Shown here: in pieces, positions 1 through 55,355 of the stretch | Position numbering within the stretch: position 1 is the first letter of the stretch | Layout of the letters: every line of letters begins with the position of its first letter | Origin: Acidiphilium rubrum | Lineage (GTDB): Bacteria > Pseudomonadota > Alphaproteobacteria > Acetobacterales > Acetobacteraceae | Assembly (NCBI RefSeq): GCF_900156265.1 | Contig: NZ_FTNE01000026.1 | Span: 1 to 55,355, forward strand | DNA: 55,355 bases | Direction of reading: 5' to 3' | Notes under the pieces: generated by a model | What the model saw: the letters and a program-made list of their open reading frames with translations, nothing else | What the model was told of the DNA's origin: nothing | Databases searched by the model: none | Position numbers and translations under genes: made by a program

Positions 1-130
1 TCCGTCGTGGTGAAGTTTTGTCTCAACAACAAATACTTACAACGAATCAACGGTTTACGCTATGCTCGCCGACCTTCATGCATAATGCGGGCTAATCTTC
101 ATGCGTCCTGCTCTCATCCAGAAGTTTCGG
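1..130. other. noncoding sequence downstream of xoxJ
   Basis: This stretch lies after the stop codon of the xoxJ-like gene, which reads leftwards and ends at 131. I see no coding sequence, RNA gene or clear terminator hairpin in it. Base composition is lower in GC than the neighbouring genes. Confidence 0.5.
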
Positions 131-994
131 TTACTGATTTGGAAAATTGACGTGCCGCGGGTTCGCCATCAGCTTGACGTCGAATTTCGCAAGCGTCGCG
201 GTAATTTCGGTCTTGTGCGCGGCAATCACCTTGTCGAGCGCATCCTTCAGCGCCGTATCGTGCTTTCGCACGCCCATCGACATGCCATAGGTGTAGTTCA
301 CCGTCGGCAGGCCCGGCCCGTATTCCTCGGATGGTACACGCGCCACCTGCAGATCCGGGTAATCCTTCAGGAAATCGCCGATCGCGGGCTCCCACGTGAT
401 CATCACGCCGACCTTGCCGTCCTGCACCGCCTGCAACAATTCCTTGGGCGAGGCGGTGGGATTGCTGGCGATGTGAAACGGCACCGCATTGCCGATCAGG
501 TCGAGCAGCTTGATCGCGGTTTCCGGCGTCGTATCCTCCTCAAAGCCGATCTTGACCATCTTCAGCGAGACCGAATTCATCGAGCGGATGTGCAGATGCT
601 TGTCCTTGCGCGTGATGAACACGTAGGACGACCGATAATACGGCTTGGTGTAACCATCTTCATGATCGCCATACGGCAGGTTCATCACGACATCGCATTT
701 CCGTGCGTCGAGATTCTCGGCGAGGAAATTCGAGTAGCCGCCATGACCGCGATAGCTCGCCCAGGTGTATTCGAGCTTGCGCCCCATCGCCTTGGCGACC
801 AGTTCGGCCACCTTGTTCTCGAACCCCTGTCCGGCACGGTTCGAATAGGGCAGGTAATCCGGATCGGCGCAGACCCGCAGCACATGGCTGCTTGCGGCAG
901 GCTCGGCATTGGCGGCGGCGGCGACATGCGGCGCGAGGGACATCGCGCCCGCCATTCCAGCCAGCAACGCCCAACGAAAGGCCGAATTTTTCAT
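131..994 (-). CDS. xoxJ: XoxJ-like periplasmic binding protein of methanol dehydrogenase
   Basis: This 287-residue secreted protein has an N-terminal signal peptide (about residues 1-27, ending AHVAAAA). A type-2 periplasmic solute-binding fold follows, starting with the typical LRVCADPDYLPYS strand-loop. It belongs to the MxaJ/XoxJ group, which is encoded beside PQQ alcohol dehydrogenases and is thought to help activate the enzyme rather than import a solute. A Shine-Dalgarno-like TTGGAGTG precedes the ATG. It lies 140 bp downstream of xoxF on the same strand, with a terminator-like hairpin between them, so its level may be set below that of xoxF. The assignment rests on sequence style and on its position next to xoxF. 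A generic amino-acid binding protein is the alternative, but there are no ABC permease genes nearby. Confidence 0.85.
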   Translation of the reverse strand: MKNSAFRWALLAGMAGAMSLAPHVAAAANAEPAASSHVLRVCADPDYLPYSNRAGQGFENKVAELVAKAMGRKLEYTWASYRGHGGYSNFLAENLDARKCDVVMNLPYGDHEDGYTKPYYRSSYVFITRKDKHLHIRSMNSVSLKMVKIGFEEDTTPETAIKLLDLIGNAVPFHIASNPTASPKELLQAVQDGKVGVMITWEPAIGDFLKDYPDLQVARVPSEEYGPGLPTVNYTYGMSMGVRKHDTALKDALDKVIAAHKTEITATLAKFDVKLMANPRHVNFPNQ

Positions 995-1083
995 GGTGTT
1001 TCACTCCAATCACATACGCGCGCAGTTCAGGCGGATCGCGCGCCAGACCGCTCAAAGCAGGCAAATCAAGGCACGGCAAGATA

Positions 1084-1120
1084 GAAAAAAACCAGCCCGG
1101 GCAGGGGAGACCCGGGCTGG
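1084..1120 (-). terminator. intrinsic terminator/attenuator between xoxF and xoxJ
   Basis: A perfect 10-bp GC-rich inverted repeat (CCAGCCCGGG at 1092-1101 and its complement at 1111-1120) has a 9-nt loop. Reading leftwards it is followed by a run of seven T. This is a textbook factor-independent terminator for transcripts leaving xoxF. It lies before xoxJ, so partial read-through or a separate xoxJ promoter is implied. Confidence 0.85.
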
Positions 1121-1134
1121 ATCGTCAGACGTGA

Positions 1135-2976
1135 TCAGTCGGCACTGGCCACTTTCGAGGGCAGCGCAAACACCATCAACGTACCGCCAAGGTTGGTATA
1201 GTCGGTGAGCGTCGCGTTCAGACCGACCGCGCCGAGACCCGCACTCGCCTTGTGCAGATTATCAGCCATGCCGATCGCGGCCCAGCCACCCACGCCGCTG
1301 AGGATCGCAACATATTGCTTGCCATCATGCATGTAGGTGATCGGGTTGCCGATGATGCCCGACGGGGTCTTGAACTGATACAGGATCTTGCCCGTCTTGG
1401 CGTCGACCGCGCGGAACATGCCCTTCAGCGTGCCATAGAACGCAAGCCCGCCGCCCGTGGTCATCGCACCGCCCCAATCCTGGAACATGTCGTGCTTCTG
1501 CCAAACGGTCTTGCCGGTCACCGGGTTGTAGGCGATGAACCGGCCCCGATAGCCGCCCGGCCCGGGGATCATGTTCACGATCGCGCCGACAAACGGGAAG
1601 CCCGATTTATACTTCACGTTGAACGCCTGATAGCTCATGCACAAATGGTTCAGCGGCGCGTAGAACAGCTTGGTCTGCGGATCATAGGAAACCGGCTGTT
1701 CGTCCTTATCGCCCTGCGAAGCCGGGCAGATGTCTTTCACATCCTTGCCGTCGCTGGTCATCTTGGCCGGATCGACGATCGGCTCATTGGTCTTGGGGTC
1801 GATCCCCGTCGCCCAGTTCACCGACGGGTCGTATTTATGGATCGCGATCGGCGCGCCGGTTTCGCGGTTCATCACATACGAGAAGCCGTTACGATCGAAA
1901 TGCACCAGCGCCGGCACGGTCTTGCCGTGATCATCGACATTGGCGAGCACCATTTCGTTGACGCCGTCATAGTCCCAGCCGTCGTGCGGGGTCATCTGAT
2001 AGACCCATTTGGCCTCACCGGTCTCCGGGTTACGCGCCATGATGGTCATCGACCAGCGGTTCTTGCCGGGGCGCTGGCTCGGGTTCCACGTGCCCGGGTT
2101 GCCGGTCCCGTAATACATCAGGTTCAGCTTCGGATCGTACGAAAACCAGCCCCAGGTGGTGCCGCCGCCGACTTTCCACTGATCGCCCTGCCAGGTCTTG
2201 ATGCTGGAGTGCGCTCCAATCGGCTTACCAGTTGCGCCGTTGATCGTGTGCGTGGCGCTCATCAGCATGTCCTTGTTCGGACCTTCGCTGTAGGCACGCC
2301 ACACCTGCTTGCCGGTTTTCGCGTCATACGCCGTCATGTAGCCGCGCACGCCGTATTCACCGCCGGCAACGCCGACGATCACGTTCTTGCCCACCACCAT
2401 CGGTGCGCCCGTCATGGTCTGGCCATCCTGCGGGTGCGCGTTCTTCGCCTGCCACACGACCTTGCCGGTCTTGGCGTCGAGCGCATAGAGCACACCATCG
2501 AGCGCATCGGCATAGACCATGCCGTCGCTATAGGCGGGGCCGCGGTTCACCACGTCGCAGCAGGCGACCGGTGGTGCATTATCGTCGTGCGGGGGTTCGT
2601 ATTTCCAGGCGATCTGGTCCGGATGGTTGAGGTCGATCGCGTAGACGAAATTCGGATACGACGTCTCGTAATACATCATGTTGCCGATCACGATCGGCTG
2701 GCCTTCCAGCCCGCGATCGGTCCCGGTCGACATCGACCACGCAACCTGCATGTTCTTGACGTTTTTGGTATTGATCTGTTTCAGCGGGCTGTAGCGCCAG
2801 TTGTTGTAGGTGCCGGTCGGCATCACCCAGTTGTCGGGGTTCTTCTGCATCGATGTCAGCGAGGTGCTGGCGGGCGTCTGCGCCTGGGCGCCGAGCACGA
2901 AGGCGCCGGCACCGATAACACCGAGCGTCGCCAACCTGAGCGAACGACTCAGCGACGATCCTCCTAGTCTTGCCAT
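1135..2976 (-). CDS. xoxF: lanthanide-type PQQ methanol/alcohol dehydrogenase XoxF
   Basis: This 613-residue periplasmic quinoprotein oxidises methanol or other primary alcohols and passes electrons to cytochrome c. A signal peptide covers about residues 1-33, and an eight-bladed beta-propeller with repeated W-docking motifs follows. The adjacent-cysteine disulfide that stacks on PQQ is C139-C140. The metal site is visible as E207 (GGEYGVRG), N293 (GTGNP), D335 and D337 (GWDYDGVN). The extra Asp two residues after the catalytic Asp is the known mark of lanthanide-dependent XoxF; calcium MxaF has Ala there. A strong TGGAGGA ribosome-binding site supports the ATG. A sigma-54 promoter lies about 90-105 bp upstream and the sigma-54 activator gene is divergent. 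No cytochrome xoxG is adjacent, so the electron acceptor must be encoded elsewhere. The true substrate cannot be told from the sequence. Confidence 0.95.
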   Translation of the reverse strand: MARLGGSSLSRSLRLATLGVIGAGAFVLGAQAQTPASTSLTSMQKNPDNWVMPTGTYNNWRYSPLKQINTKNVKNMQVAWSMSTGTDRGLEGQPIVIGNMMYYETSYPNFVYAIDLNHPDQIAWKYEPPHDDNAPPVACCDVVNRGPAYSDGMVYADALDGVLYALDAKTGKVVWQAKNAHPQDGQTMTGAPMVVGKNVIVGVAGGEYGVRGYMTAYDAKTGKQVWRAYSEGPNKDMLMSATHTINGATGKPIGAHSSIKTWQGDQWKVGGGTTWGWFSYDPKLNLMYYGTGNPGTWNPSQRPGKNRWSMTIMARNPETGEAKWVYQMTPHDGWDYDGVNEMVLANVDDHGKTVPALVHFDRNGFSYVMNRETGAPIAIHKYDPSVNWATGIDPKTNEPIVDPAKMTSDGKDVKDICPASQGDKDEQPVSYDPQTKLFYAPLNHLCMSYQAFNVKYKSGFPFVGAIVNMIPGPGGYRGRFIAYNPVTGKTVWQKHDMFQDWGGAMTTGGGLAFYGTLKGMFRAVDAKTGKILYQFKTPSGIIGNPITYMHDGKQYVAILSGVGGWAAIGMADNLHKASAGLGAVGLNATLTDYTNLGGTLMVFALPSKVASAD

Positions 2977-3065
2977 TTAATTTCCTCCAGTTACGCGGCC
3001 GCGCCATCAGGCAAAGTCCGCAAGTCGTTTATTGGGAGCCGGATTTGTCCGGCCACAGCTCCATC

Positions 3066-3081
3066 AGCAAGGATCATGCCA
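3066..3081 (-). promoter_or_regulatory. sigma-54 (-24/-12) promoter of xoxF
   Basis: Read leftwards, the sequence is TGGCATG, four bases, then TTGCT. This matches the RpoN consensus TGGCACG-N4-TTGCA with exact GG-to-GC spacing. The predicted start of transcription, near 3054, leaves a leader of about 80 nt before xoxF. The adjacent divergent gene encodes a GAFTGA-type sigma-54 activator, which fits. Confidence 0.8.
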
Positions 3082-3155
3082 AGGCGAACCACCGCCGCCC
3101 GAGCCGCCAAGTCCAAGGCGCGCGCCCATTATTCGCCCACACCGGATGACAACTC

Positions 3156-3205
3156 TGTCACCTATCCTTCAATCCTGCGTGACAAAACGCGCCAACGATG
3201 TGACA
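3156..3205. promoter_or_regulatory. candidate upstream activator sites (TGTCAC/GTGACA boxes)
   Basis: Three copies of one hexamer are present: TGTCAC at 3156-3161, and its complement GTGACA at 3179-3184 and 3200-3205. They are spaced 23 and 21 bp apart, close to two helical turns. They lie about 100-150 bp upstream of the predicted xoxF start of transcription, the usual place for enhancer sites bound by sigma-54 activators. They also lie just upstream of the activator gene, so autoregulation is possible. Binding is inferred. Confidence 0.5.
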
Positions 3206-3276
3206 CTCTGCTACACTTGTCTGATCTGGTCGCGGTGATATGTCTGGCCAGCACGAAAATGAGGAAACCGTCCAGC

Positions 3277-5358
3277 ATGACCCACGCCGCAACGGCGGGA
3301 CCCGCTTCGCTCGATCGCCGCACGCTGAGTCCCGAAGGTCTGGTAACCGCCGGCCCTCAGCCGCGCCCGATTGCGCGGCCAGAGCAACGGCCAGAGCCGC
3401 GCGGTGCGGCCAATCTGCGCGAAACCTATGTGCCGCGCGAAGCCTATATCGAAGCCGCCTGGCAGCGCTGCCGCGATCTTTACCACCTCGACCCCGATCA
3501 TCCGCCGCCCGGCGAACACATCGGTGGCGCCGCCCTGAAACTCCTGCGCGAGGAACGCGGCCTGTTCGAGCGCGTCGGCCGGGTCGAAATGCATCGCCTG
3601 CTCGGGCAGATCAACCATCAGGTCACCCAATCCGCCGCCGCCGCGCGCTACGTGCTGATGCTGGCCGATGCCTCGGGCGCCATCCTCGATGCCTTCACCG
3701 ACAACGCCAATACCGATAGCGCCCGCACCGCCAACATGGCGCCCGGATTTCTGTGGAACGAGCGCCACGCCGGCGTCAACGGCCCAGGCACCTGCCTGCA
3801 CGACCGCCGCGCCCGCGTGGTCCACCGCGAAGACCATTATTTCACCCGCAACAGCCGCATGACCTGCTCGGCCGCGCCCATCTGGGGTGCCAACGGCACC
3901 CTGCTCGGCGTGCTCGACGCCTCCTCCCTCGATTGCGACGACAGCCGCGCCGCCCAGGTGCCCACCATCGCCCTGGTCAGCATGTCGGCCCGCATCATCG
4001 AGCAGATGCATTTCACCCATAGTTATCGCGACTGCCTGATCCTGCGCTTTCACGAGCGCCCCGAACTGGTCGGCCTGCCCTACGACAGCCTGCTGGCGAT
4101 CGACGAGCACGGCACCATCCGCGCGGTCGACAGCACGGTGCCCGCCCAGCTCGGCAAAGCCGACCACACGGCCCTGCTCGGCCGCAGCGTCGCCGAATTG
4201 TTCGACATCACGACCGATCGTCTGTTCGAACACGCCGAAGCCGAGCCCTTCGCGATCTGGCCGATCGCGCACGGCGCGGATCGCCACGGCTTCGCCAGCA
4301 TCTGGCCCGCCAAACAAGCACGCCCCCGCGCGCGCACCAGCCTGCCCGGTAGCACCGCTCACTCCAGCAACGGCAAGTCCAGCGTGGCGGCGCGCAACAT
4401 CGCCAAGCCGCACCGCCCCGCCTTCCCCTCGCTCGCCAACTTCGCCGGCACCGACCCCGTGATGGCCGACAACGTCTGGCGCGCCGAACGCGTGATGAAC
4501 CGCGACATCAACATCCTCCTGCTCGGCGAAACCGGCACCGGCAAGGACAGTTTCGCCCGCGCCATCCACCGCGCCAGCGAGCGCCACGCCCAACCCTTCA
4601 TCGCGATGAGCTGCGCCGCCATCCCCGAACAGCTCATCGAGAGCGAATTATTCGGCTACGAGGCCGGCGCCTTCACCGGAGCCCGGACCGGCGGCATGCG
4701 CGGCAAGGCGCTCGCCGCCCACGGCGGCACCCTGTTCCTCGATGAAATCGGCGACATGCCGCTCTCCATCCAGGCCCGCCTGCTGCGCCTGCTCGAGGAA
4801 AAGGAAATCGTCCCGCTCGGCAGTTCGACGCCGATCCCCGTCGATATCCGCGTCATCAGCGCCACCCACCGCGACCTCGAAGCCCTGGTCGCCAGCAACG
4901 ATTTCCGGATGGATCTGTTCTACCGCCTCAACGGCGTCGCCCTCACCATGCCACCCTTGCGCGCCCGCACCGACCGCGCCGCCCTGATCGAACAAATCTG
5001 CCGCGAGGAAGCCTCGAGCGACATCACCATCGCACCGGACGCGCAACGCGATCTGCTGGCCCATGACTGGCCCGGCAATCTTCGCGAACTGCGCAACACA
5101 ATGCGCACCGCCATCGCCTTCGCCGAAGGCGGCATCATCGAACGCGCCCATTTGCCACGCCTGCACAGCCAGGCCGCGCCACCGCCCACCCCGCCCGCCG
5201 CCATCGCTGCGATACCGCCGGACGAACGCGCCCATATCGTCGAGACGCTGGAACAACACCATTGGCGCATCGCGGCCTCCGCCGCAGCACTCGGCATCAG
5301 CCGCAACACGCTCTATCGCAAAATGCACCGCTACGGGCTGATGGCCGACGGCACCTGA
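3277..5358 (+). CDS. AcoR-like sigma-54-dependent transcriptional activator
   Basis: This 693-residue bacterial enhancer-binding protein probably activates xoxF. It has an N-terminal GAF-type sensor region (about residues 95-240), a second PAS-like segment (about 260-330), an AAA+ domain and a C-terminal Fis-type helix-turn-helix (SRNTLYRKMHRYGL). The AAA+ domain shows Walker A GETGTGKD (about residue 416), the sigma-54 contact loop GAFTGA (about 464) and Walker B LFLDEIGD. No receiver domain is present, so it senses a small molecule directly, as AcoR-type regulators do. I chose the ATG at 3277 because GAGGAAA lies nine bases before it; an ATG at 3259 is the alternative. The effector could be an alcohol, aldehyde, PQQ-enzyme product or lanthanide signal; the sequence does not say which. 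Confidence 0.9.
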   Translation: MTHAATAGPASLDRRTLSPEGLVTAGPQPRPIARPEQRPEPRGAANLRETYVPREAYIEAAWQRCRDLYHLDPDHPPPGEHIGGAALKLLREERGLFERVGRVEMHRLLGQINHQVTQSAAAARYVLMLADASGAILDAFTDNANTDSARTANMAPGFLWNERHAGVNGPGTCLHDRRARVVHREDHYFTRNSRMTCSAAPIWGANGTLLGVLDASSLDCDDSRAAQVPTIALVSMSARIIEQMHFTHSYRDCLILRFHERPELVGLPYDSLLAIDEHGTIRAVDSTVPAQLGKADHTALLGRSVAELFDITTDRLFEHAEAEPFAIWPIAHGADRHGFASIWPAKQARPRARTSLPGSTAHSSNGKSSVAARNIAKPHRPAFPSLANFAGTDPVMADNVWRAERVMNRDINILLLGETGTGKDSFARAIHRASERHAQPFIAMSCAAIPEQLIESELFGYEAGAFTGARTGGMRGKALAAHGGTLFLDEIGDMPLSIQARLLRLLEEKEIVPLGSSTPIPVDIRVISATHRDLEALVASNDFRMDLFYRLNGVALTMPPLRARTDRAALIEQICREEASSDITIAPDAQRDLLAHDWPGNLRELRNTMRTAIAFAEGGIIERAHLPRLHSQAAPPPTPPAAIAAIPPDERAHIVETLEQHHWRIAASAAALGISRNTLYRKMHRYGLMADGT

Positions 5359-5381
5359 CGGCGCGGCACGCCCGGCCGATC

Positions 5382-6152
5382 TTACCCGGCCGGATCGGGG
5401 TGCAGATCAATCCGCAGCGCCTGCAACAACCCATCCCCCTGGCTCTGCGTAATTTTCAGCCGCGCAAAACTGGCGAGCGCGAGCAGATTGAGCGCGCCAA
5501 GATCACCACCCCGCACATCGGCGCCGGCCAGCGCCATCCCCGTTGTGATCGCCTCGGTGAAATCACCGCCGCTCAGATCGGCATCGGTGAAATCGACCCC
5601 GCCCAGATCCGCCTCGCGAAACCGGCAGCGCGCGAGGTCGCACCCGGGCAGGCACGCATCGGCGAGCTCCGCGAAATCGAAATTGCAATCATTGAACACC
5701 GCGCGGGTCACCACGTTCTTGCGGCCAATCGCGCGGCCGAAATCGACCTGATGCAGCCGCGCGCCGCGCAAATTGCAACCATGCATCTCGATCGCATGCA
5801 GATCGCTACGCTCGAAGACCGCAAAAGATAAATCGCACCGCCGGAACCGCGCATTGCGCAAATCCGCGAACGCAAACCGCGACCCGACCGGCGGATCGCC
5901 CGGCACGGTGAACCGGCATTCCTCGAAGCCAGCATCGCGCAGCACCGTCCGGGCAAACCCGCAGCGGGCAAACTGGCACCGCTCGAACCGCGCGCCGGTA
6001 AAATCGGCCGCACCGAACGCGGTATCCGCAAACTGGCAGTCGATGAAATGCGCATCCTCACAGACGGCGTCACCCCAATCGATCGACCGCAGGGTCTCGC
6101 CGCTGATCGCTCCGCGGTCGTTTATTGCGGCCATTACGTCCGCGAGGGTCAT
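5382..6152 (-). CDS. pentapeptide-repeat protein
   Basis: This 256-residue protein is built largely of tandem pentapeptides of the A(D/N)FxxARF type (for example ADFTGARFERCQFARCGF, about residues 47-65). Such repeats fold into a right-handed quadrilateral beta-helix. Many positions carry Cys (ERCQF, EECRF, RRCDL, NDCNF), giving stacked Cys columns that are unusual but not unknown in the family. No signal peptide or other domain is seen. Members include DNA-gyrase-protecting mimics (Qnr/MfpA) and many proteins of unknown role, and nothing here points to one of these. The gene stands alone: it converges with the sigma-54 activator and is separated from coxM by a hairpin repeat. Confidence 0.85.
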   Translation of the reverse strand: MTLADVMAAINDRGAISGETLRSIDWGDAVCEDAHFIDCQFADTAFGAADFTGARFERCQFARCGFARTVLRDAGFEECRFTVPGDPPVGSRFAFADLRNARFRRCDLSFAVFERSDLHAIEMHGCNLRGARLHQVDFGRAIGRKNVVTRAVFNDCNFDFAELADACLPGCDLARCRFREADLGGVDFTDADLSGGDFTEAITTGMALAGADVRGGDLGALNLLALASFARLKITQSQGDGLLQALRIDLHPDPAG

Positions 6153-6176
6153 GGGCGTGGGGCGGAAGGAAAAAAG

Positions 6177-6285
6177 AAGTTCTTTTTGAAAAAAGAACCA
6201 AAAACTTTTATTCGTTTGGTCCGTGCTGGTGATACCGGCACGGACTCAAGGACGGAAAGTTTTTTGGTTTTTTCAACAAAGAACC
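6177..6285. repeat. AT-rich paired-hairpin repeat, full copy
   Basis: The left hairpin (GTTCTTTTTGAAAAAAGAAC, 6179-6198) and the right hairpin (GGTTTTTTCAACAAAGAACC) flank a GC-rich core with CCGTGC/GCACGG arms, so the whole unit is one large imperfect palindrome. It sits between the pentapeptide-repeat gene and the 3' end of coxM and may terminate transcription. This copy has GAAC where most copies have GAAG. Confidence 0.8.
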
Positions 6286-6293
6286 GCTTGCCT

Positions 6294-7088
6294 TCACTTA
6301 CAAGCCATCACCGCCCGCCGCGCCATCACCCCCACCAGATGCGCCCGATACGCCGTCCCGGCATGGATATCGCCGTTCATCAGGCTCTCCGGCGTCGTCA
6401 CATCCTTCAGCGCATCGGCGGTGAAGGATTGATCGAGCGCCGCCTCCATCGCCGCATGGCGGAACACGCCGTCATTGCCCGCACCCGTCACCGCAACCCG
6501 CGCGCCCGCGGCGGTCTTGGCAACGAACACCCCCACCATCGCATAGCGCGAGGCCGGGTTCGGGAATTTGGCATAAGCCGCCTTTTCCGGAATCGGGAAC
6601 GACACTTCAGTGATCAACTCGTCGGGCTCCAGCGCCGTGGTGAACATGCCCTGGAAATAATCCGCCGCCGCAATGCGGCGCCTGCTCGTCACGATCGTCG
6701 CCCCCAGCGCCAGCACCGCCGACGGATAGCACGCCGAAGGGTCGTTATTGGCGAGCGACCCGCCGATCGTGCCACGATACCGCACCTGCCGGTCACCGAT
6801 GTTGCTGGCAAGTTCGGCCAGCGCCGGAATCGCGCTCGCCACCTCGGATGACATCGCCACTTCACGATGCGTCGTCATCGCCTTGATCACCAGCGCATTG
6901 CCCTCGCGCCGGATGCCGGTCAGGCCAAGACCCGCCAGATCGACCACCGCACTCGGCTTCGCCAGGCGCTGCTTGAGCACGGGAATGAACGTCATGCCGC
7001 CCGCCAGCGCCTTCGCCTCCGCATCAGCGCCGAGCGCCTTGACGGCATCGTCGATCGCGCCCGGCTTGTGATATTCGAAATCATACAT
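6294..7088 (-). CDS. coxM: FAD-binding subunit of form II CO-dehydrogenase-like enzyme
   Basis: This 264-residue medium subunit of a xanthine oxidase/CO dehydrogenase-family enzyme carries FAD between the iron-sulfur subunit and the quinone or other acceptor. The N-terminal half shows the FAD motifs (AGGMTFIPVLKQRL and TIGGSLANNDPSACYP), followed by the CO-dehydrogenase flavoprotein C-terminal domain. I chose the ATG at 7088, giving MYDFEYHKP, which is the usual family start and is preceded by AAGGAGA; reading frame further upstream runs into coxL. It is the last gene of a small-large-medium operon. No maturation genes (coxD, E, F) are present nearby. Confidence 0.9.
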   Translation of the reverse strand: MYDFEYHKPGAIDDAVKALGADAEAKALAGGMTFIPVLKQRLAKPSAVVDLAGLGLTGIRREGNALVIKAMTTHREVAMSSEVASAIPALAELASNIGDRQVRYRGTIGGSLANNDPSACYPSAVLALGATIVTSRRRIAAADYFQGMFTTALEPDELITEVSFPIPEKAAYAKFPNPASRYAMVGVFVAKTAAGARVAVTGAGNDGVFRHAAMEAALDQSFTADALKDVTTPESLMNGDIHAGTAYRAHLVGVMARRAVMACK

Positions 7089-7101
7089 CGCTCTGTCTCC
7101 T

Positions 7102-9519
<2,418 letters not shown>

Positions 9520-9585
9520 GGATACTCTCCCGTTTTATCGAATCCGCGCCGAACGATACCGGCGCGGCAGCACCCAGCCGCTCTT

Positions 9586-10083
9586 TTATTCGGCGGCTTG
9601 TGGCATTTGCTTGTCGTGCATCAGCGGCCAGGCCGCCGCGATCGCCTTGACGATATTATGATAGCCGGTGCAGCGGCAGATATTGCCCTCCAGACCCTCG
9701 CGGATCTGCTGCTCGGTCAGACCATCCGGATGGCTCTCGACCAGATCGATCCCGCTCATCACCATGCCCGGCGTGCAGAAGCCGCACTGCAGGCCATGAT
9801 GCTCGCGGAACATTTCCTGCATCGGGTGCAGCGTGCCATCGGCCGCCGCGAGCCCTTCGATCGTGATAACCTGCGCGCCCTCGGCCTGAACCGCGAGCAT
9901 GGTGCATGATTTCACCGATTTGCCATCGACCGACACCACACACGCGCCGCACTGGCTGGTGTCGCAGCCGACATGGGTGCCGGTCAGATGCAGTTGGTCG
10001 CGCAGCAACTCGACGAGCAGCGTCCGTGACTCGACCTCGGCATGCGCTGCCTTGCCGTTCACCGTGAGATTGATTTGGGCCAT
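9586..10083 (-). CDS. coxS: [2Fe-2S] subunit of form II CO-dehydrogenase-like enzyme
   Basis: This 165-residue small subunit carries two [2Fe-2S] clusters that pass electrons from the molybdenum site to FAD. The plant-ferredoxin-type N-terminal cluster uses Cys in [10 protein letters not shown] and a following KSC. The C-terminal helical cluster uses CGFC and CRC ([13 protein letters not shown]). The start at 10083 ([10 protein letters not shown]) is preceded by AGGAGGAA. It is the first gene of the coxSLM-like operon, 66 bp upstream of coxL. Length and motifs are normal for the family. Confidence 0.93.
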
Positions 10084-10300
10084 TGGTTCCTCCTGGCTGA
10101 TCGTCGCATGATGATGGCGCGGAATCGGTTTGGTCAAGAGCGGTCCGACGCCGCAAAGCCGCCTGAACCGCTTTTTGAAACAATGTCAGCATAGTTTTTT
10201 ATTGCCCATCAATCTCCACGCTCATTTTCCGCCCGCTCGAACCAACGCACCAACCGCCCGAAGCCTTTCCGCCGGCGCGCCGGGCTGGTATCGAGCGCGC

Positions 10301-10741
10301 GTGGCATCCCTCCCGTCCCCCATCGCCTTCCTCACCGCCCGCCTGCCCGCGCGCCATCGCGCCGCCGGCGGCGAGTTCCTGCGCTTCGGCCTGGTCGGTG
10401 CCCTCGGCTTCTGCCTCGATGTCGCCTTCGTCTACGCGCTGATCCCCAGCCTCGGCCTCTACGGCGCCGGCGCGGTCGCCTATTTCATCGTCGCGAGCAT
10501 CAACTGGGCGCTCAACCGGCTATGGACCTTCAGCGACCGCACCCACCGCGCCGCCCACACGCAATGGTTGCGCTTCCTCGCGGTCAATCTGCTCGGCTTC
10601 ATACTCAACCGGGGCGCGTACTCCCTGCTGCTCGCCCTGTTCGTCCTGCCGCGCCACTATCCCATCCTCGCGGTCGCAGCCGGCGCTGCATCTGGCTTTT
10701 TAATCAATTTTTTACTTTCACGGCGCCTCGTTTTCGGTTAA
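10301..10741 (+). CDS. GtrA-family membrane protein
   Basis: This small protein of about 146 residues has four predicted transmembrane helices and the GtrA/DPMS-type pattern (FLRFGLVGALGFCLDV at the start, NWALNRLWTF in the middle, FLLSRRLVFG at the end). GtrA proteins are thought to help move polyprenyl-linked sugars across the inner membrane. The open frame extends to 10130, but the extra 57 residues look non-coding. I prefer the GTG at 10301, which gives the family length. It is followed after about 50 bp by a polyprenyl sugar-phosphate transferase and a GT2 enzyme, which suggests a polysaccharide role. Confidence 0.75.
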   Translation: MASLPSPIAFLTARLPARHRAAGGEFLRFGLVGALGFCLDVAFVYALIPSLGLYGAGAVAYFIVASINWALNRLWTFSDRTHRAAHTQWLRFLAVNLLGFILNRGAYSLLLALFVLPRHYPILAVAAGAASGFLINFLLSRRLVFG

Positions 10742-10794
10742 CTCTGTAAAACCTCTGGTTGCATGTCGCGAACCTGAGGCGGAGCTGGACCGGC

Positions 10795-12282
10795 ATGCCG
10801 CATCAAGACGCCCATGTTTTTCTCACCGCCGCCCCAAAAACCACGCGGGACTCCGCAGCATCACACAACCCTGACGTTTATCCCCTGCGCCACGCGCTCG
10901 GCTGGGCCAGCGGCGTCGGCCTGCTGATCCTGGCCGATGCCACCGCCGCCCTCGCCGCCCCGCGCCTCGCCGGCCTGCTGATCGGCCCCGCCCCCACCCT
11001 GACCACCGGTGCCACCAACTGGCTCGCCTACGCCGCGTTCACCATCGGCTTCATGCTGTTCGCCGGGCTCTACGCGCCCGCCCCGGCGCGCGCCCCGCTC
11101 GATCATGCGCCCGCCATCCTGCGCACGCTGATCGCCGCCCACGTCGTCATCCTGCTCCGCCTCGCTTTGCTGCGCACCGCACCCGCCACCCCGCCGCTTG
11201 CCGCCTCGATCGCCTGGGCCGCCACCGCCTTCGCCCTCGCCGCCGGCCTCATCCTCGGCACCCGCACCCTCATCGCCCTCTGGTGGCGCCGCGCCGAACG
11301 CACCGCCCCGCGCGGCAGCATCGCCCTCGTGATCGCCGGCCCGTGCGACCGCGACCTGCGCGCCCGGCTCGATCGCCTGTCCGGCCGCAACCTCGGCTAC
11401 CTGTTCGCCTGGGGTCTGCCGCAATCCGCCGGCCTGCGCGTCATCACCGCGGCCGATACCTTCGCCGCCATGATCCGCGCCGGCACCATCACCGATATCC
11501 TGGTCTTCACCCGCCGGTCCGACGATGCCGCCGCCCGACGCCGGATCGACGCGCTGCTGGCAAGCCTCGCCGACCAGCCGGTGCGCGTGCGCCTCGCCTT
11601 CGACGCCGTCGCCGAAATCGGCGCCGGCGGCATCGCCCAAGGCCAGAGCCTGCGCATGGTCACCGTGCTCGACCGCCCGATCCGCCCGCTCGCCGCCGCC
11701 TACAAACGCGGCTTCGACCTGCTGGGCGCCACAATCCTGCTCATCCTGTTCGGCCCGCTGATGGGCCTGATCGCCCTGCTGCTCGCCCCATCCGGCCCGA
11801 TCCTGTTCCGCCAGCGCCGCATCGGGCTCGATGGCGCGCCCTTCACCGTCTTCAAATTCCGCACCATGCAGACCACCGCACGGACATCCGCCCCGCTCCA
11901 GGCCCGGCGCGACGACCGCCGGATCACCCCGATCGGCGCCATCCTGCGCCGCCTCTCGCTCGATGAATTGCCGCAAATCTTCAACGTGCTGCGCGGCGAC
12001 ATGTCCCTGGTCGGCCCGCGCCCGCACGCGCCCCACACCAGCGCCGGCGATTTCACCTTCGAACAGGCGCTCGAATTCTACGGCGTGCGCCACCGCGTCA
12101 AACCCGGCCTCACCGGCCTCGCCCAGGTGCGCGGCCTGCGCGGCCCGACCGACCATCCGGACATGATCGCCGCCCGCGTCGCCGCCGATCTCGACTATAT
12201 CGAACGCTGGTCCCCCAGCCTCGACCTCGCCATCCTGCTGCGCACCATCCCCGCCGTCATCGGGGGCCGCAATGCCTTCTGA
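10795..12282 (+). CDS. polyprenyl-phosphate sugar-1-phosphate transferase (EPS initiation)
   Basis: This 495-residue membrane enzyme transfers a sugar-1-phosphate from a nucleotide sugar to undecaprenyl phosphate, the first step in making an exopolysaccharide or O-antigen repeat unit. About four N-terminal helices precede a cytoplasmic Rossmann-like segment. The C-terminal bacterial sugar transferase domain (about residues 305-495) contains KRGFDLLGA, FKFRTM, LSLDELPQ, MSLVGPRP and KPGLTGLAQVRG, all normal for WbaP/WcaJ-like enzymes. I chose the ATG at 10795, which follows AGGCGGAG, over a TTG 36 bases upstream. The stop overlaps the start of the next gene by 11 bp. The sugar substrate is not evident. 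Confidence 0.92.
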   Translation: MPHQDAHVFLTAAPKTTRDSAASHNPDVYPLRHALGWASGVGLLILADATAALAAPRLAGLLIGPAPTLTTGATNWLAYAAFTIGFMLFAGLYAPAPARAPLDHAPAILRTLIAAHVVILLRLALLRTAPATPPLAASIAWAATAFALAAGLILGTRTLIALWWRRAERTAPRGSIALVIAGPCDRDLRARLDRLSGRNLGYLFAWGLPQSAGLRVITAADTFAAMIRAGTITDILVFTRRSDDAAARRRIDALLASLADQPVRVRLAFDAVAEIGAGGIAQGQSLRMVTVLDRPIRPLAAAYKRGFDLLGATILLILFGPLMGLIALLLAPSGPILFRQRRIGLDGAPFTVFKFRTMQTTARTSAPLQARRDDRRITPIGAILRRLSLDELPQIFNVLRGDMSLVGPRPHAPHTSAGDFTFEQALEFYGVRHRVKPGLTGLAQVRGLRGPTDHPDMIAARVAADLDYIERWSPSLDLAILLRTIPAVIGGRNAF

Positions 12283-13276
12283 ACCCGCAACCCTCCTCGC
12301 CGGCACCCCGCCGCCCGCCACACCCTACGCGGCCGACGTCATCATCCTCAGCCACCACCGCACCGAAGCCACCATCGCCGCCATCCGCTCCGCCGCCGCC
12401 CAAACCGGCTGCGATCACCACGTCATCGTGCTCGACCAGAACTCACCGCCCGAAACCCGCACCGCGCTGGCCACACTCGTCGCCACCCTGCCCAACACCG
12501 CCCTCTACGCCATCGCGGAAAATCGCGGCGTGCCCGGCGGACGCAACCTCGCCACCGCGCTCGGCCACGGCCGCGCCATCATCGCCCTCGACAACGATGC
12601 CACCTTCGCCACACCCGATGTCGTCGCCCGCGCCGCCGCCCGCCTGGCCATCCTGCCCGACCTCGGCGCCATCGGCTTTCGCATCCTCGCCAGCGACGGC
12701 ACCTCGCTCGACACCTCAAGCTGGGGCTACCCGAAATCCCTGCTCGCCGCCGCCGCCCGCCGCTTCACCACCACCGTGTTCGTCGGCTGCGGCCACGCCC
12801 TCTCACGCCCCTGCTTCGACAGCCTCGGCGGCTACGACGCCAGCCTGTTCTTCGCCTGGGAAGAATACGAATTCGCCCGCCGCGCCATCGCCGCCGGCTG
12901 GCATATCGAACACCACGGCGACCTCGCCATCACCCACGCCGTCTCGCCCGAAGCCCGCGTCAACTGGCAAAACGGCCGCTGGCGCTACGTCGTGCGCAAC
13001 CGCCTGCTGATCGCACACGATTGGCACGGCACCGCCGGCATGCTGCCCCGCGCCACACTCTACCTCGCCCGCGGGCTGCTCGCCGGTCGCCTCGTCACCA
13101 CCATCGCCGCCATCGCCGAAGCCGCCCGCCTCGCCACCACCCGCCCCCGCCACCACACCAACGCCACCACCCGCAGCTACATCCTCGCCCACGAAACCGC
13201 CCACCGCCTCCCCCGCCCGACACCGCGCCCCGAACCTCCGACGCTGATGCCGGCCGGCCTTGAGTTTGAGCCGTGA
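12272..13276 (+). CDS. family 2 glycosyltransferase
   Basis: This 334-residue GT-A fold glycosyltransferase probably extends the lipid-linked sugar made by the preceding enzyme. Features are the N-terminal VIILSHHR strand, NRGVPGGRNLA, the metal/nucleotide motif DNDA (in place of DxD) and FVGCGHALSRP, with an acidic AWEEYEFARRA region that matches the usual ED catalytic base site. It overlaps the preceding gene by 11 bp, so the two are translationally coupled. The last residues (EFEP-stop) lie within the left arm of the GC-rich repeat at 13261. Confidence 0.88.
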   Translation: MPSEPATLLAGTPPPATPYAADVIILSHHRTEATIAAIRSAAAQTGCDHHVIVLDQNSPPETRTALATLVATLPNTALYAIAENRGVPGGRNLATALGHGRAIIALDNDATFATPDVVARAAARLAILPDLGAIGFRILASDGTSLDTSSWGYPKSLLAAAARRFTTTVFVGCGHALSRPCFDSLGGYDASLFFAWEEYEFARRAIAAGWHIEHHGDLAITHAVSPEARVNWQNGRWRYVVRNRLLIAHDWHGTAGMLPRATLYLARGLLAGRLVTTIAAIAEAARLATTRPRHHTNATTRSYILAHETAHRLPRPTPRPEPPTLMPAGLEFEP

Positions 13277-13496
13277 TTAAGCAAGGCCAGGGGCTCTGCC
13301 CCTGGACCCCGTTAAAGGCGGAGCCTTTAAAATCCATTAGTTTTAGGCAAGGGGAGGGCGACACAGGCCAGATCGACGGAACCACCGAGGCAGCGCCCTC
13401 CCCTTGCCTAAAACTAGCGGGTTCTAAGGGCTAAGCCCTTAGTGGGGGTCGAGGGGGCAAAGCCCCCCGCCTTGCTTACCCACGGGCTCAAACTCA
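13261..13496. repeat. GC-rich nested palindromic repeat between convergent genes
   Basis: The outer arms (TGAGTTTGAGCC... at 13261 and its complement ending at 13496) flank smaller hairpins CCAGGGGCTCTGCCCCTGG, AAAGGCGGAGCCTTT and CTAAGGGCTAAGCCCTTAG. An inner pair, AGTTTTAGGCAAGGGGAGGG (near 13339) and its complement (near 13395-13415), lies at the centre. The stop codon of the GT2 gene lies inside the left arm and the comEC stop codon is the outermost triplet of the right arm. It probably works as a two-way terminator and may be mobile. Confidence 0.85.
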
Positions 13497-15632
13497 CCAC
13501 CGCCCGGCATGGTGCCAGCGCGGTGGCCACGGCGGAACCCAGGGGCGGTTGCCTTGCACGGTGCGATCGGTGCGCACCACCAGCCGGTTTCGTCGGAACC
13601 AGACCGCCATGGCGCCGTTGCGCCACACGCTGAACCGATCGATCACCAACCGCCCGTGCCGGCGGCAGGTGCCGCGCAGGGGCCGGGGCGATATCACCAC
13701 CGCGGCTGAACCGCACCCGCCGGCCCCGGCGGTCCGATCCGCGAGGTACAGCACCCGCCCGGCCGCGAACGCGCAGCGCCCGTTGTCGCACACATCATCG
13801 GCAGCACCGTGCCGCACGGCATCCCCGGCCCAGACCGGCCGCCATTGCGCCAGGGTGAATTTATCCACGCGCCCCGCCTCGACAATCCGCACCACGCCGC
13901 CATCGCGCACCCCCGCGAGATTGCCGGTCGGCGACACCAGCACATCCGGCGCGCGTCCCAGCGTCATCGCCAGAACCCCCAGCGCGATCGGCGCGATCCC
14001 GGCGAAGCGCGCGCGCGACCGCAGCAACCCGACCAGCGCGAGCCCGATCGCGACCAGCGCAACCGCGTACCCCGGGCTCGGGCTGATCTCGATCAGCGCG
14101 TGCGGCAACCCGCCGACCAGCCGCGCCACCCGCAGGATCACCGCGATACCCCACCCCATCGGCACCAGCGCCAACCGCGCGAGATGCAGCGGCATCAGCA
14201 CCAGCGCCGCCATGCCGAGCGGCAGCACCACCAGCGCCGTCAGCGGCACCGCGATCAGATTGGCAAGCACGTAATACGGCTCGATCTGCTGGAAATGATA
14301 CGCCGCGAACGGCATCGAGGCACCACCCGCCAGAAACGAGGTAAACGCCAGCGCCGCGACATGCCGGCCCAGCCGCGCGCCGTGCGACGCCCCGCCGATC
14401 GAAAACCGCCGCCCGACCGCCTCATACCCCGCAATCAACGCGAGCACGGCGGAAAAGCTCATCTGAAAACTCGGCCCCGGCACCGCCTGCGGCTCGATCA
14501 TCATCAGCGCGAGCGCCGCCAGCGCCAGGCCCCGCAGCGACAACGCCCGCCGCCCCGCGATAATCCCCGCCAGCACCAGCGCGGCCATCGCCAGGCTGCG
14601 CACGATCGGCACATGAAACCCGGTCAGCGCCGCATAGACCACGCCGCCAACAAACGACACGACCGACGCCACAATCTTCGCCGGCACCCGCAGCAGCACG
14701 AACTCCGAAAACCCGACGATAAACCGCGCCAACGCATACAGCGTCGCCATCACGATGCCGATATGCAGCCCCGCCACCGCCAGAATATGCGCCAGCCCCG
14801 CCGTGATGAAATCCTGCCGCTCCGCCGGCGGAATCGAATCCTCGAACCCGGTCAGCAACGTCGCCGCGATCGACCCGGTATCGAGCGGCATATCCCGCAA
14901 AATCCGCGCCGCAATCGCCTCGCGCACCTGGCGCAGCGCGCTGAACCACCCCGGCGGTGCCCGCGCCGTCACATCGAGCGGCGAAATCGCAAATCCCACC
15001 GCCCCGAGCCCGGCGAAATACTGATCCCGCCCGAAATTCCACCCACCCGGATAAGCCGGCCGCGACGGCCCATACAACAACGCCCGCAACCGCACAGAGT
15101 CACCCGCCTCGACCGCGATATCATCGCCCCGCCGCAACTTCACCCGCACCGCTCGCGCCTGCACCGCCCCGCCGTTCAGCGTCGGCTGCGCAATTCTGAT
15201 CCGCCGCCCGGTCGGCAACAAATCCACCCCGACCACACGCCCCGTAATCGTCACGCCATGATGCGGCACCACCAGCAGCTTCGGCATCGCCAGCGTCTGC
15301 ACCTGCGCCCGGCCGAACCCCAACGCCGCCGCCAGCAACAACACCGCCACACCGCGCGGCACCGCCCAGCGCCACACCAGCGCCAACAACCCCGTCGCGG
15401 CCGCGACCAGCCCGCCCGAAACCCACACCGCAGGCTCCCGCGTCAGATCGAAATACACCAGCACGCCGCCACCCATCGCGACCGGCAGAAACAAAAACAG
15501 CCGCCCGCGCTCCGCCCCCAGAACCCGACCCGGCCAACCACCCAGCACCGCACGCCCAGCACCCCTGGCCCGCGCCACCACCCCAACCGACCGCTCGGCA
15601 ATGATCAGCGCCGCACCCACCGCAAGCCTCAA
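13494..15632 (-). CDS. comEC: ComEC/Rec2-family DNA uptake channel
   Basis: This 712-residue polytopic membrane protein is the inner-membrane channel for single-stranded DNA in natural transformation. An N-terminal DUF4131/OB-like segment (about residues 50-210) is followed by the competence domain, seen in AGLAHILAVAGLHIGIV (about 282-300) and about ten helices. The C-terminal metallo-beta-lactamase-like part is short and lacks a clear HxHxDH motif, as in many alphaproteobacterial members. The start is uncertain: the frame opens at a TTG (15632) just after an in-frame stop. It converges with the glycosyltransferase across a palindromic repeat. No other competence genes are near. Confidence 0.88.
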   Translation of the reverse strand: MRLAVGAALIIAERSVGVVARARGAGRAVLGGWPGRVLGAERGRLFLFLPVAMGGGVLVYFDLTREPAVWVSGGLVAAATGLLALVWRWAVPRGVAVLLLAAALGFGRAQVQTLAMPKLLVVPHHGVTITGRVVGVDLLPTGRRIRIAQPTLNGGAVQARAVRVKLRRGDDIAVEAGDSVRLRALLYGPSRPAYPGGWNFGRDQYFAGLGAVGFAISPLDVTARAPPGWFSALRQVREAIAARILRDMPLDTGSIAATLLTGFEDSIPPAERQDFITAGLAHILAVAGLHIGIVMATLYALARFIVGFSEFVLLRVPAKIVASVVSFVGGVVYAALTGFHVPIVRSLAMAALVLAGIIAGRRALSLRGLALAALALMMIEPQAVPGPSFQMSFSAVLALIAGYEAVGRRFSIGGASHGARLGRHVAALAFTSFLAGGASMPFAAYHFQQIEPYYVLANLIAVPLTALVVLPLGMAALVLMPLHLARLALVPMGWGIAVILRVARLVGGLPHALIEISPSPGYAVALVAIGLALVGLLRSRARFAGIAPIALGVLAMTLGRAPDVLVSPTGNLAGVRDGGVVRIVEAGRVDKFTLAQWRPVWAGDAVRHGAADDVCDNGRCAFAAGRVLYLADRTAGAGGCGSAAVVISPRPLRGTCRRHGRLVIDRFSVWRNGAMAVWFRRNRLVVRTDRTVQGNRPWVPPWPPRWHHAGRW

Positions 15633-15725
15633 CCTATGATTGAGTCACCCTAGGCCGGGATCGCCCCGCCGCAAAGCAAAATCGCCCGCCGCACCCTGCG
15701 CCGACCCATCAAGCCACGCGCGCCC

Positions 15726-16475
15726 CTACCCGCGCCCCGCGAACGGCATTGTCGTCGCCATCACCGTCAGAAACATCGCGTTCGCATCCGGCGGCAGCCC
15801 CGCCATATAAATCAGCGTCTTCCCCACCACATCGACATCCATGGTCGGCTCCGGCTTGATCGTCCCATCCGCCTGCGGCACACCACTCGCCATCCGCCGC
15901 GTCATCGGCGTCGCCGCATTCCCGATATCGATCTGCCCGCACGCAATATTATGCGCCCGCCCATCCAACGCGATCGTCTTGGTCAACCCGGTGATCGCGT
16001 GCTTCGTCGCGGTATAAGGCGCCGACCCCGGCCGCGGCGTATGCGCCGAAATCGACCCATTGTTAATAATCCGCCCGCCCTGCGGCGTCTGATCCCGCAT
16101 CATCCGATACGCCGCATTGGCGCACAGAAACGCCCCGTTCAAATTCACCGAAACCACATGAGTCCATTGCTCGAACGTCAAATCCCCGAAATTCGTGCTC
16201 GGCACATTGTTCCCCGCATTGTTGAACAACAAATCCAGCCGCCCGCACCGCGACCTGACCGCCTCGAACAACGCCGCAACCGAAGCCGGATCAGTCACAT
16301 CCGCCGGAATCGCCAACGCCCGCTCCGGCGCCGCCGCCAGCCCGATCGTCTCCGCCAACGCATCCGCCCGCCGCCCGGTCAGCACCACGAAATACCCATC
16401 CGCCAACAACGCCAACGCCGCCGCCCGGCCCACGCCACTGCCCGCTCCGGTCACCAATGCGATTTTTGTTGTCAT
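15726..16475 (-). CDS. short-chain dehydrogenase/reductase
   Basis: This 249-residue classical SDR oxidises or reduces a hydroxyl or keto group with NAD(P). The nucleotide-binding TGAGSGVG motif is at residues 10-17. LFNNAGNN, the catalytic Ser region (NNGSIS) and YTATK (Tyr and Lys) follow in order. The substrate is unknown. It lies downstream of the DenD-like gene on the same strand, with a hairpin repeat in between, so the two may have worked in one sugar-acid pathway. Confidence 0.88.
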
Positions 16476-16522
16476 TTTGCCTGTATCCTCCCCAAGAAAT
16501 CAAAAAAAGCCGAAGGAAAGTC

Positions 16523-16641
16523 CTTCTTTTTTGAAAAAAAGAAGCAAAAAACTTTCTGACTCTGGGGCACGGGCGTTGAAACCGGCACGGGCCCAAATTA
16601 AAAAAGTTTTTTTTGCTTCTTTTTTGTTCACAAAAAAGAAG
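16523..16641. repeat. AT-rich paired-hairpin repeat, full copy
   Basis: The left hairpin is at 16523-16544 and the right hairpin at 16616-16641. The core between them carries the ACTTT/AAAGT arms and GGCACGGGCG opposed to GGCACGGGCCC. It lies between the SDR and DenD-like genes. Confidence 0.85.
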
Positions 16642-16654
16642 ACTCTTCCCCTCC

Positions 16655-17644
16655 CTAAACCGCCACCACACCCCCCATCTCATCCTCGATATGCACCTGA
16701 ATAATCTCATCGAACGTCGATTCCGCCTCAAACCCCAACGCCCGCGCCCGCTTCGCCTCGAAACTCGTCGGCCACCCCGCCACAATCCGCGCAATCGTCT
16801 CGTCAGGCTCCCGCCGGATCAACCCCACCGCCCGATCCCCCGCAACCCGCCGCAACGCCTCGATCTGCTCACCCACCGTCGCCGAAAGCCCCGGCAAACT
16901 CAACGTCCGCCGCCAACCCAACGGCGCCAGATCCATCGTCGCCGCATGCACCAAAAACCCAACCGCCGCCCGTGGGCTGGCATGCCAGTGCCGCACCCCC
17001 TCATCCACCGGCAACACCGCCTCCTTGCCCGCCAACGGCTCGCGCAGAATATTGGAAAAAAACCCCGAAGCCGCAGCATTCGGCGTCCCCGGCCGAATAC
17101 AGATCGTCGGCAACCGGATCGCAATCCCGTCCATGAACCCGTGCCGCGAATAATCCGTCAGCAACAACTCACCAATCGCCTTCTGCACCCCATAACTGGT
17201 CAGCGGCGTGGTAAAAAACTCATCCCCGATCACCGCGGGAAACGGCGCCCCAAACACCGCGATCGACGATGAAAACACCACCCGCGGCATATAATGCGAC
17301 CGCATATGCTCCGCCCGGATCGCCTCGAACAACAACCGCGTGCCGTCCAGATTGATCCGATACCCCTTGTCGAAATCCCGCTCCGCCTCGCCCGAAACAA
17401 TCGCCGCCAGATGCATCACAACATCCGGCCGCCCCGCCACACAAACCTCGGCACTCCCCGGCACCGACAAATCGAGCGTATGCGTCACCACATCACCCTC
17501 AAACCCCGCCGGCGCCACCGGCGCAACCGCATCCACCAACGTCAACCGCGTCACCGGCGCCGCCCCAATCACCCCATCCGCCGCAACCCGCGCCGCAAAC
17601 TTGCGCCCCAACATCCCGGCCGCGCCAATGATCAAAATATGCAT
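16655..17644 (-). CDS. denD: DenD-like NAD-dependent D-erythronate dehydrogenase
   Basis: This 329-residue extended-SDR/epimerase-fold protein begins MHILIIGAAGMLGRK, the GxxGxxG NAD motif. It has DVVMHLAAIVSGEAE, the Ser-containing FSSSIAVFG and the catalytic YGVQK (Tyr, Lys). The IVSGEAE and RLPTICIRPG segments are typical of the DenD group, which oxidises D-erythronate at C2 as the first step of its breakdown. The kinase/isomerase partners (DenK-type, OtnI) are not in the window, so the substrate is a family-based guess. I chose the ATG at 17644 after GGGGGAAAG; the frame is open for 17 codons further upstream. Confidence 0.8.
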   Translation of the reverse strand: MHILIIGAAGMLGRKFAARVAADGVIGAAPVTRLTLVDAVAPVAPAGFEGDVVTHTLDLSVPGSAEVCVAGRPDVVMHLAAIVSGEAERDFDKGYRINLDGTRLLFEAIRAEHMRSHYMPRVVFSSSIAVFGAPFPAVIGDEFFTTPLTSYGVQKAIGELLLTDYSRHGFMDGIAIRLPTICIRPGTPNAAASGFFSNILREPLAGKEAVLPVDEGVRHWHASPRAAVGFLVHAATMDLAPLGWRRTLSLPGLSATVGEQIEALRRVAGDRAVGLIRREPDETIARIVAGWPTSFEAKRARALGFEAESTFDEIIQVHIEDEMGGVVAV

Positions 17645-17739
17645 TATGCTTTCCCCCGTTTCCTCACCGATGATTATATTTAAAATCAGGCTCACGCCAA
17701 GGGCAGCGGCGGGGGTGCGACGTCAGCATCAAACAATCG

Positions 17740-17793
17740 CTACTTTTTTGTAAAAAAGTAGCAAAAAACTTTTGTTAACTAAAGGCACGCGCG
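17740..17793. repeat. AT-rich hairpin repeat, half copy
   Basis: A single hairpin, CTACTTTTTTGTAAAAAAGTAG (17740-17761), is followed by CAAAAAACTTTTG and the GGCACGCGCG core half; the second half is absent. It lies at the edge of the lower-GC island that begins here. Confidence 0.7.
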
Positions 17794-17968
17794 CTCGCAG
17801 ATGCACAGGCTTAATAAAAAGTTCTATTGACGAATTACTTGACGCAATATATTACTTAATGTATCCTAGATTGCCTAGGAATTTAATTTATGATTTTATT
17901 TTTGAGAAAAATTCTCGGCTTGAGGTAAAGCAAATGTCCAGTTTACATAGTATCGGAGGCCAGTCTAG

Positions 17969-18952
17969 ATGCCACGCCTGACGCCTCGGATGCTCCGTTG
18001 TGTCTTTTTTCTTTTTGGGCACACTATGGATGGGCAAATAAGCAAAAATCCGGATGGAACGGGGTTTTTGGTAGGCTACCATTCTCGGGATCAACCGCAC
18101 TTGTGGCACGTCTATGCAGTATCAAATCAGCACGTTGTTGTTAATGCACCAATGATCAGAATTAACACAAAAGACGGCGGCACTAGATTGTTGGAATACA
18201 ACCCAGACCAGTGGACGCATTCCAAAACAGACGATCTCGCAGTAATCGATGTCACTGATGAACTCTCTTTTAATCCAGAGACTTTAGAATGGTCAGATGA
18301 TATTACTTGGGTCCATGAACTTGATCTATTGCGCTACGATGAAGGAGGCGGCCGTGCGTATATTGGCGACCAGACAATTATGGTCGGTCTATTCGCCGAT
18401 CATATGGGCCCCGGGACAGTCAACTCGCCAGTGGCGCGGTTTGGAAGTTTAGCGGCATTTGCGCAGGATGGGGTGTCAGTAAGTATTGGGTCTGGCGATA
18501 GATTTGCACGGCCAGCTTTTCTTAATGATACGAGATCACGGACCGGTTTTTCAGGCTCTCCTGTTTGGACATGGTACAATCCAGATAGCGATATAAGGGC
18601 GTGGGAGGATTCAAAAAATCCGATATCCAGCCTTTTTTCACGAGCAAAGAAAGCCCCAGATCTATGCTTAATCGGAGTGCATCGAGCGCAATTCCGCGAA
18701 GATGCTGAAGTAATTGCAGGCAGCGGCAATACATCGCTGAAAAGAGGCGATGTAGTCAAAATTGCTAGTTCAATGACGATTGTTGTGCCTTCTTGGGAGA
18801 TAAAACACCTCATCGAGACAGAGGTTTTCGAACTTCAGAGAAAAAAGCGAGACGACCATCAAGATAGAAAGGACGCTTCCGTTCTCTACCAACGCCTTGC
18901 ACAAGCACAAGATACTGTACCGCTACCTCCGTCGGCGGGCTCAGCTGGCTAA
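17969..18952 (+). CDS. trypsin-like serine protease in a low-GC island
   Basis: This 327-residue chymotrypsin-fold peptidase has a complete triad visible in order: His55 in VSNQHVV, Asp89 in TDDLAVIDV and Ser195 in GFSGSP. GTGFLVGY marks the first barrel strands. No signal peptide or membrane helix is seen, so it is cytoplasmic. Cytoplasmic trypsin-like proteases of this type often occur in phage-defence and effector systems. The ATG at 17969 follows a good CGGAGG. Codon use and base composition are clearly richer in A/T than in the flanking genes, a sign of transfer. Its downstream side is cut by a transposase remnant, so a partner gene may have been lost. The function is not known. Confidence 0.75.
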   Translation: MPRLTPRMLRCVFFLFGHTMDGQISKNPDGTGFLVGYHSRDQPHLWHVYAVSNQHVVVNAPMIRINTKDGGTRLLEYNPDQWTHSKTDDLAVIDVTDELSFNPETLEWSDDITWVHELDLLRYDEGGGRAYIGDQTIMVGLFADHMGPGTVNSPVARFGSLAAFAQDGVSVSIGSGDRFARPAFLNDTRSRTGFSGSPVWTWYNPDSDIRAWEDSKNPISSLFSRAKKAPDLCLIGVHRAQFREDAEVIAGSGNTSLKRGDVVKIASSMTIVVPSWEIKHLIETEVFELQRKKRDDHQDRKDASVLYQRLAQAQDTVPLPPSAGSAG

Positions 18953-18965
18953 TCTAAATCTGCAA

Positions 18966-19400
18966 GCGCCATCTCGCCGTTGATACGCTCGGACTGCCCA
19001 TCGAATGCCAGATCACCAATGCCAGCACGCAAGACCGCGACGCACTCGCGCCGCTGCTGGGGGCCGTTCGCCGCAAGAGCCCTTGGGTGAAAAGGGCTTT
19101 CGTTAACGGGGGTTATCAAGGCGATGAGGCGCAGCGAGCGGCGTTCGAAGCCAGCCGCATTACCGTAACGGTCGTCAAGCGGACCGATAAGGAGGTCAAG
19201 GGATTCGTCGTGTTGCCCAAGCGCTGGGTGGTCGAGCGAACGCTCGGCTGGATCAACCGCGCGCGCCGCCTGTCAAAGGACTTCGAAGCGACGATCAACG
19301 CGGCGCTCGCATGGTTGCAACTGGCGCTCGCCTTCCTGATCATGCGACGATTGGCAATGCCAAAAACCCGACAGGCTTGAATTTCGAGTCGGGTTCTTAG
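18966..19400 (+). pseudogene. IS5-type transposase remnant, C-terminal part
   Basis: In-frame coding runs from about 18966 (KRHLAVDTLGLPIEC) to the stop at 19378-19380 and ends with MRRLAMPKT. It matches the second half of an IS5-family DDE transposase. The 5' part is missing, with an in-frame TAA just upstream. The position corresponding to a catalytic Asp reads FVNGGYQG, where the second copy at 21759 has FVDGGYQG, so this copy would be dead even if complete. The sequence ATTTCGAGTCGGGTT after the stop is shared by both copies and is probably the element end. Confidence 0.8.
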
Positions 19401-21100
19401 ACGAGATTATTTCCGAAAATACTGGCTACAAATTCACGCAACTGTTTAAGTTGAGGATCACCCAATTGGTAAGTTGTAAAAATTTTTGACACATATCGAG
19501 GTCCGTGGCTTCCAATCTCTGGGCAGAAATTTTCTGCCTCCCCAACTGGAACTATGAAAACGCCCATAGCCCGAAGATTAAAGTCCAACCGCATGAACGC
19601 GGCTTGTGCCTGTCCATTAGGAATATGGCTCTTGCCGTATTTTTTCACCATTGCCCACGGCGAAGTTTGCTTCAGCAAATCCTGTATTGCCGACTTAGGC
19701 AAACCATCTTCCGAGTGTCCATCAATTATTTGTCTAATACCATCCTTTATTTGGTCTTTTGAAAGCGGTTTAACCCCATTTCGTACTGCTTCGTCGACTT
19801 GCTTCCAATCTACTGCGACCGCCTTCCAATCCCCGCCGACCGCATCAATCACAGCTTTCAGCATATGCTCGTCATTGAGGATATCAATATCGGCGACAAC
19901 CTTCACTCGAACGCCGATCTCTCGTAATGCATTTGCAATCTTTGGTATTGCCGACTTGCCGCCACACGGGATATACGCCGTGTCCGGCCAAAAACCTTTT
20001 GACATTTGCTTCCCGAGAAAATCAGCGATGGAGTTGTATAGCCGGCAATCGCTATCATCCTCGCAAATTACCACCTCCTCATGGAAGATCCCGTCAAGTG
20101 CATTTGAATATCGAAGTTCTGGTTGGTCCCAAAGTTCATTAAGTCGCTCCGGACTTGTCATGGTAGCGTGATTTTTATCCCCATCTCTTCTAAGACGTAT
20201 AATTCTAACGTTCCTGCCTGTTGTGTTCAAGAACCCCCTCAAGATGTCACTACTGTGCGTTGCAACAAATATTTGATTCTGTGTTTCTGCGGCGAGGGTT
20301 TCGCCGAGACGTCTCATTTGAGGAGGATGTAAGAATGCCTCTGGTTCGTCCAGTAGAGTAATGTCATGCTCGATCGCAATCACTTCGAAAAGAATGCCTG
20401 CATAACTCTTCATTCCGTCACCTTGAAGGTCCAGGCGCGGACTTTCGCGCACCGTATTTACATATTCGTCGGAGACACGATCTGGAAACACCGATTGATC
20501 AGGCGCGATGCCGACATAAATAGGTATGTCTGGATTCGCCCGAAAATCGAAGAACAAATCCTTACCAAAGGCTTTCTTAAAAAGATTACTTACTCGCTTT
20601 GTAACTTTGTCGTTGTCATACATGACGTGCTGTGGTTTCGAACGATGGCCGTCGGCGCCAACGCCTTTTTGAACTGCGGTGATAGCCAACCGACCTTCAG
20701 CGCCAAGGTTCTTGCAATACAGTGGTGCTAGGGGGCCAAGAAAGCGTTGCGAAAAAAAAATGGTTTGGTTAATATGTATCCGGTAACTTTGGTATTCGAT
20801 CAAATCATGGTCAATTTTTTCGCCGCACTCACGCAGCAATACTTCAAGCTCTGCGGAAGTTCCTTCCTTTGAAAGATAAAGATCTTTGACAACTTTGTTG
20901 CTAGCAAAAGAAATATTCGGTTCCATCCATCCGATAGCAGCATTAACCTCTCGCAGGAACTCCGATTTTCCAGAATTATTAGGACCGACCACAAGAATTT
21001 TTTCGTTGGCCTGGAAGTCAAACTCCTGCCCTCCCGAAAATTGTATTCTCTGTATGGAAACGCGCGGCTTTTCGTGTGTTAATTCTGCAGTTTTTTCCAT
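19397..21100 (-). CDS. OLD-type AAA ATPase with TOPRIM nuclease domain
   Basis: This 567-residue overcoming-lysogenization-defect-like protein combines an ABC/SMC-type ATPase with a TOPRIM nuclease. Walker A is GPNNSGKS (39-46), Walker B LLDEPE (249-254) and the switch His lies in VATHSSD (279-285). The TOPRIM acidic residues appear as E347 (VICEDDSD) and D404/D406 (VVADIDILND), followed by GEAENF. OLD proteins serve in phage defence, alone or with partner genes (Gabija, PARIS and retron systems contain relatives). No UvrD-like helicase or reverse transcriptase lies beside it, so it looks like a stand-alone class. Composition is lower in GC than the surroundings. Transposase fragments in the same orientation lie on both sides. 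Confidence 0.82.
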   Translation of the reverse strand: MEKTAELTHEKPRVSIQRIQFSGGQEFDFQANEKILVVGPNNSGKSEFLREVNAAIGWMEPNISFASNKVVKDLYLSKEGTSAELEVLLRECGEKIDHDLIEYQSYRIHINQTIFFSQRFLGPLAPLYCKNLGAEGRLAITAVQKGVGADGHRSKPQHVMYDNDKVTKRVSNLFKKAFGKDLFFDFRANPDIPIYVGIAPDQSVFPDRVSDEYVNTVRESPRLDLQGDGMKSYAGILFEVIAIEHDITLLDEPEAFLHPPQMRRLGETLAAETQNQIFVATHSSDILRGFLNTTGRNVRIIRLRRDGDKNHATMTSPERLNELWDQPELRYSNALDGIFHEEVVICEDDSDCRLYNSIADFLGKQMSKGFWPDTAYIPCGGKSAIPKIANALREIGVRVKVVADIDILNDEHMLKAVIDAVGGDWKAVAVDWKQVDEAVRNGVKPLSKDQIKDGIRQIIDGHSEDGLPKSAIQDLLKQTSPWAMVKKYGKSHIPNGQAQAAFMRLDFNLRAMGVFIVPVGEAENFCPEIGSHGPRYVSKIFTTYQLGDPQLKQLREFVASIFGNNLV

Positions 21101-21214
21101 CTAAAAGCCACCTTTCAAATATATGGCGGGCCACAGAAAGAGGTCCGGAGCGAGAGTTAATGCATTGTTGTCTCTGGCGCCATGGCCGAGAACAGGTTGA
21201 GAGAGCCGAAACCG

Positions 21215-21462
21215 AAGCAAGGGTGGGATGCCCTTCCGTGTACCCAACCACTTTCACGCGATAGCAACGCAATCGTATCACTTCGCCGGAGATGATCCGC
21301 ACCCCACAGCCCGAACACCAGCGAACCAAACGCAGCGAACAATCTTCTTTTTTGTGAACAACAAAAAAGCACAAACAACTTGGTTGATCGGGGCCCGTGC
21401 CAGCCAACCCGCCCATGCCCCAGATCCAAAAAGTTTTTTGCTTCTTTTTTTCAAAAAAGAAG
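21215..21462. repeat. extended hairpin-repeat unit, copy 1 of 3
   Basis: A leader (AGGGTGGGATGCCCTTCC... CACTTTCACGCGATAGCAAC... CAGCCCGAACACCAGCGAAC) runs into a full AT-rich paired-hairpin repeat (about 21344-21462). The same leader plus repeat recurs immediately downstream and again at 23009. Confidence 0.85.
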
Positions 21463-21756
21463 CAAGCGTAGGGTGGGGTGCCCTTCTGCACCCCACCACT
21501 TTCACGCGATAGCAACGCAATCGTATCACTTCGCTGGAAATAATCCGTATCCCACAGCCCGAACACCAGCGAACCAAACGCAGCGAACAATCTTCTTTTT
21601 TGTGAACAACAAAAAAGCACAAACAACTTGGTCGATCGGGGCCCGTGCCGGCCAAACCGCCCATACCCCAGCTCCAAAAAGTTTTTTGCTTCTTTTTTTC
21701 AAAAAAGAAGTGCTTTCTTCCTTTCTCACCCCCCGCCCACCGTGGTTATCTCCCTC
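21463..21756. repeat. extended hairpin-repeat unit, copy 2 of 3
   Basis: This is a near-identical tandem partner of the unit at 21215. It adds a 3' tail (TGCTTTCTTCCTTTCTCACC... CCGTGGTTATCTCCC) that joins directly to the transposase fragment at 21757. The unit at 23009 carries the same tail. Confidence 0.85.
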
Positions 21757-22070
21757 GGGTGAAAATGGCTTTCGTTGACGGAGGTTATCAAGGCGATGAG
21801 GCGCAGCGAGCGGCGTTCGAAGCCAGCCGCATTACCGTAACGCTCGTCAAGCGGACCGATCAGGTGGTCAAGGGATTCATCGTGTTGCCCCAGCGCTGGG
21901 TGGTCGAGCGAACGCTCGGCGGGATCAACCGCGCGCGTCGCCTGTCAAAGGACTTCGAAGCGACGATCAACGCGGCGCTCGCATGGTTGCAACTGGCGCT
22001 CGCCTTCCTGATCATGCGACGATTGGCAACGCCGAAAATCCAACAGGATTGAATTTCGAGTCGGGTTTTA
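21757..22070 (+). pseudogene. IS5-type transposase remnant, C-terminal third
   Basis: This copy (coding part 21759-22052) is close to identical with 19082-19400. It starts at VKMAFVDGGYQG and ends at the stop and GAATTTCGAGTCGGGTTTTA. The rest of the gene is replaced upstream by the repeat unit. With the fragment at 18966 it brackets the OLD-like gene in direct orientation. Confidence 0.8.
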
Positions 22071-22173
22071 GGGGTTCATTAACCTTATCAACGATACATT
22101 CACGAGAAGGCATAGCGGTAAAAGGCGGGTCTCGGGTCAGCTCGACTTCGAAGTCCCAAACAGGAGATTTAGC

Positions 22174-22959
22174 TTGACGTTCGATCAATATTCGTGGACT
22201 GGCCAGTCAGCATATCGAAACCAGATACACCAAAGCTTCGAACCTGTTCAGCCCTATGTTTTTTTCCAATATGCTGCGGCGGCTGCGTGTAACATTTTCT
22301 TTGATATTGGTGCCAATGTCGGCGTCTACACAATCTTAACGAAGACCTGCAAAACCGTCACTGAAATATACGCCTTTGAGCCTGACGAAACAGCCTTTTG
22401 CCATCTGGTCCAGAACATCAGTTCGAACAAGATGACGGAGGTGGCAACAGCCTTTGATCTTGTCGTCTCAGATCAGTCCGGAATGGTCAATTTTGGCACC
22501 CAGGCACCCGCATCTGGCATCAATGCCGTCATCTCGACCTCGATCCATGGCATGGAGCATTATCCCAGTACCAGCACCCGGCTCTCGATCTCAATCGATG
22601 AGTTTTATCACGGCAAAAATCAGACTATCGCCTTCAAAATCGATGTCGAAGGCCACGAAAATCAAGTGCTCGAAGGGGCCCAGCGTGTTCTGGTCGAGAA
22701 CGCCGCAATCATCCAGTGTGAGATTTACCAGAACCACGAAGAGACGACGAAGTTCATGGCAGACCTCGGGTATCGGAAAATCTTTGCGATTAAGAACGAC
22801 TATTATTTTTCGAACATCGCCCATCTCGTCGGCGAGCAAGTGAACTTGGATATCATTTCCAAAGCTCTATCGAAATTCGTCGATGACAGCGTGACAGCCC
22901 TCTACCGCTACGGCATTCAGAGGCCAACTGGGAACGTTTCTGGAACGCCAACACTCTGA
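22174..22959 (+). CDS. FkbM-family methyltransferase
   Basis: This 261-residue SAM-dependent O-methyltransferase has motif I FFDIGANVGVYT (about 42-53), YAFEPDE after beta strand 2 and FKIDVEGHENQVLEGA (about 152-167), the family's most conserved segment. FkbM enzymes methylate hydroxyls of sugars, polyketides or surface glycans. The start is a TTG at 22174 with CAGGAGA at good distance; no suitable ATG lies close. It is directly downstream of a transposase remnant and upstream of a repeat, and it has moderate GC, so it probably belongs to the acquired segment. The target is unknown. Confidence 0.85.
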   Translation: MTFDQYSWTGQSAYRNQIHQSFEPVQPYVFFQYAAAAACNIFFDIGANVGVYTILTKTCKTVTEIYAFEPDETAFCHLVQNISSNKMTEVATAFDLVVSDQSGMVNFGTQAPASGINAVISTSIHGMEHYPSTSTRLSISIDEFYHGKNQTIAFKIDVEGHENQVLEGAQRVLVENAAIIQCEIYQNHEETTKFMADLGYRKIFAIKNDYYFSNIAHLVGEQVNLDIISKALSKFVDDSVTALYRYGIQRPTGNVSGTPTL

Positions 22960-23008
22960 TTTTCCCAGAATTCTGAGATGGACCCTGAAAACTGGACAGG
23001 TCGCTAAG
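22960..23008. other. possible insertion-sequence end
   Basis: After the methyltransferase stop, the stretch GATGGACCCTGAAAACTGGA resembles terminal sequence of IS3-like elements, but no transposase lies beside it. I regard it only as a possible scar. Confidence 0.25.
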
Positions 23009-23298
23009 AGCAAGGGTGGGGTGCCCTTCTGCACCCCACCACTTTCACGCGATAGCACCACAATCACATCACTTCGCCGGAAATAATCCGCACCCCACAG
23101 CCCGAACACCAGCGAACCAAACGCAGCGAACAATCTTCTTTTTCGTGAACAACAAAAAAGCAAAAACAACTTGGTTGATCGGGGCCCGTGCCAGCCAACC
23201 CGCCCATGCCCCAGCTCCAAAAAGTTTTTTGCTTCTTTTTTTCAAAAAAGAAGTGCTTTCTTCCTTTCTCACCCCCCGCCCACCGTGGTTATCTCCCC
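23009..23298. repeat. extended hairpin-repeat unit, copy 3 of 3
   Basis: This is the same leader, paired-hairpin repeat (about 23132-23256) and 3' tail as the unit at 21463-21756, with a few differences. It abuts the next coding frame at 23301. Confidence 0.85.
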
Positions 23299-23300
23299 TG

Positions 23301-24173
23301 GTGCGCACCGCCCCAACCCCGCTGACGATCTCACTCCTCGGCCGCTTCGCCCTCATCATGGCGATGCTGGCCGAAATCGCCGTCAACCAGGGCCACGCGC
23401 AACACCTTCCGGGGGCCAAGATCATCGCCATCTGGCAGCGCCTCACCAGCATCGCCGCCCGCTTTGCGCGCGCTGTATTGCGCGGCCCCACCCCGAGCCG
23501 GAAGCGCCTCACGCCAGAAAAACCCAATCGCGCCAAACGCCCCTCCCTGCCGGATGGCTTCGGCTGGCTCCCCCGCGTTTTCCCCGGCACGCACGACATG
23601 CCCGCCGCCGTCACTTACCCCGCCCAGCAACTCCGCGATCTGCTCGCCGACCCCACCATGGCCGAACTGATCGAAACCAATCCCGCAATCGGCCGCATCC
23701 TCCGCCCCCTGTTCGAAGCCCTCGGCATCGAACGCCCGGCCATCCTCGCCATCCCTCAGCCAACCGCGCGCGAACCCGCGCACCACGAACCCGAACCACC
23801 GCCCGCCACGCCGATCAGTGTGGCGCGCGCGGCCCAGGTGCCCGATCCAATCGCCGCCGGGACGCCGCCAGTCACCGAAAACCAGGATCAGGACCAACGA
23901 AATTCAATCCCTACCGAACCCGTCGCCCCACCGCATCTATTTCATTCCGCTTTCGTAACAAACACGATCCCTACCGGCCCTTCGCCGTCTCCTTCGCCCG
24001 ATCCGCCGCCCGCCATAAATACCATGCCGCCGTCGTCCGATACGGCGCGTAGGCTTCCCCGATCACCGCGAAATCCCGCGGTTTCGGTTGTGCGTCGAGT
24101 CCGTGGATCACCCGATAGCCTTCCCGCACCCCGAAATCATCGACCGGAAACACATCCGGCCGCCCGAGCGTGA
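23301..24173 (+). CDS. hypothetical protein, 3' end uncertain
   Basis: The frame encodes a plausible protein up to about 23880: a short hydrophobic N-terminus, a basic stretch, then GFGWLPRVFPG, a segment with LRDLLADPTMAELIE and RILRPLFEALGIE, and a Pro-rich tail. I do not recognise a family with certainty; it looks like a cytoplasmic protein of unknown function seen in acetic acid bacteria. The GTG at 23301 or the ATG at 23358 could start it, and the upstream repeat may have replaced the original start. The last 200 bases overlap the convergent AlkA gene, which suggests that a frameshift or late stop has extended the frame. A different frame that ends at 24052 is also open there. Confidence 0.45.
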   Translation: MRTAPTPLTISLLGRFALIMAMLAEIAVNQGHAQHLPGAKIIAIWQRLTSIAARFARAVLRGPTPSRKRLTPEKPNRAKRPSLPDGFGWLPRVFPGTHDMPAAVTYPAQQLRDLLADPTMAELIETNPAIGRILRPLFEALGIERPAILAIPQPTAREPAHHEPEPPPATPISVARAAQVPDPIAAGTPPVTENQDQDQRNSIPTEPVAPPHLFHSAFVTNTIPTGPSPSPSPDPPPAINTMPPSSDTARRLPRSPRNPAVSVVRRVRGSPDSLPAPRNHRPETHPAARA

Positions 24174-24600
24174 AAATCAGCAGCATTTCCACCGTCCATC
24201 GCCCGATGCCGCGCAGCGCGCACAGCCGTTCGATCAATTCGGCATCGGAAAGCCGGCTTGCCGCGCGGCGGGTCGGCACCGTGCCGTCCAGCGTGCGGGC
24301 CGCGATATCGCGCAGGGCGGCGATTTTTGCCCCGGAAAACCCGCAGCCCCGCAAATCCGCCTCGGCCAGCGAGAGCAGTGCCGCCGGCGCCGGGCATTCC
24401 GCCCCCGCCAGCGCCGCCAACCGCCCCAGAATCGCCGTCGCCGCCCGGGCGTGCAATTGCTGATGCGCCACCGCCGATATCAACGCCGCGTAGGGCTCGC
24501 GCGTCCGATCATGCACCAACCCGCAGCGCCCCACCTCACCGATCAGCGCCCCCAGCACAGGGTCAGCCTGTGTCAGATGCGCCCGCGCCAACCGGCTCAT
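23971..24600 (-). CDS. alkA: AlkA-type DNA-3-methyladenine glycosylase II
   Basis: This 209-residue helix-hairpin-helix glycosylase removes alkylated bases (3-methyladenine and others) from DNA. The HhH is in LCALRGIGRWTVEMLLIF (about 130-147) and the catalytic Asp follows in VFPVDDFGVREGY. The protein matches the short bacterial AlkA form without the N-terminal domain of the E. coli enzyme. The ATG at 24600 has GAGGT upstream. It lies just downstream of a membrane-protein gene on the same strand (13-bp gap), so the two may be cotranscribed. Confidence 0.9.
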   Translation of the reverse strand: MSRLARAHLTQADPVLGALIGEVGRCGLVHDRTREPYAALISAVAHQQLHARAATAILGRLAALAGAECPAPAALLSLAEADLRGCGFSGAKIAALRDIAARTLDGTVPTRRAASRLSDAELIERLCALRGIGRWTVEMLLIFTLGRPDVFPVDDFGVREGYRVIHGLDAQPKPRDFAVIGEAYAPYRTTAAWYLWRAADRAKETAKGR

Positions 24601-24613
24601 GCGAGATCAGACC

Positions 24614-25189
24614 TCACCGCGCCCAGCGGCTCATCGCCGCCGCAATCCATTGCCGCCACGCCGCCAGGCGCCGCGCCAACCGTCCCCGCTCGCCATCGCG
24701 CGAGGCAAGCCGCAGCCGCTGGCGGATCGGCCGCGTCCGGTCCAGCACCCAGTCGCGCGCCAGAATGACCTTGTCATGCGCAATGGCGAACCACCGCACC
24801 GACATCAGGTTTTCCTCGCACGACTGATAAATCCACAACCCCACCAGGATCGCGAACCCCTTGATGAAAACCGCCACAATCGTCGCGGCGAACCAATTGC
24901 CCTTGACGAACAAAACCGTCGCCCAAAACCCGCTCAAATGATCGATCGCCTCGGGGATCAGAAACAGAAACACCACCACCAGCGGCGGCAACGTCTGCAA
25001 AAACCGCCGCAACCGCGCCACCACCGCCAGGCGCGAAATCAAATCCAGCAGCGCCTTGGCACCATCCCAGATCACCCGATCCAGAAATTCGAGCAGCAGC
25101 GCCAGCGGCAACAGCAACACGTCTTCGACCATGCGCCGCATCCGCCGCCGGCGTCGTTCAATCATCGCAGCGGAAGCCGGGTCTTGCAT
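24614..25189 (-). CDS. conserved inner-membrane protein of unknown function
   Basis: This 191-residue protein has a basic N-terminus (IERRRRRMRR), an amphipathic stretch and two or three hydrophobic helices (LPPLVVVFLFLIPEAI and FAATIVAVFIKGFAILVGLW). A long basic C-terminal tail follows. I know of no function for it. The ATG at 25189 is preferred to a TTG 42 bases upstream. It is followed closely by alkA. Confidence 0.6.
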   Translation of the reverse strand: MQDPASAAMIERRRRRMRRMVEDVLLLPLALLLEFLDRVIWDGAKALLDLISRLAVVARLRRFLQTLPPLVVVFLFLIPEAIDHLSGFWATVLFVKGNWFAATIVAVFIKGFAILVGLWIYQSCEENLMSVRWFAIAHDKVILARDWVLDRTRPIRQRLRLASRDGERGRLARRLAAWRQWIAAAMSRWAR

Positions 25190-25249
25190 GAGCCGATCGT
25201 ACCACGCGCAACCCCACCCCTGATAGGGCAATCATCAACCAACCAGCCC

Positions 25250-25316
25250 CCACCGACCAAACCGCCCATAACCCAAACAAACAAAAGTTCTTTGCTGCTT
25301 TTTTACAAAAAAGAAG
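25250..25316. repeat. AT-rich hairpin repeat, half copy
   Basis: The right half of the family is present: the core CCGCCCATAACCCAAACAAA, then AAAAGTTCTTTGCTGCTTT and a closing AAAAAAGAAG. It directly precedes the stop codon of the FecR-like gene that reads leftwards. Confidence 0.7.
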
Positions 25317-25319
25317 CCC

Positions 25320-27290
25320 TCACGGATGCTGCTGATCCGGATGCCCCGGCGCAGGACGAGGCGCCGGCCGAGCGGGCGGACGCGGTGCCGGATGAAACTG
25401 CTGCGCCGGCGGATGGTATTGCGGTGCCCGTGCAACCGGCCGTGCCTGCTGCACCGGCGGGTGAAACTGCTGTGGCCGAGGTGCGGGATGAAACTGCTGC
25501 GGCTGCGGCCGCGCCTGCTGCACTGGCGGATGATACTGCGGCCTCACCTGGGGAGTCCTGATCTGCGGCTGCATCTGCGGCGGCCGCACTGCCCCGGGTC
25601 GCGCAGGCCCAACCGGCGGCCGGGGTGCCTGCGGCGTGTTCATATGAACCATCCCGCCCGGCTGCATCGGCCGCCCGATCGCCGCCGGCATCGGATGCGC
25701 CACCTGAGGCATAACGCCGGGCCGCACATTCGGGCCACGCGGCATCACATGGATCTGCGGCCGGATCGCCTCCGGGCGGATCGGCGCAGGCCGCGCCACC
25801 GGCAACCCGCGTGACGCAGCGAACGGCGCCGGCCGTGGTGCCTGTGCCGCGATGCGATGGATCATCGCCCCCGGCGCGCCCGGCAATTTTCCGAACCCCG
25901 GCCCACCCGGATGCGCCACCGGCCCGCGGAATCCCGGCGGCGGCACCGGCCGAGCCGCCGCCAACACCGCCCCCGGCGCCGGCCGCCCGAACCGCCCCAC
26001 CGGATCACCCCGCCGCATCGCATCGGCCGGCAACACCGTCGCCGCCCCCCGATTGATCAACCGCGCCGGCCCGTAATTGTTGATGATCGTGGTATTATGA
26101 ATATCCGTGAAATGATTCGGATTGCGGATGTTGTAGTAGTTCACCCGCTGCACATAACGCGGCGGGCAATGATACCACGGCCGGTACGGCTCATCCGGCC
26201 CCAGCGGCACCCACCCGATCGAACCGACCGCAAACGCCGCGGCGGTAATCCCCACCCCGATCGCCACACCCGTCCCGACATTGAAAAAACTCACCGTCGC
26301 CGGCGCATACACCGGCTGATAATAGGCCGGCGCGTCATAAGCCACCGGCGCCGGCGCCCAGCCCCACCGCCCGCCATACTGCACCCAGCGCCCGTAATGG
26401 AACGGCGCGAACCCCCACGGATCGTTATCCACCCAGGTCCAGCCCCAGGGTGCCACATAGGCCCAATGCCCCTCGCGATACGGCACCCAGCTCGATGCGA
26501 CGCGCGGATACCACACCGCGCCATATTGCGGCGTCTGCGACCATGATCCGTATTGCGCGAGCTGATACCCGCCGGTCATCTGATTGACCACCGGCGGCAC
26601 ATAGGCAGGCGCCGGCGCATACCGCACCGCGAGCAGCCGCACCACGAACGGGTCGCGCTGCCCCGCCCCCAACGCCGCCGTCACCGGATCGGCGCCCTGC
26701 AAGGTCGCGGTCTCACCCGGCGCGATATCCAGCGACACGTTCTGCCCCTGCAACTGCGCCGCCCCGCTGATCACGGTCACCGTGGTCGGCGCGGTCTGAT
26801 CACCCGCGACAATGTCATACTGCCCGTCCCGCGCAATCGTCACGGTGCCGCGCGGCGTCGTGATCGCATAGCGCGCCCCCGGTGCCAGGTTCCGCACGTC
26901 GACATAAACCTCGCCCTGCGACAGCGCGGCATCGACCACCTGCGGCCCGATCGTGGTCACCTGCAACTCGGTCGCCTCGTTCAGCGTCATCCGGCTCCAG
27001 TCGATTGCGACCGCCGCCTCCGCCCCCGGCTGGGTATACAGCGCATCGCCGCTGGTCACCGGATAATTCAGCGCCGCAGCACTCCACTGGCTGGCCCCCG
27101 CGCTGTCGAACGAAACCGACCCTTGCACCAGCGCGATCTGACCGACCCGCTCGGGCGGCGTTGCGGTGGCGGCATCCTGCGCCTGCGCCAGCGGCATGCC
27201 TTGCAAAACCGTCCCGATCGCCGTGGTCAGCGCCAATACCACCCGAAACGGGGCGACACGAAATGGGGCAAAACGAAAACTGGGTCGCAT
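25320..27290 (-). CDS. secreted FecR/DUF6600-type protein with Pro-rich tail
   Basis: This 656-residue exported protein has a signal peptide (about residues 1-37, ending AQAQ). A FecR-like domain (about 45-200) includes AITTPRGTVTIARDGQYDI. A Trp/Tyr-rich segment typical of DUF6600 proteins follows (WVPYREGHWAYVAPWGWTW, then DPWGFAPFHYGRW, about 265-320). Residues 430-656 are low-complexity Pro/Ala/Arg/Gln with repeated QFHP and QYHP blocks, probably disordered and perhaps wall- or membrane-associated. The role is unknown. Despite the FecR similarity there is no sigma factor or TonB receptor nearby. It is divergent from a Gly-rich lipoprotein gene. ACGGAGA precedes the ATG. Confidence 0.8.
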   Translation of the reverse strand: MRPSFRFAPFRVAPFRVVLALTTAIGTVLQGMPLAQAQDAATATPPERVGQIALVQGSVSFDSAGASQWSAAALNYPVTSGDALYTQPGAEAAVAIDWSRMTLNEATELQVTTIGPQVVDAALSQGEVYVDVRNLAPGARYAITTPRGTVTIARDGQYDIVAGDQTAPTTVTVISGAAQLQGQNVSLDIAPGETATLQGADPVTAALGAGQRDPFVVRLLAVRYAPAPAYVPPVVNQMTGGYQLAQYGSWSQTPQYGAVWYPRVASSWVPYREGHWAYVAPWGWTWVDNDPWGFAPFHYGRWVQYGGRWGWAPAPVAYDAPAYYQPVYAPATVSFFNVGTGVAIGVGITAAAFAVGSIGWVPLGPDEPYRPWYHCPPRYVQRVNYYNIRNPNHFTDIHNTTIINNYGPARLINRGAATVLPADAMRRGDPVGRFGRPAPGAVLAAARPVPPPGFRGPVAHPGGPGFGKLPGAPGAMIHRIAAQAPRPAPFAASRGLPVARPAPIRPEAIRPQIHVMPRGPNVRPGVMPQVAHPMPAAIGRPMQPGGMVHMNTPQAPRPPVGPARPGAVRPPQMQPQIRTPQVRPQYHPPVQQARPQPQQFHPAPRPQQFHPPVQQARPVARAPQYHPPAQQFHPAPRPPARPAPRPAPGHPDQQHP

Positions 27291-27479
27291 GGCATGTCTC
27301 CGTGGGGCGGCCGTGTTGAACAGGACTTATAAACGGCGTCGGCTGCGGCCTAATAGGGACCGGATCGCGGCAGCATCAAGGCGAAACATTGCCGCACGTT
27401 ACAATTTTGGTCCCATTCCGCCTCATCCTTGCCACAAGCGCGCACCTATATAGCAGCCAGTGTTCAATGAGGTGTTCCA

Positions 27480-27761
27480 ATGAAACCGATACTGCGCAAA
27501 ACCTTGGTCATGATCGCACTTGGCAGTGCGGCCATTGGTCTTTCGGGTTGTGTCTACTACCCCAGTACCTATGGCTACGGGTACGGCGGCGGTTACGGCG
27601 GCGGCTATGCCGCACCTGCCTATGTGGCACCCGCACCGGTCGTGACCGGCGGCCTGTTTCTTGGCGGCGGATGGGGCGGCGGTTGGGGCGGCGGCTGGGG
27701 TGATGGTGACCGCGGCGGCTGGGGCGGCGGCGATCGTGGTGGCTGGGGCGGCCGGCACTGA
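27480..27761 (+). CDS. small Gly/Trp/Tyr-rich lipoprotein
   Basis: This 93-residue protein has a lipoprotein signal peptide with lipobox LSGC (Cys24), a YGYGYGGGYGGGY block and a GGGWGGGWGGGW tail ending in repeated DRGGWGGG. It should be anchored in the outer or inner membrane with a flexible exposed chain. GAGGTG precedes the ATG. Similar small Gly-rich lipoproteins are common in acidophilic alphaproteobacteria, but their role is unknown. It is divergent from the DUF6600 protein, and both carry aromatic/Gly- or Pro-rich low-complexity parts, so they may share a surface function (inference). Confidence 0.75.
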   Translation: MKPILRKTLVMIALGSAAIGLSGCVYYPSTYGYGYGGGYGGGYAAPAYVAPAPVVTGGLFLGGGWGGGWGGGWGDGDRGGWGGGDRGGWGGRH

Positions 27762-28062
27762 CGTCGATCGGTCGGTGATCAGAGCGACTCCCGGCGCACC
27801 AGCGCACCAGCCCTGCCCCAATCGCGCACGATTACCCTTGCCAATCCCCCGACCGAGCTTGTATGTGCGGTGCAACAGAACAATGCTCGTAGACGCGGCG
27901 GTTTCGTCGCCGGCAATGTTCACTGGATGCGCGGCGCCCGCAATGGTGCCCCATCCCAGGTTGGCGGCAGGTAAAACCAAGCCTCGCGCGCTTCACCGGG
28001 CAGCTGTTCTACGCATGCTTCCTTAAACCTATATGTCACGCCCCCATGCCGGGGGCGGGACC
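27762..28062. other. intergenic region before the DEAD-box helicase
   Basis: About 300 bp have no coding sequence that I can support. Near the helicase start a CGCCCCC/GGGGGCG inverted repeat (about 28040-28058) would form a hairpin in the leader next to the start codon and could reduce translation. Leaders of helicase genes are often regulated by RNA structure, but nothing more specific is visible here. Confidence 0.4.
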
Positions 28063-29385
28063 ATGAAAGCATTTTCCTTGACCCTTTTTACCGACCTCGG
28101 CCTCGCCGAGCCCGTCATTCGCGCCGTCACGGCCGAATCCTACACCACCCCGACCCCGATCCAGGCCCAATCGATCCCGATCATTCTGGAAGGCCACGAC
28201 CTCGTCGGCATCGCCCAGACCGGCACCGGCAAGACCGCCGCTTTTGTGCTGCCGATCCTGCACCGCCTGGTCGAGCAACGCACCAACCCCGGCGCGCGCG
28301 GTTGCCGTACCCTGATCCTCGCCCCCACCCGTGAACTGGCCACCCAGATCGCGGATGCCGCACGCGTCTACGGCAAATTCATCCGCCCGAGCGTCGCCGT
28401 CGTGATCGGCGGTGCCAAGCCCGGCCCGCAGGCCCGCCAGATGATGCCCGGCGTCGATCTGCTGGTCGCCACCCCCGGCCGCCTGCTCGACCATGTCTCC
28501 ACCGGCGCCATCCGCCTCGATGGCACCGAAATGATCGTGCTCGATGAGGCCGACCAGATGCTCGACCTCGGCTTCATGCCCGCGATCCGCAAAATCATGT
28601 CGATGCTGCCGTCCCGCCGCCAGGCGGTGATGTTCAGCGCCACCATGCCCAAGCCGATCCGCGCACTCGCCGCCGAATTCCTGCGCAACCCCCGCGAGGT
28701 CTCGGTCAGCGTCGAATCCAAGCCGATCGACCGGATCGACCAACGGGTCATGCTGCTGTCCGGCGAAGCCAAAAAAGACGCGCTGGTCACCCTGATGAAG
28801 GAACCTGGTGTCGAACGCGCCATCGTGTTCACCCGCACCAAGCACGGCGCCGACAAGGTCTGCCGCCATCTCGAAGCGGCGAATATCGGCGCCTCCGCGA
28901 TCCACGGCAACAAGAGCCAGAGCCAGCGCGAACGCGCGCTCGATCAGTTCCGCCAGGGCCGCATCAAGGTTCTGGTCGCGACCGACATCGCCGCCCGCGG
29001 CATCGATGTCGATGGCATCTCCCATGTGGTGAATTTCGAACTGCCGAACATTCCGGAATCCTACGTCCACCGCATCGGCCGTACCGCCCGCGCCGGCACC
29101 GATGGCATCGCGGTGTCCTTCGTCGAACCCGCCGAGCTTACCTATCTGCGCGACATCGAACGCCTGATCGGCAAGCAGCTGATCCCCGGCGGCGCCGTGC
29201 CCGCCCGCGGCGTGGTCCCGCCGCACCTCAACCGCGCCAACAACCAAGGCCGCAACGGCGGTGGTGGCCAGAATCGTAGCGGCGGCGCACCGAAGACCGG
29301 CCACAGCCGGCCGCAGCAGCGCTCGCACGCCGCACCAGCCCGCGGCCGCAGCGAAGGCAACCGCAGCGCCAGCCGCACCGGCTGA
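28063..29385 (+). CDS. DEAD-box RNA helicase (RhlE-like)
   Basis: This 440-residue ATP-dependent RNA helicase acts in ribosome assembly or RNA decay. Motifs in order are the Q motif (PTPIQAQSIP), AQTGTGKT (I), PTRELA (Ia), TPGRLLD (Ib), DEAD (II), SAT (III), ATDIAARGID (V) and HRIGRTARAG (VI). The C-terminal 60 residues are basic and rich in Gly, Asn, Arg and Ser (QGRNGGGGQNRSGG), a typical RNA-binding tail of RhlE-type proteins. I chose the ATG at 28063 (MKAFSLTLF); a start ten codons upstream is possible. Confidence 0.92.
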   Translation: MKAFSLTLFTDLGLAEPVIRAVTAESYTTPTPIQAQSIPIILEGHDLVGIAQTGTGKTAAFVLPILHRLVEQRTNPGARGCRTLILAPTRELATQIADAARVYGKFIRPSVAVVIGGAKPGPQARQMMPGVDLLVATPGRLLDHVSTGAIRLDGTEMIVLDEADQMLDLGFMPAIRKIMSMLPSRRQAVMFSATMPKPIRALAAEFLRNPREVSVSVESKPIDRIDQRVMLLSGEAKKDALVTLMKEPGVERAIVFTRTKHGADKVCRHLEAANIGASAIHGNKSQSQRERALDQFRQGRIKVLVATDIAARGIDVDGISHVVNFELPNIPESYVHRIGRTARAGTDGIAVSFVEPAELTYLRDIERLIGKQLIPGGAVPARGVVPPHLNRANNQGRNGGGGQNRSGGAPKTGHSRPQQRSHAAPARGRSEGNRSASRTG

Positions 29386-29422
29386 TCCGCAGCGCTACCA
29401 AACCGACCGACTTGCGAAGCGC

Positions 29423-29448
29423 ACGGCCAGGGGTTCACCCCTGGCCGT
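29423..29448. terminator. hairpin after the helicase gene
   Basis: A perfect inverted repeat ACGGCCAGGGGT / ACCCCTGGCCGT lies 38 bp after the helicase stop. No T-run follows, so it may act as a processing or Rho-assisted end rather than a full intrinsic terminator. Confidence 0.5.
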
Positions 29449-29598
29449 ACTGCATCGCGCCAGCCACGCTTGACATCGCACCCCGCGCATGGTGCGAGAG
29501 TTCAAGGCAAGCGGCGTCCTCGTGGCATTTATGTCGCTTGCGATGGGGCTGGCCAACATAATATTCGATTGCATGCGCTGCACGAAGGGATGGAACTG

Positions 29599-30738
29599 AT
29601 GCGTCTAGCGGTATTGAAAGAGCGCCTGCCGGGGGAAACCCGCGTCGCCGCGGTGCCCGATTCGGTCAAGAAACTCACGGCCCTGGGCATCCAGGTCGTC
29701 ATCGAGGCTGGAGCCGGTGAATCCGCCGCCATCTCCGATGCCGCGCTGCGCGATGCTGGCGCCGAAATTGTCGCCGATGCCGCAACCGCCCTCGCGGGTG
29801 CCGGCGTCGTCCTCACCGTCCAGGCGCCCGACGACGCCACCCTCGCGATGATCCCGCGCGGCGCCCTGCTGATCGGCACGCTCGGTGCGGCCGGCAATCC
29901 GTCCCTGGCGCAAACCTACGCCGCCGCCGGCATCGATGCCTGCTCGATGGAACTACTCCCCCGCATCACCCGCGCCCAGTCGATGGACGTGCTCTCCTCC
30001 CAGGCCAACCTCGCCGGCTACCGCGCCGTGATCGAGGGTGCGGAGGCCTTCCCGCGCGGCTTCGCCATGATGATGACGGCCGCCGGCACCGTGCCGCCAG
30101 CCCGCGTCTTCGTGGTCGGCGCCGGCGTCGCCGGCCTCCAGGCCATCGCCACCGCCCGCCGCCTTGGCGCCATCGTCTCGGCCACCGATGTCCGGCCCGC
30201 CGCCAAGGAAGAGATCAAATCCCTCGGTGCGACCTTCATCGGCGTCGAAGACGAGGAAAGCAAAGCCCAGACCGGCGCCTATGCCAAGGAAATGAGCGCC
30301 GAGTTCCGCGCCAAACAAGCCGCCCTGATCGCCGAAACCGTCGCGAAAAACGACATCGTCATCTGCACCGCCCTGGTCATGGGCCGCAAAGCCCCGATCA
30401 TCGTGACCTCGGAAGCCGTCGCCGCCATGCGCATGGGCAGCGTCATCGTCGATATCGCGGCGGACGCCGGCGGCAATTGCGGCGCCACCGTGCCCGGCGA
30501 ACGCATCGTCACCGATAACGGCGTGGTCGTGCTCGGCTATCGCAATTGGCCCGCCCGCATCGGCGTCGCCGCCAGCACGCTCTACGCCCGCAACCTGCTC
30601 ACCTTCCTGACCAATTTCTGGGACAAGGACAGCAAAACCCCGAAACTCCCGCCCGAGGACGACATCGTCAAAGGCGTGCTGCTGACCCGGGGCGGTGCCA
30701 TCGTTCACCCGAATTTTGTGCAGCAGGCGGCAGCATAA
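29599..30738 (+). CDS. pntAA: NAD(P) transhydrogenase alpha-1 subunit
   Basis: This 379-residue soluble domain I of the proton-translocating transhydrogenase binds NAD(H). Together with PntAB and PntB it uses the proton gradient to make NADPH from NADH. Key parts are LKERLPGETRVAAVP at the start, the mobile-loop region with AQSMDVLSSQANLAGYRAV, and the Rossmann motif VVGAGVAGLQAIATARRLGA (about 168-187) followed by TDVRP. GAAGGGA precedes the ATG at 29599. The split alpha subunit is typical of alphaproteobacteria. It is separated from pntAB by an inserted hairpin repeat. Confidence 0.95.
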   Translation: MRLAVLKERLPGETRVAAVPDSVKKLTALGIQVVIEAGAGESAAISDAALRDAGAEIVADAATALAGAGVVLTVQAPDDATLAMIPRGALLIGTLGAAGNPSLAQTYAAAGIDACSMELLPRITRAQSMDVLSSQANLAGYRAVIEGAEAFPRGFAMMMTAAGTVPPARVFVVGAGVAGLQAIATARRLGAIVSATDVRPAAKEEIKSLGATFIGVEDEESKAQTGAYAKEMSAEFRAKQAALIAETVAKNDIVICTALVMGRKAPIIVTSEAVAAMRMGSVIVDIAADAGGNCGATVPGERIVTDNGVVVLGYRNWPARIGVAASTLYARNLLTFLTNFWDKDSKTPKLPPEDDIVKGVLLTRGGAIVHPNFVQQAAA

Positions 30739-30748
30739 GGAAGCAAGC

Positions 30749-30865
30749 ACTTCTTTTTTTGAAAAAAAAGAAGCAAAAAAACTTTATTCCATGAGACCAA
30801 GCAGGTGAAACCACCCGTGACCCAGACAAACAAAAGTTTTTTGCTTCTTTTTTACAAAAAAGAAG
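30749..30865. repeat. AT-rich paired-hairpin repeat inside the pnt operon
   Basis: This full copy has the left hairpin CTTCTTTTTTTGAAAAAAAAGAAG from 30750 and the right part AAAGTTTTTTGCTTC...AAAAAAGAAG up to 30865. It fills the 150-bp gap between pntAA and pntAB. Confidence 0.85.
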
Positions 30866-30890
30866 TCTTCCCTTCCCTTAGGAGCCCCGA

Positions 30891-31286
30891 ATGACCCCCG
30901 CCGAACTCGCAGGCCAGGCCGCCGCCCTCGCCCATAAAGCGTCCATCCTCGCGCAGAACGCCGCCGGCTTCGCCGCACAGGAAGCCGCGCGCGGCCCCCA
31001 CGGCGCCCCGCTGATCGACCTGTTCGCCGTCTTCGTGATGGCGGTGTTCGTCGGCTATTACGTGATCTGGAGCGTCACCCCCGCGCTCCACTCGCCGCTG
31101 ATGGCCGTCACCAACGCCATCTCCTCGGTCATCATCGTCGGCGCCATGCTCGCCGCCGGCCTCCACGGCGATTTCGCGGCCCATGCCTTCGGCTTCCTCG
31201 CCATCATGCTGGTGTCGGTGAATATTTTCGGCGGCTTCATGGTCACCGCGCGCATGTTGTCGATGTTCCGTAAAAAGACCAAGTAA
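30891..31286 (+). CDS. pntAB: NAD(P) transhydrogenase alpha-2 subunit
   Basis: This 131-residue membrane subunit supplies the first three or four transmembrane helices of domain II, which conducts protons. [40 protein letters not shown] is the characteristic region (split here at residues 42-82); the segment from ALHSPLM to NAISS is strongly conserved. AGGAG lies six bases before the ATG. pntB follows after 14 bp. Confidence 0.94.
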
Positions 31287-31300
31287 GGGCGCCCAGAATC

Positions 31301-32716
31301 ATGAATTACGCATCCGATCCGGGCATCACGCTCGCCTACATCGTCTCGGCCGTCCTGTTCATCCTCGCGCTGCGCGGATTGTCGAGCCCCGTCACCTCCC
31401 GCCGCGGCAACCAGCTCGGTATGGCCGGCATGGTCATCGCCATCCTGGCCACCCTCGCCCATCCCGGCATGATGCTCGGCGGCGTCGGGCTGATCATCGT
31501 CGCCGTCGCCATCGGCGGCACGGTGGGCGCGGTCGTCGCCAAACGCATCCAGATGACGGCGTTGCCCCAACTCGTCGCCGCCTTCCACTCCCTGGTCGGC
31601 CTCGCCGCCGTGTTCGTCGCCGCCGCCGCACTCAATGCGCCACAAAGCTTCGGCATCGGCACCCCCGGCCACCTCCGCCTCGAAAGCCTGATCGAAATGT
31701 CGATCGGCCTCGCCATCGGCGCCGTTACCTTCACCGGCTCGATCATCGCCTTCGCCAAACTCCAGGCCCTGATGAAAGGCACGCCGATCACCTTCAAGGG
31801 CCAGCACTACCTCAACCTTGCGATCGGCATCCTGATCCTGGTCCTGGTCATCGCCTTCGTCGCCTCCGGCGGCTCTCAGACCCTGTTCTGGCTGATCGCC
31901 CTCGCCGCCCTCGCGCTGGGCTTCCTACTGATCATCCCAATCGGCGGCGCCGACATGCCCGTCGTCGTTTCGATGCTGAACTCCTACTCCGGCTGGGCCG
32001 CCGCCGGCATCGGCTTCACCATCAGCAACTACGCCCTCATCATCACCGGCGCGCTGGTCGGCTCCTCGGGTGCCATCCTGTCCTACATCATGTGCAAAGG
32101 CATGAACCGCTCGATCATCAACGTCCTGCTCGGCGGCTTCGGCACCGATTCAGGTGCTGGCGGCCCCGCCGCCACCATGGGTGACAAAACCGTCAAATCC
32201 GGCTCCGCCGAAGACGCCGCCTTCATCATGTCCAACGCCTCGAAAGTCATCATCGTCCCCGGCTACGGCATGGCCGTCGCCCAGGCCCAGCACGCCGTCC
32301 GCGAAATGGCCGACCTGCTCAAGGCCGAAGGCGTCGAAGTCAAATACGCCATCCACCCCGTCGCCGGCCGCATGCCCGGCCACATGAACGTCCTCCTCGC
32401 CGAAGCCAACGTCCCCTACGATGAAGTCTTCGAACTCGAAACCATCAACAACGAATTCTCCACCGCCGACGTCGTCTACGTCATCGGCGCCAACGACGTC
32501 ACCAACCCCGCCGCCAAAACCAATTCGGCCTCGCCGATCTATGGCATGCCCATCCTGGAAGTCGACAAAGCCAAAACCGTCCTCTTCGTAAAACGCAGCA
32601 TGGCCTCAGGCTACGCCGGCGTGGATAACGAGTTGTTCTTCCGCGACAACACGATGATGCTGTTTGGTGATGCGAAGAAAATGACCGAAGAAATTGCCCA
32701 ATCGCTCGGGAAGTAA
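31301..32716 (+). CDS. pntB: NAD(P) transhydrogenase beta subunit
   Basis: This 471-residue protein has about nine N-terminal transmembrane helices (domain II), which form the proton channel with PntAB, and a C-terminal NADP(H)-binding domain III. Domain III shows [47 protein letters not shown] and [11 protein letters not shown], all standard. Length is normal. It completes the pntAA-pntAB-pntB operon and is followed by half of a GC-rich repeat. Confidence 0.96.
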
Positions 32717-32787
32717 GGCAAGCAAGGCGAGGGGCTCTGCCCCTCGACCCCGCCAAAGGCGGAGCCTTTGGAATCCGCAATTTTCGG
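32717..32787. repeat. GC-rich repeat, half copy
   Basis: AGGCAAGCAAGGCGAGGGGC, then GAGGGGCTCTGCCCCTC and AAAGGCGGAGCCTTT hairpins, then GGAATCC follow the pntB stop directly. It is the left half of the element at 13261 and 49072, and probably the pnt operon terminator. Confidence 0.8.
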
Positions 32788-32842
32788 ATCTCCGAAAGTC
32801 GGCGCTTCGCACAGTCGATGGTAGCATTAAAAGTGATTATAT

Positions 32843-33877
32843 TTATTCAGTCTGAACTTGCCCTGGAGATTCCGGCAAGATGCATTTCGCAACTGATCTA
32901 GATATTTTATAATTTTCATCTTCTGACAAACCAAGCCATTCTGAAATGTTATTTAGGCCCTGAAATTTTTCTACCATGAAATTTTCAATTTCTGGAAATT
33001 TTGCCTCGATTATGATATTTTTCAGTCCGGTTGATCTATCGTGTATTACTCTTTCTAAATTACAAAGCGAAGCAAAGAAAACCTTCAGGGTGAAATTTGG
33101 CTCATTAGTGCGGACAAAAAAGAAAAATTCCGGTAAGAGTGGAACAACGGCAGATATATATTTTCGGAACTGTTCAATTTCATATAACTCTCTGCTATCT
33201 TCATCATATCCGTGGAATCCGATTTCAATACGCCCCAAACAGTGATAAGCAAGCTCCTTAGTTGCTTTAAGTCGTTTAAAGAATTCTGGAATTTGATCTA
33301 TATTTAAGTTTTCAATATCACTCCTGTCAATTATTAGATAAATATAGTCAGAATTGATAATGAGATGATTTTCATTCCAATATTCGTCTAATAAATTAAG
33401 TCCATTAGATATCGGTGGAAGTATAGTTTTTATTGTTTCTTTTGCATGACCGAAATTGTTTTCGAAGTCAATCGTTAATGTCCAGCTTAGCCCCGCTTTC
33501 TGAGTCTTATTAGGTTCAAATACGGACCAAAATGATTTTTGGCTATCGGGATTACAGATTATGATAAAAACTGGACATGGATAATTAAATATATAATTGA
33601 AATGTTTTTCTTCACCGCGATATATGTAGCCCCATCTATTTTTACTTTTAAAAAAAGATTTGCCATATTTTATCTGTACTGCAAAAATCTGTCCTGTTAG
33701 GAACCCGTCATCAGAAACAACTTCCACGTGGCCGTCGATGCCGAAATCCGTTTCCTGATGGTTTCTTCGAAAAATCCAGCCAAAACTATTAATAATTTGT
33801 GAGACGATTTGAACACCCGTCTCTCCCATTCGGGCCGAAGCAGTAAGTTGCGGAAATCCTGAACTCACGCACAACAC
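32843..33877 (-). CDS. DUF4365 (PD-(D/E)XK-like) protein in AT-rich DNA
   Basis: This protein of about 344 residues has an N-terminal DUF4365 domain. The region GETGVQIVSQIINSFGWIF is followed by DFGIDGHVEV and the AVQIKYGKSFF strand. D...(E)xQ-x-K arranged this way matches a restriction-endonuclease-like active site (acidic residue, then QIK). The C-terminal two thirds are not recognised. The gene is far richer in A/T than everything around it, with many AAA, ATT and TTT codons, so it was acquired recently. DUF4365 proteins are frequent in defence islands, but their action is not established. Start codons are GTG at 33877 or 33868; the ATG at 33829 gives the core domain only. Confidence 0.65.
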   Translation of the reverse strand: MLCVSSGFPQLTASARMGETGVQIVSQIINSFGWIFRRNHQETDFGIDGHVEVVSDDGFLTGQIFAVQIKYGKSFFKSKNRWGYIYRGEEKHFNYIFNYPCPVFIIICNPDSQKSFWSVFEPNKTQKAGLSWTLTIDFENNFGHAKETIKTILPPISNGLNLLDEYWNENHLIINSDYIYLIIDRSDIENLNIDQIPEFFKRLKATKELAYHCLGRIEIGFHGYDEDSRELYEIEQFRKYISAVVPLLPEFFFFVRTNEPNFTLKVFFASLCNLERVIHDRSTGLKNIIIEAKFPEIENFMVEKFQGLNNISEWLGLSEDENYKISRSVAKCILPESPGQVQTE

Positions 33878-34132
33878 CTTTCAGATATAGTAAGGATGGG
33901 CAGAGCCCATGCGAAGCCCATCGCTCTACCGACGTCCCGGACCCAAACCCGCACAGAAACCGCCGCAACCCTACCCCTTATGTAACCGGCCGCCGCTCGC
34001 CCAACAATCTGCTTAGCCCCGCGTTTTATAGCGGAAGCGGCTTGAGCTTCCCCGACCTCCACCAAGCCGTTGCTTGGACCCCTTCCACTATCTAAACGGA
34101 AACGGATCGATCGGCCAGAACTGGAACCCCGG
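33878..34132. other. intergenic region
   Basis: About 255 bp separate the AT-rich DUF4365 gene from a membrane-protein gene. Short inverted repeats are visible (GGAAGC / GCTTCC near 34030-34050, and repeated GCCCAT units near 33898-33930). I see no coding sequence or RNA gene. Confidence 0.4.
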
Positions 34133-34705
34133 ATGCGCCAATTTGATTACCTGATTTCGTTCGCGGCCATCGTCCTCGCCCTCGCCATCGCCGATCTCTG
34201 CATCAGCCTCAACCGGCTGCTGCTCGCGAAGGCGACGGTAAAATGGGACTGGCTGGCCCCATTGGCGGCCCTGACCGTCTTCGTCGAAATCGTCACTCAA
34301 TGGTGGACCTGGTTCGGCGGCGCGCAAATTGCCGGCAAACTGACATTCGGAATGTTCCTGCTCGTCCTGACCGGCGCCGTCCTGTTGTTCCTGATGGCGG
34401 CGACCACGCTGCCCGACGCGATCGGAGATGCCGGCATCGATCTACGCACCTATTATGACAGCATCTCACGTCGTTTCTGGCTGCTCTATATCGGCCATCT
34501 GATCGTCGCCAACGCCGCCGTCACCTGGATCGAAATGGCGATCGAGCATGCACGATTTTCGTTCGCCGCATTCGAGGTCGCCTATTTCATCGTTCCTGCC
34601 GCCGTGGTTCTTACGGTCTCCAAAAACCGACTATTGCATACCGCCGCGTTTTGCGGACTACTCACCCTCTATTTCGGCGAAATGTATCGCCAGACGCTGG
34701 GATAG
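34133..34705 (+). CDS. hypothetical inner-membrane protein
   Basis: This 190-residue protein has about six hydrophobic helices, beginning MRQFDYLISFAAIVLALAI and ending near LTLYFGEMYRQTLG. The pattern resembles small uncharacterised integral membrane proteins of alphaproteobacteria; no catalytic motif is seen. I prefer the ATG at 34133; the frame is open for 21 codons upstream. It is followed after 11 bp by the ComB-like gene, so the two were probably cotranscribed. Confidence 0.65.
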   Translation: MRQFDYLISFAAIVLALAIADLCISLNRLLLAKATVKWDWLAPLAALTVFVEIVTQWWTWFGGAQIAGKLTFGMFLLVLTGAVLLFLMAATTLPDAIGDAGIDLRTYYDSISRRFWLLYIGHLIVANAAVTWIEMAIEHARFSFAAFEVAYFIVPAAVVLTVSKNRLLHTAAFCGLLTLYFGEMYRQTLG

Positions 34706-34716
34706 CGGACCGCTCA

Positions 34717-35395
34717 ATGGATAAGCCCCGCGTGTTCACCGAATGGGGCCACCACGGCCTCCTCGCCCTTAAACCCGATGTCGCGGTTCTCATCATCATC
34801 GATGTCCTATCCTTCTGCACCGCCGTCGATATCGCGGTCGCACGCGGCGCCACCATCATCCCGTTCCCCCATGGCGATGCAACAAGCGCCGCCGAAGCCG
34901 CAAGCCAGGCCGGCGCCCTCTGCGCCGCCCGCCGCTCACAAAGCGGCGGCTACTCGCTCTCGCCGCACAGCCTGCAAACCATTGAACCCGGCACCAAACT
35001 CCTCCTGCCACCGCCCAACGGCGCCACCATCACGCTCGCAGCCGGCACAACCCCCATTCTGGCCGGATGCCTGCGCAACGCCACCGCCACCGCCCGCGCC
35101 GCACAAACCATCGCGAACGGCGGCGCCATCGGCATCATCCCCGCCGGCGAGCGCTGGGCCGACCACACCATCCGCCCCGCCATCGAAGACTGGCTCGGCG
35201 CGGGCGCCATCATCGATGCGCTCGACCTGCCGCTCGACGCCGAATCCGAAACCGCCCGCGCCACCTTGCGCACGCTCCGACCAGGAACTCATCACCCGCG
35301 GCTACCAGGCCGACATCACCCTCGCGACCGAGCACGATTGCAGCAGCACCGCTTGCATCATGAGCGCGGCGGGTGGGTATCGGCGGTATTCGTGA
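34717..35395 (+). pseudogene. frameshifted ComB-like 2-phosphosulfolactate phosphatase
   Basis: The first about 188 codons encode a ComB-family protein (MDKPRVFTEWG, IIIDVLSFCTAVDIAVARGA, LLPPPNGATITLA, AIGIIPAGERW). At about 35275-35285 the frame breaks. The natural C-terminus (QELITRGYQADITLATE and AGGYRRYS) continues in the +1 frame to a stop at 35393-35395. The combined length of 679 nt is one base more than a multiple of three. An error in the sequence is possible. The family hydrolyses phosphosulfolactate in coenzyme M synthesis in archaea; in bacteria its role is unclear. Confidence 0.75.
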
Positions 35396-35428
35396 AACAG
35401 CCAAGCGAAGAGCCAAGTATAAAAAGGA

Positions 35429-35548
35429 CTTCTTTTTTGTAAAAAAGAAGCAAAAAACTTTTTGACTCTGGGGTACGGGCGTTTTCAACGGCACGGGCCC
35501 AAATTAACAAAGTTTTTTTTGCTTCTTTTTTGTTCACAAAAAAGAAGA
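35429..35548. repeat. AT-rich paired-hairpin repeat, full copy
   Basis: CTTCTTTTTTGTAAAAAAGAAG forms the left hairpin (35429-35450), with the GGGGTACGGGCG and GGCACGGGCCC core and a closing GCTTCTTTTTTGTTCAC-containing hairpin on the right. It lies between the ComB-like pseudogene and the ars operon and would insulate the latter. Confidence 0.85.
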
Positions 35549-35571
35549 CTCCCTCCCCGTCAAACCTTGCC

Positions 35572-35600
35572 TTGACAGCCCCGCCCCACCCCGATATTTC
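35572..35600 (+). promoter_or_regulatory. sigma-70-type promoter of the ars operon
   Basis: TTGACA (35572-35577), a 17-bp spacer and TATTTC (35595-35600) make a near-consensus promoter. The predicted start is only about 9 nt before the arsR ATG at 35616, so the mRNA leader would be very short. An ArsR operator would have to overlap this promoter; I see only a weak TTTC-N10-GAAA symmetry next to it. Confidence 0.65.
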
Positions 35601-35615
35601 CTCATTTCGATAATC

Positions 35616-35981
35616 ATGGAAACATCAAACCAACCCGACCCTCATTGGATGGTCACCGCCCTCGCCGCCCTGGCGCATGAGCACCGTCTCGCCGCCTATC
35701 GCCTGCTGGTCGAAGCCGGTCCGCCTGGCGTGGCTGCGGGGGAGATTGCCGCGCGGCTCGGCCTCGCGGCCTCGTCGCTCACTTTCCATATCCAGGCGCT
35801 GCTGCGTGCCGGGCTGGTCACCCAGCGCCGCGCCAGCCGTCACGTGATTTACGCGGCCGATTTCACCGCAATGAACGACTTCATCGGCTTTCTGGTGCAA
35901 AACTGCTGCGGCCAGGGCGCCGTTGCGTGCACCCCGTGCGCACCACCCCAAACCAATCTCAACCAGGCACAATCGGCATGA
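35616..35981 (+). CDS. arsR: ArsR-family arsenic-responsive repressor
   Basis: This 121-residue winged-helix repressor should leave the ars promoter when As(III) or Sb(III) binds. The HTH covers about residues 40-80 (AGEIAARLGLAASSLTFHIQALLRAGLV). The metal site is not the CxC of E. coli ArsR in the DNA-recognition helix. A C-terminal cluster C97-C98 (QNCCGQG) with C105 and C108 is present instead, which resembles the site described for Acidithiobacillus ferrooxidans ArsR. The stop overlaps the arsC start (ATGA). Confidence 0.93.
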   Translation: METSNQPDPHWMVTALAALAHEHRLAAYRLLVEAGPPGVAAGEIAARLGLAASSLTFHIQALLRAGLVTQRRASRHVIYAADFTAMNDFIGFLVQNCCGQGAVACTPCAPPQTNLNQAQSA

Positions 35982-36328
35982 ACATCACCATCTATCACAA
36001 CCCGACCTGCGGCACTTCGCGCAACGTGCTCGATTTGATCCGCGCGGCCGGGATCGAGCCGACCATCATCGAATATCTGAAAACCCCACCCAGCCGCGCG
36101 GAACTGACTGGCCTGATCGCCCGCATGGGCATTCCGGTCCGCGCCCTGCTGCGCGAAAAGGGCACGCCTTACGCCCAACTCGGCCTCGATGATGAATCCC
36201 TGACCGACGATGCAATGCTCGACGCGATGATGGCACACCCCATCCTGATCAACCGCCCCATCGTGGTCACGGCCGAAACCGTAAAACTCTGCCGCCCCTC
36301 CGAAACAGTAAAACCCCTCCTAACCTAA
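35978..36328 (+). CDS. arsC: glutaredoxin-type arsenate reductase
   Basis: This 116-residue ArsC reduces arsenate to arsenite with glutathione and glutaredoxin. The catalytic Cys lies in IYHNPTCGTSRN near the N-terminus. The arsenate-binding Arg residues known from the E. coli enzyme are present in HPILINRPIVV and LCRPSE, and one more is in the middle region. Translation is coupled to arsR by the ATGA overlap. A hairpin half-repeat follows before arsB. Confidence 0.94.
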   Translation: MNITIYHNPTCGTSRNVLDLIRAAGIEPTIIEYLKTPPSRAELTGLIARMGIPVRALLREKGTPYAQLGLDDESLTDDAMLDAMMAHPILINRPIVVTAETVKLCRPSETVKPLLT

Positions 36329-36331
36329 ACC

Positions 36332-36369
36332 AATAAAAGTTCTTTGCTTCTTTCTTGCAAGAAAGAAGC
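36332..36369. repeat. AT-rich hairpin repeat, half copy in the ars operon
   Basis: AAAAGTTCTTTG is followed by the hairpin CTTCTTTCTTGCAAGAAAGAAG (36348-36369), between arsC and arsB. It could lower expression of the downstream genes. Confidence 0.75.
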
Positions 36370-36390
36370 CTTCTTTACTTCAGGTTCCCC

Positions 36391-37710
36391 ATGATTGCTC
36401 TCGCGATCTTTATCGCCACCCTGACCCTGGTCATCTGGCAACCCCGCGGCCTCGGCATCGGCTGGAGCGCCATGGCCGGCGCGATCGTCGATCTGGCGCT
36501 CGGCATCATCCACTGGCGCAACATCCCCACGGTCTGGCACATCGTCTGGAACGCGACCTTCACCTTCATCGCCCTGATCATCATTTCCCTCCTGCTCGAT
36601 GAGGCCGGGCTGTTTCGCTGGGCCGCGCTGCATGTCGCGCGCTGGGGCCGTGGGCGGGGGCGCATTCTGCTGCCGCTGATCGTCCTGCTCGGTGCGGCCA
36701 TCGCCGCGGTCTTCGCCAACGACGGCGCCGCCCTGCTGCTCACCCCGATCGTGATGGCGATTCTGCTCAGCCTCGAATTCCCGCCGGCCGCCGCCTTCGC
36801 CTTCATCATCGCGACCGGTTTCGTCGCCGATACCACCAGCCTGCCGCTGGTGATTTCCAATCTGGTCAACATCGTCAGCGCCAATGTCTTTCACATCGGC
36901 TTTAACCGCTACGCCGTGGTGATGATCCCGATCGACATCGTCGCCCTGCTCGCCACCCTCGCCGTACTCGGCCTGCTCTACCGCCGCACGGTCGACCGAA
37001 ACTACGCCGTCGCAGCGCTCGATATCCCCAAAACCGCCATCCGCGACAGGGTGGTGTTCCGCGCCGCCTGGCCGATCCTGCTGATCCTGCTGGCGGCTTA
37101 TTTCATCACCGCACCGCTCGGCATTCCGGTCTCCTTCGTCACCATCATCGCGGCTCTGCTGCTGCTCGCCATCGCCGCGCGCCTGTTCACCACCGGCGGG
37201 CCGATCATCGACATTCGGCGCATTCTGCAAGGCGCACCCTGGCAAGTCGTCATCTTCAGCCTCGGGATGTATCTGGTGGTCTACGGTCTGCGCAACGCCG
37301 GGCTGACCAACCACATCGCCGCCGCGCTCAAACTGTTCGCGTCCCACGGCATCTGGGCTGCCGCGCTCGGTACCGGGATTCTCGCCGCACTCCTGTCATC
37401 GATCATGAACAACATGCCGAGCGTTCTGGTCGGCGCGCTGGCCATCGAACACCTGCCCAACGTCGCCCCGCCGATCCATGATGCCATGGTCTACGCCAAC
37501 ATCATCGGCTGCGACCTCGGGCCGAAATTCACCCCGATCGGCAGCCTCGCCACCCTGCTCTGGCTGCACGTGCTGGCGCAAAAGGGCACCACCATCACCT
37601 GGGGCCAGTATATGAAAATCGGCCTGCTGATCACCCCGCCGGTCCTGATCGCGACCCTCGCAGCCCTTGCCCTGTGGCTGCCGATCGTGGGATCGACCGC
37701 CCATGGATGA
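36391..37710 (+). CDS. arsB: arsenite efflux pump ArsB
   Basis: This 439-residue inner-membrane antiporter has about twelve helices and exports arsenite and antimonite. It is close to E. coli ArsB along its length ([45 protein letters not shown]). The late segment [14 protein letters not shown] and the [19 protein letters not shown] region are also characteristic. I chose the ATG at 36391. It overlaps arsH by 8 bp. No arsA ATPase is present, so it works from the proton gradient. Confidence 0.95.
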
Positions 37711-38395
37711 CATGCCCGCCCTGCAGCCTGACCTGCTTGCCCCACCCGACCTCTCCCGCCTGGAGCCCGCCACGCGCGCCACCCATAAACCGCGCGTCCT
37801 GCTGCTGTACGGCTCGCTGCGCACCCGCTCCTATTCGCGCCTGCTGACCGAGGAAGCCGCCCGGCTGCTCGACCTCATGGGTGCCGAAACCCGCATCTTC
37901 GACCCGCGCGACCTGCCGGTCACCAACACCACCACGGCCGATCACCCCAAAGTCCAGGAATTGCGCAACCTGTCGATCTGGTCGGAAGCGCAGGTCTGGT
38001 GCAGCCCGGAGCTACACGGCGCGATCACCGGTGTCATCAAAAACCAGATCGACTGGATTCCGCTCGAACTCGGCGCCGTCCGCCCCACCCAGGGCCGCGT
38101 TCTCGCCGTCATGCAGGTGTCCGGCGGTTCGCAAAGCTTCAACGCTGTCAACACGCTCCGCCTGCTCGGCCGCTGGATGCGCATGGTCACCATCCCCAAC
38201 CAATCGAGCGTCGCCAAGGCCTACGAACAATTCGACGAAGCCGGCCGCATGCTCGCCTCGCCCTACTACGACCGCCTGGTCGACGTGATGGAAGAACTCA
38301 TCCGCTTCACCCTGCTGCTGCGCGACCGCGCCCCCTATCTGGTCGACCGCTACAGCGAACGGAAACAATCCAGCCACGACACGTCCCGCCTCTGA
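37703..38395 (+). CDS. arsH: ArsH organoarsenical oxidase (NADPH-FMN reductase family)
   Basis: This 230-residue flavoprotein oxidises trivalent methylated or aromatic arsenicals to less toxic pentavalent forms. The flavodoxin-like fold shows [14 protein letters not shown] (FMN phosphate loop, about 45-58), the [17 protein letters not shown] region and [14 protein letters not shown], all diagnostic of ArsH. It is the last gene of arsRCBH, translationally coupled to arsB. Confidence 0.95.
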
Positions 38396-38421
38396 CCCGC
38401 GGCAGGCGTTTGACGTGACGA

Positions 38422-39045
38422 TCAGTTCGGCGCTGCCAGCACCGCGGTAAACCGCGCCGCCTTCGCCGCCACCTGCGCCGGCGTATCGCCACGCTGATAC
38501 AGTGATCCGCCGATGCCGAACCCGGCCGCACCCGCCGCGAGCCAGGGCGCCATGTTATCCGGCGCGATCCCGCCCACCGGCAGCACCAGGGTGCCCGCCG
38601 GCAGCACCGCGCGGATCGCCCGCAGCATTGCCGGGCTGCCTGCTTCGGCGGGAAACAGCTTCAGCGCATCCGCCCCCGCCGCCAGCAGCGCAAACGCTTC
38701 GGCCGGTGTAAAAAACCCTGGTGCAGCCTGAAGATTATGCGCCTTCGCCGCCGCCACGATCGCCGGATCGGCGTGCGGCGTGATAATGATCCGCCCGCCC
38801 GCATCGGCCACCGCGGCGACATCCGCCGGCGTCATCACCGTCCCCGCGCCGATCAGCGTGCTCGCCCCGAACCGCCGCGCGAGGCGGCCGATGCTTTCCA
38901 ACGGATCGGGCGAGTTGAGTGGAACCTCGATCACCCCCACCCCCGCGGCGACCAGCACATCACCGATCGCCCCGACCTCGTCCGGCGTCACCCCGCGCAA
39001 AATCGCGATCAACGGCGATGCAGCGAGGCACGATTTCAAGTCCAT
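38422..39045 (-). CDS. dgoA: 2-dehydro-3-deoxy-6-phosphogalactonate aldolase
   Basis: This 207-residue class I aldolase cleaves KDPGal to pyruvate and glyceraldehyde 3-phosphate. GVIEVPLNSPDPLESI is typical of DgoA rather than KDPG aldolase (Eda), which has LRTP in that place. The Schiff-base Lys is in DALKLFPAE, and the phosphate-binding glycines are in PVGGI and GFGIGGSLY. It is the last gene of the operon and its start overlaps dgoK by 10 bp. Confidence 0.93.
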   Translation of the reverse strand: MDLKSCLAASPLIAILRGVTPDEVGAIGDVLVAAGVGVIEVPLNSPDPLESIGRLARRFGASTLIGAGTVMTPADVAAVADAGGRIIITPHADPAIVAAAKAHNLQAAPGFFTPAEAFALLAAGADALKLFPAEAGSPAMLRAIRAVLPAGTLVLPVGGIAPDNMAPWLAAGAAGFGIGGSLYQRGDTPAQVAAKAARFTAVLAAPN

Positions 39046-39917
39046 GATGCGCGCTCTCCCAATCGTGCCAGCCCGGCGGCACTTGCGGCCTCATCCACCG
39101 CAATCGCCACCCCGCCGCGCGAAGCAATCGCCGTCACATACAGCGCCGCCAGCGTGCTCGCGCCGACCACAGCCACCGGCGTTGCAACGCCATCCAGCGC
39201 CGCGTTCAACTCATGCCCGATCATCAGCCCGGACAGATAGGCATAAGCCGCCGCCTCGGTCATGCCCTGGCGCAGCACCTGGGTGCGCACGCCGAACGCA
39301 TGATGCAGCAACCCGCCCGCCTCCGTGGCACGTGCCACGCCGGCGGTGAATGCCACCGGGTCGATCGGCCCCGCCACGATGGTGCGCGCCAGAATCGTAT
39401 GCTCAGCCAGGGCCGCGAACATCTCACCGGTCATATAGGTGCTGAACCGCTCGATCCGCCCGGCCGACACCACCGCCCATTTCGAATGGGTGCCCGGCAG
39501 GCAGATCACGCGCGCCGTGCCATCACATGCAGCGGCACCCAGAATCTGGGTCTCCTCGCCGCGCATGACATCGGCGACGCCGTTTTCATCGATCGTGGCG
39601 AGACCGGGAACAATCCGAACCGCCGCCCCCGCGAAAGCAACCGGGGTCAGCCGCGCCGCAATCTCATCGATCCCGGCCGGGCACGGCAGATAGGCCACCT
39701 CATGCCAGCCCTGCCGGCTGCCGATCATGCCGCATAACAGCACCCGGCGTTCGCCGTCCGCCAGCCAGTCACCCACAATGTCACGCAGCACCGGCTCGAA
39801 CTGACGGTCCGTTATCGCCATGATGCCCTGCGCCGTGGCACGCCTGTCGCGCACCGCACCATCCTGGTCGAGCCGCCACGCGCGCAGCGATGTGGTCCCC
39901 CAATCGACGCCGATCAT
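39036..39917 (-). CDS. dgoK: 2-dehydro-3-deoxygalactonokinase
   Basis: This 293-residue sugar-acid kinase phosphorylates KDGal to make the DgoA substrate. It begins MIGVDWGTTSLRAWRLD, the ATP-phosphate loop of the DgoK family, and has GSRQGWHEVAYLPCP and VICLPGTHSKW, which are characteristic. Length is normal. It sits 18 bp downstream of the SDR gene and overlaps dgoA. Confidence 0.94.
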   Translation of the reverse strand: MIGVDWGTTSLRAWRLDQDGAVRDRRATAQGIMAITDRQFEPVLRDIVGDWLADGERRVLLCGMIGSRQGWHEVAYLPCPAGIDEIAARLTPVAFAGAAVRIVPGLATIDENGVADVMRGEETQILGAAACDGTARVICLPGTHSKWAVVSAGRIERFSTYMTGEMFAALAEHTILARTIVAGPIDPVAFTAGVARATEAGGLLHHAFGVRTQVLRQGMTEAAAYAYLSGLMIGHELNAALDGVATPVAVVGASTLAALYVTAIASRGGVAIAVDEAASAAGLARLGERASWT

Positions 39918-39935
39918 CGCGCCGTGCCGGCCGGC

Positions 39936-40706
39936 TCAGACCGCTCCGGCATCGACGTAGAAATTATGCGCGGTGATCAACCGGCTGTCATCGGCGGCCA
40001 GCCACAGCGCCATCCGCGCACAATCGGCCGGTGCCAGCTTTTCCTTCAGGCACTGGCGCTTGAGCAGGTCGGCCTCCCCCTCCGGCGTCAGCCATTTCTC
40101 GATCTGGCGTTTCGTCATGATCCAGCCTGGCAGAATGCAATTCGCCCGAATGCCGTCAGGCCCGTAATCACGCGCGAGGCTGCGGGTCAGCGCCTCGATG
40201 CCCGCTTTCGCCGTCACATAGGCCGGCATGCCGCCCTGGCTCAGGTGCCAACTGGTCGACCCGAAATTCACGATCGCGCCGCCGCCCGCGGCCTGCATCA
40301 TCGGAATGATCGCCTGGGCTGCGAAAAACTGATGCCGCAGATTAACCGCCAGCCGTTCGTCCCAGTATTCCGGCGTCACGGCCATCGTATCGTGGCGTTC
40401 GTCATGCGCCGCGTTGTTCACTAACACGGTGAAATCGCCGACAGCGTCACGACCTTTGGCAATTGCCGCCTTGAGTGCCGCGATATCGCGCAAATCACAC
40501 TGAATGAACAGCGGCGCCGGATGATCGCCGGCGACATCCCGCACCACCGCCTCGCCGCCCGCCTGATCGATGTCGACGAATACAACTTTGCAGTGCTGTT
40601 CAGCAAAATGCCGAACCAGCGAAGCGCCGATGCCACCGCCACCACCGGTGATGAACACCGCGCGGCCACGCAGGCTGGGATAAATCGCGTTCTGAATTTC
40701 CGTCAT
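39936..40706 (-). CDS. SDR, probable aldose 1-dehydrogenase of the galactose pathway
   Basis: This 256-residue classical SDR has FITGGGGGIGAS (NAD motif, about 18-29), VLVNNAAHD, a Ser in FGSTSW, and YVTAK as catalytic Tyr and Lys. The beginning (IQNAIYPSLRGR) is typical of SDRs encoded in sugar-oxidation operons and annotated as galactose, arabinose or xylose dehydrogenases. Its place between a sugar ABC importer and dgoK/dgoA suggests oxidation of D-galactose or a related sugar to the lactone. The ATG at 40706 is 7 bp from the ATPase gene. Confidence 0.82.
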   Translation of the reverse strand: MTEIQNAIYPSLRGRAVFITGGGGGIGASLVRHFAEQHCKVVFVDIDQAGGEAVVRDVAGDHPAPLFIQCDLRDIAALKAAIAKGRDAVGDFTVLVNNAAHDERHDTMAVTPEYWDERLAVNLRHQFFAAQAIIPMMQAAGGGAIVNFGSTSWHLSQGGMPAYVTAKAGIEALTRSLARDYGPDGIRANCILPGWIMTKRQIEKWLTPEGEADLLKRQCLKEKLAPADCARMALWLAADDSRLITAHNFYVDAGAV

Positions 40707-40713
40707 ACCACTC

Positions 40714-41472
40714 TCACTGTGCTGCCGCGCGCATCGCGCGGTATTCCCGCCGGACGATGTCGAGCAAGGCCTCGACCGAGGTGTCCCTGGCATTGCCCTC
40801 GAAGGTCACGGTACCGCGCTGCATCATCATGATACGATCCGCGATTTCCAAAGTCTGAGCATAATTATGCATGATCATGATGATCGAAATATCGCCGCGC
40901 GCCTGCTGGCGTTGGATCAGATCGATGATCAACCCCGCCTCGCGCGCGCCCATCGCCGCTAACGGTTCATCGAGCAACAGTATTTTCGCGTTCGAATACA
41001 CCGCCCGCGCAATCGCGATCGCCTGGCGCTGCCCACCCGACAGCATCGCCACCTCATCATCGACCGATGGCACCTGTACCCCGATATCATCGAGCGCCGC
41101 CGCCGCGCGTTTGCGCATCGCCCCATGATCGAGCATGCCGAACCGGTTGCGCAGTTCACGGTTCAAAAACATATTGTGATAGATCGGCAACGTATTCACC
41201 AGCGCCAGATCCTGATAAACGCACTCGATCCCCAGGCTCCGCGCATGATCCACCGAGGTCAGCGTCACCGCCTCGCCATTGATGAACATCTGCCCCGAAC
41301 TCGGCTTGTGATAGCCAGTGATGATCTTCATCAGCGTCGATTTGCCGGCGCCGTTGTCACCCAGAATGCCGAGCACCTCACCCTTGTTCACATGCAGCGA
41401 AATCCCCGACAATGCCGATATATTGCCGAAATTCTTGGTGATGTCCGCCGCCCGCAGCGCCTCCGTGCTCAT
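40714..41472 (-). CDS. sugar ABC transporter ATP-binding protein
   Basis: This 252-residue ATPase has one ABC domain: Walker A GDNGAGKST, Q-loop VYQD, signature LSGGQRQAIAIARA, Walker B ILLLDEPLAAM and switch His in MIMHN. Single-domain ATPases of this sort (FrcA-like) serve carbohydrate uptake transporters of the CUT2 class, where a double-length ATPase is the commoner form. It overlaps the permease by 4 bp (ATGA). Confidence 0.92.
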   Translation of the reverse strand: MSTEALRAADITKNFGNISALSGISLHVNKGEVLGILGDNGAGKSTLMKIITGYHKPSSGQMFINGEAVTLTSVDHARSLGIECVYQDLALVNTLPIYHNMFLNRELRNRFGMLDHGAMRKRAAAALDDIGVQVPSVDDEVAMLSGGQRQAIAIARAVYSNAKILLLDEPLAAMGAREAGLIIDLIQRQQARGDISIIMIMHNYAQTLEIADRIMMMQRGTVTFEGNARDTSVEALLDIVRREYRAMRAAAQ

Positions 41473-42446
41473 GACCGTCCTCCGCGGTTCAACCGCCCGA
41501 CATGAATGTTCGCAATCATCGCAATGAGGATCGCAGCACCGATAATCATATCGAATGTGAAAGCATTGATGCCCTGCAAGGTGAACCCGTCCTGCAACAC
41601 GCCCAGCACCGTAGCCCCGATCAACCCGCCGATGATCGTGCCCGACCCGCCCGCCAGCGACGTACCGCCGATCACCCCCGAAGCGACCGCCAGGAACATG
41701 ATGTTGGTGCCGCCGGCCAGCGGATCGGTCGAGCCGATCCGGAACGCCTCGAGAATACCCGTGATCCCACCGAGCATACTGGTCAGCATGAAATTACCGA
41801 TCTTGATGCGCGCGGCATTGATCCCCGCCTCGGTCGCGCCGGTCAGATTGCCGCCCACCGCAATCGTATGCAGCCCCCACCGCCGATGGCGCAGCACCAT
41901 ATGCATGATCACCACGATCAGAATCGCCCAGAGAAATTCGTTATACCCGGCAGCGCCAAAAATATTCGCCATCGTCTGCCCGCCAGGCGTGTTGATCGGA
42001 TACCCTTTCGAAACCGTAAGGGTAAATCCGTTGATCAAAAACAGCGTACCCAGCGTCGTCACGAAACTCGGCACTTTCAGCAACACCGTAATCGCCCCGT
42101 TGATCAAACCCACCAACGCCGAGACGATCATCGCAAACACGAAGCCCACGAACATCCCGAGCCCGGCATGGTCGGTGAACGCCATGATGAACGGCGCCAG
42201 CGCGAAAATCTGCCCGACCGAAAGATCGATCTCGCCACAGATCAACAGCATGATCTCGCCACACGCAATGATCGCCGACGGCGCAATGAACTGCGACAAG
42301 GTCTGCAGATTGGGCCCGGTCAGAAAATTGGCATTGACCACAGAGAAGTAGATAACCAGGACCAACGCGACAACGACAATACTGGCCTCACGCAGAGCCA
42401 GCAGCTTGGTGCCGCGTTGCCGGAATGAAAGTGTAGTTGCACTCAT
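41469..42446 (-). CDS. sugar ABC transporter permease (RbsC/FrcC-like)
   Basis: This 325-residue permease has eight to ten helices and CUT2-class features: LLICGEIDLSVGQIFAL near residues 67-83, ALVGLINGAITVLLKVPSFVTTLGT and the late GGTSLAGGSGTIIGGLIGA. It forms the membrane part of the importer with the ATPase downstream and the binding protein upstream. A GC-rich repeat lies between it and the binding-protein gene. Confidence 0.93.
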   Translation of the reverse strand: MSATTLSFRQRGTKLLALREASIVVVALVLVIYFSVVNANFLTGPNLQTLSQFIAPSAIIACGEIMLLICGEIDLSVGQIFALAPFIMAFTDHAGLGMFVGFVFAMIVSALVGLINGAITVLLKVPSFVTTLGTLFLINGFTLTVSKGYPINTPGGQTMANIFGAAGYNEFLWAILIVVIMHMVLRHRRWGLHTIAVGGNLTGATEAGINAARIKIGNFMLTSMLGGITGILEAFRIGSTDPLAGGTNIMFLAVASGVIGGTSLAGGSGTIIGGLIGATVLGVLQDGFTLQGINAFTFDMIIGAAILIAMIANIHVGRLNRGGRS

Positions 42447-42487
42447 GACAACTCCTGACCGATGCGGGGTTAGGCGGGGTAGGAAGA

Positions 42488-42618
42488 AGGCCAGGGGGCT
42501 CTTTCCCCTGGACCCCCGTTAAAGGCGGAGCCTTTGAAATCCATTCGTTTCAGGCAAGGGGAAAGTGACCCAGGCCAGATCAGCGGAACCGGCGAGGCAG
42601 AGCCCCTCGCCGTCCTTA
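42488..42618. repeat. GC-rich palindromic repeat inside the sugar ABC operon
   Basis: CCAGGGGGCTCTTTCCCCTGG and AAAGGCGGAGCCTTT hairpins are followed by an inner CAGGCAAGGGGAAAGTGACC and a closing GCAGAGCCCCTCGCC. It is a divergent, shorter member of the family at 13261 and 49072. It separates the binding-protein gene from the permease gene and may lower expression of the downstream genes relative to the binding protein. Confidence 0.75.
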
Positions 42619-42619
42619 C

Positions 42620-43711
42620 TCAGCCGGCAATCGCGCCGCTCCGCGGCACGATCGCGGCTTTCGACGAATTACCCTCATAGCGTGTCTTGGTATCGAGATA
42701 CGGCTTGACCGAGCTCTTATCGATGAACTTAAGCCCCGTATTCACATCGGCCGGCCCGACCAGCCCGCCGGACGCCTTGTACATGAACATTTCCATCACG
42801 GTATAAAAACCCTGAAGGTAAGGCTGCTGATCGATCGTGAAATCCAGATGCCCTTCGTTGATCAGATCAAGCGTTTTGGGCAACAGATCAAACCCGCCGC
42901 CATGCACGCCCTTCTTGGCCAGGCCGAACTGCTGCATCACTTCACCCACGCCCTGGGTGCTGCCCGCATCGACCGCGAACATCCCTTTGACCGATTGATG
43001 CCCGAGGTAATACGCCTTGATCTTGGTCAATTCCTCGTTCACCGTCGGCCCGGTGGTGATCTCCTGATAGGTGATGCCCTTGCCGAGCTTCTTGATCGCG
43101 GCGGCCGCACCATCGATGCGCGGCTGAATGTTCAACTGCCCCGGCGTTGCAATGAACAGCGCGACATCGCCCGATCCCACCAGCTTGACGATTTTTTCGC
43201 CCATCTGATAGCCGGATTTGAACAGATCCTGCCCGATATAGGCGAGCCGCTTGTTGCCCGATGTCGCCGGCGCATCGGCATTATACGCAAACACCGGAAT
43301 CCCGGCCGCCAGCGCCTTGTTGGTCGGCGCATTGAACGCCGTCGGGTCGACAATCGGCACCGCGATCGCATCCGCCTTGCCGGCAATCGCGACATTCATC
43401 GCGTTCACCATGTGCGACACGTTCGAGGTCTGCGATCCGGTCCACTGATACTCGCAGCCGAGCAGCGCACAGGCATCGTGGATGCCGTATTGCGTCGGCA
43501 CGAAGAACGGATTGGTCGTGACGTGGTTCACGAACACGAATTTCCAGCGCGGATGCGTCGGAAACGGTGCCGCCGTTGCCGCCTGGGCGCCGCGCGTGCC
43601 GGCCGCGATCAGCGCGGCAGCACCAGCTAGCGAAACCCCGTTCATCACGGCGCGGCGTGGCAGATGGCGCGCAGCGCGTGCAGCGGCCTGTTCGTCGATT
43701 TGATCGGTCAT
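42620..43711 (-). CDS. sugar ABC transporter substrate-binding protein
   Basis: This 363-residue type-1 periplasmic binding protein is related to the ribose/rhizopine group. The leader has a twin-arginine pattern (LPRRAVMNGVSLAGAAAL, about 16-33) and an AQA cleavage site, so Tat export is likely. After that, WKFVFVNHVTTNPFF, DAIAVPIVDP and the late FTIDQQPYLQGFYTV are typical. The ligand is a sugar, probably one fed into the KDPGal route. The ATG at 43711 has GGGGGAA upstream. Confidence 0.9.
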   Translation of the reverse strand: MTDQIDEQAAARAARHLPRRAVMNGVSLAGAAALIAAGTRGAQAATAAPFPTHPRWKFVFVNHVTTNPFFVPTQYGIHDACALLGCEYQWTGSQTSNVSHMVNAMNVAIAGKADAIAVPIVDPTAFNAPTNKALAAGIPVFAYNADAPATSGNKRLAYIGQDLFKSGYQMGEKIVKLVGSGDVALFIATPGQLNIQPRIDGAAAAIKKLGKGITYQEITTGPTVNEELTKIKAYYLGHQSVKGMFAVDAGSTQGVGEVMQQFGLAKKGVHGGGFDLLPKTLDLINEGHLDFTIDQQPYLQGFYTVMEMFMYKASGGLVGPADVNTGLKFIDKSSVKPYLDTKTRYEGNSSKAAIVPRSGAIAG

Positions 43712-43859
43712 GGTTCCCCCTATTTTGAATTCGGTCTTGGACTGGGCGATTATGCAGACTGGACGTCTTTTAACGGTTTTGTCCATACCGCGTCATCAGC
43801 GCCATGGCAATTCCTGGACACGGGTTTCATAAGGCGGAACTTGGAGCCAGAACCCCACC

Positions 43860-44624
43860 TTATCCGGCGTCGGGCCGCCCCAGGACAAACCGTAAATCGC
43901 TCGTTTCCGTCGGCGTCATCGCCACATCCAGCCCCGCCTCGATCGCGGCGAGATGCGCGCGCATCAACCCCGCCGCCGCCTTCACCCGGCCCGCCACCAG
44001 CGCATCGAGCAATCGTTGATGGTCATCCATCCGGCAGCACAGCGCCGGATGGCGCTGGAACAACGCAATGATCAGCGACGACCGGCCGACCAGGTTCGAA
44101 ACAATCTCGACCAGCACGGAATTTCCCAGGCCGCGGGTCAATTCCACGTGAAACCGCCCGGAAGCGGCAATCATCCGGGCCCGATCCCGCACAAGCCCGG
44201 CTTCGGTCTCGGCATCGCAGCACGCGCGCAACACCCCGGCCAACGCCGGCGCGATCGGCCCCACCTGCGCCTCGACCATGCCGACCTCGATCAACCGGCG
44301 CGCCTGAAACACCGACCGCGCCTCATCCGGCGTCGGGCACGCCACCGTGGCGCCCCGCCCGGGCGGCAGGTCGATCACCCCCTCATGCGCCAGCGCCAGC
44401 AACACCCGCCGGATGCGCATGCGGCTCGCCTGATAGATCGCTGCGAGTTCTTCCTCGATCAGCCTGGTCCCCGGCAGCAACCGCTGCTCCACGATCGCGC
44501 CACGCACGGCGATAAAAATCGCAGTCTCCGCCTCGGTCAATCCGCTGATCGCGCGCGGCGCCAAACCGGCGCTCCATCCAGCGGCCGCCTCGGCATCGAC
44601 GTTCAGAACCCCAATATTGTTCAC
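43860..44624 (-). CDS. GntR-family regulator with FCD domain
   Basis: This 254-residue repressor has an N-terminal winged helix (about residues 30-95, with LPGTRLIEEELAAIY and RMRIRRVLLALAHEGVI). A C-terminal FCD ligand domain holds the metal-binding Asp/His pattern (FHVELTRGL and DDHQRLLDAL). In E. coli a protein of this family, DgoR, controls the galactonate genes. It lies 148 bp upstream of the sugar importer genes on the same strand and is divergent from an NCS1 permease, so it could control either or both. The start is taken as GTG at 44624, which overlaps one of two TTGTNNACAA sites. The ligand is unknown. Confidence 0.82.
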   Translation of the reverse strand: MNNIGVLNVDAEAAAGWSAGLAPRAISGLTEAETAIFIAVRGAIVEQRLLPGTRLIEEELAAIYQASRMRIRRVLLALAHEGVIDLPPGRGATVACPTPDEARSVFQARRLIEVGMVEAQVGPIAPALAGVLRACCDAETEAGLVRDRARMIAASGRFHVELTRGLGNSVLVEIVSNLVGRSSLIIALFQRHPALCCRMDDHQRLLDALVAGRVKAAAGLMRAHLAAIEAGLDVAMTPTETSDLRFVLGRPDAG

Positions 44625-44648
44625 AATCAACCTGATTTTTGTTGACAA
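44616..44648. promoter_or_regulatory. two TTGTNNACAA operator-like sites
   Basis: ATTGTTCACAAT (44616-44627) and TTGTTGACAA (44639-44648) are palindromes of the form TTGTNNACAA, centred 22 bp apart, about two helical turns. FCD-type GntR proteins commonly bind such sequences. The second contains TTGACA (44642-44647), a likely -35 element for the NCS1 permease, with GAATAT 18 bp further on. Autorepression and control of the permease are inferred. Confidence 0.6.
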
Positions 44649-44768
44649 CGCGGCGACGATCCCGCGAATATGCTCAGAACGAACAGACCAGACAAGCCGG
44701 AACGGCACCCAGGTCTAGGGGAAACAACAGCGCGACGGCTCCGACTTCCAACCTGACAGGAGCCTGCC

Positions 44769-46277
44769 ATGAGTGATTTCACCATCGCCACGCCCATCGC
44801 CGGCCCCAACGCCGGCCCCAACGGCGGCTCGGTCGCCGCACCCTACTCCGATCGGCTCTATAACGACGATCTCGCCCCCCTCGCGCGGATCGGGTCCAAT
44901 GTCGCGCCAGGAAAATCGCAAAGCTGGACCTGGTACAACATTTTCGCGTTCTGGATGGCAGACGTCCACAGCGTCGGCGGCTACGTCTTCGCCGCCAGCC
45001 TCTTCGCCTCCGGCCTCACCGGCTGGCAAGTCCTGATCAGCCTGCTGATCGGCATCTCCATCGTGCAGGTCTTCGCCAATCTGCTCGGTAAAATGGGCCA
45101 GCAGGCAGCCGTGCCCTACGCCGTGGTCGCCCGCGTCTCGTTCGGCGTGTTCGGCGCCAACATCGCCGCGGTCATACGCGGCGCCATCGCCGTCGTCTGG
45201 TACGGTATCCAAACCTACCTCGCATCCGGCGCCCTCAACATCCTGATCCTGAAATTCGATCCCGCCAGCGCCGCCCTCGAAAAAACCAGCATCCTCGGCC
45301 TGTCGGAACTCGGCTGGATCAGCTTCCTCCTCGTCTGGTCGCTCCAGGCCATCGTGTTCTGGCAGGGCATGGAAAGCATCAAACGCTTCATCGACTGGGC
45401 CGGCCCCGCCGTCTACGCCGTCATGTTCGCCCTCGCCCTATGGATCGTGTCGCAAGCCGGCATCGCCCACATCAGCTTCAACCTCGCCGCCACCCCGCTC
45501 CACGGCGGCGCCATTCTCTGGCAGATGATCCTGGCCATCGCCCTGGTCGCCGGCTACTTCGCGGGCCCCACGCTGAACTTCGCCGATTTCGCCCGTTACT
45601 GCGGCAGCAACGCCGATGTCCGCAAAGGTAATTTCTGGGGCCTGCCAGTCAATTTCCTGCTGTTCTCCATCGTCACCGTCGTCGTCGTCTCCGGTACCAT
45701 CCCGGTGTTCGGCCACATGATCACCGATCCGGTCATCACCGTCGGCAAAATCGGCAACACCACCGCCGCCCTGCTCGGTGCCTTCACCTTCGTCACCGCC
45801 ACCATCGGCATCAATATCGTCGCGAACTTCGTCTCGCCCGCCTTCGATTTTTCGAACTGCGCCCCCCGCCGGATCAGCTTCCGCATGGGCGGCATGATCG
45901 CAGCCGTCGGCTCGGTCTTCCTGATGCCGTGGAACCTGTTCAACAACCCCGCCGCCATCCACTACACGGTCGATCTGCTCGCCGCTGCGATCGGTCCGCT
46001 CTACGGCATCCTGCTCGCCGATTTCTACCTGGTGAAAGCCCAGAAAATCGACGTCCCCGCCCTGTTCAGCGACCGCCCCGGCGATACCTATTGGTACAGC
46101 AACGGCTTCAACCCGGTCGCGGTCAAATCCGTCATCATCGCCAGCCTGATCGCCATCGGCACCGGCTTCGTCCCCGGCGAATTGAAAACCTTCTCGCTGT
46201 TCATCGGCGGCATCATCGCCGCCGGACTCTACGTCATGCTGTCACGCGGCCGCGGCGACACCACACAAGGTGCCTGA
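44769..46277 (+). CDS. NCS1-family nucleobase/hydantoin:cation symporter
   Basis: This 502-residue permease has about twelve helices. Family features are an N-terminal YNDDLAPLA segment, WTWYNIFAFWMADVHSVGGY in helix 1, NFADFARYC and the cytoplasmic GILLADFYLV near the C-terminus. Such proteins import uracil, allantoin, cytosine, hydantoins or vitamins with H+ or Na+. CAGGAG precedes the ATG. It is divergent from the GntR/FCD regulator with shared operator-like sites. No nucleobase-degrading enzyme lies nearby to indicate the substrate. Confidence 0.92.
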   Translation: MSDFTIATPIAGPNAGPNGGSVAAPYSDRLYNDDLAPLARIGSNVAPGKSQSWTWYNIFAFWMADVHSVGGYVFAASLFASGLTGWQVLISLLIGISIVQVFANLLGKMGQQAAVPYAVVARVSFGVFGANIAAVIRGAIAVVWYGIQTYLASGALNILILKFDPASAALEKTSILGLSELGWISFLLVWSLQAIVFWQGMESIKRFIDWAGPAVYAVMFALALWIVSQAGIAHISFNLAATPLHGGAILWQMILAIALVAGYFAGPTLNFADFARYCGSNADVRKGNFWGLPVNFLLFSIVTVVVVSGTIPVFGHMITDPVITVGKIGNTTAALLGAFTFVTATIGINIVANFVSPAFDFSNCAPRRISFRMGGMIAAVGSVFLMPWNLFNNPAAIHYTVDLLAAAIGPLYGILLADFYLVKAQKIDVPALFSDRPGDTYWYSNGFNPVAVKSVIIASLIAIGTGFVPGELKTFSLFIGGIIAAGLYVMLSRGRGDTTQGA

Positions 46278-46309
46278 ACTGCGGATGTCGGGCGCAGGGG
46301 AAGACAGCA

Positions 46310-46368
46310 CTTCTTTTTTGGAAAAAAGAAGCAAAAAACTTTTTGAATCTGGGGCATGGGTGGTTTGG
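46310..46368. repeat. AT-rich hairpin repeat, half copy
   Basis: CTTCTTTTTTGGAAAAAAGAAG (from 46310) is followed by CAAAAAACTTTTTGAATCTG and GGGCATGGGTGG. It lies between the NCS1 permease and the convergent rhodanese gene and fits a terminator role. Confidence 0.75.
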
Positions 46369-46378
46369 CCCGCGAGAT

Positions 46379-46747
46379 TTACGCGGTCGGCGCGCCTGCC
46401 TGCTGCATCGCCGCAAATCCACCTTCGACGACGCACGTGATATCGCGATATCCCAGCGCCATCAGCGTCTGAGCCGCCAGCGTCGCACGCATCCCGACCG
46501 CACAAAACACCACCAGATGCCGCGCCGCCACCAGCGCCTCATCACGATCCGGATTCTGCGGATCGGCACGCTGCCCGATCGATCCGCGCGGCACATGCAA
46601 CGCCCCCAGGATCGTCCCAGTCTGCGCCAACTCGCTGGCCTCGCGCACATCAATGAACAAAACCCCCGGCTGCCCGATCAACGGCACCGCCCCCGCCGGT
46701 GAAACCATGCGCGGCGCTGCCAATGGTTGCGGACTGGATTCGGTCAT
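46379..46747 (-). CDS. rhodanese-domain sulfurtransferase
   Basis: This 122-residue single-domain rhodanese has FIDVREASELAQTG (about 31-44), HVPRGSIG and the catalytic loop FCAVGMRA with Cys82, followed by LMALGY. Such proteins move sulfane sulfur from persulfides or thiosulfate. No signal peptide is seen, so it is cytoplasmic. It stands between two hairpin repeats and is not obviously linked to the neighbouring genes. Confidence 0.9.
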   Translation of the reverse strand: MTESSPQPLAAPRMVSPAGAVPLIGQPGVLFIDVREASELAQTGTILGALHVPRGSIGQRADPQNPDRDEALVAARHLVVFCAVGMRATLAAQTLMALGYRDITCVVEGGFAAMQQAGAPTA

Positions 46748-46797
46748 GGTCAGCTGGTCCCTGCTGCTGGTTCAGGCGAGTTGAAAGGAAGGAAGGT

Positions 46798-46914
46798 CTT
46801 CTTTTTTGTAAACAAAAAAGAAGCAAAAAAAACTTCTTTAATTTGGGCCCGCGCCGGTGAAAACGCCCGTGCCCCCGAGTCAAAAAGTTTTTTGCTTCTT
46901 TTTTACAAAAAAGA
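46798..46914. repeat. AT-rich paired-hairpin repeat, full copy
   Basis: The left hairpin (CTTCTTTTTTGTAAACAAAAAAGAAG, about 46798-46823, written here in two parts: CTTCTTTTTTG and AAAAAAGAAG) and the right hairpin ending in AAAAAAGACG flank a TTTGGGCCCGCGCC core. It lies upstream of the rhodanese gene and downstream of the PHA depolymerase gene, both of which read leftwards. Confidence 0.8.
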
Positions 46915-46934
46915 CGTCTTCCTTCCCATCACCC

Positions 46935-48158
46935 TCAATTGTTCAAAGCAATAATCTCGCGCAACTGCGGATAAATCTCGTTCGCCCAGCGCGACCCGCT
47001 GAACACCCCGTAATGCCCGACGCCCAACTGCAAATAATTACGCTTGCGCGCCGTCTTCAGTCCCGAACATAAATCCAGCGCCGCGACCGACTGGCCCGGC
47101 GGGCAGATGTCATCGCGCTCACCTTCGACCGTGAACAGAAACGTCTTGCTTATCGCCTCCGGCTTCACCGCCTGGCCACGCCAAACCAGGCGGCCAGTCG
47201 GCAGGTCATGCCGCTGGAACACCCGCTCGACGGTTTCCAGATAGAACTCGGCCGTCAGATCCATCACCGACTGATACTCGTCATAAAACTTCCGATGCGC
47301 CGTCTCGCTCACGCCATCCTCGGTCACGATCGAGCGGAACTGACGCAGATGCGCCCCGATATGCCGGTCCAGATTCATCGACACGAACGAGGCCAATTGC
47401 ATGAACCCCGGATACACCGCACGCCCCGCCCCCGCATAACGCGCCGGCACGGTGGCGATCAGAGTCTTGCGGAACCATGCAATATCGCGCGTCTTGGCCA
47501 GCGCATTCACCTTCGATGGATTGCGCCGCGTATCGATCGGCCCGCCCATCAGCGTCATCGTGCGCGGCGTCGCCGCATCATCGGCCTCCGCCATCAGCGC
47601 CGTCGCCGCAAGCACCGCCACGGCCGGCTGGCACACCGCAACCACATGCCCGCCCGGCCCGATCTCGCGCATGAAACTCATGATGTGATCGACGTAATCA
47701 TCAAACCCGAACTGCCCGGCACTGAGCGGAATGTCCCGCGCATTGTTCCAGTCCGTGATATACACGTCATGATCCTGCAACAGCACCTCGACCGTGTTGC
47801 GCAACAACGTCGCGAAATGCCCGGACAGCGGCGCTGCAATCAGCACCCGCGGCTGCACACGGTCGCTATCCTTGCGAAAATGCAGCAAATTGCCAAACGG
47901 TGTCGCGTGCGCAACCTCCTCGATGATCGGCACGTCCCGATTGCCCATCCGGACCGAGGCAATGCCGAAATCCGGCCGCTTGTGCATGATCCCGCTATGG
48001 CCGAAAATCTCCAGCGCCGCCCGCATCTCCCGCGCCACCGTGCCGAACGCACGCGGCGGGCTGAGCAAATCAACCATCGGCGCCAGGCTCCGCGCGGCGA
48101 ACCGGAACGGCCCCATCATGTCTTCCTGGGTCTGGTAGACGTCGTACAACATGGTCAT
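46935..48158 (-). CDS. phaZ: intracellular polyhydroxyalkanoate depolymerase
   Basis: This 407-residue alpha/beta-hydrolase-like enzyme of the PhaZ family breaks down stored PHB granules. It begins MTMLYDVYQTQEDMMGPFR, typical for the family. The nucleophile is a Cys rather than Ser, at C176 in VCQPAVAVLAA, as in the Ralstonia intracellular enzymes. A likely acid residue is in RDDICPPGQ and the His is in GVGHYGVFSG. No signal peptide is present. No PHA synthase is in the window, but the organism must store PHA if this gene is used. Confidence 0.93.
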   Translation of the reverse strand: MTMLYDVYQTQEDMMGPFRFAARSLAPMVDLLSPPRAFGTVAREMRAALEIFGHSGIMHKRPDFGIASVRMGNRDVPIIEEVAHATPFGNLLHFRKDSDRVQPRVLIAAPLSGHFATLLRNTVEVLLQDHDVYITDWNNARDIPLSAGQFGFDDYVDHIMSFMREIGPGGHVVAVCQPAVAVLAATALMAEADDAATPRTMTLMGGPIDTRRNPSKVNALAKTRDIAWFRKTLIATVPARYAGAGRAVYPGFMQLASFVSMNLDRHIGAHLRQFRSIVTEDGVSETAHRKFYDEYQSVMDLTAEFYLETVERVFQRHDLPTGRLVWRGQAVKPEAISKTFLFTVEGERDDICPPGQSVAALDLCSGLKTARKRNYLQLGVGHYGVFSGSRWANEIYPQLREIIALNN

Positions 48159-48381
48159 CGGCTGCCTCTCGATCGAACAATACTAGCCAGGAAACCTGAA
48201 TTTCCCGTTAACGTAAAGTGGGTTCCCCGCCGGTCACGCAAACCGCCGCCACGACATTTGTGCTTTGCATCGACACCGGTTTTCCGCTTTGATCAGACCT
48301 TGCTGATCGTTTCGTCAAACATGAGACATCGCACAACCATTTTTGAGCATGACGGAAACCTCACGAAAAGGAAAGCGCGGC
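48159..48381. other. divergent intergenic region phaZ-GST
   Basis: About 220 bp separate two divergent genes and must hold promoters for both. I see no clear consensus -35/-10 pair, repeat or operator that I would assign. Confidence 0.35.
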
Positions 48382-49074
48382 ATGACACCCCAGCATGAAA
48401 CCGCCCCGAAACGCCAGAAACCCCCGGCACGCCTGGCCATCTCCAGCCATAACTACTCCTCGTGGTGCCTGCGCGGCTTCCTGCTCGCCCGCCTCTCCGG
48501 TATCGATTTCATCGTCGAACCCGCCGCCGCCGACGATCCTCAGGCCCGCGCCGAATTGCTCATGCGCACCTCATCCATCCTGCTGCCCTGCCTGATCGAT
48601 GGCGACGTCACGGTCTGGGACACCATCGCCATCGCCGAATACCTCAATGAAACCTACCCCAAAGCCGCCATGCTGCCCGCTGACCCCATCTCGCGCGCCC
48701 GCTGCCGCTCCATCAGCGGCGAAATGCACTCCGGCTTCGCCGCCCTGCGCGCCTCCCTGCCGATGAACATCCGCGCCCACCGCCCCGGCTTCACCGTCTG
48801 GTCCGGCGCCCAGGCCGATATCGATCGCATCACCACCATCTGGCGCGATTGCTTCGCCGCCTCCCCAGGCCCCTACCTGTTCGGACCCACCCCCTGCATC
48901 GCCGACGCCATGTTCGCCCCCGTCGCCAGCCGCTTCCAAACCTACGACGTCCCCCTCGACCCCACCTGCACCACCTACATCAAAACCATCCTCGCGTGGC
49001 CGGATATGGCCGAATGGATCGCCGAAGCCGAAAACGAACCCGATACGATCACAGAACTCGATCTCGAGTTCTAG
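48382..49074 (+). CDS. glutathione S-transferase-like protein
   Basis: This 230-residue protein has an N-terminal thioredoxin-like domain (LAISSHNYSSWCLRGFLLARLSGIDF, given here as about residues 19-44; VLLPCLIDG-like SILLPCLIDG and DTIAIAEYLNE follow) and an all-helical C-terminal domain with a CIADAMFAPVASRF stretch that fits the N-capping region. A Ser (SSHNYSSW) is the probable glutathione-activating residue. The substrate is unknown. AAAGGAAAG precedes the ATG at 48382. The stop codon TAG is the first triplet of a long palindromic repeat. Confidence 0.85.
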   Translation: MTPQHETAPKRQKPPARLAISSHNYSSWCLRGFLLARLSGIDFIVEPAAADDPQARAELLMRTSSILLPCLIDGDVTVWDTIAIAEYLNETYPKAAMLPADPISRARCRSISGEMHSGFAALRASLPMNIRAHRPGFTVWSGAQADIDRITTIWRDCFAASPGPYLFGPTPCIADAMFAPVASRFQTYDVPLDPTCTTYIKTILAWPDMAEWIAEAENEPDTITELDLEF

Positions 49075-49450
49075 CACAGGCGGCTGGGCCGTTTGCCGCG
49101 GGGGTAAAGCAAGTAAAGCGGGGGGCTTTGCCCCCTCGACCCCCACTAAGGGCGGAGCCCTTAGAACCCGCTAGTTTTAGGCAAGGGGAGGGCGCTGCCT
49201 GGGACTTTCCGTCGATCTGACCTGGGTCGCCCTCCCCTTGCCTAAAACTGGTGGATTTTAAAGCCCGGCGAGCGTCGCGCGCCTCATCATATGGTAGCGG
49301 GCATCTTGCCCGCGGGGCCTTTAACGGGGTCCAGGAGCGGAGGAGCCGAAGGTTCCAGCGATGCTCTTCATCGCTGGAATGGCTCCGGAGGGAGAGCCCC
49401 TGGCCTTCCTTGCTTTACCCCCGCGGCAAACGGCCCAGCCGCCTGTGCTA
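49072..49450. repeat. composite palindromic repeat supplying two convergent stops
   Basis: Perfect 42-bp outer arms (49072-49113 and 49409-49450, beginning TAGCACAGGCGGCTGGGCCG) enclose nested GC-rich hairpins: GGGGGCTTTGCCCCC, CTAAGGGCGGAGCCCTTAG, AGTTTTAGGCAAGGGGAGGG opposed to its complement near 49231-49250, and TTCCAGCGATG opposed to its complement. Each arm starts with TAG, the stop codon of the GST gene on one side and of the NCS1 permease on the other. Confidence 0.9.
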
Positions 49451-50815
49451 AACCCGCATCGCTTCCTGGGGGCGTTCGAATTTGGCGGCGGTTTGGTTGG
49501 AGGTGCTGAGGGCGAGGTATGCGATGCCGGCGACCAGGGCCGAGACCAGGAACGAGATATCGCCGAACCCGGGATGGGCGGCGGCGAAGGCGCCGACGAA
49601 CAGCGGGTACTGGTTGAAAAACGGCACGCTGGCGGCGATGCCGATGATCCAGGCGACGAATCCGGCGCTGATCGTGCCGAGCCGTGAGTGTCGCCGCCCA
49701 AAGTGGGCGAGCAGGGTGACGACGATCCAGGGTGCGGTCCAGTAGCCGAGGAAGAACAGGAAATCCTCGTAATTCTTGATGAAATTGGTGGCGGCGAGCA
49801 CGGAGATGATGGTGCCGATGACGCCGCACATCAGCGCGGCCTGGCTTTGTTTCAGCCGGATGCCGAGTGCCAGCGACGAGAGTGTGGCCGAGTAGATGTT
49901 CAGGATATTGGCGCTGATGGTGCCGATCACGATGGCGATGATGAGCGGCGCGTGAAACCAGTGCGGCATCCAGGCGGTGAACAGGTCGGATGGTTTGCTG
50001 AGGGCGACGGTCGCGCCGATGATGGCGCCAAGCACTTCCATCCAGATGCACGAGATCAGCGTGCCCCAGAACGCGTTGATGAACACGGCGCGCTTGGTAG
50101 CACCGTTATCGCCTTGCTGGCGTAGGTAGCGGGTGTAGTCGGATGAATAGGGAATCCACCCCATCACATAGGCCGCCACCACGGAGGTGGTCAGAATGAA
50201 CGCGCCGGAGGTGCCGCCGACGTTCTTGAGCAGTTTCGGCTGAGCGGCGGGCAGATGGCCGATATGCGCTGCGGCAATCACACTCATCACGACGAAAATC
50301 GCAACCAGCAAATAGAAAAAATATTTCTCGGCCGCGTGGATCAGGTCATGCCCGACCGCGGCAATCGCCACCTGCACCGCGCACAGCACCAGGATATTCA
50401 GGATCAGCCCGGTGCCGAGCATGTATTGCAGCGCGTAGCCGCCGATGATCGTATTGACCCCGAACCAGGAGAAGCCACCGAAAAAATTCAAAAATGAGGG
50501 TAGTTTATTGCCCTTGCGCCCAAACCAGGCCGCACCTTGAATCATCTGCGGCAGCCCGTACTCGACCCCGAGGGTTGAAAACAACGCCAGCAGGAGCGCG
50601 CCGATCACATTGCCCAGCACGATCGCGATGATCGCATCGGTCGCGGAAAGCCCGAACGCGCCGGTTGCGAGCGCGCCGGTGGTGATCGTCGCGAATTCCA
50701 CATTCGCCGCCATCCACAGGCCGAACAGCGCCCGGGGCCGCCCGTGTGCCTCCGCCGGCGTAACGGGCATGATCCCTTTGCTCTCGATTGTCAGCGGTGC
50801 CGCTTCAGCCATCAT
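49448..50815 (-). CDS. NCS1-family purine/cytosine-type permease
   Basis: This 455-residue permease has about twelve helices and is nearer to the cytosine permease (CodB/PF02133) branch than the one at 44769. ALFGLWMAANVEFATITTGAL marks helix 1 (split here at residues 29-49), with GVEYGLPQMIQGAAWFG, a YSSDYTRYLR loop and WTAPWIVVTLLAHFG. It probably imports a purine or pyrimidine with a cation. I prefer the ATG at 50815 after GGGAG. Its stop lies in the repeat at 49072-49450. Confidence 0.88.
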   Translation of the reverse strand: MMAEAAPLTIESKGIMPVTPAEAHGRPRALFGLWMAANVEFATITTGALATGAFGLSATDAIIAIVLGNVIGALLLALFSTLGVEYGLPQMIQGAAWFGRKGNKLPSFLNFFGGFSWFGVNTIIGGYALQYMLGTGLILNILVLCAVQVAIAAVGHDLIHAAEKYFFYLLVAIFVVMSVIAAAHIGHLPAAQPKLLKNVGGTSGAFILTTSVVAAYVMGWIPYSSDYTRYLRQQGDNGATKRAVFINAFWGTLISCIWMEVLGAIIGATVALSKPSDLFTAWMPHWFHAPLIIAIVIGTISANILNIYSATLSSLALGIRLKQSQAALMCGVIGTIISVLAATNFIKNYEDFLFFLGYWTAPWIVVTLLAHFGRRHSRLGTISAGFVAWIIGIAASVPFFNQYPLFVGAFAAAHPGFGDISFLVSALVAGIAYLALSTSNQTAAKFERPQEAMRV

Positions 50816-50929
50816 GTCGCTCCCAAGCTCGATCTGTTGCGCCGAAACAGGCAAGATTCGTGCCTGTTCAAAGCACGCCTGTCATTCCTTTGTCATTCTA
50901 ATCTGCCCTAAACTTAGGCACGCAAAGAT

Positions 50930-50978
50930 TAAGAAAGCGTTGTCATCTGGAAAAAAGAGCCAGAAACTTTTCGAACTC
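50930..50978. repeat. degenerate AT-rich hairpin half-repeat
   Basis: TTGTCATCTGGAAAAAAGAG followed by CCAGAAACTTTTCGAACTCA resembles the half repeats elsewhere but has lost most of the hairpin. It abuts the mtnP stop codon. Confidence 0.45.
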
Positions 50979-51861
50979 AGCCCAGCATCCGGCCGGCCAC
51001 GGCGTCGAGGCGCGCCACTACTTCGGGGTCGCGCGCGGCGGACGGCGTGATGATCGCGTAATCCAGCGCATGATCGCACCCGGCGCTGCACACATGGCGC
51101 TCACCGCCCAGCCCCGGCACCACCGCCCGCACCAGGCCGCGCGCCTTGTCGGCATTGCCGAGCAGCACCTTCACCACCTGTTCCACCGTCACCGCCTCAT
51201 GTTCGGTGTGCCAGCAGTCGAAATCGGTCACCATCGCCACGGTCGCGTAACAAATCTCCGCCTCGCGCGCGAGCTTTGCCTCCGGCATATTGGTCATGCC
51301 GATCACCGAACAGCCCCAACTTCGATATAAATGGCTCTCCGCCCGCGTCGAAAACTGCGGCCCTTCCATCGCCAGATAGGTCCCGCCGCGTGTCACCGGC
51401 AGGCCCTGCTCAACCGCCGCGCGCTCCAGCGCATCGCCCAGCCGCCGGCACACCGGGTCCGCCATCGACACATGCGCGACACAGCCGGCGCCGAAAAAAC
51501 TCTTGGCCCGCGCGAAGGTCCGATCGATGAACTGATCCACGATCACGAAATGCCCCGGCGGCAATTCGCCCTTCAGGCTGCCGACCGCCGAGAGCGACAG
51601 AATATCCGTCACCCCCGCGCGCTTCATCACGTCGATATTGGCCCGGTAGTTCAGATCGGTCGGCGATAATTTATGCCCCCGCCCGTGCCGCGGCAGAAAT
51701 ACCACCGAAACGCCGTCCAGCGTGCCGAACAGCAACTGGTCCGAAGCCTCGCCCCACGGGCTCGAAACCCGCTGCCAGCGTTGATCCTCCAGCCCCTCGA
51801 TATCATACAGGCCTGAGCCGCCGATGATCCCGATCACCGGCGTCCGCACATCATCGCTCAT
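50977..51861 (-). CDS. mtnP: 5'-methylthioadenosine phosphorylase
   Basis: This 294-residue PNP-family enzyme splits methylthioadenosine to adenine and methylthioribose-1-phosphate in methionine salvage. IGIIGGSGLYDIEGL, PRHGRGHKLSPTDLNYRANI, LSAVGSLK, MEGPQFSTRAES, GMTNMPEAKLAREAEICYA and DFDCW occur in the usual order. It overlaps the cytochrome c1 gene by 4 bp (ATGA) and is thus the last gene of the bc1-like operon. This link recurs in acetic acid bacteria as far as I recall, but its meaning is unclear. Confidence 0.95.
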   Translation of the reverse strand: MSDDVRTPVIGIIGGSGLYDIEGLEDQRWQRVSSPWGEASDQLLFGTLDGVSVVFLPRHGRGHKLSPTDLNYRANIDVMKRAGVTDILSLSAVGSLKGELPPGHFVIVDQFIDRTFARAKSFFGAGCVAHVSMADPVCRRLGDALERAAVEQGLPVTRGGTYLAMEGPQFSTRAESHLYRSWGCSVIGMTNMPEAKLAREAEICYATVAMVTDFDCWHTEHEAVTVEQVVKVLLGNADKARGLVRAVVPGLGGERHVCSAGCDHALDYAIITPSAARDPEVVARLDAVAGRMLG

Positions 51862-52505
51862 CGCGTCATCCTCGTCGCCATCACAACAAACCCGACCACG
51901 CCGAGCACCAACAGGAAAAAAATCGCCCGCAGCCCGGTCGCCTTGCGCTCATCGAGCGTCGGGTCCGCCGTCCAAGCCAGGAACGCCGCGACATCATGCG
52001 CCATCACCGGCACGCTCGCCGCCTTGCCATCCGCCAGCATCACGGACCCCGGCTGCAACGCCGGTGCCATCGCAATCTGCCCGCCGGGATACGCGATATT
52101 GTAATAATGCCCCGGCAGCATCGTCATATTCGGCAGCGCGGGCCGATAACCGGTCATCAAATCGAACACCGCAGCCGCGCCACGCCGATGCCCCGCCTCG
52201 TACAGCGACAGATCCCCGGCAATCGCACCGCCCGCGTCCGGCTTGGTCTTCGACAAGGCGGGCGGCTTGCCCTTGGCCAGCAGCGCCGTCACCTGCGCCG
52301 GCGTCAGCCCCAGCGACTGTAAATCACCGGGCGATACCAGGTTCAAACTATGGCACCGCGCGCAATTCGCCTGATAGGTCGCAAACCCGACCTGCAGTTC
52401 CGCCTTGTCGAACCCGCCGAACCACGACTGGAACCCGAACTGCGGCGCCCCCGCAAACGCCACCGCCGGCAGTAGCACCGCCAACCCGACCAGAATCGCC
52501 CGCAT
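51858..52505 (-). CDS. petC: cytochrome c1-like subunit
   Basis: This 215-residue protein has a signal peptide (about 1-18), a c-type heme motif CARCH at residues 48-52 and the heme Met ligand in GQIAMAPAL. A VAAFLAWTADP segment and a single C-terminal anchor helix (AIFFLLVLGVVGFVVMA) follow. These are all cytochrome c1 features, although the protein is shorter than the usual 250 or so residues. It overlaps cytochrome b by one base (TGATG) and mtnP by four. Both heme ligands are intact, in contrast to the altered cytochrome b next to it. Confidence 0.9.
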   Translation of the reverse strand: MRAILVGLAVLLPAVAFAGAPQFGFQSWFGGFDKAELQVGFATYQANCARCHSLNLVSPGDLQSLGLTPAQVTALLAKGKPPALSKTKPDAGGAIAGDLSLYEAGHRRGAAAVFDLMTGYRPALPNMTMLPGHYYNIAYPGGQIAMAPALQPGSVMLADGKAASVPVMAHDVAAFLAWTADPTLDERKATGLRAIFFLLVLGVVGFVVMATRMTR

Positions 52506-53683
52506 CACGCGACCCCCATTGTCGTTGCCGCACGCGGCCGTTCGAACATCGTCACCAACGGCGTCACCACCAGAAAATGGATGAAAAACCAGATCGTCGC
52601 CAAATCCACCACGGCAGACCACACGCCGCCCGCCGGTGCCGCCGCCGCAATCGCCAGCACCGCCACATCGAGCGCCAGCACCACCACGAACCCGGCGTAA
52701 ACCGGCCGCGCACCAACGGCCGAACCTTCCCCGCGATCCAGCCACGGCAGCGCGCCCACGAGCACCAGCGCCAGAATTGTCAGAAACGCGCCACCCCCCG
52801 GCGTCAGCCCGGCCCGCGCAAATCCATGAAATACCAGCAGATACCACGGCGGCACCGATTGCAACGGCACCGCCAGCGCGTCCGGCAGCACCGGCGCGAC
52901 CGGATAACCCAACCCCGGATCAACCGTAATTATCAACCCGAAAATCAGCGCGAACAGCAAAAAGGCCCCGAACAACTGCGGCGCATAGGCCGCCCGCGGC
53001 ACCAGCGGCCCCGGTTGCGGCGGCGCCACCCGCACGGCGGCATAGCCCAGCGCCGCGATCAGCAGCACCAGAAACCCGATCGCGACATGCGCCATCGTCA
53101 TATGCGCCACACTGGTCGGCCCCAGCCCATCGCCGCCCAGAAAATCCTGCGCCGCCGATACCCCGATCACCGGCACCGTCGCGACATGCGCCGCCATCGC
53201 CAGCATCGCCGCCTGCGCATCCGGCCCCCCGGTCATCGCAAACCCGTAAAACCCGACCACCAGGAACGCCGCGAACCGCACGATCTCGATCACCCAGGCC
53301 AATTCGCGCCGGTTGCGATACGCCGCGTGATAAATCCCGTGAAACAGCGCCCAATACACCACGATGAACAGCATCGTCGCGCCGTCGCGGTGCAGATCGA
53401 CCATCAACCACCCGAACGGCACGGTCCGCGCATACTCGACCATCGATAGCGCCGCACCCCCCGGCGTCGGCACATAGGCCAGCCCGAGCCAGATACCGCT
53501 CAACGTCAGCACTGCCAGCGCCACGCCCACCATCGCACCGAACGAACATGCAAACGGCAGATTCTCAGGCACCTGATGATCCAGCCACACCGCCCGATAC
53601 CACGCCGCCAGCGGCAACCGCGCCGCCAGCCACCCCGGCGCCGGCTGCGCGGCACCACCCAGGCCCGATCGCGCGTCACTCAT
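52505..53683 (-). CDS. petB: divergent cytochrome b lacking heme bH ligands
   Basis: This 392-residue protein has eight predicted helices and aligns with bc1 cytochrome b without gaps through helices A to D. The heme bL ligands are kept: H98 (in VDLHRDGA, where the classical protein has HANGAS) and H199 (TMAHVAIG). The bH ligand positions, 14 residues after each, are A112 and G213 instead of His. The PWG motif of the Qo site reads TGG (151-153) and the PEWY Glu is Pro279 (VPPWYLLVF). The fold and the C-terminal domain are otherwise intact. It can hardly perform a normal bifurcated Q cycle. It is cotranscribed with a small TM protein and a c1, with overlapping stops and starts. The gene is well kept, so it is probably functional with an altered role. 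Confidence 0.85.
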   Translation of the reverse strand: MSDARSGLGGAAQPAPGWLAARLPLAAWYRAVWLDHQVPENLPFACSFGAMVGVALAVLTLSGIWLGLAYVPTPGGAALSMVEYARTVPFGWLMVDLHRDGATMLFIVVYWALFHGIYHAAYRNRRELAWVIEIVRFAAFLVVGFYGFAMTGGPDAQAAMLAMAAHVATVPVIGVSAAQDFLGGDGLGPTSVAHMTMAHVAIGFLVLLIAALGYAAVRVAPPQPGPLVPRAAYAPQLFGAFLLFALIFGLIITVDPGLGYPVAPVLPDALAVPLQSVPPWYLLVFHGFARAGLTPGGGAFLTILALVLVGALPWLDRGEGSAVGARPVYAGFVVVLALDVAVLAIAAAAPAGGVWSAVVDLATIWFFIHFLVVTPLVTMFERPRAATTMGVA

Positions 53684-53901
53684 GAATGCAACCCTTTCAG
53701 CATCACGGCCGCACCCTTGCCCACCGGCGCAGCACTCATCGCCGCCGCCGGCGGTCGCAATGCCGCCGCAAATCCCCAAACCAGCGCCAACACGGCCACC
53801 AGCACCAGGCCACCGAACAGGATTGGCAGAAACGGCCGCCGCTCCTCATCCAAATGTGCTCCGTGTTCAGGCCCGCCCGAGCCCGCGCCGATTTCAGCCA
53901 T
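53680..53901 (-). CDS. small single-TM protein at the Rieske position
   Basis: This 73-residue protein has a charged N-terminus (HLDEERRP), one transmembrane helix (about residues 24-47) and a short tail. In canonical petABC operons this position encodes the Rieske iron-sulfur protein. Here there are no Cys or His pairs for a cluster. The pattern RRPFL... VW... then AMSA resembles the N-terminal anchor of alphaproteobacterial Rieske proteins (RRDFL... VWP... AMSS), so it may be a Rieske reduced to its anchor. The stop overlaps the cytochrome b start (ATGA). It is probably a subunit of the same complex. The similarity is weak and short. Confidence 0.6.
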   Translation of the reverse strand: MAEIGAGSGGPEHGAHLDEERRPFLPILFGGLVLVAVLALVWGFAAALRPPAAAMSAAPVGKGAAVMLKGLHS

Positions 53902-54003
53902 CGATACCCTCGTCCATCCCGTTGTATTGCACCGCAATATCCCCCCGCATGACCCCAAACCGCCGAAATTTCAATACCGCACGAATCGGCTATAACGACG
54001 GGC

Positions 54004-54897
54004 ATGACCGCAGCACGCCCCGCCATCCCACACGAATCCCTTAAACCCGCCGCCCAGGCCTGGTTCGCCGAACTGCGCAACCGCATCTGCGCCGCCTTCG
54101 AATCGATCGAGTCCGAGCACGCCGGCGCGATGGCCGACCGCCCCCCCGGCCGCTTCACCATCACGCCCTGGACGCGCGAACCCGACGGCAAAAACCACCT
54201 CGAAGGCGGCGGCGAAATGGGCGTTATGCGCGGCCGCGTGTTCGAAAAAGTCGGCGTCAACATCTCCATCGTCGGCGGCACCTTCAGCCCCGAATTCGCC
54301 AAATCCATCCCCGGCGCCGCCGAAGACCCCCGCTTCTGGGCCGCCGGCATCAGCCTGGTCTCCCACATGCACAGCCCGCGCGTGCCCGCCGCCCACATGA
54401 ACACCCGCATGATCGTCACCTCGAAAGGCTGGTTCGGCGGCGGCGGCGACCTCACCCCCCTCCAACCCGGCACCGAAGCCGCCCAGGCCGACGCCGCCAC
54501 CTTCCACGCCGCCTTCCAGCACGCCTGCGACGCCCACAACCCCGAATACTATCCAAAATTCAAAAAATGGTGCGACGAATACTTCTTCCTCCCCCACCGC
54601 AACGAAACCCGCGGCGCCGGCGGCATCTTCTACGACTACCTCGAAGCCAACCCCGAAGCCGATTTCGCCTTCACGCGTGACGTCGGCCTCGCCTTCCTCG
54701 AATCCTACCCCGCCATCATCCGCCGCCGCATGAACGAGGCCTGGACCGCCGAAGAACGCGAAGCCCAACTCATCCGCCGCGGCCGCTACGTCGAATTCAA
54801 CCTCCTCTACGATCGCGGCACCACCTTCGGCCTCAAAACCGGCGGCAACACCGAAGCCATCCTCATGAGCATGCCGCCTGAGGTGAAGTGGCCTTAG
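54004..54897 (+). CDS. hemF: oxygen-dependent coproporphyrinogen III oxidase
   Basis: This 297-residue cytoplasmic enzyme converts coproporphyrinogen III to protoporphyrinogen IX with O2, for heme synthesis. Family motifs include the [10 protein letters not shown] segment, [38 protein letters not shown] and [16 protein letters not shown]. Length is standard. It is divergent from the bc1-like operon. Presence of the aerobic enzyme fits an organism living with oxygen. It is followed by a hairpin half-repeat. Confidence 0.96.
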
Positions 54898-55189
54898 ATT
54901 AGGCGCGGAAAGGTTAAGAAAGCCCTTCTTTCTTGAAAGAAAGAAGCATGTGTGGACGGCCCTTTGGGTTCAAGGTGAATTTAGCGGGATCTGGCGTCGG
55001 TTCGAGTGCGGTCATGTGTCCGGCCTGTTGACGCGGTGCCATGACCGCTTGGCCTAGATGGAATCCGCGAACGACTTCCGAACAAAATAGCGGCATCGGG
55101 TGCCATGCTTCTTTCGGAATGCGTCGTTCGTCGGTTCGACCGATCCTCATCTCCTGCCTGCCCCTAAACCCTCGGCACAAACGCTTGGA
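54898..55189. other. region between hemF and the transposase fragment, with a half hairpin repeat
   Basis: The hairpin CTTCTTTCTTGAAAGAAAGAAG (54925-54946) is a half copy of the AT-rich repeat and probably ends hemF transcription. The rest, to 55189, contains no gene that I can support. It may be the non-coding end of the insertion sequence that continues beyond the window. Confidence 0.55.
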
Positions 55190-55355
55190 TCAGGCGGCGA
55201 CCGGCGGCTGGCGGTACGCCTCACCACTGGTCATCATCGACCAGATGATCCGCGCGTTCTTGTTGGCCAGAGCCACCGCCGCGAGTTTGCGCGGCTTGCG
55301 CTCCAGCAATTTCAACAGCCATGGCGAGGCCGATGTGCTGCCTGGTTCGGCAAAC
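55190..55355 (-). mobile_element. IS110-type transposase, C-terminal fragment cut by window edge
   Basis: Read leftwards from the window end, one frame gives WLLKLLERKPRKLAAVALAN, then KNARIIWSMMTSGEAYR and a stop at 55190-55192. This is the typical C-terminal end of IS110-family transposases. Only about 50 codons are inside the window, so completeness cannot be judged. Confidence 0.7.

What the first reader, a model, noticed from the sequence alone, without database searches (positions are those of the whole stretch)
51858..53901. bc1-like operon with a cytochrome b that has lost both heme bH ligands
The cytochrome b aligns without gaps to Rhodobacter-type cytochrome b through helices A-D. 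It keeps the bL ligands H98 and H199 but has A112 and G213 at the two bH positions. PEWY reads PPWY and the PWG motif reads TGG. Cytochrome c1 keeps CARCH and its Met ligand, and genes overlap tightly, so this is not decay. A complex with only bL and c1 cannot bifurcate electrons in the normal way. It might pass electrons one way between a quinol or another donor and cytochrome c, or serve as a scaffold. I know of no description of such a complex, but I cannot search.
Basis: partly seen in the sequence, partly recalled or inferred. Interest (0 to 1): 0.82.

Follow-up and report, generated by a model that had tools for sequence, protein, structure and literature searches.

The report
Stripped-down cytochrome bc1 of an Acidiphilium
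An acid-loving bacterium keeps the genes of a normally vital energy-converting membrane enzyme although several of its working parts are gone, including one of its two membrane hemes and the head of its iron-sulfur arm; the missing heme was already in print, while the leftover stump of the iron-sulfur arm was not found in the papers searched.

Summary
The genome belongs to the genus of Acidiphilium sp. PA. Its only PF00033 cytochrome b keeps both bL histidines (H98, H199) but has A112 and G213 at the bH positions; 0 of 41 analysed loci in two sister genera, window included, keep both bH histidines. This loss is not new: Degli Esposti et al. 2023 (PMC10715153) report it for Acidiphilium as a "deranged" bc1 and say the Rieske gene is lacking. 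Four points go beyond the parts of that paper I read. (1) The 73-codon ORF overlapping petB is the Rieske membrane anchor without its Fe-S head; 6 of 11 petB-bearing genomes of the genus have such a headless form. (2) G153 pairs a bH-less cytochrome b with a Rieske protein that has all four cluster ligands, against the paper's "always associated". (3) bL ligands (81 of 82) and c1 CxxCH (39 of 39) stay, while 3 of 10 c1 in the genus lose the Met region. (4) G304 has lost petABC but keeps Complex I and oxidase genes. Best reading: a non-bifurcating, probably non-catalytic membrane core kept as a scaffold; slow decay is the main rival.

The parts
53680..53901 (-). headless Rieske (petA remnant): 73 codons holding only the N-terminal membrane anchor (RRPFLPILFGGLVLVAVLALVWGFAAALRP); its stop overlaps the petB start
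   Evidence: profile of 36 Rieske N-termini (window sequence not in it) ranks this ORF first of 760 window ORFs, E 1.4e-9, next 0.29; no Pfam match at E<=1; same position as petA in relatives; dN/dS 0.133 vs Acidiphilium sp. PA
52505..53683 (-). petB, cytochrome b, 392 aa, bL site kept, bH site lost
   Evidence: PF00033 E 2.1e-20, PF00032 E 2.9e-13; AF2 model pLDDT 87.5, pTM 0.86; Foldseek best match R. sphaeroides bc1 cytochrome b
53390..53392 (-). codon of His98, heme bL ligand 1 (kept)
   Evidence: His in 41 of 41 loci of the two sister genera and 29 of 29 canonical
53348..53350 (-). codon of Ala112, heme bH ligand 1 position (His lost)
   Evidence: His in 0 of 11 genus loci, 8 of 30 sister-genus loci, 29 of 29 canonical
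53087..53089 (-). codon of His199, heme bL ligand 2 (kept)
   Evidence: His in 40 of 41 loci (exception L054, Leu, from a 77% complete genome) and 29 of 29 canonical
53045..53047 (-). codon of Gly213, heme bH ligand 2 position (His lost)
   Evidence: His in 0 of 11 genus loci, 10 of 30 sister-genus loci, 29 of 29 canonical
52841..52852 (-). PPWY (canonical PEWY) of the Qo site
   Evidence: Pro at the Glu position, then WY, in 41 of 41 loci
51858..52505 (-). petC, cytochrome c1, 215 aa
   Evidence: PF02167 E 7e-41; dN/dS 0.117 vs Acidiphilium sp. PA over 195 codons, 0.15 with a longer upstream start
52350..52364 (-). CARCH heme c1 attachment motif
   Evidence: CxxCH in 10 of 10 genus and 29 of 29 sister-genus c1 long enough to align

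Best explanation
This is a bc1-derived membrane core that can no longer run a Q cycle. Shown from sequence: cytochrome b has ligands for heme bL only, the Rieske subunit is cut back to its membrane anchor, and c1 keeps its heme motif and Met. Inferred: the three proteins still assemble as a small membrane complex that is kept as a scaffold or docking site, for example for cytochrome c next to the aa3 oxidase, the photosynthetic reaction centre or Complex I, with bL mainly as a structural cofactor. It is useful but not essential. Electron bifurcation and quinol-to-c1 transfer are predicted to be absent in this genome.
For: Catalytic parts go while the membrane core stays. Of 6 His invariant in canonical cytochrome b only the two bL His are kept, against a mean retention of 39% over 178 canonical-invariant columns. 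The Rieske head is lost and the anchor kept in 6 of 11 genomes; on the tree this happened at least twice, since headless L042 is sister to full-length L043 and the other five share a clade with full-length L038 (my reading). The c1 Met is lost in 3 of 10 while CxxCH and the C-terminal anchor region stay. In the sister genus, full-length Rieske-like proteins keep both disulfide Cys in 29 of 29 while three of four cluster ligands are changed in all 29. Purifying selection against Acidiphilium sp. PA: anchor 0.133, petB 0.131, petC 0.117. G304 has hemF next to mtnP without pet genes but has NuoH and COX1 matches, so the complex is dispensable. The window's genome has a COX1 gene beside a CuA motif and PufL/PufM-family genes that such a core could dock.
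Against: Nothing here shows that the proteins are made, bind heme or assemble. In R. sphaeroides and R. capsulatus a bL-ligand mutant (H198N) still assembles as bc1 (PMC4330944, passages), so bL need not be an obligatory assembly cofactor, and a pure scaffold does not explain why its ligands are kept so strictly. By dN/dS petB and petC evolve faster than flanking hemF and mtnP in all six pairs compared, most in G302/G196 (0.51 and 0.48 against 0.14 and 0.04); petB medians are 0.476 in the sister genus against 0.283 in canonical pairs. This also fits slow decay. G304 shows that neither Complex I nor oxidase genes depend on it. The anchor has only 73 codons and 6 nonsynonymous differences.
Confidence: 0.45

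Rival explanations
1. A slowly decaying relic: bc1 lost its use after quinol oxidases took over, and the genes persist only because deletion has not yet happened.
For: Loss of Rieske ligands, Rieske head and c1 Met region across relatives; petB and petC dN/dS above hemF and mtnP in all six pairs compared; petB dN/dS higher in the sister genus than in canonical pairs (medians 0.476 and 0.283); complete loss in G304; bd oxidase in 12 of 13 genomes; PMC10715153 calls the complex deranged or non-functional.
Against: petB frames are open in all 11 genus loci; dN/dS 0.12-0.13 in the window pair, near hemF at 0.107; bL His (81 of 82) and CxxCH (39 of 39) stay while the petB proteins diverge to 30-60% identity with the window's.
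Confidence: 0.32
2. A working one-way complex: quinol or another donor is oxidised at the Qo/bL side and electrons reach c1 without bifurcation, as in an antimycin-blocked enzyme.
For: bL and c1 ligands kept; WY of the Qo motif in 41 of 41; G153 has all four Rieske ligands with a bH-less cytochrome b, so such a state exists in the genus; the idea is raised in PMC10715153.
Against: In the window the Rieske head is absent and no other bc1-type Rieske was found. Without it the bL-to-c1 distance is too long for direct transfer (general knowledge, not computed). The R. [quoted passage not shown] PMC10715153 itself holds that the Rieske changes prevent such paths.
Confidence: 0.13
3. Polar retention: petABC stay because mtnP, which overlaps petC, needs their transcription or translation.
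For: petC stop and mtnP start overlap in the window; the order hemF-petABC-mtnP is shared with G153.
Against: It would not preserve heme ligands; G304 has mtnP next to hemF without petABC.
Confidence: 0.05

Closest known systems
Deranged bc1 complex of acidophilic Acetobacteraceae (Acidiphilium, Acidocella), PMC10715153
   Same: Same genus; both bH histidines lost; no functional Rieske protein; c1 intact; structural role and linear transfer already discussed (abstract, passages, sections 16 and 17).
   Different: The paper says Acidiphilium lacks the Rieske gene and that bH loss is always associated with Rieske mutation. Here the gene survives as a headless anchor, G153 has a bH-less cytochrome b with all Rieske ligands, and c1 is reduced in three relatives. 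Its supplementary figures were not seen.
Rhodobacter-type cytochrome bc1 (petABC)
   Same: Gene order, cytochrome b fold, c1 with CxxCH and Met.
   Different: No bH site, no Rieske head, PPWY instead of PEWY.
bH knockout (H212N) of R. capsulatus bc1, PMC4330944 (passages)
   Same: Cytochrome b with bL but without bH.
   Different: Laboratory mutant with the other bc1 parts in place; G153 is its nearer natural counterpart.

Membership tests
Cytochrome bc1 complex (Q-cycle enzyme) | cytochrome b fold (PF00033 + PF00032) | tested here: met
Cytochrome bc1 complex (Q-cycle enzyme) | two bis-His heme b sites | tested here: not met
   bL kept, bH A112/G213; no other conserved His
Cytochrome bc1 complex (Q-cycle enzyme) | Rieske subunit with 2Fe-2S head | tested here: not met
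   only the anchor in the operon; the four other PF00355 matches are two ring hydroxylases, one Rieske/pyridine-nucleotide reductase and one 115-aa stand-alone Rieske ORF (NirD-like by my reading, not tested)
Cytochrome bc1 complex (Q-cycle enzyme) | c1 with CxxCH and Met ligand | tested here: met
Cytochrome bc1 complex (Q-cycle enzyme) | quinol:cytochrome c reductase activity, two b hemes per c1 | not testable with these tools
   needs purified protein
Deranged bc1 of acidophilic Acetobacteraceae (PMC10715153) | loss of both bH His in an Acidiphilium cytochrome b | tested here: met
Deranged bc1 of acidophilic Acetobacteraceae (PMC10715153) | Rieske (ISP) gene absent in Acidiphilium | tested here: inconclusive
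   Fe-S head absent, but a 73-codon anchor remnant is present; 5 of 11 genus loci have a full-length gene
Deranged bc1 of acidophilic Acetobacteraceae (PMC10715153) | cytochrome c1 intact | tested here: met
   met in the window; Met region lost in L041, L042, L043

The most novel reading that the evidence does not exclude
The genus holds natural stages of a bc1 complex being dismantled: bH goes first (G153: Rieske ligands and c1 intact, a true one-way bL/Rieske/c1 enzyme), then Rieske ligands or the whole Rieske head and the c1 Met loop go, in an order that differs between lineages (L043 lost the Met region with a full-length, ligandless Rieske). The endpoint is a selected, non-catalytic heme-bL membrane scaffold with a headless Rieske anchor that serves the oxidase or the reaction centre.
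Probability: 0.25. Interest if true: 0.75.

Novelty: new member of a known kind. Interest (0 to 1): 0.45.

Why it matters
Whether a bc1 can be selected for without bifurcation is an open bioenergetic question, and laboratory bH knockouts are not a stable natural state. This genus offers natural counterparts: bH-less with an intact Rieske (G153), ligandless Rieske, headless Rieske, and complete loss (G304). It also sharpens a puzzle: the window's genome has PufL/PufM-family genes and a COX1 gene beside a CuA motif but no functional bc1 that I could recognise to pass electrons from quinol to cytochrome c. Either phototrophy here is not cyclic in the usual way or another route exists; other quinol:cytochrome c enzymes, such as alternative complex III, were not searched for.

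Tried and rejected
H115 is His in 2 of 11 genus loci (Arg in 6, Tyr in 3) and 2 of 30 sister-genus loci; no His besides H98 and H199 is conserved in the 41.

A second cytochrome b or Rieske elsewhere in the genome: one PF00033 match only; four PF00355 matches, none of bc1 type.

Gene fission suggested by 'stops inside' in the sister genus: rejected where one search shows the frame (its output was cut in the middle); the stops seen lie at the natural end of petB.

Complex I stabilisation (proposed in PMC10715153): not supported as a strict requirement, since G304 lacks petB and petC but has NuoH-family matches. G299 (83% complete) also lacks pet matches, but hemF is not found there either, so it gives no information.

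Headless form against reaction-centre genes: 6 of 6 headless and 1 of 5 full-length genomes have PF00124 matches (Fisher p 0.015). Not corrected for relatedness, and three of the four full-length genomes without a match are 78-94% complete; a lead only.

Passages of PMC8790237 and PMC12654162 gave nothing used as evidence. Rows left out: L027 from petB counts (cut by its contig end), L077 and L078 (same contigs as L037 and L039), L053 from Rieske counts (no Rieske ORF found; only about 400 bases lie upstream), L044 and L059 from c1 counts (too little 3' sequence). The L049 frame was wrong and corrected. The Met regular expression was faulty and was replaced by the alignment.

Full report
What is there. 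The window is contig C58 of a 3.98 Mb genome listed at 100% completeness. The closest named relative at this locus is Acidiphilium sp. PA, petB 90% identical over residues 1-392; genome G263, on whose contig of the same length the same match lies, is of the same genus as the window's genome. On the minus strand, between hemF (54004-54897, +; PF01218) and an MTA-phosphorylase-type gene (50977-51861, -; PF01048; here called mtnP), lie three overlapping ORFs: a 73-codon ORF (53901-53680), petB (53683-52505) and petC (52505-51858). Starts and stops were checked.

Ligands. The alignment holds 29 canonical petB loci of the family (the best-scoring loci, L027 left out), 11 loci of the genus (all 11 with a match among 13 genomes) and 30 of the sister genus (36 of 38 genomes match; loci were fetched for 30). 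The first bL column is His in 29 of 29, 11 of 11 and 30 of 30; the second in 29 of 29, 11 of 11 and 29 of 30. The first bH column is His in 29 of 29, 0 of 11 and 8 of 30; the second in 29 of 29, 0 of 11 and 10 of 30. No locus of the 41 keeps both bH His. The sister genus is probably Acidocella; that is inferred from its fit to the published Rieske description and rests on no record. Of 178 columns invariant in the canonical set the mean share kept is 39%, and 21 are kept in at least 40 of 41; both bL His are among those 21. A tree without the four ligand columns gives the two genera as supported clades that together form one clade beside the canonical set, and needs at least 6 and 5 changes of state at the two bH columns (the program warns of long branches).

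Wider family. 28 genomes that I chose from those with weaker scores among the 299 gave 29 loci: His at both bL columns in 29 of 29, at the bH columns in 27 of 29 and 29 of 29. The two exceptions, Asn at the first bH column, are the two genomes of genus g54 in that set. So partial bH loss also occurs outside the two sister genera. Most of the 299 genomes were not examined for ligands.

The small ORF is the Rieske anchor. A profile of 36 Rieske N-termini, without the window sequence, finds this ORF first of 760 window ORFs at E 1.4e-9; the next is at 0.29. Four of the five other headless ORFs also match (E 1.5e-10 to 5e-6); the fifth, L041, is weak (0.14) and rests on position and its hydrophobic segment. 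All six end within 3 bases of the petB start as I set it. Of the 11 petB loci of the genus six are headless, one (G153, L038) has all four Fe-S ligands and both disulfide Cys, and four (L043-L046) are full length with none of the four ligands but both disulfide Cys; one of these four was scanned against Pfam and had no match (L045). In the sister genus 29 of 30 loci could be scored: three of the four ligands are changed in all 29, the second Cys ligand is kept in 19, both disulfide Cys in 29. The G153 protein matches PF00355 and PF10399 but has Ala and Phe at the canonical Ser/Tyr positions near the cluster; that these lower its potential is general knowledge. Headless forms arose at least twice: L042 is sister to full-length L043, and the other five share a clade with full-length L038 (my reading).

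c1. CxxCH is present in 10 of 10 genus and 29 of 29 sister-genus proteins long enough to align. The Met ligand is present in 7 of 10 and 29 of 29; L041, L042 and L043 have lost that region.

Selection. Against Acidiphilium sp. PA, dN/dS (Nei-Gojobori) is 0.133 for the anchor, 0.131 for petB and 0.117 for petC, against 0.107 for hemF, 0.049 for mtnP and 0.048 for the permease gene. Results against strong constraint: in all six pairs petB and petC exceed hemF and mtnP; petB runs from 0.13 to 0.53, and in G302/G196 petB is 0.51 and petC 0.48 with hemF 0.14 and mtnP 0.04. Over pairs with dS 0.1-0.9, petB has median 0.476 (range 0.063-0.686, 106 pairs) in the sister genus and 0.283 (0.006-0.525, 252 pairs) in the canonical set; 16 pairs of the genus (dS 0.05-0.9) run from 0.13 to 0.67. 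The method ignores codon bias and inflates values for distant pairs in such GC-rich genomes, so close pairs with flanking controls weigh most here.

Genome context. Over the 13 genomes of the genus, COX1-family matches occur in 13 of 13, at least one of them near a CuA motif in each (pattern match). NuoH-family matches occur in 13 of 13, bd oxidase in 12 of 13, c1 in 11 of 13 and PF00124 reaction-centre matches in 8 of 13, the window's genome among them. In G304 (99% complete) hemF and mtnP lie about 106 bases apart with no pet gene between: a natural loss.

Structure. An AlphaFold2 model from 48 aligned sequences has pLDDT 87.5 and pTM 0.86; it matches R. sphaeroides cytochrome b chains at query-normalised TM 0.85-0.88.

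Literature. PMC10715153 (abstract, passages, sections 16 and 17; supplements not seen) states that Acidiphilium lacks the Rieske gene and both bH histidines, that bH loss is always associated with Rieske mutation in acidophilic taxa, that c1 is intact, and proposes a structural role for Complex I and iron oxidation as a bypass. PMC5322542 (passages) also says Acidiphilium has no Rieske protein. No listing pointed to a Rieske anchor remnant; titles and abstract starts were seen there, not full texts, and the library holds only openly licensed papers, so this is weak evidence of absence.

Mechanism. Without bH there is no path to a Qi site, and without a Rieske head there is no carrier from Qo to c1. 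What the series keeps is the membrane core: cytochrome b with bL ligands, the c1 anchor region and CxxCH, and either a full-length Rieske-like protein or its anchor. That is what a scaffold predicts. Against it, a bL-ligand mutant of Rhodobacter still assembles (PMC4330944, passages), constraint is relaxed, and G304 does without the complex; slow decay therefore stays the main rival. G153 is the one place where a one-way bc1 is plausible on sequence.

Noticed in passing
L038 and L127 (G153): Relative of the same genus with a four-ligand Rieske protein, complete c1 and a bH-less cytochrome b: a natural counterpart of the laboratory bH knockout.
   Followed up: partly
L152, L153 (genomes G130, G217, genus g54): Another genus of the family has Asn at the first bH position only, with Gln in place of Glu in the PEWY motif: a separate, partial bH loss.
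   Followed up: no
L126 (G304) 2328-2435: petABC missing between hemF and mtnP in a 99% complete genome of the genus that has Complex I (NuoH) and COX1 matches and no PF00124 match.
   Followed up: yes
G000:C34:193259-194972: The window's genome encodes two PF00124 reaction-centre proteins but no bc1 with its redox sites intact was found, so cyclic photosynthetic electron flow has no recognised return path.
   Followed up: partly
L041, L042, L043: Cytochrome c1 shortened to 135-205 aa with the Met-ligand region missing but CxxCH and the C-terminal anchor region kept.
   Followed up: partly
window 49448-50854 and 44769-46277: Two separate cytosine/purine-type permease genes (PF02133) about 3 kb apart.
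   Followed up: no
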